A stretch of DNA of 44,664 nt from an uncultured Gemmiger sp. GTDB taxonomy: Bacteria; Bacillota; Clostridia; Oscillospirales; Ruminococcaceae. The position numbers and the translations under genes are program-made. Below the pieces are notes generated by a model. It was not told the origin of the DNA and made no database searches. It worked only from the letters and a program-made list of their open reading frames with translations. This document shows positions 1 through 44,664 of this stretch, in pieces (position 1 is the first letter of the stretch; the number at the start of each line of letters is the position of its first letter). The stretch covers positions 1 through 44,664 of the forward strand of contig CALWNO010000020.1 of assembly GCA_944382785.1 (NCBI GenBank), written 5' to 3'.

Positions 1-24
1 CAAATCCGAAGGGGGTGACCAGGC

Positions 25-663
25 ATGACCAACTTTGCTGTGTTTGCAACCATCTTCTTCAACCTGATCCTGGTCAATAACTACGTTCTGGTTCAGTTCC
101 TGGGCATCTGCCCCTTCCTGGGCGTTTCCAAAAAGCTGGACTCCTCCACCGGTATGGGCCTGGCGGTCATCTTCGTCATGGTCATCGCCACGGCGGTCAC
201 CTTCCCGCTGCAGATTTTCCTGCTGGATGCCTATGACCTGGGCTACATGCAGACCGTCATCTTCATTCTGGTCATCGCCGTGCTGGTTCAGCTCATCGAG
301 ATCACCCTGAAAAAGTACGTGCCTGCCCTGTACACCGCCCTGGGCGTGTACCTGCCCCTGATCACCACCAACTGCTGCGTCCTGGGTGTCACCATCCTGG
401 CCGTGCAGGATTACTCCGACATTGTGGCCCAGCAGGGCTTCGGCCTCGCTTATGCCGAGGCGCTGATCTGCGCGGCCGGTGCCGGTGTGGGCTTCCTGGT
501 GGCCATGCTGCTGTTCTGCGGCGTGCGTCAGCGGGTGGAAGCCTCCAACCCGCCGGAAAGCTTCAAGGGCTTGCCTATCACTCTGGTGTCGGCGGCCATC
601 ACCTCGATGAGTTTCATGGGCTTCGGCGGCCTGGTTGAAAACATCATCAACGCACTGCTGTAA
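25..663 (+). CDS. rnfA: Rnf electron transport complex subunit RnfA
   Basis: Integral membrane subunit of the Rnf complex, which couples electron transfer between reduced ferredoxin and NAD to ion pumping across the cytoplasmic membrane. The 212-residue product is almost entirely hydrophobic, with about six membrane segments. It carries the family hallmarks near residues 18-35 (NNYVLVQFLGICPFLGVSK) and 110-122 (LPLITTNCCVLGV); the paired half-repeats with conserved cysteines are typical of RnfA/RnfE/NqrD/NqrE. A GGGGGTG ribosome site precedes the ATG. It sits directly upstream of rnfB, matching the usual clostridial rnfCDGEAB order, so the rest of the operon should lie just outside the left edge. 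RnfE is the only serious alternative, and the position before rnfB favours RnfA. Confidence 0.95.
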   Translation: MTNFAVFATIFFNLILVNNYVLVQFLGICPFLGVSKKLDSSTGMGLAVIFVMVIATAVTFPLQIFLLDAYDLGYMQTVIFILVIAVLVQLIEITLKKYVPALYTALGVYLPLITTNCCVLGVTILAVQDYSDIVAQQGFGLAYAEALICAAGAGVGFLVAMLLFCGVRQRVEASNPPESFKGLPITLVSAAITSMSFMGFGGLVENIINALL

Positions 664-683
664 CAGAAGGAGGGGGACTAAGT

Positions 684-1520
684 ATGAATCCGATCATTCT
701 TGCGGTCGCCGTCCTGGCGGTGTTGGGCCTGGTAGGCAGCATCGTGCTGGTGCTGGCTTCCAAGTTCATGGCTGTGTATGAGGACCCGCGTATTGCGGAG
801 ATCACCGCCTGCCTGGCGGGTGCCAACTGCGGCGGCTGCGGCTATGCCGGCTGTGCTGACTACGCCAAGGCCATTGTGGAAGATGGGGCGCCCACCTTCA
901 AGTGCGCACCCGGCGGCGACAAGGTTGCCGATGCCATCAACACCATTATGGGCAGCGAGACCAGCGACCGTCCCAGCCTGAAGGCGGTGGTCCTGTGCAA
1001 CGGCGGCGAAAACTGTGGTAAGCGGTTCAGCTATCAAGGCATCCAGACCTGCGCCGCAGCGGCTTCTGTGGCCGGCGGTCCCAGCGCCTGCGCCTTCGGT
1101 TGCCTGGGCCTGGGTGACTGCACCCGCGCCTGCATGTTCGACGCCATCCATGTGGTCAACGGTGTGGCCGTGGTGGACCGCACCAAGTGCACCGGCTGCT
1201 CCGCCTGCATGAACGTCTGCCCGCGCCATGTCATCGACATGAAGCCCATCGCCCCGCAGCCTGTGGTGGAATGCTCCAACACCGACCGCGGTGCCATCGT
1301 CAACAAGACCTGCAAGGTGGGCTGCATTGCCTGCGGTCTGTGCGTCAAGAACTGCCCGCAGCAGGCCATCTTCCTCAAGAACAACGTGGCCGTCATCGAC
1401 TACACCAAGTGCAACGGCTGCGGTACCTGCGTGACCAAGTGCCCGAAGAAGGTCATCCATTGGGTGGAAGGCAAACCCACCTCGGTGGACGCCCCGGTGC
1501 CCGAACACCAGGTTCTGTAA
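684..1520 (+). CDS. rnfB: Rnf electron transport complex subunit RnfB (polyferredoxin)
   Basis: Iron-sulfur subunit of Rnf that takes electrons from ferredoxin at the cytoplasmic face. An N-terminal membrane anchor (about residues 5-27) is followed by the RnfB-specific cluster (Cys49, Cys52, Cys57, Cys74). Four ferredoxin-like cysteine groups follow: Cys136/140/146/150, Cys169/172/175/179, Cys210-224 and Cys243/246/249/253. That gives potentially five [4Fe-4S] clusters, the extended form known from anaerobic Firmicutes; proteobacterial RnfB has fewer. An AGGAGGGGG ribosome site lies upstream, 20 bases separate it from rnfA, and a strong terminator follows, so this is the last gene of the operon. 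The antisense frame is open only because of base composition. Confidence 0.96.
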   Translation: MNPIILAVAVLAVLGLVGSIVLVLASKFMAVYEDPRIAEITACLAGANCGGCGYAGCADYAKAIVEDGAPTFKCAPGGDKVADAINTIMGSETSDRPSLKAVVLCNGGENCGKRFSYQGIQTCAAAASVAGGPSACAFGCLGLGDCTRACMFDAIHVVNGVAVVDRTKCTGCSACMNVCPRHVIDMKPIAPQPVVECSNTDRGAIVNKTCKVGCIACGLCVKNCPQQAIFLKNNVAVIDYTKCNGCGTCVTKCPKKVIHWVEGKPTSVDAPVPEHQVL

Positions 1521-1551
1521 CGGTTTCGGCCTGAAACAAACCCAACAACAA

Positions 1552-1601
1552 CGCCGCCCCGGCACGGGATTTTTCCCGGCCGGGGCGGCGCTTTTGGTTT
1601 T
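1552..1601 (+). terminator. Rho-independent terminator after rnfB
   Basis: An 11-bp perfect GC stem (CGCCGCCCCGG at 1552-1562 with CCGGGGCGGCG at 1580-1590) is followed by CTTTTGGTTTTG. It ends the rnf operon and lies between rnfB and the convergent gene at 1614-2546. Confidence 0.85.
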
Positions 1602-1613
1602 GCATAGAGATTC

Positions 1614-2546
1614 TCAGAACAGGTGATCGGCGGGGTAGAGTCCTTCCGCGCTCATGCGGCGCAGGGCTTCCACCAGTTCGGGTTTGTCCTCCCGATAGGT
1701 GATGCCGTGCCAGCGGTCGGAGCTGGTCAGCACGGTGACCCGGGCGGTGCCCTGTTCCAGGGCGGCGGTGACCACGCTGGGCAGGTAATACTCACACTTC
1801 AGCGGATTCACCGGCAGGCTGGCATTCAGGAACGCCGCAAAGCCTTCCCGGGCACGGTCAAGGAAATCCGGGGTGAACCCCCACAGATTCATGGATACTA
1901 CCGCATCGGCGGGCAGATCGGTCCAGCTGGTGCCGTCGTCCTCGGTAAAGTGGATGCCTCCCTGGTAGGTCTCGATGCGGGTGCGTTCGGTGACATTCAC
2001 CAGATGGTTTTGCTCGTCCAGGGTGCACACACCACGGGAGACCGACCCGTTGGTGCTCACGGTGTTGCCCAGCAAAAAGCCTACCATGCACCAGGGCGCC
2101 GGAGAGCCGGGCTTGGCTTCGGCACCGGCCAGGTGGTCATAGATCAGGCGGAATCCCAGGGGGCCGTAGTAGTCGTCCGCGTTGATGACCGCAAAGGGAG
2201 CATCGATCACATCCGCTGCCGACAGGATGGCGTGGGCGGTGCCCCAGGGCTTGACGCGGCCTTCCGGTACGGTAAAGCCGGCGGGCAGTTTGTCCAGGGT
2301 CTGGTAGGCATAGCGGACCTCCAGCCCTGCCTTTTCGGCCCGGGCCCCCACACTGGCGCGGAACGCTTCGTCAATCTCCGGCTTGATGATGAAAACTACC
2401 GTCTCAAACCCGGCCCGGCGGGCGTCATACAGGCTGTAATCCAGAATGGCCTCTCCGGCGGGTCCCACCGGGTCGATCTGCTTCAGGCCGCCGTACCGGC
2501 TGCCCATACCCGCCGCCATCACGGCCAGGATCGGTTTGCTGTTCAT
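1614..2546 (-). CDS. Sugar-phosphate nucleotidyltransferase family protein
   Basis: A GT-A-fold nucleotidyltransferase of 310 residues, probably transferring an NMP onto a sugar phosphate. The N-terminus has the signature loop AAGMGSRYGGLKQIDPVG (residues 11-28), with the nucleotide-binding Gly/Arg residues and a catalytic-type Lys. Further in, VINADDYYG supplies the acidic metal-binding motif. An AGGGAGGA ribosome site precedes the ATG. It is monocistronic, convergent with the rnf operon and divergent from the patatin gene. The sugar is not evident: UTP-glucose-1-phosphate uridylyltransferase-like annotations are common, but the protein differs from GalU and RmlA. Cytoplasmic. Confidence 0.8.
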   Translation of the reverse strand: MNSKPILAVMAAGMGSRYGGLKQIDPVGPAGEAILDYSLYDARRAGFETVVFIIKPEIDEAFRASVGARAEKAGLEVRYAYQTLDKLPAGFTVPEGRVKPWGTAHAILSAADVIDAPFAVINADDYYGPLGFRLIYDHLAGAEAKPGSPAPWCMVGFLLGNTVSTNGSVSRGVCTLDEQNHLVNVTERTRIETYQGGIHFTEDDGTSWTDLPADAVVSMNLWGFTPDFLDRAREGFAAFLNASLPVNPLKCEYYLPSVVTAALEQGTARVTVLTSSDRWHGITYREDKPELVEALRRMSAEGLYPADHLF

Positions 2547-2583
2547 AAAAATCCTCCCTGTTTATCTGGCAATTTCTGCTTTT

Positions 2584-2612
2584 ATTGTATACGTTTGCCT
2601 GTCGGGATGCAA
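2584..2612 (-). promoter_or_regulatory. Candidate sigma-A promoter for the nucleotidyltransferase gene
   Basis: Reading the minus strand, TTGCAT (2612-2607) and TACAAT (2589-2584) are separated by 17 bases, about 40 bases upstream of the ATG at 2546. Motif match only. Confidence 0.45.
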
Positions 2613-2691
2613 GCGCTGCCGGACAAATGGCAGGAACAGTTAAATTCCGGTAAATTGAGGCGAAAATCGATAGTATTTTTAACAGGGACGT

Positions 2692-2699
2692 GGTATAAT
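2692..2699 (+). promoter_or_regulatory. Extended -10 promoter for the patatin/enzyme I-like genes
   Basis: TGGTATAAT is a near-ideal extended -10 with no good -35 at the right distance. It would give a leader of about 70 bases before the ATG at 2777. The surrounding 2600-2760 stretch is clearly AT-richer than the flanking genes. Confidence 0.5.
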
Positions 2700-2776
2700 G
2701 TATACCAACCAACTAAAGTGACACTTTTGATACTCTTTCGGCAAAGAAAAGGCTTCTGGATACGGAGGTGGGGACC

Positions 2777-3958
2777 ATGGGCGCATCTTGTAAAGGTCTG
2801 GTGCTGGCCGGCGGCGGTGCCAAAGGCAGCTACCAGGTAGGGGCTTACCGCGCCCTGCGGGAGCTTGGCTGGCATCCCGATATCATCACCGGCACCAGCG
2901 TTGGCTGCCTGAACGCGGCCCTCTTTGTACTGGACAAGGTACAGGAAGCCGAGGAACTGTGGAAGAATCTGGATATTCACGGGGTGCTGGAAACCCCCGA
3001 CGGCAAGACCCCGGAGGAACTGCAGAACTTTCTGATGGACATCCTGCGCAACGGCGGGCTGGACCTGGAACCCCTGGGGGATGTGATCGACCGCTACCTG
3101 GACGAGGAATCTTTGCGTTCGGCTCCGGTGCGCTACGGGCTGGTCATGACCGAGATGAACACCCTGAAAAGTATCCAGCTCCCTCTGGAACAGATCCCCC
3201 ACGGCCGCCTGAAGGAGTATATGATGGCCTCCAGCGCCTGTTTCCCGGCGTTGCGGCCCCGCACCATCGACGGCGTCAAGTACATCGACGGCGGCTGGCG
3301 GGACAATATGCCTCTGGACCTGGCCGCCAATATGGGGGCCACTGAGCTGGTAGCGGTGGATATCGAAGGGGTAGGCTACAACAAGCCCAACCGCACCGGT
3401 CTGCCCACCCGGGTCATCCGCAGCCACTGGGACCTGGGCCCCATGTTTGACTTTGACGGGGTACGGGCGACCCGCAATATTGCCCTGGGCTATCTGGACA
3501 CTCTGCGGGCTTTCGGCAGGGTAGGAGGGACCGCCTACGCCCTGCTTCCCGACCCGGACGGCTTTTTGCCCCGCTTCGCCGCTGCCTATCAGCAGCAGCT
3601 TTCGGCGGCCATCGCCCGGGCTCCCACCCTGGCCCTGGCCGAGACCATGGCCCGGCAGCGCCGGGAGTATCCAGCCCCCTTCTCCCAGAATCTGCTGGCT
3701 CCCACCCGGGGTGCTTCGGCCCCGCTGGAGCTGGCGGCAGAAAAGATGGATGTCCCCCCCGAAGAACCCTATACCCCGCGCCTGTTGGCGCTGACCTTTT
3801 TGGGCAGCTTTGACCGGGACCCCGCCGACCGTTTCCGTGTCCTGCTGGGCAGGGAAGAAGGCAACCAGATCGGGGAGACGGCCATGGCCGCCGCCGTGCC
3901 GGAAGATTTTGTCACGGCGCTGGTGTCCCACACATTGCAGGAAATGCACTTCTTCTGA
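2777..3958 (+). CDS. Patatin-like phospholipase
   Basis: A predicted lipid acyl hydrolase with a Ser-Asp dyad. The oxyanion loop is AGGGAKGSYQVGAYRAL (residues 11-27), the nucleophile Ser41 lies in GTSVG, and the partner Asp171 is in the DGGWRDN motif. There is no signal peptide, so it is probably cytoplasmic or membrane-peripheral. The ATG at 2777 is preferred over the GTG nine bases upstream because GGAGG sits eight bases before it. After the patatin core (about 1-270) comes a tail of roughly 120 residues that I do not recognise. No terminator separates it from the enzyme I-like gene 63 bases downstream, so co-transcription is likely. The lipid substrate is unknown. Confidence 0.88.
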   Translation: MGASCKGLVLAGGGAKGSYQVGAYRALRELGWHPDIITGTSVGCLNAALFVLDKVQEAEELWKNLDIHGVLETPDGKTPEELQNFLMDILRNGGLDLEPLGDVIDRYLDEESLRSAPVRYGLVMTEMNTLKSIQLPLEQIPHGRLKEYMMASSACFPALRPRTIDGVKYIDGGWRDNMPLDLAANMGATELVAVDIEGVGYNKPNRTGLPTRVIRSHWDLGPMFDFDGVRATRNIALGYLDTLRAFGRVGGTAYALLPDPDGFLPRFAAAYQQQLSAAIARAPTLALAETMARQRREYPAPFSQNLLAPTRGASAPLELAAEKMDVPPEEPYTPRLLALTFLGSFDRDPADRFRVLLGREEGNQIGETAMAAAVPEDFVTALVSHTLQEMHFF

Positions 3959-4021
3959 GTAAGGACACCCGGTCCGGCGGTGCCGTTTCATCGCCGTACA
4001 CAGGAAAGGAGCGTGCAGCCT

Positions 4022-5617
4022 ATGCGTACATTTACAGGAGCCACCGCTTCCGGTGGACTGATCATCGGCCCCGTGGTACGGATCGACCGCGGCCTCATCG
4101 GGCTGCACCGGATCGTCAGTGACCCCTACCAGGAGCGGGCACTGTATGATGCCGCCATTGTGCTGGCCAAGGACGAACTGGCTCTGCTGCGCAAGCGGGC
4201 TCAGGACCCCAAGGACGCGGATATTCTGTTGTTCCAGATGGCACTGCTGGAGGATGAATCCTTCACCAATGAGATCGGGGACTATATCGCCGCAGGGGCA
4301 GGCAGTGCCGCCGCCGTGGAGCGGGCGGAACGGATCTTCGCCGGGCGGATCAGCGACATTGACGATGATTACATAAAAGAGCGCAGCGTGGATGTCTGCG
4401 ATGCCTGCCGCCGGGTGGTGGACATTCTGGATGGCCGTTCCCGCCGTCCTTTGCAGCTGGACCGGCCCAGTATTCTGGCGGCGGACCTGTTTTATCCCAG
4501 CGATCTGTTCTCTTTGGATCGCAGCATGATTCTGGGGCTGATCTCCGACCGGGACAGCATGACCAGCCATGCCGCCATCATGGCCCGCAGTATGGGCATT
4601 CCGGCTTTGTGCCGTCTGGGAGAAGGGGTTGCCAAGAGCGCCGAGGGCCACACCGTGGTGCTGGACGGCGAAAAGTCCACCCTGATCGTGGACCCCACCC
4701 CGGAGCAGGTATCGGAGGCCCGCCAGCGTATGAAACAGCTGCAGCACCACCGCCATCGCCCGGACCCGCTGATCAGCAAACCCAACCGAACCCGGGACGG
4801 CACGGCGTTTTTGATCCTGGGTTCCGCCAACTCCAGCGAGCCCAGCGAGATCCGGGCTGCTCTGGATAATGGCGCCAACGGCGGCATCGGACTGGTGCGC
4901 ACCGAATCCATGATTTTGAATAATTACGATGAAGAGCGCCAGGTGGCGGAATACCGCAAACTGTTGGACAGCGCCGAAGGCTGGCCGGTGGTGATCCGTC
5001 TGTACGACCCCGGTGCCGACGACGGCGCCCCCTGGGTGCAGACGGTGCAGACCCTGGCCGCCCGGGATTCCCTGTACAAGACCCAGATGCGGGCGTTGCT
5101 GCGTGCCGGCGGGTCGGGGGTGCTGCGGGTGGTGGTGCCCATGATCTGCGGTGTGCAGGGCTGGGACGAATGCGTGAACAGTTTTGAGGAGTGCAAGCGG
5201 GAACTTCGCCGGGAGGGCGTTCCCTTCGACGAGGACCTGCCGGTGGGCTGCATGATCGAGGTGCCGGCCTCCGCCCTGGAAGTGCCGGAGATCATCGAGC
5301 ATGGTGCCCGTTTCCTGTACGTGGACCTGGATGATCTGGCCAACTTCATCTATGTACAGCCCCAGAATGAGCGGGAGGAACGGCGCAAGACCGACACCCC
5401 GGTGGTCAAGCGGCTGGTGCGGGATGTACTGGATGCCGCGGCAGCCCATCACACCGATGTGACTTTGTGCGGCATTCCGCTGAACCAGCTGGATGCCATG
5501 CCAGGATACATGTTTTTGGGTGCCCGCAGCTTCTGTGTGGAAAACGCCTGCCTGACCGAACTCAAGGCCAGCCTGATGGAACTGGATCTGTCCGGACAGC
5601 GGGGACAGGAAGCCTGA
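4022..5617 (+). CDS. Divergent PTS enzyme I (phosphoenolpyruvate-protein phosphotransferase)-like protein
   Basis: A 531-residue relative of enzyme I, which moves phosphate from PEP to HPr. The phospho-histidine motif is intact (TSHAAIMAR, His183). Other active-site counterparts are also visible: Arg293 in GIGLVRTE, Arg326 in VVIRLYDPG, Glu413 in MIEVPA and Asp438. The usual GTNDLTQY segment instead reads VDLDDLANF, the following DR-x-N arginine appears absent, and CGEMAGD is CGIPLNQ (Cys483 kept). It is about 40 residues shorter than typical PtsI and no ptsH lies nearby. The start at 4022 has AGGAAAGGAG ten bases upstream. It is therefore likely a specialised paralogue, possibly regulatory, with phosphotransfer still possible. 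A canonical PtsI is expected elsewhere in the genome. Confidence 0.82.
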   Translation: MRTFTGATASGGLIIGPVVRIDRGLIGLHRIVSDPYQERALYDAAIVLAKDELALLRKRAQDPKDADILLFQMALLEDESFTNEIGDYIAAGAGSAAAVERAERIFAGRISDIDDDYIKERSVDVCDACRRVVDILDGRSRRPLQLDRPSILAADLFYPSDLFSLDRSMILGLISDRDSMTSHAAIMARSMGIPALCRLGEGVAKSAEGHTVVLDGEKSTLIVDPTPEQVSEARQRMKQLQHHRHRPDPLISKPNRTRDGTAFLILGSANSSEPSEIRAALDNGANGGIGLVRTESMILNNYDEERQVAEYRKLLDSAEGWPVVIRLYDPGADDGAPWVQTVQTLAARDSLYKTQMRALLRAGGSGVLRVVVPMICGVQGWDECVNSFEECKRELRREGVPFDEDLPVGCMIEVPASALEVPEIIEHGARFLYVDLDDLANFIYVQPQNEREERRKTDTPVVKRLVRDVLDAAAAHHTDVTLCGIPLNQLDAMPGYMFLGARSFCVENACLTELKASLMELDLSGQRGQEA

Positions 5618-5633
5618 AAGACAGTTGAGAAAA

Positions 5634-5702
5634 GCCCCCGGGCCGCATATACTGGGCCCGGGGGCAAACGCAAAGCGGGGGATGCCGTCCGGCATCCCCC
5701 GC
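5634..5702 (-). terminator. Two tandem hairpins between convergent genes; terminator for prmA-rsmE
   Basis: Hairpin 1 pairs GCCCCCGGGCC-type arms at 5634-5644 and 5655-5665. Hairpin 2 pairs GCGGGGGATGCC (5675-5686) with GGCATCCCCCGC (5691-5702). On the minus strand hairpin 1 is followed by TTTTCTC, so it should terminate the rsmE transcript. On the plus strand there is no T-tract. Confidence 0.65.
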
Positions 5703-5718
5703 GCTGTTGTCCTATGGC

Positions 5719-6450
5719 TTATTCCAGGTCCCCGGTCAGGGTCATCACGGCGGCCAGCACCGCCAGGGGGGCGGTTTCGCACCGCAGAATGCGGGGCCCC
5801 AGACCCACCGTCACCGCACCGGATGCGGCGGCAAGCTCGGCTTCCTCGGGGGCAAAGCCGCCCTCACTGCCGGTGACCAGGGCAATGCGGGCCGCCTGCG
5901 GGGCATCGGCCAGGATCTGCCGCAGAGACCGCCCGCCGCCCTCATAAAAGAAGAGCACCAGGTCATAGTCCACGAACTGGGCGCAGACCGAGGCAAAATC
6001 CGGCAAAGGCATCCGTACCTCCGGGATCAGTCCCCGGCCGCACTGCTTGGCGGCCTCGGCGGCAATGCGGTTGTACCGCTCGTTCTTGGCCTCCTCCTTT
6101 TTGGGGGCGGCCACGCAGTACCGGCTGAAGAAAGGCACCACCTGTGCCACCCCCAGCTCCACGCCGTGGCGGATGACCTCCTCCAGCTTGCCCTGTTTGG
6201 GGTAGGCGGCGTACAGGGTCACTCGGGTCTTTGGTTCAGCGGTGCTGGGGTATCCTTCGCTCACCGTGAACAGGACCCGGTCGCCCTCAATGCTTTCGAT
6301 GCGGCCGGTGTATTCCAAAGCGTCCGGCCCACACAGTACCACCTCATCTCCGACGCCCGCCCGCATCACATGGACCAGGTGGTGGGCGTCGGTGCCCTGC
6401 AGCACCGCATGGCCGTCGGCTACGTCCCGGGTAAAATAGCGGTGGGGCAT
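5719..6450 (-). CDS. rsmE: 16S rRNA (uracil1498-N3)-methyltransferase RsmE
   Basis: A SAM-dependent SPOUT methyltransferase that makes m3U1498 in 16S rRNA. At 243 residues it has the usual length. The N-terminal PUA-like part starts MPHRYF and contains HHLVHVMRAGVGD. The C-terminal knot carries the SAM-binding EGGFAPEE and LGPRILRCETAPLA motifs. It lies three bases after prmA on the same strand, the common prmA-rsmE pairing, and shares its promoter. Confidence 0.96.
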   Translation of the reverse strand: MPHRYFTRDVADGHAVLQGTDAHHLVHVMRAGVGDEVVLCGPDALEYTGRIESIEGDRVLFTVSEGYPSTAEPKTRVTLYAAYPKQGKLEEVIRHGVELGVAQVVPFFSRYCVAAPKKEEAKNERYNRIAAEAAKQCGRGLIPEVRMPLPDFASVCAQFVDYDLVLFFYEGGGRSLRQILADAPQAARIALVTGSEGGFAPEEAELAAASGAVTVGLGPRILRCETAPLAVLAAVMTLTGDLE

Positions 6451-6453
6451 CCC

Positions 6454-7371
6454 TCAGTCCTCCTTGCAGCAGACGATGCACACCCAGCCGCGCTTTTCGT
6501 GCACCTCAAAGGGGTCCAGCCCGGCGGCGCGCAGCCCTTCCAGTACCTCGTCCTTGCGGGTGTCAATGATGCCGGAGGCGATGAACACCGCGCCGGGTGC
6601 CATCAGGGCGGGCACGTGGGGGGCCAGGGACAGAATGGCCGAAGCCACAATGTTGGCGGTGATGATGTTGTACACACCGCTGGCCTTGTCCGAAAGGTCG
6701 CCCACCAGCACCTTGAACCGGTCCTGTACCCCGTTGCGCTGGGCGTTTTCCCCGGCGGTGCGCACGCACATGGGGTCGATGTCCACCCCTTCCGCCGAGG
6801 TGGCGCCCAGTTTCAGGGCCGCAATGGCCAGAATGCCCGACCCGGTGCCGATGTCCAGCATCCGCTCGCCGCCCTTGACGCGGGCGTCCAGCACCTCCAG
6901 GCAGAGGGAGGTGGTCTCATGGGTGCCGGTACCGAAGGCCATGCCCGGGTCCATGGTGATCACGGTGCGGTCGGTCTGGTATTCCTCCCACCCGGGCACA
7001 ATGGCCAGACGCTGGCCGATGTCCATGGCGTGGTAGTATTTTTTCCAGGCGTTCTGCCAATCCTCCTGTTCAACACCGGTGGTGGAAAGGGTGTACTCAA
7101 TGCCCGAAGCATCCAGCCGCTCCCGGAACAGGGGCAGCACCTCGGCCAGGTTTTCGTCCGGGGCCAGGTACATGTGTACCTTCACGATATCCCGGGGCTG
7201 GTCCAGCAGGTCCTGCTCGATCAGGTCCACATGGGCAATCTCCCATGCCTGCTGTTCCAGGTCGCTGTAATCTTCAATATAAATGCCGCCGTTGGCCACC
7301 ATGGTGGCAATGGCTTCCGCCGTGTCCGCGTATTTCTGGGGCACGGTGATGGTAATATCGGTCCACTCCAT
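6454..7371 (-). CDS. prmA: Ribosomal protein L11 methyltransferase PrmA
   Basis: Trimethylates ribosomal protein L11 using SAM. The 305-residue protein has a family-type N-terminal substrate domain, then GMAFGTGTHETT, the SAM motif I DIGTGSGILAIAA and the NIVA variant of the usual NILA motif. A GGAGGA ribosome site precedes the ATG. It is the first gene of a two-gene minus-strand operon with rsmE. Confidence 0.96.
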   Translation of the reverse strand: MEWTDITITVPQKYADTAEAIATMVANGGIYIEDYSDLEQQAWEIAHVDLIEQDLLDQPRDIVKVHMYLAPDENLAEVLPLFRERLDASGIEYTLSTTGVEQEDWQNAWKKYYHAMDIGQRLAIVPGWEEYQTDRTVITMDPGMAFGTGTHETTSLCLEVLDARVKGGERMLDIGTGSGILAIAALKLGATSAEGVDIDPMCVRTAGENAQRNGVQDRFKVLVGDLSDKASGVYNIITANIVASAILSLAPHVPALMAPGAVFIASGIIDTRKDEVLEGLRAAGLDPFEVHEKRGWVCIVCCKED

Positions 7372-7403
7372 AATTTGGAATCCTCCTGCTGCAAGATAGT
7401 TGT

Positions 7404-7432
7404 ATTATACCGCATCCCACGCGGCTTGGAAA
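7404..7432 (-). promoter_or_regulatory. Candidate promoter of prmA-rsmE
   Basis: On the minus strand, TTTCCA (7432-7427), a 17-base spacer and TATAAT (7409-7404) lie about 33 bases upstream of the prmA ATG. Confidence 0.5.
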
Positions 7433-7444
7433 GGGGCGCTTTGT

Positions 7445-8023
7445 ATGAACCTGAGGCTTTTGCCGCTGGACGCGGCACAGACAAAAGAGGTGTATGACCG
7501 CTGGATGAAAACGGATTTCCCGCCGGAGGAGCTCAAACCCTACGCCAGCATGGCCCAGATGATGGAAAAAGGCTGGTATGAACCCCTGGCCCTGCTGGAC
7601 GGCACCACCGGCGCAATGGCGGCCTACGCCTTCCAGACGGTCATGCCCGGCTGCCGGTGCGCTCTGCTGGATTATTTCGCGGTCCTGCCTGACCGGCGGG
7701 GCCACGGAACCGGTACGGCGGCCCTGACAGCGTTGGCCGGGTATTACCGGGATCGGATGGACGCCCTCATCATCGAGTGCGAACATCCCGCCGAGGCCCC
7801 CGACCCCGAAACAGCCCGGCGGCGTATCGGGTTTTACCTGCGGGCGGGGGCCCGCACCACCGCCATTGAGAGCCGGCTCTTCGGGGTGCGGTATCTGGTA
7901 TTGGCCCTGCCCTGCGGGGATGCCGTATCCGATGAGGCGGTCAACGCCGACCTGCGGCGCATCTACCGGCTGACGGTGCCGGAACCCTACTATCGGGGCA
8001 ATGTAATATTTTACGGCGGCTGA
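7445..8023 (+). CDS. GNAT-family N-acetyltransferase-like protein
   Basis: A 192-residue cytoplasmic protein with the shape of a GNAT acyl-CoA transferase. Residues 72-100 (LDYFAVLPDRRGHGTGTAALTAL) match the beta4 strand and the acetyl-CoA pyrophosphate loop (R/Q-x-x-G-x-G/A). A later strand, ALIIECEHP, and the IGFYLRAGAR segment match the C-terminal part of the fold. The ATG at 7445 has a GGAAAGGGG site upstream. The acceptor cannot be predicted. It precedes the spoVA genes by 43 bases, but nothing else links it to sporulation. Confidence 0.78.
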   Translation: MNLRLLPLDAAQTKEVYDRWMKTDFPPEELKPYASMAQMMEKGWYEPLALLDGTTGAMAAYAFQTVMPGCRCALLDYFAVLPDRRGHGTGTAALTALAGYYRDRMDALIIECEHPAEAPDPETARRRIGFYLRAGARTTAIESRLFGVRYLVLALPCGDAVSDEAVNADLRRIYRLTVPEPYYRGNVIFYGG

Positions 8024-8066
8024 GGGCATACTGGGGACAAACAGCTTTTATAAAGGAAGTGTTCCC

Positions 8067-8510
8067 GTGAAACTGGACCCCAAAACCTACTCGAAGATGG
8101 TCCGGCGCGCCGTTCCCCATTCTCCCGTTCTGAAGGACTGCCTGTGGGCTTTCTTTGTGGGCGGGAGCATCTGCCTGGCGGGAGAAATCCTCCGTCAGAC
8201 CTACCTCACCTGGTACGACGGGGAAATGGCCGGAACCCTGACCAGTATCTCCCTGATCTTCGCCTCGGCGGTGGCCACCCTTTTCGGCTGGTATCAGAAG
8301 CTGGCCACCCATGCGGGGGCGGGCACCCTGGTACCCATTACCGGCTTTGCCAACTCGGTGGTCAGCCCGGCCATTGAGTTCAAGACCGAGGGCTGGGTCT
8401 CCGGCGTGGGCGCCCATATTTTCGGCATCGCCGGGCCGGTGCTGGCCTACGGTACCCTGGCCGGCTGGGTCTGGGGTGTGATCTACTGGGCCATGAGCAA
8501 GGGAGGGTGA
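8067..8510 (+). CDS. spoVAC: Stage V sporulation protein AC (SpoVAC)
   Basis: A membrane subunit of the SpoVA channel that takes dipicolinic acid into the forespore and releases it at germination. The 147-residue product has the family pattern: an N-terminal YSKMVRRAVPHSPVLKDCLWAFFVGG, several membrane helices, and the conserved HAGAGTLVPITGFANSVVSPAIEFKTEG segment. The start is GTG at 8067, with AAAGGAAG upstream. First gene of a compact AC-AD-AE set, the arrangement usual in Clostridia. In model spore-formers this operon is driven by the forespore factor sigma-G; I see no convincing sigma-G site here. Confidence 0.95.
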   Translation: MKLDPKTYSKMVRRAVPHSPVLKDCLWAFFVGGSICLAGEILRQTYLTWYDGEMAGTLTSISLIFASAVATLFGWYQKLATHAGAGTLVPITGFANSVVSPAIEFKTEGWVSGVGAHIFGIAGPVLAYGTLAGWVWGVIYWAMSKGG

Positions 8511-8515
8511 GGCGC

Positions 8516-9550
8516 ATGTCGGTCCGCAGGAAAGATACCATCGTTTTTGAGCATCCCCCCGTCATCTCCGCCTGGGCCGCCGTGGGCGGCAAGCGGGAAG
8601 GGGAGGGGCCTCTGGCCTCCGGCTTCGACCTGCTGGTGGAGGATGCTGCCTTCGGCCCGGAGGGCTGTTCCGGCTGGGAAAGCGCCGAGACCATGCTCCA
8701 GTCCAAGTGCGCCAGGATCTGCCTGCGCAAGGCAGGCATCTCGGCCCGGGAGGTCAACCTGGCATTTGCCGGGGACATGCAGGCCCAATGCACCGCCAGT
8801 GCTTACGCCATGCGGGCGCTGGGCGTGCCCTTTGCCGGGTTGTACGGGGCCTGCAGCACCATGACGGAATCTCTCTGTCTGGGGGCTGCCTTCGCCGGGG
8901 CAGGGTACAGCGAGCGCACCCTGGTCATGACCAGCAGCCACTTCTGTGCCGCCGAACGCCAGTTCCGCACCCCGCTCACCTATGGCGGCAAGCGCACCAC
9001 CACTGCCCAGTGGACCGCCACCGCCGCCGGGGCCTGCCTGCTGCGCCCGGCGGGGACGGCGGGCATCCCGGTGCTGTCGGTGACCTTCGGCCGGGTGCAG
9101 GACTACGGGGTGCACGACATCAACAATATGGGGGCTGCCATGATGCCCGCGGCGGCTTCCACCCTGCTGGCCTACTTCCATGCTTTTGATGCTTCTCCCC
9201 AGGACTTTGACGCCATCCTCACCGGGGACCTGGGGGAGGTGGGCAGTGAACTGCTGTGCACCCAGATGCGCCGGGAAGGCTACGACCTTTCCAACCACTG
9301 GGATTGCGGCTGCCTGCTCTACGATACCTCCCGCCAGAACGTACAGGCGGGGGGCAGCGGCCCGGGCTGCAGTGCGGCGGTGCTGTGCGCCCGGGTGCTG
9401 CCCCGGCTGCAGCGGGGAGAGTGGAAACGGGTGCTCTTCCTGTCCACGGGGGCGCTGATGAGCCAGACCACCTTCCTGCAGGGAGAAAGCATCCCCGGCA
9501 TCGCCCATGCGGTGGAGCTGGGGGCACCGAAGGAGGCAGCGACCGTATGA
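8516..9550 (+). CDS. spoVAD: Stage V sporulation protein AD (SpoVAD)
   Basis: The soluble thiolase-fold subunit that binds dipicolinic acid for the SpoVA channel. The 344-residue protein contains characteristic segments such as GVPFAGLYGACSTMTESL, TSSHFCAAERQFRTP and TGDLGEVGSELL. The ATG at 8516 is favoured over the GTG three codons earlier because GGGAGGG lies nine bases upstream. It starts six bases after spoVAC and overlaps spoVAE by four bases (ATGA), so the three are translationally coupled. Confidence 0.95.
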   Translation: MSVRRKDTIVFEHPPVISAWAAVGGKREGEGPLASGFDLLVEDAAFGPEGCSGWESAETMLQSKCARICLRKAGISAREVNLAFAGDMQAQCTASAYAMRALGVPFAGLYGACSTMTESLCLGAAFAGAGYSERTLVMTSSHFCAAERQFRTPLTYGGKRTTTAQWTATAAGACLLRPAGTAGIPVLSVTFGRVQDYGVHDINNMGAAMMPAAASTLLAYFHAFDASPQDFDAILTGDLGEVGSELLCTQMRREGYDLSNHWDCGCLLYDTSRQNVQAGGSGPGCSAAVLCARVLPRLQRGEWKRVLFLSTGALMSQTTFLQGESIPGIAHAVELGAPKEAATV

Positions 9551-9903
9551 GCTATCTGTGGGCATTTGTCATCGGTGGGGCCATCTGTGTGGTGGGGCAA
9601 CTGCTGCTGGATTACACCGCCCTGAGCCCCGCCCGCATCCTCACCGGGTATGTGGTGACCGGGGTGGTGCTCAGCGCGGCAGGACTGTACCAGCCCTTGG
9701 CCGACCTGGCCGGGGCGGGGGCCAGCGTGCCCCTGCTGGGGTTCGGCCATCTGCTGGCCCAGGGGGTCTGCCGGGCGGTGGACGAGACCGGCCTGCCCGG
9801 GGTTTTTACCGGGGGGCTGTGCGCCGCTTCCGGCGGGGTGACGGCCAGTCTGGTCTTTGCCCTGCTGGCGGCGCTGGTGGGCCGCAGCCGGGACCAAAAC
9901 TGA
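9547..9903 (+). CDS. spoVAE: Stage V sporulation protein AE (SpoVAE)
   Basis: A small membrane subunit (118 residues) of the SpoVA dipicolinate channel. It starts MSYLWAFVIGGAICVVGQLL and contains the family segment GAGASVPLLGFGHLLAQGV followed by GVFTGGL. Three to four membrane helices are expected. The ATG overlaps the spoVAD stop codon (ATGA). The frame is open well upstream inside spoVAD, but the overlap start matches family length. Confidence 0.93.
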   Translation: MSYLWAFVIGGAICVVGQLLLDYTALSPARILTGYVVTGVVLSAAGLYQPLADLAGAGASVPLLGFGHLLAQGVCRAVDETGLPGVFTGGLCAASGGVTASLVFALLAALVGRSRDQN

Positions 9904-9924
9904 ACATGAGGGCATAAAAACGAA

Positions 9925-9962
9925 AATTCCCGCCTCGGGGCTGAAACCCCGGGGCGGGAATT
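9925..9962 (-). terminator. Terminator between spoVAE and rpsT
   Basis: Ten-bp perfect arms AATTCCCGCC (9925-9934) and GGCGGGAATT (9953-9962) with an inner GGGG/CCCC pairing. The minus strand continues TTCGTTTTTATG, which fits termination of rpsT; the plus side, after spoVAE, has a weaker T-run. Confidence 0.8.
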
Positions 9963-9976
9963 GTTCTTGCTGGAAT

Positions 9977-10246
9977 TTACTGCGCAGCGGAAACCTTGTG
10001 GTTGCGCTTAGCCATGCGGCTGACCTTGCGGGAAGCAGTGTTCTTATGGATGACACCCTTGCTCTTCGCGGAGTCAATGGCGGCGACAGCCGCGCGGATG
10101 GCGGCGTCCTTGTCAGCAGCATTGCTGTCGATGGCAGCGTCTGCCTTTTTGATCACTGTTTTCAGGCTGGTCTTGATGGCCTTGTTGTGCATAGCCTCTT
10201 TCTTGGCCTGCACCACGCGGTCCTTCTGGGATTTAATGTTAGGCAT
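9977..10246 (-). CDS. rpsT: 30S ribosomal protein S20
   Basis: A small basic protein (89 residues) that binds 16S rRNA in the 30S subunit. It starts MPNIKSQKDRVVQAKKEA, and its C-terminal half (GVIHKNTASRKVSRMAKR) is diagnostic of S20. A GGAGGTGG site lies just upstream, which fixes the start and excludes the longer open frame. Monocistronic, with a -10-like TATAAT on the minus strand at 10288-10283. Confidence 0.97.
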   Translation of the reverse strand: MPNIKSQKDRVVQAKKEAMHNKAIKTSLKTVIKKADAAIDSNAADKDAAIRAAVAAIDSAKSKGVIHKNTASRKVSRMAKRNHKVSAAQ

Positions 10247-10443
10247 TCGTTCCACCTCCTTGGTTGACCCATAACAGTACAAATTATACTAGCATATTTT
10301 TTAGCGTGTTGCAAGACCTTTTTGAAATTTTTTTGGCGTACATTTTGTGGTTTTCGGCGTTTGGCGGGGCATTTCCGCCCTCCGGCAGGCAACTCCGTCC
10401 CCCGGGTTGCATATACTCAACTTCAGGGAGAGGAGGGATCGCT

Positions 10444-11586
10444 ATGTGGAATCTGCGCCGCGGCCTGGCACGTCTGGGAGCCGGTGCCCTGGCGGTGGTG
10501 CTGGGGGCCGGGTGCCTCTGGGCGGCGGGGCGCGGGCCGTTCGGAGACTGGGGCCTGCGGACGGCGGCCCTGCTGGTGACCCCCGCCGCAGCCCTCAGCG
10601 CCTGGCAGGAGCAAGCGGCGGCCGATGCCCACACCACCCAGACCATGGCGGCGCCGCCCGCAGCCACGCCGGCCCCCGCCGCTGAAGCCACTCCGGAACC
10701 GGTCTCCACCCCGGAACCGGCCGCCGCTTCCACCCCGGCTTCCACACAATCCCCGGCGGTCACCGCGCCGCCGGACCTGACCAACACCGGGGCCATCCAG
10801 GCCAAGTTTTATTCCCAGGGCAGCGGGGAGGGATATGTACAGCTGGAAGCAGGCAGTATCAAGAACTCCACACAGCACACCGACGCCGAGCTGGCCGCAG
10901 CCGCCGACGGCCCCTTGCCCTTTGACCTGGAGCTGGACAGCGAGGAGCCCCAGGTGCTCATCCTGCACACCCACGCCACCGAAACCTACCAGACCTGGGA
11001 CGACCCCATCTATGACCTCAACTTTACCGGTCGGACCACCGATACCTCTCTCAACATGTGCGCGGTGGGGGACCGGATGACCGAGATTCTGAACGAGGCG
11101 GGCATCTGCACCGTTCACGACACCACCCTCCACGATTCTCCCAGCTATACCGAAAGCTATGCCCGCAGCGCCCAGACCGCCCGGGCCTGGCTGGAAAAAT
11201 ACCCCAGCATCAAGGTGATCCTGGATGTGCACCGGGACGCCATCGCCAACTCGGACGGGACCATCGTGAAGCCCCTGTGTCAGATCGACGGCCAGGACAC
11301 CGCCCAGGTGATGATCATTGCCGGGTGTGATAACGGCGGCACGGTCAACCTGCCCAACTGGCAGCAGAACCTGAAATTTGCCGCCGCCTGGGAGTCTCAG
11401 ATGGAAACCCTCTACCCCGGACTGACCCGCCCGGTGCTGTGCGGATACCGGTTCTACAACCAGGATGTGACCACCGGCAGCCTGCTTATTGAGATCGGCG
11501 GCCACGCCAATACCCTGACCGAGGCGGTGCGCGGGGGCGAGTACGCCGCCCGGGCGCTGGCGGCCCTGTTCCGGGGACAGGGCTGA
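10444..11586 (+). CDS. spoIIP: Stage II sporulation protein P (SpoIIP)
   Basis: A mother-cell peptidoglycan amidase/endopeptidase that, with SpoIID and SpoIIM, thins the septum and drives engulfment. The 380-residue protein has an N-terminal membrane anchor, then a Pro/Ala/Thr-rich linker (about 60-112), then the catalytic domain. Zinc-binding-type residues are seen in LILHTHATETY (His175/His177, Glu180) and VILDVHRDA, and the C-terminus has LLIEIGGHANT. The ATG at 10444 follows GAGAGGAGGG. A CATATACT sequence about 30 bases upstream resembles a sigma-E -10, but no -35 is clear. Monocistronic. Confidence 0.94.
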   Translation: MWNLRRGLARLGAGALAVVLGAGCLWAAGRGPFGDWGLRTAALLVTPAAALSAWQEQAAADAHTTQTMAAPPAATPAPAAEATPEPVSTPEPAAASTPASTQSPAVTAPPDLTNTGAIQAKFYSQGSGEGYVQLEAGSIKNSTQHTDAELAAAADGPLPFDLELDSEEPQVLILHTHATETYQTWDDPIYDLNFTGRTTDTSLNMCAVGDRMTEILNEAGICTVHDTTLHDSPSYTESYARSAQTARAWLEKYPSIKVILDVHRDAIANSDGTIVKPLCQIDGQDTAQVMIIAGCDNGGTVNLPNWQQNLKFAAAWESQMETLYPGLTRPVLCGYRFYNQDVTTGSLLIEIGGHANTLTEAVRGGEYAARALAALFRGQG

Positions 11587-11596
11587 GAATTTGGGC

Positions 11597-11625
11597 TGTA
11601 CATTCCCTCTCCGATGCGCTATAAT
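11597..11625 (+). promoter_or_regulatory. Sigma-A promoter of asnS
   Basis: TGTACA, a 17-base spacer and TATAAT lie about 40 bases before the ATG. The leader is too short for a T-box element and none is visible. Confidence 0.6.
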
Positions 11626-11664
11626 ACCCATATCTATATTGTATTTAGAGGAGAGGGGAACCCC

Positions 11665-13062
11665 ATGGATTACCTGAAAAACCGGATCGAGTTGTCCAAG
11701 CTTTACACCGACACCCCCGCCGATGGTACGGTCGTGACCGTCTGCGGCTGGGCCAAGACGGTGCGTGATTCCAAAAAGATCGGCTTCATCTCGCTGACCG
11801 ACGGCAGCTGCTTCAAGCCGGTGCAGATCGTGTTTGAGGCCGCCCGCCTGGAAAACTACGCCCAGGTGGCCAAGTGCGGCCTGTATACCAGCTTTGCGGT
11901 CACCGGGCGCCTGGTGCTGACCCCCGGCGCCCGCCAGCCCTTTGAGATCAACGCCGACGAGATCGAAATCCTCGGCGTCTGCGGCCCCGAATATCCGCTG
12001 CAGAAGAAGAAGATGAGCACCGAGTACCTGCGTACCATGACCCATCTGCGCCCGCGCACCAACACCTTCCTGGCGGCCTTCCGCCTGCGCGGCCAGGCGG
12101 CTTACGCCCTGCACCGCTTCTTCAACGAGAACGGCTTCACCTATGTGCACACCCCCATCTTCACCAGCTCCGACTGCGAGGGCGCCGGTGAGATGTTCCA
12201 GGTCACTACCATGAACCTGTGCGACGTGCCCCGCAACGAGGACGGCAAGGTGGATTTCAGCCAGGACTTCTTCAAGTGCCCGGTGAACCTGACCGTGTCC
12301 GGTCAGCTGGAAGCTGAGGCCCTGGCCATGGCCCTGGGCAAGGTGTACACCTTCGGCCCCACCTTCCGCGCCGAGAAGAGCTACGATACCCGCCACGCCG
12401 CCGAGTTCTGGATGATCGAGCCGGAAATGGCCTTTGCCGATCTGGACACCTATATGAACACCGCCGAGGCCATGACCAAGTATGTCATCCGCTATCTGCT
12501 GGACCACTGCGCCGACGAGCTGGCCTTCTTCAACCAGTTCTTCGACAAGGGCCTGCTGGAGCGTCTGCAGCTGGTGGCCGACAGCGACTTTGCCCGGGTC
12601 AGCTACACCGACGCCATCGAACTGCTGAAAAAGAACGACGCCAACTTCCAGTACAAGGTGTACTGGGGCATGGACCTGCAGACCGAGCATGAACGCTACC
12701 TCACCGAGCAGGTGTTCAAGAAGCCGGTCTTTGTCACCGACTATCCCAAAGAGATCAAAGCCTTCTATATGCGGATGAACGACGACGGCAAGACCGTGGC
12801 CGCCGCGGATATGCTGGTGCCGGGCATTGGCGAGCTCATCGGCGGTTCCCAGCGTGAGGAACGCCTGGATGTGCTGACCCAGCGGATGCAGGAACTGGGC
12901 CTGAAGCAGGAGGATTACGACTGGTACCTGGACCTGCGCCGGTTCGGCAGCGTCAAGCATGCAGGCTACGGCCTGGGCTTCGAGCGTCTGCTCATGTACG
13001 TCACCGGCATTCCCAACATCCGTGACGTCATCCCCTTCCCGCGCACCTGCGGTGGTTTCTGA
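11665..13062 (+). CDS. asnS: Asparaginyl-tRNA synthetase
   Basis: Charges tRNA-Asn with asparagine using ATP; a class IIb synthetase. The 465-residue protein has an N-terminal OB-fold anticodon-binding domain (about 1-130). The catalytic core shows motif 2 ([25 protein letters not shown]) and motif 3 ([15 protein letters not shown]), and the C-terminus [14 protein letters not shown] is typical of AsnRS. The ATG at 11665 follows GAGGAGAGGGG. It overlaps mutY by one base (TGATG). Confidence 0.97.
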
Positions 13063-14102
13063 TGCGGGGCGTCGCCGCAAAACTGCTGCCCTGGTTTGAA
13101 CAGCATCGAAGGCTTCTGCCGTTCAGGCAGGAGCCTTCGGCTTACCATATCTGGGTCAGTGAGATCATGCTCCAGCAGACCCGGGTGGCCGCCGCTTTGC
13201 CCTACTATGAGCGCTTTGTGGCCGAGCTGCCCACCCCGGCGGATCTGGCGGCCTGCCCGCCCGACCGCCTGCGCAAGCTGTGGCAGGGGCTGGGCTATTA
13301 CAGCCGGGCCGCCAATATGCAGAAAGCCGCCCAGCAGGTGTGCGACCTGTACGGCGGGGAACTGCCCGCCGACTGGCAAGCCCTGCGGGCCCTGCCCGGC
13401 ATCGGGGATTACACCGCCGGCGCCATTGCCAGCATCGCCTTCGGCATTCCTGCTCCGGCGGTGGACGGCAACGTGCTGCGGGTCTTTGCCCGTATTTTTG
13501 ATGATGACGCCGACATCACCCGCCCGGCCACCAAACAGCTGTTTACCCAGCGGGTGATGGAGGAGATGCCCAAGGCTACGCCCGGCCCTTATAACGAGGC
13601 TCTCATGGAGTTGGGGGCCCTGGTCTGTGTGCCCGGCACCCCTCAGTGTGAAGTCTGCCCGCTGCGGAGTCTATGCAGCGGCTACGCTTCGGGGCGGGCG
13701 GCCTCCCTGCCGGTAAAACCGCCCAAAAAGGAAAAGAAAAAGGTCCCGGTCACTGTGGCCCTCATTGAAAGTGAGGCCGGGTATCTGCTGCAGCGCCGTC
13801 CCGCCCGGGGGCTGCTGGCCAATCTGTGGCAGCCCCTGTGCTTTGAGGGGGAAAGCCTGACACGGGACCAGCTGGCCCGGAAGCTGGACGCCATGGGGGT
13901 GCCGGTGACCTGGGGGGACGCCCTGGACCCCGCCCGCCATGTGTTCACCCACCGTATCTGGGAGATGAACGGCTGGAAGGGCACCGCCCCCGCCTGCTCG
14001 CTGCCCGAAGGCTGCGCCTGGGGCCGGGCGGACGATGCAACGGGAATTTTCACTGTGCCAAGCGCTTTTGCAGCCTATGTGCCCGGTGCGGGAAACCAAT
14101 AA
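13062..14102 (+). CDS. mutY: A/G-specific adenine DNA glycosylase MutY
   Basis: Removes adenine mispaired with 8-oxoguanine in base-excision repair. The 346-residue protein has the N-terminal glycosylase motif SEIMLQQTRV (catalytic-type Glu34), the helix-hairpin-helix LPGIGDYTAGAI and the VDGNVLRVFARIF segment with the catalytic-type Asp. A C-X6-C-X2-C-X5-C [4Fe-4S] loop (VCVPGTPQCEVCPLRSLC) follows. A C-terminal Nudix-like domain from about residue 225 should recognise 8-oxoG. The start overlaps the asnS stop. Confidence 0.96.
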   Translation: MRGVAAKLLPWFEQHRRLLPFRQEPSAYHIWVSEIMLQQTRVAAALPYYERFVAELPTPADLAACPPDRLRKLWQGLGYYSRAANMQKAAQQVCDLYGGELPADWQALRALPGIGDYTAGAIASIAFGIPAPAVDGNVLRVFARIFDDDADITRPATKQLFTQRVMEEMPKATPGPYNEALMELGALVCVPGTPQCEVCPLRSLCSGYASGRAASLPVKPPKKEKKKVPVTVALIESEAGYLLQRRPARGLLANLWQPLCFEGESLTRDQLARKLDAMGVPVTWGDALDPARHVFTHRIWEMNGWKGTAPACSLPEGCAWGRADDATGIFTVPSAFAAYVPGAGNQ

Positions 14103-14154
14103 TTTTTCACAGGATTTTCGCGATACCGGTTGGTAAAATTTTACGTTTGTGTTG

Positions 14155-14183
14155 TTGTATTCTAACCCGACGTCGGTTATAAT
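14155..14183 (+). promoter_or_regulatory. Sigma-A promoter upstream of the small acidic-tail membrane protein
   Basis: TTGTAT, a 17-base spacer and TATAAT. The spacer contains the palindrome CGACGTCG. The 95-base leader that follows has GC-rich inverted repeats (GGGC/GCCC around 14205-14230). Confidence 0.6.
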
Positions 14184-14278
14184 AAAAGCAGCTGACCCCG
14201 GTATGCCCGCCCAAAGGGCCCGGCATGCCCACACAATGCGGTCCGCCCTGGCGGTCCGCCGGTTCGGAGGAATGTATT

Positions 14279-14521
14279 ATGATGAAAAAATCCACGTTTG
14301 GCGTTGCTTTGGCTTTCATCGCGGCTGCGGCCGGCATTTTGACCGCTGTGGCGCTGTATCTGCGCCGCCGGGAAAAGGAACTGGACGAGTACGAGCGTCT
14401 GTTGTACAGCAACAACGAGTATGACGACGACGAGGATGAGGACACCATCTACGAGCCCATCGAGACCGAACCGGCCAAGCCTGAAGAGGAACCCGCCGGT
14501 GACGAGGCGACCGCCGACTGA
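14279..14521 (+). CDS. Small single-pass membrane protein with acidic tail
   Basis: An 80-residue protein I do not recognise. It has one membrane helix (about 6-26), then RRREKELDEYERLL, then a very acidic C-terminal half with runs of Asp/Glu ending in EEEPAGDEATAD. The positive patch right after the helix suggests the acidic tail is cytoplasmic. Two adjacent ATG codons exist; the one at 14279 has TCGGAGG eight bases upstream. It is followed in the same direction by the two degenerate M23 proteins, with no terminator seen between, so it may share their transcript. Confidence 0.7.
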   Translation: MMKKSTFGVALAFIAAAAGILTAVALYLRRREKELDEYERLLYSNNEYDDDEDEDTIYEPIETEPAKPEEEPAGDEATAD

Positions 14522-14642
14522 TTCGTTCGCCGCATAAGACCTGTGCAAAGACGGCCAGGTATGGTTGGTGTGCGCCCTTGTGCGCTCCGGACTGTACCCG
14601 GCTTTTGCTTTCGGCATCCGGCTGCAACAGGAAGGAACCGGT

Positions 14643-15896
14643 ATGAAAAAACTGCTGCTCTGGCTTCTGATGGTGGTGCTGATGGTCGCTCTGCTTCTGG
14701 GCGGGGCGGCTGCGGCGCTGTATGCCATGACAGGGGAAAACAAACTGCCCCAGACCCACCCCACTCTCGGGGAGGCCGCCCTGGAACCCAACGGGTATGA
14801 ATGGACGGTGCCGGTGCTGGGGGATGTGGTGGAGCGGAATTTTTCCAGCCTGACCAATCTGACCGTGCAGAAACTGGGAGACATGGGGGATACCACCCCC
14901 GTGCTGACCTTGCCCGACTGGGTCAACCGTTCGGAGATGACCCTGACCGGACCGGACGGCACTGTGGCCGTCCAGGGGGATGCCGCTGCCTACATGGAAT
15001 ATGTCTACACACAAAACGGCCAGTATCAGCTGGATCTGACCCTCTACCGGGACCCCCAGCCAGACGTGCGCGGGGTGTCCACCGGCTGGTATGCCTACCG
15101 GGTCAACTATACGGTGAACATCCAGCCCAAGGCCACCCTCAGCACCACCAGCGCCTCTCAGGGCACGGTGGTGGCGGTGTCGGTCACCGGCATCCTGGAC
15201 GACAGCACCCCCACCCTGGAAAGTGATCTGGGAACCATCTGGTTCCGCAAGACGACGGACGGATTCATGGGGTATATCCCCATCACCTACAATACATCCG
15301 GCGGCGAGCACCCGCTGACCCTGACCTGTGGGGAGCTGGTGCAGGAGCTGTCCCTTTCGGTCACCGAAAACAAGGTCTCCACCGTGCAGGTGGAAGCGGA
15401 GGAAGAGGTGACCGCACCGGGGGCTTCCGACCAGTACCGCAATGCCATCTGGCCGCTGTATACCCAGGGCAGCAGCGAAAAACTGTGGCAGGGGGCTTTT
15501 GCCGCTCCTTGTACCAGCCTGCCCACCGCCCAGTATGGCGACCGGCTGATGACCGACGGCCAGGTGACCGGACGGTCCACCGGGCTGACCTACGCCGCGG
15601 CCGAACCCGGCAGCACGGTCAGCGCGCCCCAGAACGGGACTGTGGAGTATGCGGGGGAACTGGCTCTCACCGGCGGCACGGTGGTCATTGACCACGGCTG
15701 CGGGGTCAAGAGTTATCTGTTCGGTCTGGGCAGTGTCAGCGTGCAGCGGGGCCAGACCGTTACCCGCGGGGATACCGTGGGCACCACCACCGATGTGCAT
15801 GATCTGATCTACGAGCTGCGCATCGGCAATAAATCCGTGGATCCCGCCGCGGCCATCAAAGGCTCCAGCGGTTTGCAGTATCAGGAAAACAGGTGA
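14643..15896 (+). CDS. Membrane-anchored protein with a degenerate M23 (LytM-like) domain, copy 1
   Basis: A 417-residue extracytoplasmic protein: N-terminal anchor (residues 3-28), then a beta-rich region with Ig-like character (about 60-270), and a C-terminal M23-like beta-barrel (about 300-405). The barrel is recognisable from GTVVIDHGCGVKSYLFGLGSVSVQRGQTVTRGDTVG. The zinc ligands of active M23 peptidases are not there: the H-x-G-x-D site reads STGLTY and the H-L-H site reads DLIYEL. It is therefore predicted inactive, comparable to SpoIIQ-type scaffold proteins of B. subtilis. AGGAAGGA precedes the ATG. It shares architecture with the next gene; SpoIIQ-like function is inference. Confidence 0.78.
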   Translation: MKKLLLWLLMVVLMVALLLGGAAAALYAMTGENKLPQTHPTLGEAALEPNGYEWTVPVLGDVVERNFSSLTNLTVQKLGDMGDTTPVLTLPDWVNRSEMTLTGPDGTVAVQGDAAAYMEYVYTQNGQYQLDLTLYRDPQPDVRGVSTGWYAYRVNYTVNIQPKATLSTTSASQGTVVAVSVTGILDDSTPTLESDLGTIWFRKTTDGFMGYIPITYNTSGGEHPLTLTCGELVQELSLSVTENKVSTVQVEAEEEVTAPGASDQYRNAIWPLYTQGSSEKLWQGAFAAPCTSLPTAQYGDRLMTDGQVTGRSTGLTYAAAEPGSTVSAPQNGTVEYAGELALTGGTVVIDHGCGVKSYLFGLGSVSVQRGQTVTRGDTVGTTTDVHDLIYELRIGNKSVDPAAAIKGSSGLQYQENR

Positions 15897-15954
15897 GCAT
15901 GCCGCCTGCGGCATCCCCTTGTTTGTTGCATATAGAGTATGGGACGGGTTAGTT

Positions 15955-18018
15955 ATGGAGGAAAAGAATTTCGACAAAGAAAAATCACCGGCCGCGAGGC
16001 AGTCTGCTGCTTCCGGCGGGCATAACAGGCGCCGGCGCCGCCGCAAAAAGGGCGGATCATCCCATGGGGCAACGGCACACTCCGGGCAGGAGAGGAAACC
16101 GCTGAAGAAGGAATCTCCCGAGCCGGCTCAGGCAACCCCGGCTACGGCAGATCCGGAAGAAAAGCCCGCGCCCCCGGTTGCAGCTCCGTCGGAGCCGGCG
16201 GAAACGCCGACGGAGGCTCAGACCCCGGTTCAGACGGAACAGCCGCGGGAAAAACAGGCCGAAGCCGCTGCACCGGAACCCGGGCAGACGCCGGAAGAAC
16301 CGGAAATTCCGCCTGAAACTCCTGAAACCCCAGAAACTCCGGAAATTCCCGAATCTGCGGAAGAACCGGAACCGGCGGACTATGCCGCTCCGGAAACAGA
16401 GGCGACCGAACCGGCCCAACCACCGGAAGAACCCGGCGGCGAGGAGGAATCCTCTGCCGCCCGGGACGAGGAACCGGCGGAAGGGGAGGAGCCGGAAGCC
16501 GAAACCCCCGAACAGCAGCAGCGCGCGGCCCAGATGACCCGCACGGTGCAGCTCTCCATTGAAAAAATCGTGGAGAAGATCGAGGAGGAGGAATCCATCC
16601 CGGAACCTGCCGCGGCGGAACCCGAGGAAAGCCCCGAGGAAGAGGAGGAAGAGGAGGAAGAGGAGGAAGACACCGATCCTTCCCTGCCCGCCCGGCTGCG
16701 CCGCCTGCATCGCAGGGTGGGCGACGGCATGTGGAGCCTTTTGAAGTGGCTGGTCTTTGTGGTGGCCTTTGTGGCGGTGGTGGCCGGTGCGGGCATCGCC
16801 TGGCTGTACAAGGGAGCCACGCCGGATTCCATTCCGCAGATTTCCGCCACCTTCAACGGGGAAGAACTGCAGGCCACCTCCTACAGCTGGCATGTGCCGG
16901 TGGTGGCCAATGTGTTCAAGCGCACCTACGCTGAAACCTTCTCCAAAGACCCCATCGAGATCGCTGCAACCATCGAGACGGCGCAGGTAAGCCTGAGCGT
17001 GCACCACACCGACTGCGACACCAAGCTGACGGTGGAGGACAGCGACGGGGAGAAGGTGTTTGAGGGAACCGCCGAGGAATTCGGCAACTACACCTTCACC
17101 AAAAACGACACCTATACCGCCAAGCTGGTGGTCTTCCGCAATGAAAAGCGGATCAGCCACACGGCGGAAGTATCCGGCAAACAGACCTACCTGTTCAGCT
17201 TTACCGTCAGCCTGCGTCCGTCCATCCGCCTGAACACCGTGTCCGCCACCCAGGGCAGTGTGGTGGCGGTGCGGGTCAGCGGCGGGGTATCCGACCAGGT
17301 GGCCCCCACCATCAGCAGTCAGCTGCCGTCCACCGCCTTCCACCAGGGGGAAAACGACTGGGTCAGCTATCTGCCCATCGCCGTGGATCAGCAGGCCGGT
17401 GACTACACCATTACCGTCAGCTATGCAGGGTATGAGCAGGAGCTGAGCCTGACCGTCAAAGCCCGGGCCAATGTGTATAAGGACTATTCCAGCAAGAGCA
17501 AGCTGACCAGTCCTTACATCGCCGAGAGCGACACTCCCGCCAAGGTGCTGGCGGTGCTCAAAACCGGTGATGAACAGCCTGCCTGGACCGAGACCGGTTT
17601 CAATCTGCCTTTCACCGACAAAGCCACCGTGGCCCTGGCCTACGGTACCACCGAATATGTGGGCCGTACCCGCAGTGAGCGGGTGGCAGGCACCGGTACC
17701 GGTCGGATCTGCAACAATGTGGTGGCTTCCACCTCCCGGGGCAGTGATCTGCTGGCTCCGGCAGCCGGCAAGATCCTGCTGGCCGAAGACCTGGGCGGTA
17801 CCGCCGGTTACACGGTGGTCATCGACCATGGCGCCGGTGTCAAGAGCGTCTTCTACTGCCTGCGCAGCGTTTCGGTCAAGGTTGGCGCCACCGTCAAACG
17901 GGGAGATACCATTGCCGAGACTGCCAGCACCACCATCGGGGAAGTCCGGGTGGGCACTGTGCCCGTGGAGCCTCTCTCGGTCTGGCGCGGAGAATGCGAC
18001 GCCCTCAGCCATTATTGA
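15955..18018 (+). CDS. Membrane protein with Pro/Glu-rich cytoplasmic tail and degenerate M23 domain, copy 2
   Basis: A 687-residue paralogue of the preceding gene. Residues 1-260 are low complexity: a basic patch (RRRRRRKKGG near 25-34), long Pro/Glu/Ala repeats (PETPETPE) and an 11-Glu run (228-238). A membrane helix follows at about 262-285, then the same beta-rich region and a C-terminal M23-like fold (VVIDHGAGVKSVFYCLRSV near 622-640). The HxGxD and HxH zinc motifs are absent here too, so no hydrolase activity is expected. The start at 15955 has only a weak GGGACGGG site; a TTG at 15919 is possible. A strong terminator follows. The role is unknown; a wall or engulfment scaffold is inference. 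Confidence 0.75.
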   Translation: MEEKNFDKEKSPAARQSAASGGHNRRRRRRKKGGSSHGATAHSGQERKPLKKESPEPAQATPATADPEEKPAPPVAAPSEPAETPTEAQTPVQTEQPREKQAEAAAPEPGQTPEEPEIPPETPETPETPEIPESAEEPEPADYAAPETEATEPAQPPEEPGGEEESSAARDEEPAEGEEPEAETPEQQQRAAQMTRTVQLSIEKIVEKIEEEESIPEPAAAEPEESPEEEEEEEEEEEDTDPSLPARLRRLHRRVGDGMWSLLKWLVFVVAFVAVVAGAGIAWLYKGATPDSIPQISATFNGEELQATSYSWHVPVVANVFKRTYAETFSKDPIEIAATIETAQVSLSVHHTDCDTKLTVEDSDGEKVFEGTAEEFGNYTFTKNDTYTAKLVVFRNEKRISHTAEVSGKQTYLFSFTVSLRPSIRLNTVSATQGSVVAVRVSGGVSDQVAPTISSQLPSTAFHQGENDWVSYLPIAVDQQAGDYTITVSYAGYEQELSLTVKARANVYKDYSSKSKLTSPYIAESDTPAKVLAVLKTGDEQPAWTETGFNLPFTDKATVALAYGTTEYVGRTRSERVAGTGTGRICNNVVASTSRGSDLLAPAAGKILLAEDLGGTAGYTVVIDHGAGVKSVFYCLRSVSVKVGATVKRGDTIAETASTTIGEVRVGTVPVEPLSVWRGECDALSHY
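16636..16671 (+). repeat. In-frame 9-base GAG-GAA-GAG repeat
   Basis: Nearly four copies of the nine-base unit gaggaagag encode the poly-Glu stretch of the protein at 15955-18018. Because the unit is a multiple of three, copy-number change would lengthen or shorten the acidic tract without a frameshift. Confidence 0.9.
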
Positions 18019-18030
18019 TTCCCTGTTACA

Positions 18031-18113
18031 AAAGCCTCTGCTTCGGCAGAGGCTTTTTTCCTTTGTCCGCAACTTCCGGGCCGGAAGCAAGCCCCCCCGG
18101 TGCGGGCTTTTTT
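18031..18113 (+). terminator. Two successive Rho-independent terminators
   Basis: The first has an 11-bp stem (AAAGCCTCTGC, TTCG tetraloop, GCAGAGGCTTT) followed by a T-run at 18031-18059. The second, at about 18087-18113, has AAGCCC/GGGCTT arms followed by TTTTTCTTTTTC. Together they end the M23-like gene cluster. Confidence 0.85.
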
Positions 18114-18175
18114 CTTTTTCCGGCACCCTGTGGAATTTCTGGGCATAAGATGGCTCAGAACACGGGGGTGGGAAT

Positions 18176-18958
18176 ATGTCCTTTACATTCTGTATGGCGG
18201 CGGGGGATGCCCGTCAGCAGGCGGCCGGGCGAGCTCTGCGGGAAGCCGGCTGCCTTCCGGCGGGGCCGGAACATGCCGATTTTCTTCTTTTGCCCATGCC
18301 GTTGTCTGCGGTTACGCCGGGGCAGCTGGACCTGCTGTGCAGGGCCAGGCCGGGCACACCGGTTTTCGCCGGACGGATGACGCCCGAAGCCCAAAACGGC
18401 ATCCGGCATGCCGGCGGGGTGCCGGTGGATTACTACACCCGCAGCGAACTGGCCAGCCTGAACGCGGTGCCCACGGCGGAAGGGTGCTTGTGCCTGCTCA
18501 TGCAGATGCGCACCCGCACCTTGTGGGAAAGCCCGGTTCTGGTACTGGGGTTCGGCCGGGTGGGGCAGGCGGTGGCCCGGCGTCTGGTCGCACTGGGAGC
18601 CCTGGTCACGGTGGCGGCCCGCAATGCCGACCAGCGGGCGGAAGCCCGATGCTGCGGCTGCCATGCAGCGCCTCTCACCGCCCTGGAACGACTGCTGCCC
18701 CAGTTTGACGCGGTGGTCAACACCATCCCGGCCATGGTCCTGCCGGCGGAACTGCTGGGGCGATTGCCCCGGGGGGCGGTGATCGTAGATCTGGCCAGTG
18801 CGCCCGGCGGGGTGGATTTTGCAGCCGCCCGGTCCATGGGGCTGCAGGCGCAGCTGGCGCCGGGCCTGCCGGGGCGCTGCGCACCGGACACGGCGGGGGA
18901 ACTGATCGCCCAGACCATTCTGACCATCTTGCATGAACAGGGGAGGGAAACGGTATGA
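18176..18958 (+). CDS. spoVFA: Dipicolinate synthase subunit A (SpoVFA/DpaA)
   Basis: With subunit B it oxidises the lysine-pathway intermediate dihydrodipicolinate to dipicolinic acid in the mother cell. The 260-residue protein has an N-terminal domain and a C-terminal NAD(P)-binding Rossmann domain. The dinucleotide loop is VLVLGFGRVGQAVARRL (about 120-136), and VIVDLASAPGGVDF is a further family segment. A GGGGGTGGG site precedes the ATG. It overlaps spoVFB by four bases (ATGA). A CATAAGATG string lies upstream, but I cannot assign a sporulation promoter. Confidence 0.92.
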   Translation: MSFTFCMAAGDARQQAAGRALREAGCLPAGPEHADFLLLPMPLSAVTPGQLDLLCRARPGTPVFAGRMTPEAQNGIRHAGGVPVDYYTRSELASLNAVPTAEGCLCLLMQMRTRTLWESPVLVLGFGRVGQAVARRLVALGALVTVAARNADQRAEARCCGCHAAPLTALERLLPQFDAVVNTIPAMVLPAELLGRLPRGAVIVDLASAPGGVDFAAARSMGLQAQLAPGLPGRCAPDTAGELIAQTILTILHEQGRETV

Positions 18959-19545
18959 CACAGATTTGGCAGGATACCCCCCGCGCGGTGGTGTTTGCCC
19001 TGTGCGGCAGTTTTTGCAGTTTTGGGGCGGTGCTGCCCCAGATTCAGCACCTGTGCCGGGACGGCTGGGATGTGTTGCCGCTGCTCAGCGCCAGTGCTGC
19101 GGCCCAGGATACCCGGTTCGGCACGGCGGCTGCCCTGAAACAGACGCTGGAGGAGATGACCGGCCACCCGCCCATGACCACCCTGCAGCAGGCGGAACCC
19201 CTGGGTCCCCAGAAGATGGCCCGTGCCATGGTCATTGCCCCCTGTACCGGTACCACCATGGGCCTGCTGGCCAACGGCATCAGCAGCACAGCCGTCACCC
19301 TGGCTGCCAAAAGCATGCTGCGGGGCGGGCGGCCCATCGTGCTGGCGCCTTCCACCAACGATGGCCTGGCAGGCAGTGCGGGCAGTCTGGCGGCCCTGCT
19401 TCAGCGCAAAAATATCTATTTTGTGCCCTTCGGCCAGGACGACAGCTTCAAAAAACCGCACAGCCTGAAGAGCGACTTCACCCTGCTGCCGGACACCCTG
19501 GAAAGTGCTTTGCGGGGCATACAGCTTCAGCCGCTGCTTTTGTAA
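18955..19545 (+). CDS. spoVFB: Dipicolinate synthase subunit B (SpoVFB/DpaB)
   Basis: The flavoprotein-fold partner of SpoVFA. The 196-residue protein has CGSFCSFGAVLPQIQ near the start, the APCTGTTMGLLANGISSTAVTLAAKSMLR nucleotide-binding region, and PIVLAPSTNDGL. Many Clostridia lack SpoVF and use an electron-transfer flavoprotein instead, so its presence is a lineage marker. Translationally coupled to spoVFA. Confidence 0.93.
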   Translation: MTQIWQDTPRAVVFALCGSFCSFGAVLPQIQHLCRDGWDVLPLLSASAAAQDTRFGTAAALKQTLEEMTGHPPMTTLQQAEPLGPQKMARAMVIAPCTGTTMGLLANGISSTAVTLAAKSMLRGGRPIVLAPSTNDGLAGSAGSLAALLQRKNIYFVPFGQDDSFKKPHSLKSDFTLLPDTLESALRGIQLQPLLL

Positions 19546-19608
19546 CTTCCGGCAAAAGGGCGCATATATTGGTATGGTGTGACGGATATTTTGAAAGGCG
19601 GTGCGGCA

Positions 19609-20922
19609 ATGGAACGGATCAGGATCACGGGCGGGCGGGTATTGGCGGGCAACATCCGTCCCGCGGCGGCCAAAAACAGCGTGTTGCCCCTGCTGGCAGC
19701 CAGTCTCTTGTGTGCAAAGCCCTGTGTGCTGCGGGGGGTGCCCCGGCTTTCGGATGTGGACGCCAGCCTGGCGTTGTTGCGGGCGGTGGGGGCCAACCCG
19801 GTGCGCCGCGGGCCGGATATCCTGCTGCCGCCGGCCACGGTCTGCGGGCAGGTCCCTCCGGCGCTGGCGGGGGCCATGCGGGGATCGGTGTTTTATCTGG
19901 CTCCGCTGCTGGTGCGGTCGGGAACGGTGGAGATGCCTCTGCCCGGGGGCTGCCGCCTGGGGCCCCGGCCCATCGACATCCACCTGGCGGGACTGAGCGC
20001 CATGGGGGCCCAGATTACCGAGAGCGACACCGCGGTGATCCTGCGGCGGGAAGGCCCCCTGCAAGGGGTGGACTTCACCCTGCGCCTGCCCAGCGTGGGA
20101 GCCACCCTGACCCTGCTCATGGCGGCGGCCTGTGCCCGGGGGGAAACGGTGCTGCGGGGAGCCGCCTGTGAGCCGGAAATTGCGGACACGGCCGCTTTTT
20201 TGCGCAAGGCGGGGGCGTGCATTGAGGGAGCCGGTACCCCTGTGATCCGGGTTCGAGGCACGGAGGGGCTGCTGCCCGGCGGGGGCGTGCATCTGCCTCT
20301 GCCCGACCGCATCGCCGCTGCCACCTATGCCGCCGCAGTGGCAGTGGCGGGAGGGCGCATCACAGTGACCCACTGCCGGCCGGGACACCTGGCACCTTTT
20401 CTGCGGTTTTTGCGCACCGCCGGGTGTGAGGTGGCAGCCGGACCGGAAAGTTTTTCCATCGCCCGGGACCCGGATACGCCGCTGTGGGGCGGGGCGGACC
20501 TGCGCACCGGAGCCTGGCCCGACTTTGCCACCGATACGGCACCCCTGGCGGCAGCAGTGCTCCTGCAGGCAAAAGGGGAAAGTCATATCCATGACGCCCT
20601 GTTCCAGAACCGCTTTGCCTGTGCCGAAGGGTTTGCTGCCATGGGAGCCGACGTCCGGGCCGAGGGACGGGACCTGTGGATAGGGGGCGGCGCGGAGCTG
20701 CACGCAGCCCGGGTGACGGCGCCGGACCTGCGGGGCGGGGCTGCTCTGGTACTGGCGGCCCTGGCGGGGCGGGGGACCGGCAGCGTTATGGACTCCGGTC
20801 ACATCCGCCGGGGCTATGAGGACCTTCCGGCGGACCTGGCAGCCCTGGGAGCACGCTGCACATATGTCAAAACATTGAGCGATGCCACGATAAAAACTGC
20901 CCCTGCTGTGCAAATGCGATAA
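19609..20922 (+). CDS. murA: UDP-N-acetylglucosamine 1-carboxyvinyltransferase (MurA-type)
   Basis: Transfers enolpyruvate from PEP to UDP-GlcNAc, the first committed step of peptidoglycan precursor synthesis. The 437-residue EPSP-synthase-fold protein keeps Lys22-Asn23 (AKNSVLPLLAASLL). The catalytic and fosfomycin-target Cys115 is in PGGCRLGPRPIDIHLAGL, and WPDFATD supplies the conserved Asp. The sequence is rather divergent (ACAEGFAAMGA where MurA usually has a more conserved stretch), so this may be the second MurA of a Firmicute pair. The ATG at 19609 has AAAGG upstream. It lies 63 bases after spoVFB and 223 bases before ftsZ. Confidence 0.88.
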   Translation: MERIRITGGRVLAGNIRPAAAKNSVLPLLAASLLCAKPCVLRGVPRLSDVDASLALLRAVGANPVRRGPDILLPPATVCGQVPPALAGAMRGSVFYLAPLLVRSGTVEMPLPGGCRLGPRPIDIHLAGLSAMGAQITESDTAVILRREGPLQGVDFTLRLPSVGATLTLLMAAACARGETVLRGAACEPEIADTAAFLRKAGACIEGAGTPVIRVRGTEGLLPGGGVHLPLPDRIAAATYAAAVAVAGGRITVTHCRPGHLAPFLRFLRTAGCEVAAGPESFSIARDPDTPLWGGADLRTGAWPDFATDTAPLAAAVLLQAKGESHIHDALFQNRFACAEGFAAMGADVRAEGRDLWIGGGAELHAARVTAPDLRGGAALVLAALAGRGTGSVMDSGHIRRGYEDLPADLAALGARCTYVKTLSDATIKTAPAVQMR

Positions 20923-20955
20923 AAACCGCGTTGCCATGTAAACTCTTTTGGATAT

Positions 20956-21006
20956 TTCAACGGGCTGCGGCGCAAATTTTGTTTTTTTGCGCCGCAGCTA
21001 TTGAAA
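20956..21006. other. Long intergenic hairpin between murA and ftsZ
   Basis: A 14-bp perfect inner stem, GCTGCGGCGCAAAA (20964-20977) with TTTTGCGCCGCAGC (20985-20998), is flanked by TTTCAA/TTGAAA outer arms. The T-run lies inside the loop, so it is not a textbook plus-strand terminator. Its right arm overlaps the proposed ftsZ -35. Confidence 0.7.
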
Positions 21007-21029
21007 TTGTGTTGGGAATTTGGTATTCT
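21001..21029 (+). promoter_or_regulatory. Sigma-A promoter of ftsZ
   Basis: TTGAAA, a 17-base spacer ending TGG, and TATTCT. The leader to the ATG at 21146 is about 110 bases and has GC-rich inverted repeats (GGGCC and CGGCCCGGG). Confidence 0.65.
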
Positions 21030-21145
21030 AATAATCAGTTATATGTAAAAAATACAGGGCCAGTGTGCCTCTGGGTCATTGCCGTCATCGGCGGCCCGGG
21101 TTGTCGGGCCCATTGAAACTAACAACTGTTTAGGGGGATACACTC

Positions 21146-22366
<1,221 letters not shown>

Positions 22367-22467
22367 AATCAGGACCGTGCACGGCCCGGTCTTGTGGATG
22401 TTGAAATACCGGGCTGCCTGCTGTATTCCAGCGGGAAGAGTGCCTTTTATACATGAGGAGGAACGCC

Positions 22468-23529
22468 ATGCCGTCCAAGGACCCGTCCATTCAGGAAAAG
22501 GGGTTCCGCACGAGCATGCTGGGCTTTGACAAAAATGATGTGCTGGCTTACATGAATGCGCTGGCCAACGAGACCCAGCAGCGTGAATTGGAATACCAGC
22601 AGACCATCGACGAGCTGAAAACCCAGCTTGAAAAATTGAAAAAGGACCAGGCGAATGCGCGCCGCTGCGTGGAAAAGCTGCAGGCCGAACTGACCCAGGC
22701 CACCCAGCGGGCCGAAACGGCGGAAAAGGCCGGCAGTGATGCCGTGACCAAGCTGCATGACGCGGAAGAGCGTGCCGCCGGGTACCAGAGCAAGTATAAG
22801 GAGTGTCAGCAGTCCATCCTGGAGCTGCAGTTCCAGAAACGGGATCTGGAAAAGCAGATCGAAGAGATGGAGGCCATGATCCCCAAGGGCGGTATGCCCA
22901 CCATGGCGGCCACCCCTGTGCCCAAAACCGTTCCGGCGACTCCTGCTCCCGAACCGGTCAAACCGGTGGTGGAAGAGACCCCGGCCCCGGTGGTCAATGT
23001 GACCGAGGAGGCCCGCATTGAAGCCAAGAAGATCCTGGCCGATGCCCGCCTGAATGCCGAGGCAGCCGAGCGCCGCCTGCGCCAGCAGGAAAGCGACCAG
23101 AAAGCCCGCATGGAAGATAATGCCCGGGCACTGGCTGCGGGGGTGCAGCTGCTGCGGGATCGTTTGACCCGGGTGGATGAAAAGCTGGCTTCCGCTTCCA
23201 TGGATCTGGAAAATGCCACCGGTGCCATTTATCAGGCATTGGACGACACCAGCAGTGATCTGGAAAGCCTGGGGGCCGATATGCGCTCCTTCGGCAAACT
23301 GCGTCCCGCCGCCAAACCGGCTGCCGCACCGCAGGCATCGGCATCCCCCGCCGAACAGGCAACTCCGGCAGCTCCTCCGGCTCGCGCCAAGGTTTCGCCC
23401 CGTCGGGTCCGACCTTCCCAACCCACTCCCGAACCGGTCAGGCGTCTGCGCCGTACTGCGGCGCCCTCCCGCCCGGTATCCGAGGAATTGGGGGACGCGC
23501 TGGATCGTCTGGACAAGCGCTCCAAATAA
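22468..23529 (+). CDS. DivIVA-domain cell division/polarity protein
   Basis: A 353-residue coiled-coil protein. The N-terminal segment FRTSMLGFDKNDVLAYMNALANE (about 12-34) matches the DivIVA membrane-binding domain. A long heptad-rich region (35-145) follows, then a Pro/Ala/Val linker, a second helical region (175-275) and a basic C-terminal end. DivIVA proteins gather at curved membrane such as septa and poles and recruit division or wall enzymes. The ATG at 22468 follows GAGGAGG; the earlier ATG at 22453 is too close to have its own site. It lies 101 bases after ftsZ, probably on the same transcript. Confidence 0.85.
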   Translation: MPSKDPSIQEKGFRTSMLGFDKNDVLAYMNALANETQQRELEYQQTIDELKTQLEKLKKDQANARRCVEKLQAELTQATQRAETAEKAGSDAVTKLHDAEERAAGYQSKYKECQQSILELQFQKRDLEKQIEEMEAMIPKGGMPTMAATPVPKTVPATPAPEPVKPVVEETPAPVVNVTEEARIEAKKILADARLNAEAAERRLRQQESDQKARMEDNARALAAGVQLLRDRLTRVDEKLASASMDLENATGAIYQALDDTSSDLESLGADMRSFGKLRPAAKPAAAPQASASPAEQATPAAPPARAKVSPRRVRPSQPTPEPVRRLRRTAAPSRPVSEELGDALDRLDKRSK

Positions 23530-23543
23530 TACATACAAAACAG

Positions 23544-23577
23544 GCCGTGGCCGCCTCTTGACGGCCACGGCTTTTCT
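23544..23577 (+). terminator. Terminator after the divIVA-like gene
   Basis: Ten-bp perfect stem GCCGTGGCCG (23544-23553) with CGGCCACGGC (23562-23571), followed by TTTTCTT. Confidence 0.9.
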
Positions 23578-23594
23578 TATGGGAGAGTACCGCC

Positions 23595-25559
23595 ATGCCC
23601 TTTACGCATATCCTGCAATCCGTCACACAAATCGGCAGCCGGGCCCGCCGTATCCTGGCAGCGCAGTCCGCACCGGTGCGCTGGCTGGTGTACGGTGTTC
23701 TGCTGCTGGTCGCAATCCTGGCCGGCGGCGCTGTCACGGCTTACGGCGGGCTTCTTCTGGTGCTGTTGCTGTGGGTCCTGTGCACCGGCACCCTCTGGCT
23801 GCTTTTGGGGGCTGCCTGGAAGTCTGCCTTCCCCGGGGAGGACTGGCGGCAGGACAAGCCCTTCCGCCGCTGCCTGCTGGCCGGGATTCTGGTGGGCATG
23901 GTGGCCCTTACGGCATTGGTCTTTTACCGGCAGACAGTTTACGGGGAAGATGCCATCAACTATTATGCCAAGCAGAATCTGCTGTTCAACAGCTTTGCCA
24001 CCAGTGGCTTTTACGGGGTGAGCAACCTGGCGGAAAATCTCCTGACCGCCGATTACAAGATGTTCATGAACCTGTTCATCAGCCTGCCCTACCTGGTGCT
24101 GCCCCGCACCATCAACATGTTCATGCTCAGTTATGCCCTGACCTGCTTTGTCCCCATGTGGACGGCCCTGCTCATGCTGGCCAGGCGACTGCTGACCGCG
24201 GCGGCACCCGGTCTGTCCGCCTTCCGCCGGAGCCTCTTTTATCTGGTGTGCATGGCGGCCATGGTGCTGTGGCCCATGTTCCTGTGGCCCGCCACCCACG
24301 GTATGCCGGATGCCTTCGGCCTGACCTTTGCGGCCATCATCCTGCTGCTGTGTGCCGACTATCGCTTTGATACCCTGGACTGGTCCCGCCTGCCGGCCCT
24401 CTTTGCGGCTACCTTTGCCCTGATCCTCACCCGCCGGTGGTATATGTTCTGGATCGTGGCCTTCTATCTGTGCTACACCCTGGCGGTGCTTGTGGGCGCA
24501 GCGCGCCGGAAAAAATTCGGCCGGGTGCTGGGCAATCTGCTGCGCTTCGGCCTGCCCTCGGCCATCATCATCCTGGTGGTGCTGCTGCCCACCTTCCGCA
24601 CCATCCTCACCACCGATTATGCCGACATCTACGGCGCCTACTATGGTGGTGGCTTTTGGCAGAACTGTCTGGGACAGCTGAAGACCCAGGGGGTTCTCTG
24701 GCTTCTGGTCTGTCTGCTGGGGCTGGTGGTTCTGCTGCGGAAGAAAGATACCCGTGGCCCGGCGATGGTCACGGTGGCGGCTTCCTTGCTGGCCATGGTG
24801 CTCTTTACCCGCACCCAGTCCCTGGGGGACCACCAGAGTCTGATTCTGGCACCCCTGTATCTGCTGGGACTTTTCGGCGCCGGAGCCTGGGTCTGTGCCC
24901 GGAGAAGGGCGTGGCTGACCCGGGGCGGCGCGGCGGTGCTGGCGGTCTTTTTTGCGGCCAATGCCTTCAACGCCCTGCGACTGCCCGGCGCCAACCTGTC
25001 CACCCTGCTGCTCAGCGGAGAGAGCCTGGACCTCACCCGCCGCACCGACCTTGCCGCCATGAAGGCGGTCACCGATTTCGTGCTGGACCACTGCACCGAG
25101 GAAGAGACCGTCTACATCAACATGGATTCCGACGGGTACAGCGGGTCTACCTTCGCCTACAGCGACCCGGCCCATCCCCAGCTGCAAAGCATGATCCTGT
25201 GGGAGAACAGTGTGCCTTCCACCCACGGTTTCCCCACGGGGATCTGGTCCTCCAAGTATGTGATGGTTACCGACAAGACGGAGGAAGGCGGTCTGGTAGG
25301 GGCGGTGAACACAGCCCTGCGCACCCAGACGCCCAGCAGCGTTCATTACAGTTACGTGACCGAATTCCCTCTGCAGAACGGGATCGTTCTGTATTGTTAT
25401 GAGCGCACCAGCCCGCCGGATGCCGCTGAAGCCGACTACTACAAACAGGTCTTTGCGGAATATGACGCCCGCTGGCCGGAACTGTACAGCCAACGGATCG
25501 ACGCCTACATGGCGGGGGGAGACGGAGCGGAAATTTCCCCCATTGATACCAATTCGTAA
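23595..25559 (+). CDS. Polytopic membrane protein, GT-C glycosyltransferase-like
   Basis: A 654-residue protein with about 11-13 membrane helices. After the third or fourth helix comes an acidic extracytoplasmic motif (YGEDAINYYAKQNLLFNS, about residues 115-132). That is the position where GT-C (lipid-linked sugar-dependent) transferases hold their catalytic Asp/Glu. A conserved-looking RRWYMFW lies in a later loop, and the last 150 residues form a soluble extracytoplasmic tail. GGGAGAG precedes the ATG. I do not recognise a named family; GT-C is inference from topology. A role in modifying wall polymers or surface proteins is possible, given the sortase genes downstream. Confidence 0.55.
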   Translation: MPFTHILQSVTQIGSRARRILAAQSAPVRWLVYGVLLLVAILAGGAVTAYGGLLLVLLLWVLCTGTLWLLLGAAWKSAFPGEDWRQDKPFRRCLLAGILVGMVALTALVFYRQTVYGEDAINYYAKQNLLFNSFATSGFYGVSNLAENLLTADYKMFMNLFISLPYLVLPRTINMFMLSYALTCFVPMWTALLMLARRLLTAAAPGLSAFRRSLFYLVCMAAMVLWPMFLWPATHGMPDAFGLTFAAIILLLCADYRFDTLDWSRLPALFAATFALILTRRWYMFWIVAFYLCYTLAVLVGAARRKKFGRVLGNLLRFGLPSAIIILVVLLPTFRTILTTDYADIYGAYYGGGFWQNCLGQLKTQGVLWLLVCLLGLVVLLRKKDTRGPAMVTVAASLLAMVLFTRTQSLGDHQSLILAPLYLLGLFGAGAWVCARRRAWLTRGGAAVLAVFFAANAFNALRLPGANLSTLLLSGESLDLTRRTDLAAMKAVTDFVLDHCTEEETVYINMDSDGYSGSTFAYSDPAHPQLQSMILWENSVPSTHGFPTGIWSSKYVMVTDKTEEGGLVGAVNTALRTQTPSSVHYSYVTEFPLQNGIVLYCYERTSPPDAAEADYYKQVFAEYDARWPELYSQRIDAYMAGGDGAEISPIDTNS

Positions 25560-25577
25560 CTTATTTTTACCATTGTC

Positions 25578-25606
25578 TTGACGAAACCACGTCCACATGG
25601 TATATT
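25578..25606 (+). promoter_or_regulatory. Sigma-A promoter of the sortase-substrate operon
   Basis: TTGACG, a 17-base spacer ending TGG, and TATATT: a strong match. The leader of about 140 bases contains a hairpin (GCAGCCTG at 25683-25690 with CAGGCTGC at 25700-25707) followed by CGGGCTTTTG. It could act as an attenuator, but the T-run is short. Confidence 0.7.
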
Positions 25607-25753
25607 TATAGTCAGAATATTTTGGCTGATTGGGTTTTCCCACTTGTTTTGGCGGTGAATCCGCCTGATCGCTCTGAACGCAGCAGCCTGTTGATTCGGC
25701 AGGCTGCCGGGCTTTTGTTGCGCCTGCGTTTCCAAAAGGAGGTCAGCTTCCCA

Positions 25754-26092
25754 TTGAAGCGTTTTCTTTGCGTGGTTCTTGTTGCCGCGCTGATGGTATT
25801 TTGTGCCGCCTGCGGCCGTAATCTGCTTGCCAATGAACCGGAAGCAACTGCGGCACCCACGGCATCCTCTTCCCGCAATGTCCGCAGTGAGCCGGTCAAG
25901 GTTACCGAGACCTATGCCAACGCGGACAATGTCACCGATTCCCAGCAAGCCACGGAGACTCCCTCCGCAGCTGCTCCGTCCGAGGCGGTGGACACCCCCG
26001 AGACCGGGGACTTCCCGGTGGTGTATTTTGCCGGGGTGCTGGGGTTGATTCTGATTTGTTCCGCCGGGCTGCTTATGTTGCGGCGCATCTGA
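25754..26092 (+). CDS. Small cell-surface protein with C-terminal TPETG sorting signal
   Basis: A 112-residue exported protein. The start is a TTG at 25754 chosen because AGGAGGT lies about ten bases upstream; any longer frame would bury this site. The signal segment (residues 3-19) ends FCAAC-G, which also resembles a lipobox with Cys20. A Ser/Thr/Ala/Pro-rich middle follows. The C-terminus is a classic sorting signal: TPETG (81-85), a hydrophobic helix (88-109) and Arg-Arg. The next gene is a class B sortase, whose clostridial members often recognise x-P-x-TG rather than LPxTG. It is likely that sortase's substrate. Confidence 0.72.
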   Translation: MKRFLCVVLVAALMVFCAACGRNLLANEPEATAAPTASSSRNVRSEPVKVTETYANADNVTDSQQATETPSAAAPSEAVDTPETGDFPVVYFAGVLGLILICSAGLLMLRRI

Positions 26093-26215
26093 ATCCTGTA
26101 TGATTGTCTGGGGCGCGCACGGCGCGTTTGCCGGGCCGGTTCTTGGGACCGGGCGGCAGGCACGCGGTGGGCGCCCTGTTTCCTTTTAGTTTTGCCGCAA
26201 GGAGGAGTTTCCCGT

Positions 26216-27151
26216 ATGCCCCGCAAACAACGATACCGCCGCCTGCAGGGCGACAGCGCCTACTATCCCTTCGGTGCCCGCAAAGTCTTGCGCCAGAAAC
26301 AGCTCCACCATGCCCGGCTTCTGCGGTGGGTGGGGGTGTTGGTGCTGTGCGCGGCAGGGGCGCTGCTGGTGCGCCAGACGGTGTTCCGGGGTGGCCAGCC
26401 CACCCCGCCGCCCGCGGTGGCCACGGCTGAGACGGCCACCGCGGAAACCGCCCCCCGCGCCACCGTGGCGGTGCGCTTTGCCACGGTGGATGCCCTGGCA
26501 GGGCAGGGAAGTGCGGATGCCGCCACACCCGAACAGGCCCGGCCAGCGTCCACTCCCATGCCGCAGGCCGAGATCCTGCCCCAGTATCGGGACCTGTATG
26601 AACAGAACAGCGATATGGTGGGATGGCTGCGCATCGACGGCACCGATATTGATTATCCCGTTATGCAGACGCCCGGGGATAACGAATATTATCTGCGCCG
26701 GGGCTTTGACAAACTGTATGCCACTTCCGGCACCCTTTTTCTGGACGAGCGCTGCAGCCTGGGACCGGACCCCACAGCCAACTGGCTGATTTACGGCCAC
26801 AATATGAGCGATGATACCATGCTGGGAGAGCTGGACGCTTACGCGAACCCGGAATTTTATGCCCAGCATCCCACCTTCACCTTTGATACGCTGACCACAC
26901 CGGGTACCTGGCAGGTGGCGGCGGTGATCCGCACCACTCTTGGCACCGATGAATGGCCCTACTACACCTTCTTTGACGCCGACAGCCGGGCGGACTGGCA
27001 GCGCCGGGTGGACGCCATCATGGACCTGGCCTTGTATGATACCGGTGTTACACCGGAATACGGGGACCAGCTCCTCACCCTTTCCACCTGCGGCACTTCC
27101 AGCTTTTACACCGATGAGCGTTTCGCGGTGCTGGCCGTGCGGGTGGAATAA
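26216..27151 (+). CDS. Class B sortase
   Basis: A membrane-anchored cysteine transpeptidase that cleaves a sorting motif and joins the protein to the wall. The 311-residue protein has an unusual basic cytoplasmic N-terminus of about 35 residues, a membrane helix (38-53) and a linker. The sortase B core then starts near GWLRIDGTDIDYPVMQ. Catalytic residues are visible: His195 in IYGHNM, Cys292 in LSTCG and Arg302 in DERFAV. The ATG at 26216 follows AAGGAGGAG. It sits 123 bases after the TPETG protein and probably shares its promoter. Confidence 0.9.
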   Translation: MPRKQRYRRLQGDSAYYPFGARKVLRQKQLHHARLLRWVGVLVLCAAGALLVRQTVFRGGQPTPPPAVATAETATAETAPRATVAVRFATVDALAGQGSADAATPEQARPASTPMPQAEILPQYRDLYEQNSDMVGWLRIDGTDIDYPVMQTPGDNEYYLRRGFDKLYATSGTLFLDERCSLGPDPTANWLIYGHNMSDDTMLGELDAYANPEFYAQHPTFTFDTLTTPGTWQVAAVIRTTLGTDEWPYYTFFDADSRADWQRRVDAIMDLALYDTGVTPEYGDQLLTLSTCGTSSFYTDERFAVLAVRVE

Positions 27152-27157
27152 GACCTC

Positions 27158-27186
27158 TTGCTTTTTAGGCGTGAATCCGCTATGAT
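27158..27186 (+). promoter_or_regulatory. Sigma-A promoter of the ydbC-like/HD gene pair
   Basis: TTGCTT, a 17-base spacer and TATGAT, about 40 bases before the ATG at 27228. Confidence 0.55.
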
Positions 27187-27227
27187 GATAACGTCAAAAA
27201 TACATTGCACAAAGGAGCCAACCAAAC

Positions 27228-27449
27228 ATGGCAGAATTCAAGTATGAGATTACCGAGCGCATTGCGGTGCTGTCCACCAATGCCAGCGGCTGGGAACGTC
27301 AGCTGAATATGGTCAGCTGGAACGGCAAGGAACCCAAATATGACCTGCGCGACTGGGCGCCGGACGGCAGCAAGATGGGCAAGGGCATCAGCATGACCCG
27401 GGATGAACTGGTCACCCTGAAGGGCATTCTGGAAGAAATGGATCTGTGA
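27228..27449 (+). CDS. YdbC-family PC4/p15-like nucleic-acid-binding protein
   Basis: A 73-residue protein matching the small Firmicute YdbC family. Its known member has a PC4-like fold and binds single-stranded DNA. Visible features are the N-terminal YEITERIAVLS, the LNMVSWNGKEPKYDLRDWAPD strand region and a C-terminal helix (RDELVTLKGILEEM). AAAGGAGCC precedes the ATG. It overlaps the HD gene by one base (TGATG), so the two are translationally coupled. Confidence 0.85.
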   Translation: MAEFKYEITERIAVLSTNASGWERQLNMVSWNGKEPKYDLRDWAPDGSKMGKGISMTRDELVTLKGILEEMDL

Positions 27450-28039
27450 TGGAAGACTATCGCCAGCAGTTCATTGCGCTGTACAACCAGCATATCACCC
27501 GACCCGGCGCCGACCGCCTGCTGAAATGGCTGGACGGCACCGATTTCTTCCGTGCGCCTGCCTCCACCAAATTCCATGGTGCCTGTGAGCATGGCCTGGT
27601 CATGCACAGCATCAATGTTTATAACGCCATGATGCAGCACTTCTTCACGGAGGGCGATAACCCCGAAACCTTTGCGGTGTGCGCTCTTTTGCATGATGTG
27701 TGCAAGGCCAACTTTTACAAGGTGGGCACCCGCAACGTGAAGAATGATGCCACCGGTCAGTGGGAGAAAGTTCCCTTTTATCAGGTGGCGGACCAGCTGC
27801 CCTACGGTCACGGGGAGAAGAGCGTCTATCTCATCGAACATTTCATGCGTCTGAAAACCGATGAGGCCATTGCCATCCGCTGGCACATGGGCGGGTTTGA
27901 TGATGCGGTCCGGGGCGGCAGCTTTGCTATCAGCGACGCCTACAACCGGTATCCGCTGGCGGTCAAACTCCATACGGCCGACCTGATCGCCACCTATCTG
28001 ATGGAACAGGGAACCAGTCAGGTGGAAAACGGACACTGA
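27449..28039 (+). CDS. HD-domain protein, putative phosphohydrolase
   Basis: A 196-residue cytoplasmic protein with an HD-type metal site: CEHGLVMHSINVY (His48, His53) and the signature ALLHDVCK (His82-Asp83). More histidines (YGHGEKS, IRWHMGGFD) match the distal metal ligands of HD hydrolases. It is probably a nucleotide or phosphodiester hydrolase; the substrate is unknown. Its start overlaps the ydbC-like stop, which suggests a shared role in nucleic-acid metabolism, but that is inference. A terminator follows. Confidence 0.8.
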   Translation: MEDYRQQFIALYNQHITRPGADRLLKWLDGTDFFRAPASTKFHGACEHGLVMHSINVYNAMMQHFFTEGDNPETFAVCALLHDVCKANFYKVGTRNVKNDATGQWEKVPFYQVADQLPYGHGEKSVYLIEHFMRLKTDEAIAIRWHMGGFDDAVRGGSFAISDAYNRYPLAVKLHTADLIATYLMEQGTSQVENGH

Positions 28040-28050
28040 GAATAAACCAT

Positions 28051-28102
28051 AGCCCGCACTCACTTCCGGCATGGACCGGACAGGTGAGAGCGGGCTTTTT
28101 TG
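28051..28102 (+). terminator. Terminator after the HD-domain gene
   Basis: AGCCCGC (28051-28057) pairs with GCGGGCT, with inner CTCAC/GTGAG and CCGG/CCGG pairings, followed by six T residues. Confidence 0.85.
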
Positions 28103-28119
28103 GATGGTGGATAAAAAGG

Positions 28120-28147
28120 AAAAGCCCGGGTACACACCCGGACTTTT
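28120..28147 (-). terminator. Terminator-like hairpin beyond the partial tRNA copy
   Basis: Arms of 12 bases with one mismatch (28120-28131 and 28136-28147), with A/T tracts on both sides. On the minus strand it ends CTTTTCCTTTTT. It lies downstream, on the minus strand, of the 20-base tRNA copy at 28174-28193. Confidence 0.65.
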
Positions 28148-28173
28148 TGAATGGAGTGTAGTCCATTCCGACG

Positions 28174-28193
28174 TGGAGCAGGTGAAGGGAGTC
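28174..28193 (-). repeat. 20-base direct copy of the tRNA-Gly 3' end
   Basis: Identical to 28325-28344, beginning exactly at the encoded CCA and running through the acceptor strand into the T-arm; identity stops abruptly at both ends. The rest of a tRNA is absent. The stretch between the copies holds a perfect 12-bp palindrome (28205-28231), a second inverted repeat GCGCAC/GTGCGC (28232-28247) and a terminator. I see no gene in 28040-28457 apart from the tRNA. Confidence 0.85.
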
Positions 28194-28204
28194 TCCCGCG
28201 GCCT

Positions 28205-28247
28205 AACCAACAGTCCACCGGACTGTTGGTTGCGCACTGCGGTGCGC
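28205..28247. repeat. Two adjacent perfect palindromes
   Basis: AACCAACAGTCC and GGACTGTTGGTT (12-bp arms, 3-base loop) are followed directly by GCGCAC-TGCG-GTGCGC. Neither is followed by a T-tract, so they do not look like terminators. Function unknown. Confidence 0.8.
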
Positions 28248-28284
28248 CGGCCTGTTCGCCTCCTCTTCACAGCAAATCCAAAAG

Positions 28285-28324
28285 AAAAAAGTCCATGGCG
28301 GGATACGCCATGGACTTTTCCTTT
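28285..28324 (-). terminator. Terminator of tRNA-Gly
   Basis: Perfect 10-bp stem GTCCATGGCG (28291-28300) with CGCCATGGAC (28306-28315), flanked by A-run and T-run, immediately after the CCA end of the tRNA on the minus strand. Confidence 0.9.
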
Positions 28325-28399
28325 TGGAGCAGGTGAAGGGAGTCGAACCCTCGTCCTCAGCTTGGAAGGCTGATGTACTAGCCGTTGTACGACACCTGC
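28325..28399 (-). tRNA. tRNA-Gly (anticodon TCC)
   Basis: The minus strand folds into a cloverleaf. The acceptor GCAGGTG pairs with CACCTGC, followed by T and an encoded CCA. The anticodon loop reads CTTCCAA (anticodon TCC), and the T-loop is GTTCGACTC. It reads glycine GGA/GGG codons. A terminator follows at once. Confidence 0.97.
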
Positions 28400-28457
28400 A
28401 CGGTATTTGTTATTATACCCGTGCAGGTGCCGGTTTGTCAAGTCAAAAACGGCGGTT

Positions 28458-29120
28458 TCAGTATTCCTTTTTTGCATAGATGGCGGTACTGATGCACCAA
28501 CTGATCATAAACAGTACCAGCCCCATGGCAAGGGACCCTCCGGCAATCAGAACCAGCAGGGTGGTTTCATCCAATACGGGCAACGCATAAAACAAAGAAG
28601 AGAGAACATTTTCCAGGGCATGAGAGCCCACAAGAGCAATGGCGATGATCAAGGCAATGGCCAGAATGACACCGGACCTTGCCCGGACTGCACCGATTTT
28701 ATAAGAAAGGATATAACTCAAGGCATAATAGGCCATGACAAATCCCAATGTTACCAGACACCCGGTCAGGTTGTACAGCAGATTTTCTGTCACCTGTCCC
28801 TTGTACAGGTCGCAAAGGGTGAGCAGAACTTCTGCCAGTACAAAGCTGCCTGCCATCCAGATCAGGGCCAGCAGATATTTGGCGCCCACAATCTGCCGGG
28901 GGGAGACGGGCAGGGTGCGTACGTAGGTATCCCAGTGACTTTGCTCATCAAAGACCAGGGTGGAGGTGGTGTACACGCCGCCGATAAACAGCAGGGCGAA
29001 CAGCATGAACGGCGTATCCATGGTAAAAGCCATGGCCGTATACAAAAAGATGATCAGCAGAAAATTTTTGCGGTAGCTGGACCAGATGGTCATCTGGTCT
29101 TTGTACAGTAAACCCAACAT
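28458..29120 (-). CDS. ABC-2 type transporter permease, copy 2
   Basis: A 220-residue protein with six predicted membrane helices, paralogous to the upstream permease (29152-29892). Both begin with a GL(L/F)YKD segment and share FDE-x-SHWDTY-x-x-TLPVS about 70 residues in. It is the likely second half of a heterodimeric channel driven by the ATPase at 29889-30749. The ATG at 29120 has GGGAGGA upstream; the longer open frame reads back into the neighbouring gene. Last gene of the GntR operon. The substrate is unknown; related systems export antimicrobial peptides or lipids. Confidence 0.82.
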   Translation of the reverse strand: MLGLLYKDQMTIWSSYRKNFLLIIFLYTAMAFTMDTPFMLFALLFIGGVYTTSTLVFDEQSHWDTYVRTLPVSPRQIVGAKYLLALIWMAGSFVLAEVLLTLCDLYKGQVTENLLYNLTGCLVTLGFVMAYYALSYILSYKIGAVRARSGVILAIALIIAIALVGSHALENVLSSLFYALPVLDETTLLVLIAGGSLAMGLVLFMISWCISTAIYAKKEY

Positions 29121-29151
29121 GGCAAAATCCTCCCGGAAAAGGTTTGTCCCA

Positions 29152-29892
29152 TCAAAATTGTTTGTGCTTGTAAATGGCAAGGCTGACCACCCAGCTGGCC
29201 CCATACAGAAAAACGCTGAAAACGGTGCCGCCACAGATCAGAAACCAGAAGTGAAGATTTCGGACCCATTGAGTCAGGGAACCGTATTCCACCTCCATCA
29301 CCACCGACTGTTCCCGGGTGGAGTCCCAGATTTCGGCGGGCCCCCGGAAGCCGAAGAACCGCTGGATGGTCTGTATCTGTTCCGGAGAAAGCAATACGGT
29401 GACAGTCATACCGATCACTGCCAGCAGCAGGATCGCCACCATTACGGCGGTGCGGGCCCCCTCGCTGCCGAACCGGTAGGAGAGAGGCAGACTCAGGGAA
29501 AAATACACCAGGGCAAGGGCGGTAGCCACCAGCATGCCCACCAGTGCTTCGTCCATGCCCATGGTGCCGCGGACAATACCGGGGAAAAACAGGAAGGCGA
29601 CAAGCCCGATCCCGAACCCGCTGAGCATGGCACACAGACCCAGCAGATATTTGCTGCCCACAATGGCGGCCTGGCTCACCGGCAGGGTATGAGCATAGGT
29701 ATCCCAGTGACTTTTTTCGTCAAAGCTGAGAGCGCTCTGTGTGTAGATACCCAGCATGAATACCAGGGCATACAACATGAACGGCATATCGAAGAGGTAG
29801 GCCATACCCAGATACACCACCAGAATCAGCAGCAGGTTTTTCCGGTATTGACCGATGAGAACACTCCAGTCCTTGTAAAAAAGGCCTTTCAC
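29152..29892 (-). CDS. ABC-2 type transporter permease, copy 1
   Basis: A 246-residue permease with six predicted membrane helices, starting with a GTG at 29892 (KGLFYKDWSVLIGQYRKNLLLI) preceded by GGGAGGG. The GTG overlaps the stop codon of the ATPase gene by four bases (GTGA), showing translational coupling. About 30 bases separate it from the second permease. The two copies probably arose by duplication and function together. Confidence 0.84.
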   Translation of the reverse strand: MKGLFYKDWSVLIGQYRKNLLLILVVYLGMAYLFDMPFMLYALVFMLGIYTQSALSFDEKSHWDTYAHTLPVSQAAIVGSKYLLGLCAMLSGFGIGLVAFLFFPGIVRGTMGMDEALVGMLVATALALVYFSLSLPLSYRFGSEGARTAVMVAILLLAVIGMTVTVLLSPEQIQTIQRFFGFRGPAEIWDSTREQSVVMEVEYGSLTQWVRNLHFWFLICGGTVFSVFLYGASWVVSLAIYKHKQF

Positions 29893-30749
29893 TGCCCATC
29901 CCTCCCGCTGTAAAACCGCATGATGTCGTCGATGCCCGCAGGGTCGCACACCGCCCCGGGCAGCATGCGCTGCACCTGTTCCCGCCCCTTGACCAGGGTT
30001 TCGCACCCGAACGCTCCCCGCCGGGTAAAGACGGCCATGCCTTCCGGCAGCCGGCGCAGATCCGCTTCGCTGCAGCGCAGCAGGCCGTACTCCTGCAGCA
30101 GGGCATCCTTCTCCTCATGGAAAAGCAGCTGCCCGCGGTGCAGGTAGGCGATGGAATCGGCAATCTGTTCCAGGTCACCGGTGATATGGCTGCTCATGAG
30201 GATGGTGTGGTGCTCATCCTGGATAAATTCCAGAAACAGATCCAGGATCTCTCCGCGCACCACCGGGTCCAGCCCGGCGGTGGGTTCGTCCAGTACCAAC
30301 ATCTCCGGTGCATGGGCCAGGGCGGTGGCCAGGCTCAGCTTCATCCGCATGCCCCGGCTGTATTCTTTGACCTTCTTGTCCGGGTCCAGCCCGAACCGGT
30401 GCAGGTATCCCGCAAAAGTATCCGGGCTCCAGCGGTTGCGGAAGATGCCCGCCATGCTGCGGCCGATCTGGGCGGCACTCATCCCCTCATAAAAGTAGGC
30501 TTCCTCAAACACCACACCCAGCCGGGCCCGGATGTCCGGGTCTTTGGGCAGACCGCCCAGCAGTTCGGCCCGGCCGCTGTCCGGCGGATTCACACCGGTG
30601 AGAATCTTCAGGGTGGTGGTCTTGCCGGCACCGTTTTCCCCCACCAGACCCACAATAGTTCCGGCGGGCACCGTCAGGTCCAGCGGTCCCAGCTTGAAAT
30701 CCTTGTATGTTTTCTGCACCCCGTGCAGTTCGGCAGCATTGACAGGCAT
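29889..30749 (-). CDS. ABC transporter ATP-binding protein
   Basis: A 286-residue ATPase that powers the two adjacent permeases. Walker A is GENGAGKT (37-44), the signature is YSRGMRMKLSLA from residue 130, Walker B is MLVLDE (150-155) with PTAGLDP after it, and the switch His is in MSSHITGDLE. The Q-loop position reads FEEAYFY (Glu in place of Gln), which is common in this YtrB/BcrA-like group. A C-terminal extension of about 70 residues is typical. It lies three bases after the GntR gene. Confidence 0.93.
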   Translation of the reverse strand: MPVNAAELHGVQKTYKDFKLGPLDLTVPAGTIVGLVGENGAGKTTTLKILTGVNPPDSGRAELLGGLPKDPDIRARLGVVFEEAYFYEGMSAAQIGRSMAGIFRNRWSPDTFAGYLHRFGLDPDKKVKEYSRGMRMKLSLATALAHAPEMLVLDEPTAGLDPVVRGEILDLFLEFIQDEHHTILMSSHITGDLEQIADSIAYLHRGQLLFHEEKDALLQEYGLLRCSEADLRRLPEGMAVFTRRGAFGCETLVKGREQVQRMLPGAVCDPAGIDDIMRFYSGRDGQ

Positions 30750-30752
30750 ACT

Positions 30753-31124
30753 TCAGCCCTCCCACAAAAGCTGTAAGGTCTCGCTCACTTCGGCCAGAGA
30801 GATCCCGCCACGGCGGGCGGCCTCAATGGCGTTCTGCAGGTGCCCTTCCACCTGTTTCAGGCTTTCCTCCCGGTGCAGTTCGGGGTTCTGCGGTGCCACA
30901 AAGCTGCCGCGCCCCGGCATGGTACGGATAAATCCTTCGGCTTCCAGGTCCTCGTAAGCACGTTTGGTGGTGATGACGCTGATGCGCAGCTCCTTGGCCA
31001 GCAGACGGATGCTGGGCAGCGCGTCCCCTTCTTTCAGTTCGCCGGTCAGGATCTTGTCCTTGATCTGCCGCGTGATCTGCGCGTAGATCGGCTCGCCTCC
31101 GGCGTTGGAGATGTATAGCTCCAT
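30753..31124 (-). CDS. GntR-family (YtrA-type) transcriptional regulator
   Basis: A 123-residue regulator with an N-terminal winged helix-turn-helix (PIYAQITRQIKDKILTGELKEGDALPSIRLLAKELRISVITTKRAYEDLEAEGFI). Only a short helical C-terminal part follows, the YtrA subtype that usually represses its own ABC-transporter operon. GGAGGG precedes the ATG. First gene of the four-gene operon; its promoter overlaps repeated GTATAC-type palindromes that are candidate operators. Confidence 0.93.
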   Translation of the reverse strand: MELYISNAGGEPIYAQITRQIKDKILTGELKEGDALPSIRLLAKELRISVITTKRAYEDLEAEGFIRTMPGRGSFVAPQNPELHREESLKQVEGHLQNAIEAARRGGISLAEVSETLQLLWEG

Positions 31125-31164
31125 GGAGTCCCTCCTTCGGGCAGGAAGATGAACTGTTCATATC

Positions 31165-31203
31165 CTATATACACAGTATATACGGTATATATACAGTTGT
31201 CAA
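31165..31203 (-). promoter_or_regulatory. Promoter and palindromic operator of the GntR-ABC operon
   Basis: On the minus strand TTGACA (31203-31198), a 17-base spacer and TATACT (31180-31175): a near-consensus promoter. The spacer and -10 contain GTATATATAC and GTATATAC, each its own reverse complement, and a third GTATATAG lies just downstream. This fits autorepression by the GntR protein. Confidence 0.8.
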
Positions 31204-31261
31204 CAGCTGTGGGGGAACGCACAGGAATTTTTTTCTGCATCTTTCGGCGGGATGTGTTTTC

Positions 31262-31270
31262 TGGTATAAT
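31262..31270 (+). promoter_or_regulatory. Extended -10 promoter for the PsiE-like gene
   Basis: TGGTATAAT with no clear -35. The leader has a GCGCCG/CGGCGC hairpin at about 31293-31308. Confidence 0.45.
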
Positions 31271-31328
31271 AAAATCGATGTAAGAAATGTGTGCGCCGCT
31301 TTCGGCGCAGGAAAGGATGTCCCCTCCG

Positions 31329-31844
31329 ATGAAACCCGAAACGTCCCGCCAGCCTTTTTATCTGCGCTGGCGCATTCGCCATAAGGAGCGCCGCATCACC
31401 CAGATCATGCGCAACCAGGTGGCGACAGCCGCCAGCCTGCTGGAAATGCTCCTCTCGGTGATGGTGTTGATCGGCCTGCTGGTCAGCACCATTCCCATCG
31501 CCCAGGAGATGATCTCCCTCTGGTTTTCCGACAATACGGATGCCTTCCAGACCTTTCTGGGGCACGCCTTCAACCTGGTCATCGGCATTGAGTTTATCAA
31601 GATGCTGGCCAAGCACAGCCCGGGCAGCGCTTTGGAGGTGCTTTTGTACGCCATTGCCCGGCAGATGATCCTGGGCCATGCTTCGGCGCTGGAAAACCTC
31701 ATCAGCGTGGGGTCCATCGGGTTGATCTTCCTGATCCGCAAGTTTGTGTTCGTGCCCAGTTTTGGTTCCACCATGCCGGACGGGCACACCGCACCGGATC
31801 TGGAGGAAAGCAACCACCACGACGGCGACGAAACTTTCGGCTGA
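31329..31844 (+). CDS. PsiE-like small membrane protein
   Basis: A 171-residue protein with four predicted membrane helices between about residues 30 and 150, a basic N-terminus (RWRIRHKERR) and an acidic C-terminus. The segment VIGIEFIKMLAKHSPGSALEVLLYAIARQMIL resembles the PsiE/phosphate-starvation-inducible family, whose function is unknown. The start is uncertain: the ATG at 31329 has GGAAAGGA about 12 bases upstream, while ATGs at 31317 and 31287 are in frame. A bidirectional terminator follows. Confidence 0.6.
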   Translation: MKPETSRQPFYLRWRIRHKERRITQIMRNQVATAASLLEMLLSVMVLIGLLVSTIPIAQEMISLWFSDNTDAFQTFLGHAFNLVIGIEFIKMLAKHSPGSALEVLLYAIARQMILGHASALENLISVGSIGLIFLIRKFVFVPSFGSTMPDGHTAPDLEESNHHDGDETFG

Positions 31845-31847
31845 AAC

Positions 31848-31896
31848 AAAAAACACCCGCAGCCCTTCCCAGTCGGGAGAAGGCTGCGGGTGTTTT
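31848..31896. terminator. Bidirectional terminator between the PsiE-like gene and cysE
   Basis: AAAACACCCGCAGCC pairs perfectly with GGCTGCGGGTGTTTT; the loop itself pairs CTTCCC with GGGAGA. A-run and T-run on either side serve both convergent genes. Confidence 0.9.
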
Positions 31897-31905
31897 GCAG
31901 TTGTG

Positions 31906-32568
31906 TCAATAGCGGGGCTCGGCGGGGCGGTCAGGCGGGTACTCTCCCTGCAGTTTGGCTTCGATGCGGCTCAGCCGTGCTTCCAGCTGCTGGATGCGCT
32001 GCAGCTGCATGTCCGGCAGGTCCTGCTGGTCCAGGTCGTCGGCAGGGCAGCAGCGGATGTTGTTCACCCGCACCACCTCGGCGGGGATGCCCACGGCGGT
32101 GGCATTGGCGGGCAGGTTGTGCAGCACCACGCTGCCGGCGCCCACCCGTACATTGTCCCCGATGAACACGGGGCCCAGCACCTTGGCCCCGGCCCCGATG
32201 AGTACATTGTTGCCCACGGTGGGATGCCGTTTGCCGGTGTCCTTGCCGGTACCGCCCAGGGTCACACCGTGGTAGATGGTGCAGTTGTCGCCGATTTCAG
32301 TGGTTTCCCCAAAGACGATGCCCATGCCGTGGTCGATAAACAGCCGCTGTCCGATCTTGGCGCCGGGATGGATCTCAATCCCGGTGAGATGGCGGGAAAT
32401 CTGGCTCACCAGACGGGCCAGGAACAACAGCTTGTGCCGGTACAGCCAGTGGGCTATGCGGTGGGTGACCAGTACATGAAAACCGGGATACAGCAGAATC
32501 ACCTCCAGCACGTTGCGTGCTGCAGGGTCCTTGTCCCGTATATTTTTTGCGTCTGCCCACAGGCCCAT
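31906..32568 (-). CDS. cysE: Serine O-acetyltransferase
   Basis: Acetylates serine with acetyl-CoA, the first step of cysteine synthesis. The 220-residue protein is the short Firmicute form. The N-terminal helical part (LEVILLYPGFHVLVTHRIAHWLY) precedes the left-handed beta-helix of hexapeptide repeats (IDHGMGIVFGETTEIGDNCTIYHGVTLGGTG), where His and Asp are the catalytic-type residues. A helical C-terminal tail follows (LQRIQQLEARLSRIEAKL). AAGAGGTAGG precedes the ATG at 32568; the longer open frame crosses the promoter. Monocistronic. Confidence 0.94.
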   Translation of the reverse strand: MGLWADAKNIRDKDPAARNVLEVILLYPGFHVLVTHRIAHWLYRHKLLFLARLVSQISRHLTGIEIHPGAKIGQRLFIDHGMGIVFGETTEIGDNCTIYHGVTLGGTGKDTGKRHPTVGNNVLIGAGAKVLGPVFIGDNVRVGAGSVVLHNLPANATAVGIPAEVVRVNNIRCCPADDLDQQDLPDMQLQRIQQLEARLSRIEAKLQGEYPPDRPAEPRY

Positions 32569-32607
32569 GGCGCCTACCTCTTTTCCTATAAATTCGCTAG
32601 TGGAATA

Positions 32608-32636
32608 ACAATACCATATTTTCGGCAAAAAGGCAA
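32608..32636 (-). promoter_or_regulatory. Candidate promoter of cysE
   Basis: On the minus strand TTGCCT (32636-32631), a 17-base spacer and TATTGT (32613-32608). No T-box or S-box structure fits in the 40-base leader. Confidence 0.5.
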
Positions 32637-32665
32637 CGCAATCTCTTTTCGGGCGTGGGGGAATA

Positions 32666-32674
32666 TGATATAAT
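32666..32674 (+). promoter_or_regulatory. Extended -10 promoter of the ParB-like/BMP operon
   Basis: TGATATAAT, about 80 bases before the ATG at 32755; the -35 is weak (TTTTCG). Confidence 0.5.
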
Positions 32675-32754
32675 ACCTGTATATGTGGCCGGGTTGCCCG
32701 GCTTTTGATAGAGAAATAGAAAAGGGAAAAGGGAAAGAACAGGGGGCATATCTT

Positions 32755-34728
32755 ATGAACCGTGTGGAAGCACTGGAGGAATACCAGCACGCGCTCAAAC
32801 GTGCACAGCGTGACTATCGGGAAAAGATGGCGGCAGGGCAGTATCCGTATCTGCCGGTACTGGATGATATCCTGCAGAACGCCAATGTGGAAAATCAGCT
32901 TCCCATCGGTATTGTGGAAGTTCCGCTGGATCTGGTGGTGGGCACCAAGACGGCGGGACGTACGGCGGCTTTTGCCTCCAATTTTTTACCGCTGCTCAAT
33001 CCCAAGACGGAGTTTGCTGCCAAGTGGGTTGCCCTGTGCATGGCCCATGTGGAGGAAGGCATCCGTGATCCTATCCGCTGTTTTGAATATCTGGGGCGGT
33101 TCTATGTACAGGAAGGCAACAAGCGGGTCAGCGTGCTGAAATATTTCGGGGCGGATTCCATCTCCGCCAATGTGACCCGGATCATGCCCCAGTACAGCGA
33201 TAATCCGCAGATCCGCCAGTATTATGAGTTTGTAGACTTTTATCCCATCTGCGGCATGTACACCCTGACCTTTACCCAGGAAGGCAGCTATGCCCGTCTG
33301 CAGAAGGCCCTGGGCAAAGCCCCCGGGGAAAAATGGACTGCCGAAGACCGGGCCGACATCCTTTCCCTGTACAACTGGACCAAAAAGGCCTACTATGCCA
33401 AGGGCGGCGAGTCCATGCGCCCCACGGTGGGGGATGTGCTGTTGCTGCTCATCCGCCTGTATAAGGTGGAGGATCTGAAACAGCGCACCCCGGCGGAGCT
33501 GGCCAAGGCCATTGAGGCGGTGTGGCCGGACGTGCTGGCCATCCAGAACCCCCAGCCGGTCAAACTGAGCACCCAGCCGGCCCAGCCGGAGCCGACCGCG
33601 CCCAAGCTGCTGGACCGGATTCTGCCGGGAATCCGCACCAACACCCCGCCCACCCACCTGAGGGTCGCCTTTGTCAATGAGCGCACCCCCGAAACCAGCA
33701 CCTGGACCAGCCAGCATGAGTTTGGTCGCTGCCAGCTGGACCAGGTCTTTGCGGGCCAGGTGGAAACGGTGGCCTACCATGGGGCCGTTGCGGGAGAAAA
33801 TGCCGATGAACTGGTGGAGCAGGCCATTGCCGAAGGTGCCGATATTGTGTTTACCACCAGCCCCAAACTGGTGGGGGCCTCTCTGCGTGCCGCTCTCAAG
33901 CATCCGGAGGTGCGCATCCTGAACTGCTCGGTGGATATGCCGTACACCAGCATCCGCACCTATTATACCCGGGTGTATGAGGCCAAGTTCATCAGCGGCG
34001 CCATTGCCGGTGCCATGAGCCGCAGCGACCGCATCGGGTATGTGGCCGATTACCCCAGCTTCGGGACCCCGGCCAACATCAACGCCTTCGCCCTGGGGGC
34101 CCGGATGGTCAATCCCCGGGTCCGCATCGATCTGCAGTGGACCTGCCTGCCCGGTGACCCCATGCAGGAGTTTGCCGCCAAGGGCATCAACATCATCTCC
34201 GGCCGGGATAACCCGGCCCCCGGCCGTCCCCAGCGGGAGTTCGGCATCTTCATGATCCGACCCGGCGGACGGCTGGAAGACCTGGCCTCGCCCTTCTGGC
34301 ATTGGGGTCAGTTTTATGAAAATGTGATCCGCAGCGTACTCAACGGGAGCTGGGCCAAGGATGCCGCCGACGGCACTCCCCGCGCCGTGAATTACTGGTG
34401 GGGCATGAACAGCGGCGTCATGGACGTGCTGTTCAGCCGGGAACTGCCCCACGATGTGCGCCATCTGGCCGGAATTCTGCGCCAGGGCATTATTGCGGGC
34501 GGCATCGATCCCTTTGCCTGCCACATTGTGGCCCAGGATGGTACCCTGATGAATGAAGGCCATTCCGGCTTTGCCCCTGAGCAGATCCTGCACATGGACT
34601 GGCTGTGCGACGCCGTGGATGGTCAGATCCCCGAATACGACGCCCTGAAAGAAGAATCCAAACCCATGTACCGGATGCAGGGCATCCACCGGGATCAGCT
34701 GCCGGTGGACAAGGAGGCTGTGCTATGA
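32755..34728 (+). CDS. Cytoplasmic fusion of a ParB/Srx-like domain with a BMP-family (PnrA-like) domain
   Basis: A 657-residue protein with no signal peptide or lipobox. Residues about 48-145 resemble a ParB N-terminal domain: VPLDLVVG, then EEGIRDPIRCFEYLGRFYVQEGNKRVSVLKYFG, where EGNKRV replaces the usual DG-x-R box. After a linker (about 220-300), residues 300-610 form a BMP/PnrA-type periplasmic-binding-protein fold (LRVAFVNERTPETSTWTSQHE, then GYVADYPSFGTPANINAFALGARMVNP). Normal BMP proteins are secreted nucleoside-binding lipoproteins, so a cytosolic copy suggests ligand sensing. The ATG at 32755 has a weak GGGGGC site. It overlaps the phosphoesterase gene by four bases. Confidence 0.72.
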   Translation: MNRVEALEEYQHALKRAQRDYREKMAAGQYPYLPVLDDILQNANVENQLPIGIVEVPLDLVVGTKTAGRTAAFASNFLPLLNPKTEFAAKWVALCMAHVEEGIRDPIRCFEYLGRFYVQEGNKRVSVLKYFGADSISANVTRIMPQYSDNPQIRQYYEFVDFYPICGMYTLTFTQEGSYARLQKALGKAPGEKWTAEDRADILSLYNWTKKAYYAKGGESMRPTVGDVLLLLIRLYKVEDLKQRTPAELAKAIEAVWPDVLAIQNPQPVKLSTQPAQPEPTAPKLLDRILPGIRTNTPPTHLRVAFVNERTPETSTWTSQHEFGRCQLDQVFAGQVETVAYHGAVAGENADELVEQAIAEGADIVFTTSPKLVGASLRAALKHPEVRILNCSVDMPYTSIRTYYTRVYEAKFISGAIAGAMSRSDRIGYVADYPSFGTPANINAFALGARMVNPRVRIDLQWTCLPGDPMQEFAAKGINIISGRDNPAPGRPQREFGIFMIRPGGRLEDLASPFWHWGQFYENVIRSVLNGSWAKDAADGTPRAVNYWWGMNSGVMDVLFSRELPHDVRHLAGILRQGIIAGGIDPFACHIVAQDGTLMNEGHSGFAPEQILHMDWLCDAVDGQIPEYDALKEESKPMYRMQGIHRDQLPVDKEAVL

Positions 34729-35384
34729 GGCTTCTGGCCGTTGCGGATGAGGAATCCAAGTATCTCTGGGACTATTATGAGCCGGAAAAACTGCGCGGTT
34801 ACGACCTGATCATCGGCTGTGGTGACCTGAATTACCGTTATCTGGATTTTCTGGCCACTGTGGCGCCGGTGCCGGTGGTGTATGTCCACGGCAACCATGA
34901 CGAAGGGTATGACCAGCGTCCCCCCACGGGAGCGGTGTGCATCGACGACGATGTATTCTGCTACAAAGGGTATCGTTTTCTGGGCTTGGGAGGCAGCTGC
35001 CGGTACCGTGCCGGTGCCTGGCAGTTTACCGAAGCGGAAATGCGCCGCCGTATCCGCCATGTCCGGGGCAAAATTGCCCGGGCCGGCGGGGTGGACGTGC
35101 TGGTGGCCCATGCGCCGCTGCATGGATATGGAGATATGAACGACCTGGCCCACCGTGGGTTTACGGTCTTTCGGGAAATTTTGGATACCTACAAACCCGA
35201 CGTGATGCTTCACGGTCATGTACACCTGACCTATGGAGCCAACATGGAGCGGGAACATCAATACGGCCAGACGCGTATTATCAATGCGTTTGAACGCTTT
35301 ACCATCGAGTTGCCGGACCGTCCGGACCGTCCGGTGCACCAGGGACTGTTGGCCCGCTGGCGCAATTTGGGCAGCAACCGATAA
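34725..35384 (+). CDS. Calcineurin-like metallophosphoesterase
   Basis: A 219-residue cytoplasmic phosphoesterase. Metal-site motifs are visible in order: Asp8 in AVADEES (the usual D-x-H His is Glu here), GCGD (Asp34), GNHDE (Asn57-His58), VAHAPLHGYGD and MLHGHVH. AAGGAGG precedes the ATG at 34725, which overlaps the stop of the BMP fusion (ATGA). The tight coupling suggests the enzyme acts on, or is controlled by, whatever the BMP domain binds; that is inference. gpsA follows 42 bases later. Confidence 0.86.
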   Translation: MRLLAVADEESKYLWDYYEPEKLRGYDLIIGCGDLNYRYLDFLATVAPVPVVYVHGNHDEGYDQRPPTGAVCIDDDVFCYKGYRFLGLGGSCRYRAGAWQFTEAEMRRRIRHVRGKIARAGGVDVLVAHAPLHGYGDMNDLAHRGFTVFREILDTYKPDVMLHGHVHLTYGANMEREHQYGQTRIINAFERFTIELPDRPDRPVHQGLLARWRNLGSNR

Positions 35385-35426
35385 CGAGAAACAGGCGGGG
35401 CATCCCGACCGGAAAGAGGCTATAGT

Positions 35427-36434
35427 ATGAAACAGAAGATTGGTGTTTTGGGGGCTGGTACCTGGGGTACGGCTCTGGCACGTCTGCTGGCCGTGAACGG
35501 TCATGACGTGACCATGTGGAGCGCCCTGCCGGAAGAATTGAAGAGCATGGCCACCACCCACCGGCATCCCAACCTGCCCGGTATGGAACTGCCTTCCACC
35601 ATGCATTACACCGCCGATGTGGCCGAAATTTGTGAGGACCGGGACCTTCTGGTCTTTGCGGTGCCCTCTCCTTTTGTCCGTTCCACCGCCAAAAAGGCGG
35701 CCAAGTATGTCCGGGACGGTCAGGTCATTGTGGAAGTGGCCAAGGGCATTGAGGAAAAGACCCTGATGACCATGTCTGAAATCATCGAGGATGAACTGGC
35801 CAAGGTGCCCGGCCACGAAAACTGCAGGGTGGTGGCCTTGTCCGGCCCCACCCACGCGGAGGAGGTGGCCCGGGACCTGCCCACCGTCATTGTGGCGGCC
35901 AGTGAGGACGAAGCCGCGGCCCGGCAGGTGCAGAACACCTTCACCAACCCCAATTTCCGGGTTTACACCAACAGCGACCGCCGGGGTGTGGAGCTGGGCG
36001 GTGCCATCAAGAACGTTATTGCGCTGGCTGTGGGCGTGGCCCTGGGGCTTGGCTACGGCGACAACGCCAAAGCGGCCCTGATCACCCGCGGCAACGCCGA
36101 AATGGCCCGCCTGGGTGTGGCCATGGGCTGCCAGGCCTCCACCTTTGCGGGACTTTCCGGCATGGGGGACCTGATCGTCACCTGCACCAGCATGCACAGC
36201 CGCAACCTGCACGCCGGTATGCTCATGGGCCGGGGCATGGATGCCGAGACGGCCAAGAAGGAAGTGGGCCAGGTGGTGGAGGGCATCAACGCTCTGCCGG
36301 CCGCCCGCAAGCTGGCCAAGAAGTACAAGGTGGAAATGCCCATCGTGGATGTGGTGGCCAACATCCTGTCCGGCCACCTGGAAGCCCGCAACGCTGTGGC
36401 CTCCCTCATGGGCCGGGACCTGAAAAAAGAATAA
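35427..36434 (+). CDS. gpsA: Glycerol-3-phosphate dehydrogenase [NAD(P)+]
   Basis: Reduces dihydroxyacetone phosphate to sn-glycerol-3-phosphate for phospholipid synthesis. The 335-residue protein has the dinucleotide loop GVLGAGTWGTALARLLA (6-22), LSGPTHAEEVA, the catalytic Lys in VELGGAIKNVIALAVG, and the GLSGMGDLIVTCTS segment. GAAAGAGGC precedes the ATG. Probably the last gene of the transcript started at the BMP fusion. Confidence 0.97.
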   Translation: MKQKIGVLGAGTWGTALARLLAVNGHDVTMWSALPEELKSMATTHRHPNLPGMELPSTMHYTADVAEICEDRDLLVFAVPSPFVRSTAKKAAKYVRDGQVIVEVAKGIEEKTLMTMSEIIEDELAKVPGHENCRVVALSGPTHAEEVARDLPTVIVAASEDEAAARQVQNTFTNPNFRVYTNSDRRGVELGGAIKNVIALAVGVALGLGYGDNAKAALITRGNAEMARLGVAMGCQASTFAGLSGMGDLIVTCTSMHSRNLHAGMLMGRGMDAETAKKEVGQVVEGINALPAARKLAKKYKVEMPIVDVVANILSGHLEARNAVASLMGRDLKKE

Positions 36435-36474
36435 AACGAGCGGATGCACGGCTTTCCCGCCTGCAACGCAAAGG

Positions 36475-36511
36475 AAAAACCGCCCTGCCGTTTCCCGGCA
36501 GAGCGGTTTTT
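36475..36511. terminator. Bidirectional terminator between gpsA and the MoxR gene
   Basis: AAAAACCGC (36475-36483) pairs with GCGGTTTTT (36503-36511), with an inner CTGCCG/CGGCAG stem. Confidence 0.88.
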
Positions 36512-36531
36512 CTCATTCTTGTGGAAAACTT

Positions 36532-38064
36532 TCAGAACGCCAGGCTGCCCTCACTGCGGCGCAGGTCGTTGCGTTCCAGTTCAGCCAGCAGGGCGTCCTG
36601 TTTCTGGTTCAGCAGCAGACTCTGGCTGTACTGGGTGAACCGTTCGCACTCGTTCTCGGCCAGGAAGGCGGCGGAATCCGGCCCCAGGGCCAGCTCGTTC
36701 ACAAAGACCACCATCTCCTGGGTGTCGGGGAAAGCACGCTCCATAAAGTCGAAGGCGGATTCCAGGGCATCCCCGGCCACAGCCACCGCCTCTTCCCGGC
36801 GGCGTACCTGGGCATTGAACCCGGCCCGCACCGTGTCAAAGGCTTCGTCGTTGTCCATGGCGGGGTCCAGCTTTTTGCTCCAGCTGCGCATCAGGGCGGC
36901 GGCCCGGGTGTGAGCGGCGATCTGGGCGGCACTCAGGCGTCCGGAGGCCTTGCCGGCCTCCAGCTGGCTCTCGTAGTCGTCGCACTGCGCCGCAAACAGA
37001 GCAGCCGGGTCGATGACATCGTCGGTCAGGGCACGCTTGAAGGTGCGCAGCTGCTGGTAGCAGGCGTCGGTGGCCTCGTCGGTCTGGCGGGCTTTGGCAA
37101 AGCGGGTGTTCAGACCGGCCAGCAGCAGGCTGACAAGACTCATCCGCTCATCAAAGGCAGCGTTGAGGGCACGGTCCAGCACCGCGTCAAAGGGCTTGCC
37201 CTGCAGGATATCCTCCACACCGTAGTCGGCGCGGTATTTCTGGTACAAAGCCCAGTAGGCGGCAAAGTCCCGGGCTACCTCCGGGTGGCGCAGATACTGC
37301 CCGATGACCTCCTCGTCTGCGGGCAGCTGCAGAGCCCCGGCGGCCTGGAGATAGGCGGACAGATCCTCCCAGCCCCGGGCGGTGACGAACTTGGGACCGT
37401 CCACGTCGTTTTCGATCTTGTAGAAATGCTGGGGGCGCAGTTCCAGATAGGCGGTGACGGCGGGGTGCAGGCGGTGGGCCCGGGCGTACTCCTGCCAGAC
37501 CGAAAGCTCCGGTTCAATGTCAATGCGGCGCACCCGGTCCAGGGTGACCAGGTCAAAGTCCCGGACGCTCTTGTTGTATTCCGGCGGGTTGCCGGCGGCC
37601 ACAATGACCCATCCGGCGGGTACCGGCTGATTGCCGAAGGTCTTGCCCTGCAAAAACTGCAGCATGGTGGGGGCCAGGGTCTCGGACACACAGTTGATCT
37701 CGTCGATGAACAGAATGCCGTTTTTCAGCCCGGTCTGTTCCATCTTTTCGTAGCAGCTGGCGATGATCTCGCTCATGGTATACTCGGTCACACTGCGGTC
37801 CACCCCGGCGTAGTGCCGGTGCCGGATGAAGGGCAGGCCCACGGCACTCTGGCGGGTGTGGTGGGTGATGGTGTAGGCCACCAGGGCAATGCCGCAGTCC
37901 TGGGCGATCTGCTCCATGATCTGGGTCTTGCCGATACCCGGAGGGCCCATGAGTAGAATGGGCCGCTGGCGTACCGGCGGAATCAGCGGGGTGCCGGTGT
38001 CGTCGGTAGCCAGATAAGCCCGGACGGTGTTTTCAATTTCCTGCTTGGCGCGTTTGATGTCCAT
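36532..38064 (-). CDS. MoxR-like AAA+ ATPase
   Basis: A 510-residue AAA+ ATPase of the MoxR/RavA branch. Walker A is GPPGIGKT (40-47), Walker B is ILFIDE (117-122) and the sensor-1 Asn is in AAGNP (159). VRDFDLVTLDRVRRIDIEP carries the arginine-finger region. A C-terminal helical half of about 270 residues has no motif I recognise. GGAAGGAG precedes the ATG. MoxR proteins usually act as chaperones with a VWA partner, and here that partner is directly upstream (25 bases). Third gene of the LRR-VWA-MoxR operon. Its target is unknown. Confidence 0.9.
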   Translation of the reverse strand: MDIKRAKQEIENTVRAYLATDDTGTPLIPPVRQRPILLMGPPGIGKTQIMEQIAQDCGIALVAYTITHHTRQSAVGLPFIRHRHYAGVDRSVTEYTMSEIIASCYEKMEQTGLKNGILFIDEINCVSETLAPTMLQFLQGKTFGNQPVPAGWVIVAAGNPPEYNKSVRDFDLVTLDRVRRIDIEPELSVWQEYARAHRLHPAVTAYLELRPQHFYKIENDVDGPKFVTARGWEDLSAYLQAAGALQLPADEEVIGQYLRHPEVARDFAAYWALYQKYRADYGVEDILQGKPFDAVLDRALNAAFDERMSLVSLLLAGLNTRFAKARQTDEATDACYQQLRTFKRALTDDVIDPAALFAAQCDDYESQLEAGKASGRLSAAQIAAHTRAAALMRSWSKKLDPAMDNDEAFDTVRAGFNAQVRRREEAVAVAGDALESAFDFMERAFPDTQEMVVFVNELALGPDSAAFLAENECERFTQYSQSLLLNQKQDALLAELERNDLRRSEGSLAF

Positions 38065-38089
38065 GATTGGGTAACTCCTTCCCGAATGC

Positions 38090-39463
38090 TTACAGCTGGG
38101 GCAGTTCGTCGGGGTCCCACTCCTGCCAGTCCAGGGTGGGGGTCTTTTCCTTCTGTTGGGGCATGAATTCTTCCGGAGCCAGGATCAGCCGGATGGCCCA
38201 GGGCGGTACTTCCGGAGGCGGACTTCCGTCCTCCAGAAAGAGAAAGGCGGTCTGGTAGGCGGGCGGCCGTGCCGGGAAGGTCCCCTTGCCGTCGGTGAAG
38301 TACAGGACCCCCTGCAGATCCCGCAGACGCCCTTCTTTTTGCAGTTCGTCAATGCGGGCAAAGGCGGGGCGGAAATCGGTGCCGCCGCCCCCGTTCAGAG
38401 TCAGGGAGGCGGCGTACCGTTCCAGCGTCTCGGTGTCCTTCAGAAAGGTGATATCCCGCACGGCGTCGTCGCACTGCATCACCACAATGTTGCACTTGCA
38501 GAAAAAGCTGCCGGAGGTTTTCAGCAGACCGAAGGTCTCCCGCAAAAAGGCTTTGACCAGCTCTCCGGCGGTGGATTCGCTGGTGTCGATGACGATGACC
38601 AGGTCCCGGATCTTTTTGCTTTCCCGGGTCTCCAGGGGTTCGATCAGGGGCATGTTGCCGTAGGTGGTCAGTCCGTAGGTGTAGTATCCCAGGTCGAACT
38701 CATCCAGATCCAGCCGGGGTTCCTCCCGCAGTACGGCGAACCGGCGCAGGAAGTCTTTATACAAGCGGCGGCTGCGCCCGGCTTCCACCTGGGCGGCCAG
38801 GCTCTGGGCCCCGGCGGCTTCTCCTGCCTGGCGCCCGGCCTGCTGCATGCTCAGCTGGGTCTCCCGTCCCAGCTGCTCCCACTGGCGGCCCATCATCTGG
38901 GCAGCGGGGGAATCCGGGTCGGTGGGCCAAAGACGGTGGCTGTCGCAGTAAAATTCCTGCTGCAGCCTGTCCAGATCTTCAGCGCTGCGCTGAGACAAAA
39001 AACGGTAGATGGGCCCGGCGGCCACAAATTTGGCCTGTTCCTTGAGTTCGGCGTAGGTCTTTTGCCGCAGCCAGCTCACCGGGCGGGCGAGAGCTTCTAC
39101 CCCCAGCGTGTCCAGGGTGTGTTCCACCGCAATGTCGCAGGCCAGTCCCCACAGGGCCGGGTCCCGGCCTTCCCGCAGCCAGGGATGGCGGAAGATGCAG
39201 TGCAGCACGCTGTGCAGATAGGCCCGGGCCAGATATTTTCGGTTTTTGCGGTAGAGGCGCAGCACCCAGGCGGGGCCGTAGCACAGGGCCGCCCCGTTGG
39301 TGGCGGGTCCGCGTTCGGGCTCCGGGTCGGGGGTCAGGGTCAGAGCCCCCAGGGCGGCATTGAGATAGCGAAGCTGGATATACAGCTCGCTGCGGGTCAG
39401 TTCCATGGCGCGCCGTGCCATGGTAGCTTCCCACTCGGCTTGTGTCTGTACATGCTGCGGCAT
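38090..39463 (-). CDS. VWA-like protein with degenerate metallopeptidase domain (DUF2201-type)
   Basis: A 457-residue cytoplasmic protein. Residues about 15-130 match the putative metallopeptidase domain found fused to VWA in bacteria, with His84 and His88 in LHSVLHCIFRHP. The catalytic Glu of an HExxH motif is Ser here, so peptidase activity is doubtful. The C-terminal half is a VWA-type domain with a complete metal-ion site: DTSES (293-297), Thr362 in GGTDF and the Asp in YFTDG (388-392). AAAAGGAGGG precedes the ATG. It is encoded between the LRR and MoxR genes and is the expected MoxR partner. Confidence 0.85.
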   Translation of the reverse strand: MPQHVQTQAEWEATMARRAMELTRSELYIQLRYLNAALGALTLTPDPEPERGPATNGAALCYGPAWVLRLYRKNRKYLARAYLHSVLHCIFRHPWLREGRDPALWGLACDIAVEHTLDTLGVEALARPVSWLRQKTYAELKEQAKFVAAGPIYRFLSQRSAEDLDRLQQEFYCDSHRLWPTDPDSPAAQMMGRQWEQLGRETQLSMQQAGRQAGEAAGAQSLAAQVEAGRSRRLYKDFLRRFAVLREEPRLDLDEFDLGYYTYGLTTYGNMPLIEPLETRESKKIRDLVIVIDTSESTAGELVKAFLRETFGLLKTSGSFFCKCNIVVMQCDDAVRDITFLKDTETLERYAASLTLNGGGGTDFRPAFARIDELQKEGRLRDLQGVLYFTDGKGTFPARPPAYQTAFLFLEDGSPPPEVPPWAIRLILAPEEFMPQQKEKTPTLDWQEWDPDELPQL

Positions 39464-39503
39464 GGCCCTGCCCTCCTTTTATACAAATTCCGGCTGCTGC
39501 CGG

Positions 39504-40451
39504 TTACAGATCATCAAAATCATAGGTTTTCTTGCCTTTGCGGTTCCCGACCCCGGCCAGCAGCAGGGCGGCACCCTCGCTCCATTGTGCCTGTCCGCAG
39601 GCAAGGGCGGCCTGGCGGCGGGCGGGAGCGTCCAGCACCCCGGCCAGCGCCTGCAAAGCAGTCGGGTCCCGGTCCACCAGAACCACAGCCAGAGCGGCGT
39701 CGGCATGGGCGGCCAGATAGGCCCCGTACCGGCCCCGGGCCTCCTCATTCAGATGTACGGGAGCGCACAGTCGGTCCAGCGCCACCCGGCAGAGCCCTTC
39801 GGGAGATTCCTCCGCATCCGCCATGGCAAAGGCGGCATCGTACTCGGCAAAGGTGAGCACACCCTGGTCAAAGCACTGACGGTAGCGGTAGCCCACCCCC
39901 TCAATGCTGTGATTGAAGATGTGGGCGGGGGTGTTCTCGTCCAGATATTCGGAATATTCGGGATAGTACAACCGCGCCGGTGCCGCACCGCCCTCAAACT
40001 CCACTTCGATTCCGGCGGACACAGCGGCCAGCATCTTTTTCAGTCCGGTGGCCTCCTCCGGTGCAGCGCGCAGGGCAAAGGTGCGCAGGGCCCGGCAGTT
40101 GGTGAACAGATCGCTGCCCAGGCTTTCCACCCCGGGCCCCACCGTCAGACGCCGCAGGGCCCGGCAGTTGTAGAAAACGCCGTTGTGGATGGCCCGCACG
40201 CTGTCGGGCAGGACCACCTCCTGCACGAACTCCCCGCAGACGGGATGATCAGAAGGTTCGGCTCCCGCCGGTGTCTCCCGCTGCCCGCCCTCCGGCTCCC
40301 GCCGGGAAGAAAAGCAGTAGGGACCGATCTCCGTCACCGGCAGGCCGCCGGCGGTATCCGGCACCACAGCGCAGGGAGACTCCCCGAACAGGCGCAGCAG
40401 CCGAGCTCCGTCCGCACAGGGTTCCCACAAAAGACTGACCGAACGCTGCAT
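39504..40451 (-). CDS. BspA-type leucine-rich repeat protein
   Basis: A 315-residue protein without signal peptide. Residues about 15-130 contain BspA/LRR_5-type repeats (PVTEIGPYCFSS, VVLPDSVRAIHNGVFYNCRALRRLTVGPGVESLGSDLFTNCRAL). The rest is alpha-helical and unrecognised, with EYDAAFAMADAEESPEGLCRVALDRLCAP and a basic-acidic end (GNRKGKKTYDFDDL). AAAGGAGG precedes the ATG. First gene of the three-gene operon with VWA and MoxR; it may be the recognition or substrate component of that chaperone-like machine. BspA-type repeats are usually surface-exposed, so a cytosolic version is notable. Confidence 0.75.
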   Translation of the reverse strand: MQRSVSLLWEPCADGARLLRLFGESPCAVVPDTAGGLPVTEIGPYCFSSRREPEGGQRETPAGAEPSDHPVCGEFVQEVVLPDSVRAIHNGVFYNCRALRRLTVGPGVESLGSDLFTNCRALRTFALRAAPEEATGLKKMLAAVSAGIEVEFEGGAAPARLYYPEYSEYLDENTPAHIFNHSIEGVGYRYRQCFDQGVLTFAEYDAAFAMADAEESPEGLCRVALDRLCAPVHLNEEARGRYGAYLAAHADAALAVVLVDRDPTALQALAGVLDAPARRQAALACGQAQWSEGAALLLAGVGNRKGKKTYDFDDL

Positions 40452-40484
40452 GCTGCCGCCTCCTTTCTGTTTTAGGTCCGGGTC

Positions 40485-40513
40485 TTTACAACAGGGCTAT
40501 TATATCATAAAAT
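40485..40513 (+). promoter_or_regulatory. Promoter of the MATE transporter gene
   Basis: TTTACA, a 17-base spacer and TAAAAT. It overlaps the divergent promoter of the LRR operon. Confidence 0.55.
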
Positions 40514-40527
40514 GTTGGGACGGGAAA
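40499..40527 (-). promoter_or_regulatory. Promoter of the LRR-VWA-MoxR operon
   Basis: On the minus strand TTTCCC, a 17-base spacer and TATAAT (40504-40499) preceded by TGA (extended -10). It overlaps the MATE promoter on the other strand, so the two cannot easily fire together. Confidence 0.55.
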
Positions 40528-40581
40528 TACAAATCCCATGGTGTATGAAATGGAGAAAGTTTGGGGAGGTTGCAAGGTTTT

Positions 40582-41964
40582 ATGCGCACATCGCACGATC
40601 AAAACGCAATTCTGACGGGTTCCATACCCCGCCAGTTGCTTTTGTTCTTTCTGCCTATCTGGTTCGGAACTCTGTTCCAGCAGCTGTACAACACCGCGGA
40701 CACCCTGATCGTCGGCAACTTTGTGGGCACCCAGGCCCTGGCGGCGGTGGGGGCCACCGGCGCCTTCGTTCAGTTGCTGGTGGGGGTATTTGTGGGGCTG
40801 TGCAGCGGCGCCGGCGTGGTCATTGCCCAGAGCTACGGTGCCGGCAATGTGGAGGCAGTGGACCGCCAGGTGCACACGGCATTGTCCATGGCTGTTCTGG
40901 GGGGCGCCGCACTGACGGTGCTGGGACTGGTGACCAGCCGGGGGGTTCTGATCCTCATGCAGACTCCCGCCGATATTATCGATTCCGCGACCCTGTATCT
41001 GCAGATCTACTTTCTGGGTATGATCCCTCAGATCATCTATAACATGGGCACCAACATTCTGCGGGCAGTAGGGGACAGCAAGCGTCCTCTCTACTTCCTG
41101 ATCATTGCCTCTCTGGTTAACATCGTGCTGGACATCGTCTTTGTGGCCGGATTCAAGTGGGGGGTGGCCGGCGCGGCTCTGGCCACCATCATCAGCCAGC
41201 TGGCCAGTGCAGTGCTCACCCTGCGCTGCCTGGCCGGGTCAAACGGGATGCCCTGGCACCTGGAAATGGCCCGCATGCGGCCGGACCCGGCGGTGCTCTC
41301 GGACATTTGCCGCATCGGCCTGCCCAGCGCGGCCCAGTCGGCCTTGTACAGTATCAGCAACATTGTCATTCAGGCAGCGGTGAACGGCTTCGGCACCACG
41401 GCGGTGGCGGCCTGGAGCGTCTACGGCAAGATCGACTTCCTGTTCTGGATGACCGTCAGCTCCTTCGGCATCGCCATTACCACCTTTGCAGGGCAGAACT
41501 TCGGTGCCCGCCTGTATGACCGCGTTCACCAGGGTACCCGGGTCTGCCTGGGCATGGCGGCGGGCATCACCGTGGTCATCAGCCTGGCGCTGTACCCCCT
41601 GGCGGAACTGGCCTTCCGGCTGTTCAGCCAGGACGACGCGGTGGTGGCCCAGGGTGTGCAGATGATGCACTTCCTGGTCCCCACTTACATCACCTATGTC
41701 TGCATCGAGATCTTCTCCGGTGCACTGCGCGGCTGCGGGGATGTGCGGGTGCCCACCCTCATCACCGTCTTCGGCGTCTGCGGGCTGCGGGTGGCCTGGT
41801 TGCTGCTGGTGGTACCTCGCTTCCACACCATCCTCATGGTGGAAGTCAGCTATCCCGTCACCTGGGCCCTGGCCAGCCTGCTGTTTGCCGTTTACTATTT
41901 CCAGGGCGGCTGGCTGCAGCGCTGCATCACGGCCCGGGCCGGCAAAACAGCGGCGGAAACCTGA
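40582..41964 (+). CDS. MATE-family multidrug/cation antiporter
   Basis: A 460-residue membrane protein with 12 predicted helices. MATE features are LTGSIPRQLLLFFLPIWFGTLFQQLYNTADTLIVGNFVG at the start, the mirrored second half around IGLPSAAQSALYSISNIVIQ, and NFGARLYDRV. It exports drugs or metabolites in exchange for Na+ or H+. The start is not certain: the ATG at 40582 has GGGGAGG 13 bases upstream, and a TTG at 40561 is in frame. It is followed 12 bases later by an acetyltransferase gene, probably co-transcribed. Confidence 0.92.
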   Translation: MRTSHDQNAILTGSIPRQLLLFFLPIWFGTLFQQLYNTADTLIVGNFVGTQALAAVGATGAFVQLLVGVFVGLCSGAGVVIAQSYGAGNVEAVDRQVHTALSMAVLGGAALTVLGLVTSRGVLILMQTPADIIDSATLYLQIYFLGMIPQIIYNMGTNILRAVGDSKRPLYFLIIASLVNIVLDIVFVAGFKWGVAGAALATIISQLASAVLTLRCLAGSNGMPWHLEMARMRPDPAVLSDICRIGLPSAAQSALYSISNIVIQAAVNGFGTTAVAAWSVYGKIDFLFWMTVSSFGIAITTFAGQNFGARLYDRVHQGTRVCLGMAAGITVVISLALYPLAELAFRLFSQDDAVVAQGVQMMHFLVPTYITYVCIEIFSGALRGCGDVRVPTLITVFGVCGLRVAWLLLVVPRFHTILMVEVSYPVTWALASLLFAVYYFQGGWLQRCITARAGKTAAET

Positions 41965-41976
41965 GAGGAGTCGAAG

Positions 41977-42501
41977 ATGGAGTTTCTCCTTCGCCCGGCG
42001 GTTTCGACCGATCTGCCCAGCATTCTGCGGGTGATGCACACAGCCCGTCAGGCCCTTGTCTGCCAGGACTGGTTCGTCCCGGACACAGCGGAATACTTTG
42101 CCGCCCACATCGACAGTGAAGAGGGCTTTTGTTATGTGGCCCAGGCACCGGCGGGCGAACTGGCTGCCTATTTTACCGTCAAGCTGGCGGGGGAGGCCGC
42201 CGATGCCCTGGGGCGGCAGCTGGGCATGCAGGGGTCGGATCTGCGGGCCTGTGCCCAGATGGACAGCTGTTGCGTGGCGCCGCCCTATCGGGGACATAGT
42301 CTGGAGGGCCGCCTGATGCAGTTGGCCGAACAGCGGCTGGTGAACTGGCCGGGACGACCGTATATCCACTGTCTGGGCACAGTTCACCCGGACAACGCAC
42401 CCAGCCTGTACAGCTTCCTTCACCGGGGCTATGCCATTGCCGCTGCCGACGTGCTGTGCTATGGCGGCAAGCGCCGCCACATCCTGCAAAAGGATTTATA
42501 A
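41977..42501 (+). CDS. GNAT-family N-acetyltransferase
   Basis: A 174-residue acetyltransferase. LRPAVSTDLPSILRVMHTARQ is the N-terminal GNAT segment; MDSCCVAPPYRGHSLEGRLMQLAEQRL contains the acetyl-CoA loop (R-G-H-x-x-x-G-R variant). The C-terminal strand pair HCLGTVHPDNAPSLYSFLHRGYAI is typical. GAGAGGAG precedes the ATG. It lies 12 bases after the MATE gene. The substrate is unknown. Confidence 0.88.
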   Translation: MEFLLRPAVSTDLPSILRVMHTARQALVCQDWFVPDTAEYFAAHIDSEEGFCYVAQAPAGELAAYFTVKLAGEAADALGRQLGMQGSDLRACAQMDSCCVAPPYRGHSLEGRLMQLAEQRLVNWPGRPYIHCLGTVHPDNAPSLYSFLHRGYAIAAADVLCYGGKRRHILQKDL

Positions 42502-42509
42502 GTAAGAAA

Positions 42510-42547
42510 AAAGGGCCTCTGCCGGAATTCCACGGCAGAGGCCCTTT
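42510..42547. terminator. Bidirectional terminator between the GNAT gene and cutC
   Basis: Fifteen-bp perfect stem: AAAGGGCCTCTGCCG pairs with CGGCAGAGGCCCTTT, with an A-run on the left side. Confidence 0.92.
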
Positions 42548-42560
42548 CTGGTTGAAAACT

Positions 42561-43319
42561 TTAGACGGATTCGTCCAGCGCCTGCCGGGCGGCGCGTACC
42601 GCGGAAGCGCTGGTCTGCTGGATATGCCATTCGTCCAGACCGGGCAGCCCCATGGGCACGCCCTCCCGGCGGAAAATCATCCCGCTTTCCCGCTCGGTCT
42701 TGCCGCTCATGTGGAATGCCCGGGGGCGAGGCAGCACACGGCACAGTTCCTGGATGACATCGGCGTTCACCCCGGCCCCGATGAGCACTTCCGGGCCGTT
42801 GATCCGGTCCCGCTCGGCCAGCAGGGCCGCCAGCACAGTTCGACCATCCCGGCAGGAAGCGGCGGCACCGCTGGTCAGCACCGTGTCGATGCCCAGGGCC
42901 GCGGCGGCCCGGTAGGTCTCTACGGGGTCCCGGGACACATCGATGGCCCGGTGCAGGGTCAACTCGGCGCCGGGACCGGCGGCCTCAATGAGACGGCGGG
43001 TGGCATTCCGGTCCAACGTGCCTTCCGCTGTGAGTACGCCGATCACAAAGCCGTCGGCCCCGGCCCGGCGCAGCACCGGCATCTGTGCGCAGAGCAGATC
43101 AATTTCTTCGGGTGTATACAGAAAATCCCCCGGCCGCGGCCGCATAAGGCAGCGCACCGGAATGGGGCTTTCCGCCCGGATCTGGGCCAGCAGCGCCGCG
43201 TAGGGGGTCAGTCCTCCCACGCTCAGGGCGCTGCACAGCTCCAGCCGGTCCGCTCCGCCGGCCACGGCGGCCCGGGCAGAGACCAGACTGTCCACACACA
43301 CTTCCAACAGATGTTCCAT
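42561..43319 (-). CDS. cutC: CutC-family protein
   Basis: A 252-residue TIM-barrel protein historically linked to copper homeostasis, though the biochemical role is unsettled. Family signatures are LEVCVDSLVSARAAVAGGADRLELCSALSVGGLTPY at the N-terminus, PVRCLMRPRPGDFLYT, LTLHRAIDVSRDP and LTSGAAASC. GAAAGGAAGG precedes the ATG at 43319; the longer open frame has no such site. Monocistronic. The 140 bases between its start and the next gene hold nothing I can identify. Confidence 0.94.
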   Translation of the reverse strand: MEHLLEVCVDSLVSARAAVAGGADRLELCSALSVGGLTPYAALLAQIRAESPIPVRCLMRPRPGDFLYTPEEIDLLCAQMPVLRRAGADGFVIGVLTAEGTLDRNATRRLIEAAGPGAELTLHRAIDVSRDPVETYRAAAALGIDTVLTSGAAASCRDGRTVLAALLAERDRINGPEVLIGAGVNADVIQELCRVLPRPRAFHMSGKTERESGMIFRREGVPMGLPGLDEWHIQQTSASAVRAARQALDESV

Positions 43320-43460
43320 GATTTGCCTTCCTTTCACCGGGGGTGCATCCGGACCGGTGTTTTTGACCTTAGTATACCACGCAACCCCGCAAAAGCAAGG
43401 ATGAGCACTCACACAAAATCCGGCAAGAGCATACGACAGGGAAAGCTAAGGGAAAACAAT

Positions 43461-43742
43461 TCAGGCTGCCCGGCCGCCCCGAACCACCCGCAGCGTGACG
43501 GTGCGGCGGGCAGATGTACGGCGCACATGGTGTGCGGGAACACGCTGCCGACGAGGTGTGGGCTTTTTCTCGGCCAGCCCACAGAGAATATTCATGCCGA
43601 TAAGATCGGCCAAACCCAGCAGCAAGGCCACGGGCAGAAAGAGGGTGCCTTCCGCAGCGCCGCAAATGATGGCCAGCAGCAGAAAGCCCAGCACCGACAT
43701 CAGAAACCGACATACCTGCTGTTTGATCGTCTGAAAGTTCAT
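43461..43742 (-). CDS. Small membrane protein with strongly basic C-terminal tail
   Basis: A 93-residue protein I do not recognise. Two hydrophobic segments (about 12-30 and 33-54) are followed by a tail of about 35 residues with a dozen Arg/Lys and several His (KKPTPRRQRV, HHVRRTSARRTVTLRVVRGGR). The basic tail should face the cytoplasm. GGAGGT precedes the ATG. It is divergent from the XRE-S24 repressor, and its near-consensus promoter is overlaid by two of the three operator copies. This suggests it is induced when the repressor is cleaved or displaced. Confidence 0.72.
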   Translation of the reverse strand: MNFQTIKQQVCRFLMSVLGFLLLAIICGAAEGTLFLPVALLLGLADLIGMNILCGLAEKKPTPRRQRVPAHHVRRTSARRTVTLRVVRGGRAA

Positions 43743-43771
43743 GATCCATACCTCCGCAAACTGTATTGCTC

Positions 43772-43786
43772 ACAACTGTTGGTTGT
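43772..43786. promoter_or_regulatory. Operator copy 1 (ACAAC-N5-GTTGT)
   Basis: A perfect inverted repeat, ACAAC-TGTTG-GTTGT, in the leader of the small membrane protein gene just after its expected start of transcription. It is the same motif as at 43806-43820. Confidence 0.75.
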
Positions 43787-43797
43787 TTTATGACTTC

Positions 43798-43826
43798 ATG
43801 ATAATACAACAAACGGTTGTTGTCAA
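43798..43826 (-). promoter_or_regulatory. Promoter of the small membrane protein gene
   Basis: On the minus strand TTGACA (43826-43821), a 17-base spacer and TATCAT (43803-43798). The spacer contains operator copy 2 in full. Confidence 0.75.
43806..43820. promoter_or_regulatory. Operator copy 2 (ACAAC-N5-GTTGT)
   Basis: A perfect inverted repeat, ACAAC-AAACG-GTTGT, between the -35 and -10 of the minus-strand promoter. A bound protein should block polymerase. Its centre is 34 bases from that of copy 1. Confidence 0.78.
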
Positions 43827-43870
43827 CACAAAAAACAACTTTTAATGGGGAAAATTTCCAATTTTTTCTC

Positions 43871-43899
43871 TTTACAGAAACTACCAAAGGTTGTATAAT
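43871..43899 (+). promoter_or_regulatory. Promoter of the XRE-S24 repressor gene
   Basis: TTTACA (43871-43876), a 17-base spacer and TATAAT (43894-43899). Operator copy 3 covers the spacer and the first base of the -10. Confidence 0.78.
43880..43894. promoter_or_regulatory. Operator copy 3 (ACTAC-N5-GTTGT)
   Basis: Differs by one base from the perfect motif: ACTAC-CAAAG-GTTGT. Its position inside the repressor's own promoter implies autoregulation, perhaps with lower affinity. Confidence 0.68.
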
Positions 43900-43949
43900 G
43901 AATAAAACAAAGAATTCCCGGCATCCCCCTGCCGGAAAGGAGCTTGCAG

Positions 43950-44570
43950 ATGTTTGCAGAACGCTTGAAGATGGCCCGCAAGGCCAAGAAGTACAGCCAG
44001 GCCGAAGTGTCCCGTCTGCTCGGGGTGACTCAGCAGGCGGTGGGCAAGTGGGAGACCGGGCGCTCCACCCCGGACCCCCAGACGGTGGCCCGCTTGGCGG
44101 AGATCCTGGACACCACCGCCGACGCTCTGCTGGGGCTGCACAATGCGGCCGCCACCATCAGCCAGGATGTGATGGCCCGCTATGAGCAGTGTCTGGTCCC
44201 GGTGGTCGGCACGGTGCGTGCCGGCTATGGCGCCCTGGCTTTTGAAGAGGACTACGGCAAAGAATATGCCAGCGTCAAGGACCCGCAGAACTACTTTTAT
44301 CTGGTGGTGAAGGGGGACAGCATGGAACCCCGCATTTCAGATGGAGACCTGGCCCTGGTGCGCCGGCAGTCCACGTTGGAAAATGGGGACCTGGGGGTCA
44401 TCGTCTTTGGCGTGGACGGAGAAGGCACCCTGAAAAAGTACATTCAGCGCGGCAATTCGGTGGTGCTGCATCCCTTCAATCCAGCGTACGATGAGGTGGT
44501 CATCAAGGGGGAGGACCTGGATCATCTGTACATTGCCGGCAAAGTGGTGGAAACCAAAGCCAAGTGGTAA
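43950..44570 (+). CDS. XRE-family repressor with LexA-like S24 autopeptidase domain
   Basis: A 206-residue regulator. Residues 1-65 are an XRE/Cro-type helix-turn-helix (SQAEVSRLLGVTQQAVGKWETGRSTPD). Residues 83-205 are an S24 domain with a LexA-like Ala91-Gly92 cleavage site, nucleophile Ser124 in KGDSMEP and general base Lys162 in GTLKKY (38 residues later, as in LexA). It should therefore self-cleave on a RecA-type or other signal. The ATG at 43950 follows AAAGGAG. Canonical Firmicute LexA has a winged helix instead of XRE, so this is a LexA analogue rather than LexA. The 94 bases after it show no gene or clear terminator. Confidence 0.9.
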   Translation: MFAERLKMARKAKKYSQAEVSRLLGVTQQAVGKWETGRSTPDPQTVARLAEILDTTADALLGLHNAAATISQDVMARYEQCLVPVVGTVRAGYGALAFEEDYGKEYASVKDPQNYFYLVVKGDSMEPRISDGDLALVRRQSTLENGDLGVIVFGVDGEGTLKKYIQRGNSVVLHPFNPAYDEVVIKGEDLDHLYIAGKVVETKAKW

Positions 44571-44664
44571 GGACTTCCTTACAAGAACGTTGAATGAAAT
44601 GGTGAAGGTAATATAAAGTATCGCCTCACCGGTCAAGCCACTGTTTTAGCCCCCTCCCAGACAG

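Follow-up and report, generated by a model that had tools for sequence, protein, structure and literature searches.

A CI-type XRE-S24 repressor that probably serves as the LexA of Gemmiger and Faecalibacterium shares its operator with phage repressors

In Gemmiger and Faecalibacterium the role of LexA is very probably played by a CI-type repressor, a reading that takes in its regulon, its RecA-stimulated cleavage, a phage origin and the replacement of canonical LexA. The gene lies near the end of a 44,664-nucleotide stretch of DNA (the window; contig C20) from an uncultured Gemmiger genome of 2.68 Mb that is 93.6% complete. Its product had originally been predicted to be a LexA-like, self-cleaving repressor that switches a divergent gene for a small membrane protein; judged from its sequence, it looks like the SOS master regulator itself. 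The features of the region are as follows.

43461..43742, minus strand: small membrane-hairpin protein of 93 aa, ending in -GRAA (translation; HMM relatives in 72 of 79 named loci)
43772..43786, no strand: operator 1, exact ACAAC-N5-GTTGT, in the leader of the divergent gene
43798..43826, minus strand: promoter-like sequence of the divergent gene, TTGACA - 17 bp - TATCAT (by eye)
43806..43820, no strand: operator 2, exact ACAAC-N5-GTTGT, in the spacer of the divergent promoter (position by eye)
43871..43899, plus strand: promoter-like sequence of the repressor gene, TTTACA - 17 bp - TATAAT (by eye)
43880..43894, no strand: operator 3 (ACTAC, one mismatch), within the repressor promoter spacer and abutting the -10
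43950..44570, plus strand: XRE-S24 repressor of 206 aa, HTH_3 and Peptidase_S24 (Pfam), with A91-G92, S124 and K162

The best start of the repressor gene is the ATG at 43950, preceded by AAAGGAG at 43936-43942. HTH_3 and other XRE models matched the protein (an XRE/CI-type helix-turn-helix), PF00717 matched with 87 bits, and the Pfam scan gave no match to PF01726, the winged-helix DNA-binding domain of LexA. The LexA equivalog model TIGR00498 reached 76 bits against a cut-off of 110.95, covering residues 79-202 only, and the phage repressor family PHROG_4 matched residues 4-204 with an E-value of 1.1e-44. The residues required for self-cleavage had been claimed to be complete, and this was confirmed: A91-G92, S124 and K162 (206-aa numbering) are all present and did not vary among 25 orthologs. 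The same repressor occurs with 100% identity in an uncultured Gemmiger, and that of Gemmiger formicilis strain An812 is 98% identical; the neighbours scanned (cutC and a pair of repair genes) are non-phage genes. The same genome contains a second XRE-S24 gene (G000:C32:3144-3728, L012), 34% identical to the window repressor, at a locus with zero ACAAC-N5-GTTGT sites within one mismatch.

The intergenic region, 207 bp long and not 208 as first counted, does hold the three inverted repeats originally described, two exact copies of ACAAC-N5-GTTGT and one with a single mismatch, and shuffled sequences support a non-chance origin. At least two exact copies were obtained in 1 of 20,000 shuffles of the 207-bp stretch and four matches within one mismatch in none of them, and 0 of 100 whole-window shuffles contained at least four such matches. 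A further one-mismatch match at 43809 is merely a shifted reading of the second site and was rejected as an extra one. On the minus strand, the divergent promoter is formed by TTGACA (43826-43821) and TATCAT (43803-43798), with site 2 within the 17-bp spacer, and site 1 lies by eye immediately 3' of this -10, across the likely transcript start. The repressor promoter is formed by TTTACA (43871-43876) and TATAAT (43894-43899), also with a site (site 3) within its 17-bp spacer. The claimed location of the operators was accurate for the promoter spacer and the leader, but site 3, said to cover the repressor -10, abuts this element and has by eye one base in common with it. At the named loci described below, the repressor-proximal site abuts a TATAAT-like hexamer in 58 of 78 cases, and the mismatch of site 3 looks conserved across relatives. 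The imperfection of this -10-proximal site in 54 of the 58 loci, against 71 perfect copies among 90 upstream sites, fits a graded affinity.

A near full-length ortholog with 57-100% identity was found in 25 of 148 family genomes, a set defined by at least 57% identity that leaves out XRE-S24 relatives at 47% or less. Operators within one mismatch lie upstream of 23 of the 25 genes, the exceptions being L024 and L042. Eighty named loci from Gemmiger, Subdoligranulum, Faecalibacterium, Fournierella, Ruthenibacterium, Anaerofilum, Pygmaiobacter and unclassified relatives were also compared, in a set that overlaps the 148 family genomes, so that both counts are not independent; here operators within one mismatch were detected at most 400 bp upstream of the repressor in 79 of 80 loci, with exact copies in 68. 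Spacings of 34 and 73-74 bp were seen most often. The code used at the repressor's own locus and at those of its relatives is ACAAC-N5-GTTGT, unlike the GAAC-N4-GTTC box, as had been proposed. At one locus (L171, Gemmiger sp. An194) a transposase-like ORF (by eye) separates the repressor from the usual operators; L024 (G025:C4) resembles it, with an exact site in G025 about 1.7 kb upstream. In Candidatus Gemmiger stercoravium (L183), the stretch 54-369 bp upstream of the repressor contains five operators rather than three, the two additional exact copies being about 104 bp apart, like a duplicated stretch.

The original prediction also described a complete, self-contained switch. This proved too narrow: in the source genome recA, uvrB, rmuC and a topoisomerase B gene have this operator in front of them too, as does recA in many relatives. 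The genome scan that had been suggested for ACAAC-N5-GTTGT was run and yielded 11 exact sites, two of them in the window, against 4 for the reversed pattern. Four exact sites lie about 50-120 bp before recA, uvrB, rmuC (named by eye from its sequence; NCBIfam gave no match for it) and a gyrB/parE-like topoisomerase B gene. Another (G000:C3:74113-74127; L244:1114-1128) is located 64 bp before a gene for a 150-aa protein matching sigma-70 region 4, and prophage-like genes at this locus are possibly under the control of the host SOS repressor. A terminase-like ORF (by eye) comes after the sigma-70 region 4 gene. The copy at G000:C1:21368-21382 (L245:1569-1583) is found inside a near-consensus minus-strand promoter, which drives about 70 nt without a convincing ORF and then a hairpin and a T-run (by eye); this transcript is a candidate small RNA under SOS control. 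No known RNA family matched it at the Rfam gathering threshold. Three exact sites apparently inside genes (L002, L004, L015) were taken as chance. A one-mismatch site touching TATAAT was found 56 bp before a rarA-like gene; genome-wide there are 58 one-mismatch sites, fewer than the 130 of the reversed-pattern control, and most of them are taken as chance. Across genomes, exact and reversed sites numbered 84 and 68 in the 25 with an ortholog, and 119 and 201 in the 123 others, a modest enrichment (odds ratio 2.1, p 2.3e-4) that is missing in some single genomes (7 vs 7 in G054, 2 vs 17 in G018). The case for the regulon depends on where the sites are located rather than on how many there are.

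The upstream regions of recA were scored with a weight matrix made solely from the repressor's own operators. Sites, exact or with one mismatch, were detected in 14 of 26 genomes of the lineage, a number that includes three without a repressor found and two with both types of repressor, compared to 0 of 15 other family members (Fisher p 3.8e-4); in 12 of the 26, recA is without a site. A GAAC-N4-GTTC-like box (one mismatch) precedes recA in 9 of the 15 others and in 4 of 25 lineage genomes scored. In G024 and G047 recA was not found. Among 21 named genomes, 18 have an exact recA site, including all nine Faecalibacterium (F. prausnitzii among them), all seven Gemmiger, Fournierella and Pygmaiobacter, and no site was found in Anaerofilum or two Ruminococcaceae genomes. 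As a general member, uvrB was rejected from the scheme of the regulon, having a site in 5 of 23 genomes, a count in which the upstream stretch of L116 is possibly misplaced because the contig is cut there. Translesion polymerases were rejected as well: no convincing site appeared in 30 loci when the 500 bp preceding the PF00817 match were scanned, a scan that would miss sites farther up an operon; matrix scores were at most 9.3, and there was a single one-mismatch match at -403 (score 5.7). This sets the network apart from those described.

Canonical LexA was not found in the source genome in searches with PF01726 and PF00717. The PF01726 match there is MarR-like by eye, and the other PF00717 matches are the second XRE-S24 protein and a signal peptidase (by eye). 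Strong PF01726 matches (E < 1e-6) were present in 2 of 25 ortholog genomes and in 83 of the 123 others (Fisher p 2.6e-8). Thus, 23 of the 25 ortholog genomes had no strong LexA match, though 9 of these 23 contain weaker PF01726 matches, of which the one in the source genome alone was read, and the cut-off loses some true LexA proteins, such as that of G112 (E 6.5e-6, beside an S24 match). None of the 21 named genomes has a strong match; four have weak ones, the best at 6.0e-5. Neither a strong canonical LexA nor an XRE-S24 ortholog was found in 40 of the 148 family genomes, some of which may have other S24 repressors or assembly gaps; one of them, G010, has an XRE-S24 gene at 41% identity.

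In a RecA tree of 61 genomes made with a quick method, 22 genomes without a strong LexA match form a group (SH-aLRT 86), 19 of them with the XRE-S24 ortholog and three with neither repressor. The latter (G046, G057 and G058) belong to the lineage, and two of them have recA sites. The two dual genomes, G073 and G064, are placed outside this group, among LexA-bearing genomes. Their XRE-S24 genes are accompanied by operators and the divergent hairpin gene, and no ACAAC-N5-GTTGT-type recA site and no repair gene within 1.5 kb downstream of the repressor were found in them. Given this gene content, they may be intermediates of the replacement of LexA; acquisition of their XRE-S24 genes by horizontal transfer is a possible alternative. 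In the repressor tree, where branches are long and support is weak (53/5 for the core group), the repressors of the dual genomes are not firmly placed.

The divergent gene, which is followed by cutC, has two operators at its promoter and leader. Its product showed no Pfam or PHROG match, no NCBIfam match above cut-off and no LysM domain. An HMM seeded with it found relatives in 72 of 79 usable named loci, L125 being excluded from this count with 120 bp upstream; the gene was not found in L171 or in six Faecalibacterium loci (L152-L156, L160). At these six, from F. prausnitzii, F. hattorii and relatives, a single one-mismatch operator is left. The protein evolves fast: its relatives are 17-70% identical to the window protein, mostly below 40% (alignment of 26). 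Their C-terminal ends, by contrast, are alanine-rich, with AA in 52, VA in 10, SA in 4, IA in 2 and AS in 4 of 72, compared to only 18% alanine at residues -30 to -4; the two copies of the dual genomes have different ends, AA and LY. AA-type tails act as protease signals. By eye, the protein has two hydrophobic segments and a basic C-terminus, which suggests a hairpin topology with both termini inside. Control by the repressor is suggested by operator position and conservation; the original prediction is well supported in silico as to damage control by a LexA-like, self-cleaving repressor with a code of its own.

The sosA gene of Staphylococcus is divergent from lexA and encodes a 77-aa membrane inhibitor of division, whose level is limited by its last ten residues (PMC6851548). 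As described there, YneA and SosA are likewise small membrane proteins divergent from an SOS repressor, with a C-terminus of special importance; the hairpin protein has no sequence match to them and, by eye, forms a hairpin with basic ends in place of one membrane helix. By analogy it is perhaps a short-lived division inhibitor like YneA and SosA, which we propose with moderate confidence.

Downstream of the repressor, a second association was detected. Of the 77 named loci whose downstream flank spans at least 600 bp, 67 contain a radical-SAM/UDG-type 'DNA modification/repair' gene (TIGR03916), which we take to correspond to COG4277, near the repressor. It lies mostly within 400 bp, on the downstream side in 65 and on the other side in two (L199, L202). 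Its partner TIGR03915 is present in 62 loci. The gaps between the repressor and the repair gene showed no operators (best score 8.9), which makes co-transcription possible. The TIGR03916 gene was not found beside 10 canonical LexA genes, five weaker XRE-S24 relatives or six phage repressors. In the window itself the contig ends 94 bp past the repressor, so that the pair lies beyond view there. In Bacteroidetes, Verrucomicrobia and Alphaproteobacteria, a UDG repair pair is reported to be under SOS control (PMC8565304).

Phage repressors provided a parallel. A recognition helix of the form V-S-(Q/P)-Q-(A/T)-V-(G/A)-K-W-E was found in 5 of 79 relatives on viral contigs (L336, L337, L339, L353 and L365), and all five have at least two copies of the operator within 250 bp upstream. 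Among the other 74, a count made without L369 and including 18 that matched from query residue 12 or later, so that the stretch scanned is maybe not the promoter, one has an operator, a single one-mismatch copy (Fisher p 2.7e-7). As controls, the reversed motif occurred within one mismatch in 3 of the 79 upstream stretches, and 1% of shuffled stretches contained a match at this cut-off. The five CI-type proteins have the domain layout, recognition helix and operator of the host repressor, with several operators just upstream, and differ from it in lying on viral contigs without an adjacent repair pair and in sequence, full-length phage repressors being 34-39% identical to the host protein (L336-L339, 34-38%). 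By eye, an integrase-like ORF lies near the repressor in both L337 and L339, and L337 also has, in divergent orientation, a Cro-like ORF whose helix is similar. Phage 434, whose repressor has Gln-Gln in its recognition helix and binds an ACAA...TTGT operator, is a distant relative, with a 30% full-length match to the host repressor. Helix and operator thus occur together in nature, pointing to a common origin of the host system with phage switches; the direction of transfer between phage and host would be a further inference.

Regulators of this type are already known. The SOS regulators of Bacteroidetes are CI-like S24 repressors, and HdiR governs a small damage network in Streptococcaceae (PMC8565304); in Francisella, the response to damage involves a phage repressor (PMC13148647). 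As described, the non-canonical LexA of Bacteroidetes shares with the Gemmiger repressor a CI-like N-terminal domain joined to S24, the Ala-Gly bond, the Ser-Lys pair and a chromosomal location, operators located at recA, a topoisomerase gene and the regulator's own gene, a network that includes a UDG-type repair pair, and the absence of canonical LexA (PMC8565304). It belongs to another phylum and uses the motifs CTAA-N5-TTAG and GGA-N5-TCC (PMC8565304) instead of ACAAC-N5-GTTGT; when the two systems are compared by description, that of Gemmiger stands apart by its lack of a polymerase site, its divergent hairpin gene and its LexA-keeping sister genera. HdiR is likewise a Gram-positive XRE-S24 damage regulator of phage origin in the absence of LexA, described as controlling itself and umuC-type genes, and recA in S. 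thermophilus (PMC8565304), whereas the Gemmiger repressor has sites at recA and other repair genes and no polymerase site. Once cleaved, HdiR is processed further by Clp. Canonical LexA of Clostridia has in common with it the role, the targets lexA, recA and uvrB and the S24 domain, but combines the PF01726 winged helix with GAAC-N4-GTTC/T (PMC4234289), in place of an XRE helix and ACAAC-N5-GTTGT. No paper on SOS control in Faecalibacterium or Gemmiger was found in the open-access literature, and the words Faecalibacterium and Clostridi- are absent from the main texts of PMC8565304 and PMC13148647. Apparently new are the lineage and its motif, the cassette, the putative intermediates and the sharing of an operator with phages.

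The observations in hand are the cleavage residues, the operators and the genes behind them, the missing strong LexA match and the phage parallel; binding, cleavage, induction, the function of the hairpin protein and the direction of evolution we infer from them. In the mechanism that we propose, the repressor, presumably as a dimer, would bind ACAAC-N5-GTTGT through its XRE helix-turn-helix and would repress its own gene, the divergent hairpin gene and recA, and in the source genome also uvrB, rmuC and the topoisomerase B gene. Upon DNA damage, the RecA filament would stimulate self-cleavage at A91-G92, by which the regulon would be induced. The weaker operator at the repressor promoter and the stronger ones at the hairpin gene suggest early resynthesis of the repressor and later production of the hairpin protein, which may delay cell division and be cleared via its conserved C-terminal tail. 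The repressor would have a common origin with the lysogeny switch of temperate phages, with the operator retained, and canonical LexA would have been replaced in the ancestor of the lineage, possibly via a stage with both repressors. The fuller version of this history, in which the Faecalibacterium-Gemmiger lineage captured the lysogeny repressor of a temperate phage along with its operator code and came to use it instead of LexA via a dual stage that is still visible, with cross-regulation between host and phage, is tentative, and we regard it as nearly an even call.

Several other explanations were weighed against this mechanism. In the first, the locus is a local switch of two genes, for instance a domesticated module of prophage immunity, that acts on itself and the membrane protein only, with all other sites due to chance. 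This would agree with the chance level of one-mismatch sites in the genome (58 vs 130 reversed), with exact sites inside genes such as L002 and L004 and with the recA genes of the dual genomes, which are without a site. It is very improbable in view of the exact recA sites in 18 of 21 named genomes, against 0 of 15 outsiders within one mismatch, and of the strong anticorrelation of the repressor with canonical LexA. An SOS regulator inactivated in another way, whether through an antirepressor or, as reported for DdrO, through a separate metalloprotease, also seems improbable. DdrO/PprI is an example of other XRE-type damage regulators that are described to work in this manner, and self-cleavage of the Gemmiger protein is a prediction from its sequence; nevertheless, the scissile bond and the catalytic pair are invariant in the 25 orthologs, and the neighbours scanned in four loci (cutC, transport, phosphatase, acetyltransferase and repair genes) included no metalloprotease match.

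As for the hairpin protein, a role other than division inhibition, as a holin-like or phage-derived membrane protein or as a membrane-stress factor, is a real possibility, if on the doubtful side. Its two hydrophobic segments and basic C-terminus (by eye) are unlike the single-pass SosA with its C-terminus outside, its sequence is highly divergent, and the gene is missing beside the repressor in the Faecalibacterium loci L152-L156 and L160. Against these points, it is a small membrane protein divergent from an SOS repressor, as in sosA and yneA, and its C-terminal end is its best-kept part, as the last residues of SosA are those described to control stability (PMC6851548). The operator identity could in turn have arisen otherwise, phages having taken the repressor from hosts or both having converged via a similar helix, which we consider rather unlikely. 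The low identity between host and full-length phage repressors (34-39%), the long branches and weak support of the repressor tree and the 30% full-length match of phage 434, with its own ACAA...TTGT operator, would be compatible with this; against it, the host repressor matches the phage family PHROG_4 at full length, and L337 looks by eye like a normal lysogeny switch with a Cro-like partner.

PMC8565304 proposes that captured phage repressors can give rise to SOS repressors and that, after the loss of LexA, its role can pass to a second repressor. With phages that use the same helix and operator, related genera that keep LexA and two dual genomes, both ideas become testable in this lineage. 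Faecalibacterium and Gemmiger are common gut bacteria, and the operator code allows a prediction of which prophages respond to the host regulator, besides indicating a new, SOS-controlled family of small membrane proteins. Because some present-day phages pair this recognition helix with this operator, the switches of host and phage may act on each other; if so, the host repressor would silence such phages, and induction of the host SOS response would trigger them. Finally, a repressor 70.5% identical to that of the window is encoded by MT839076.1 (L426), a 4.6-kb human faecal record that lacks annotation and is filed under 'Bacteriophage sp.'; the record may be bacterial DNA.
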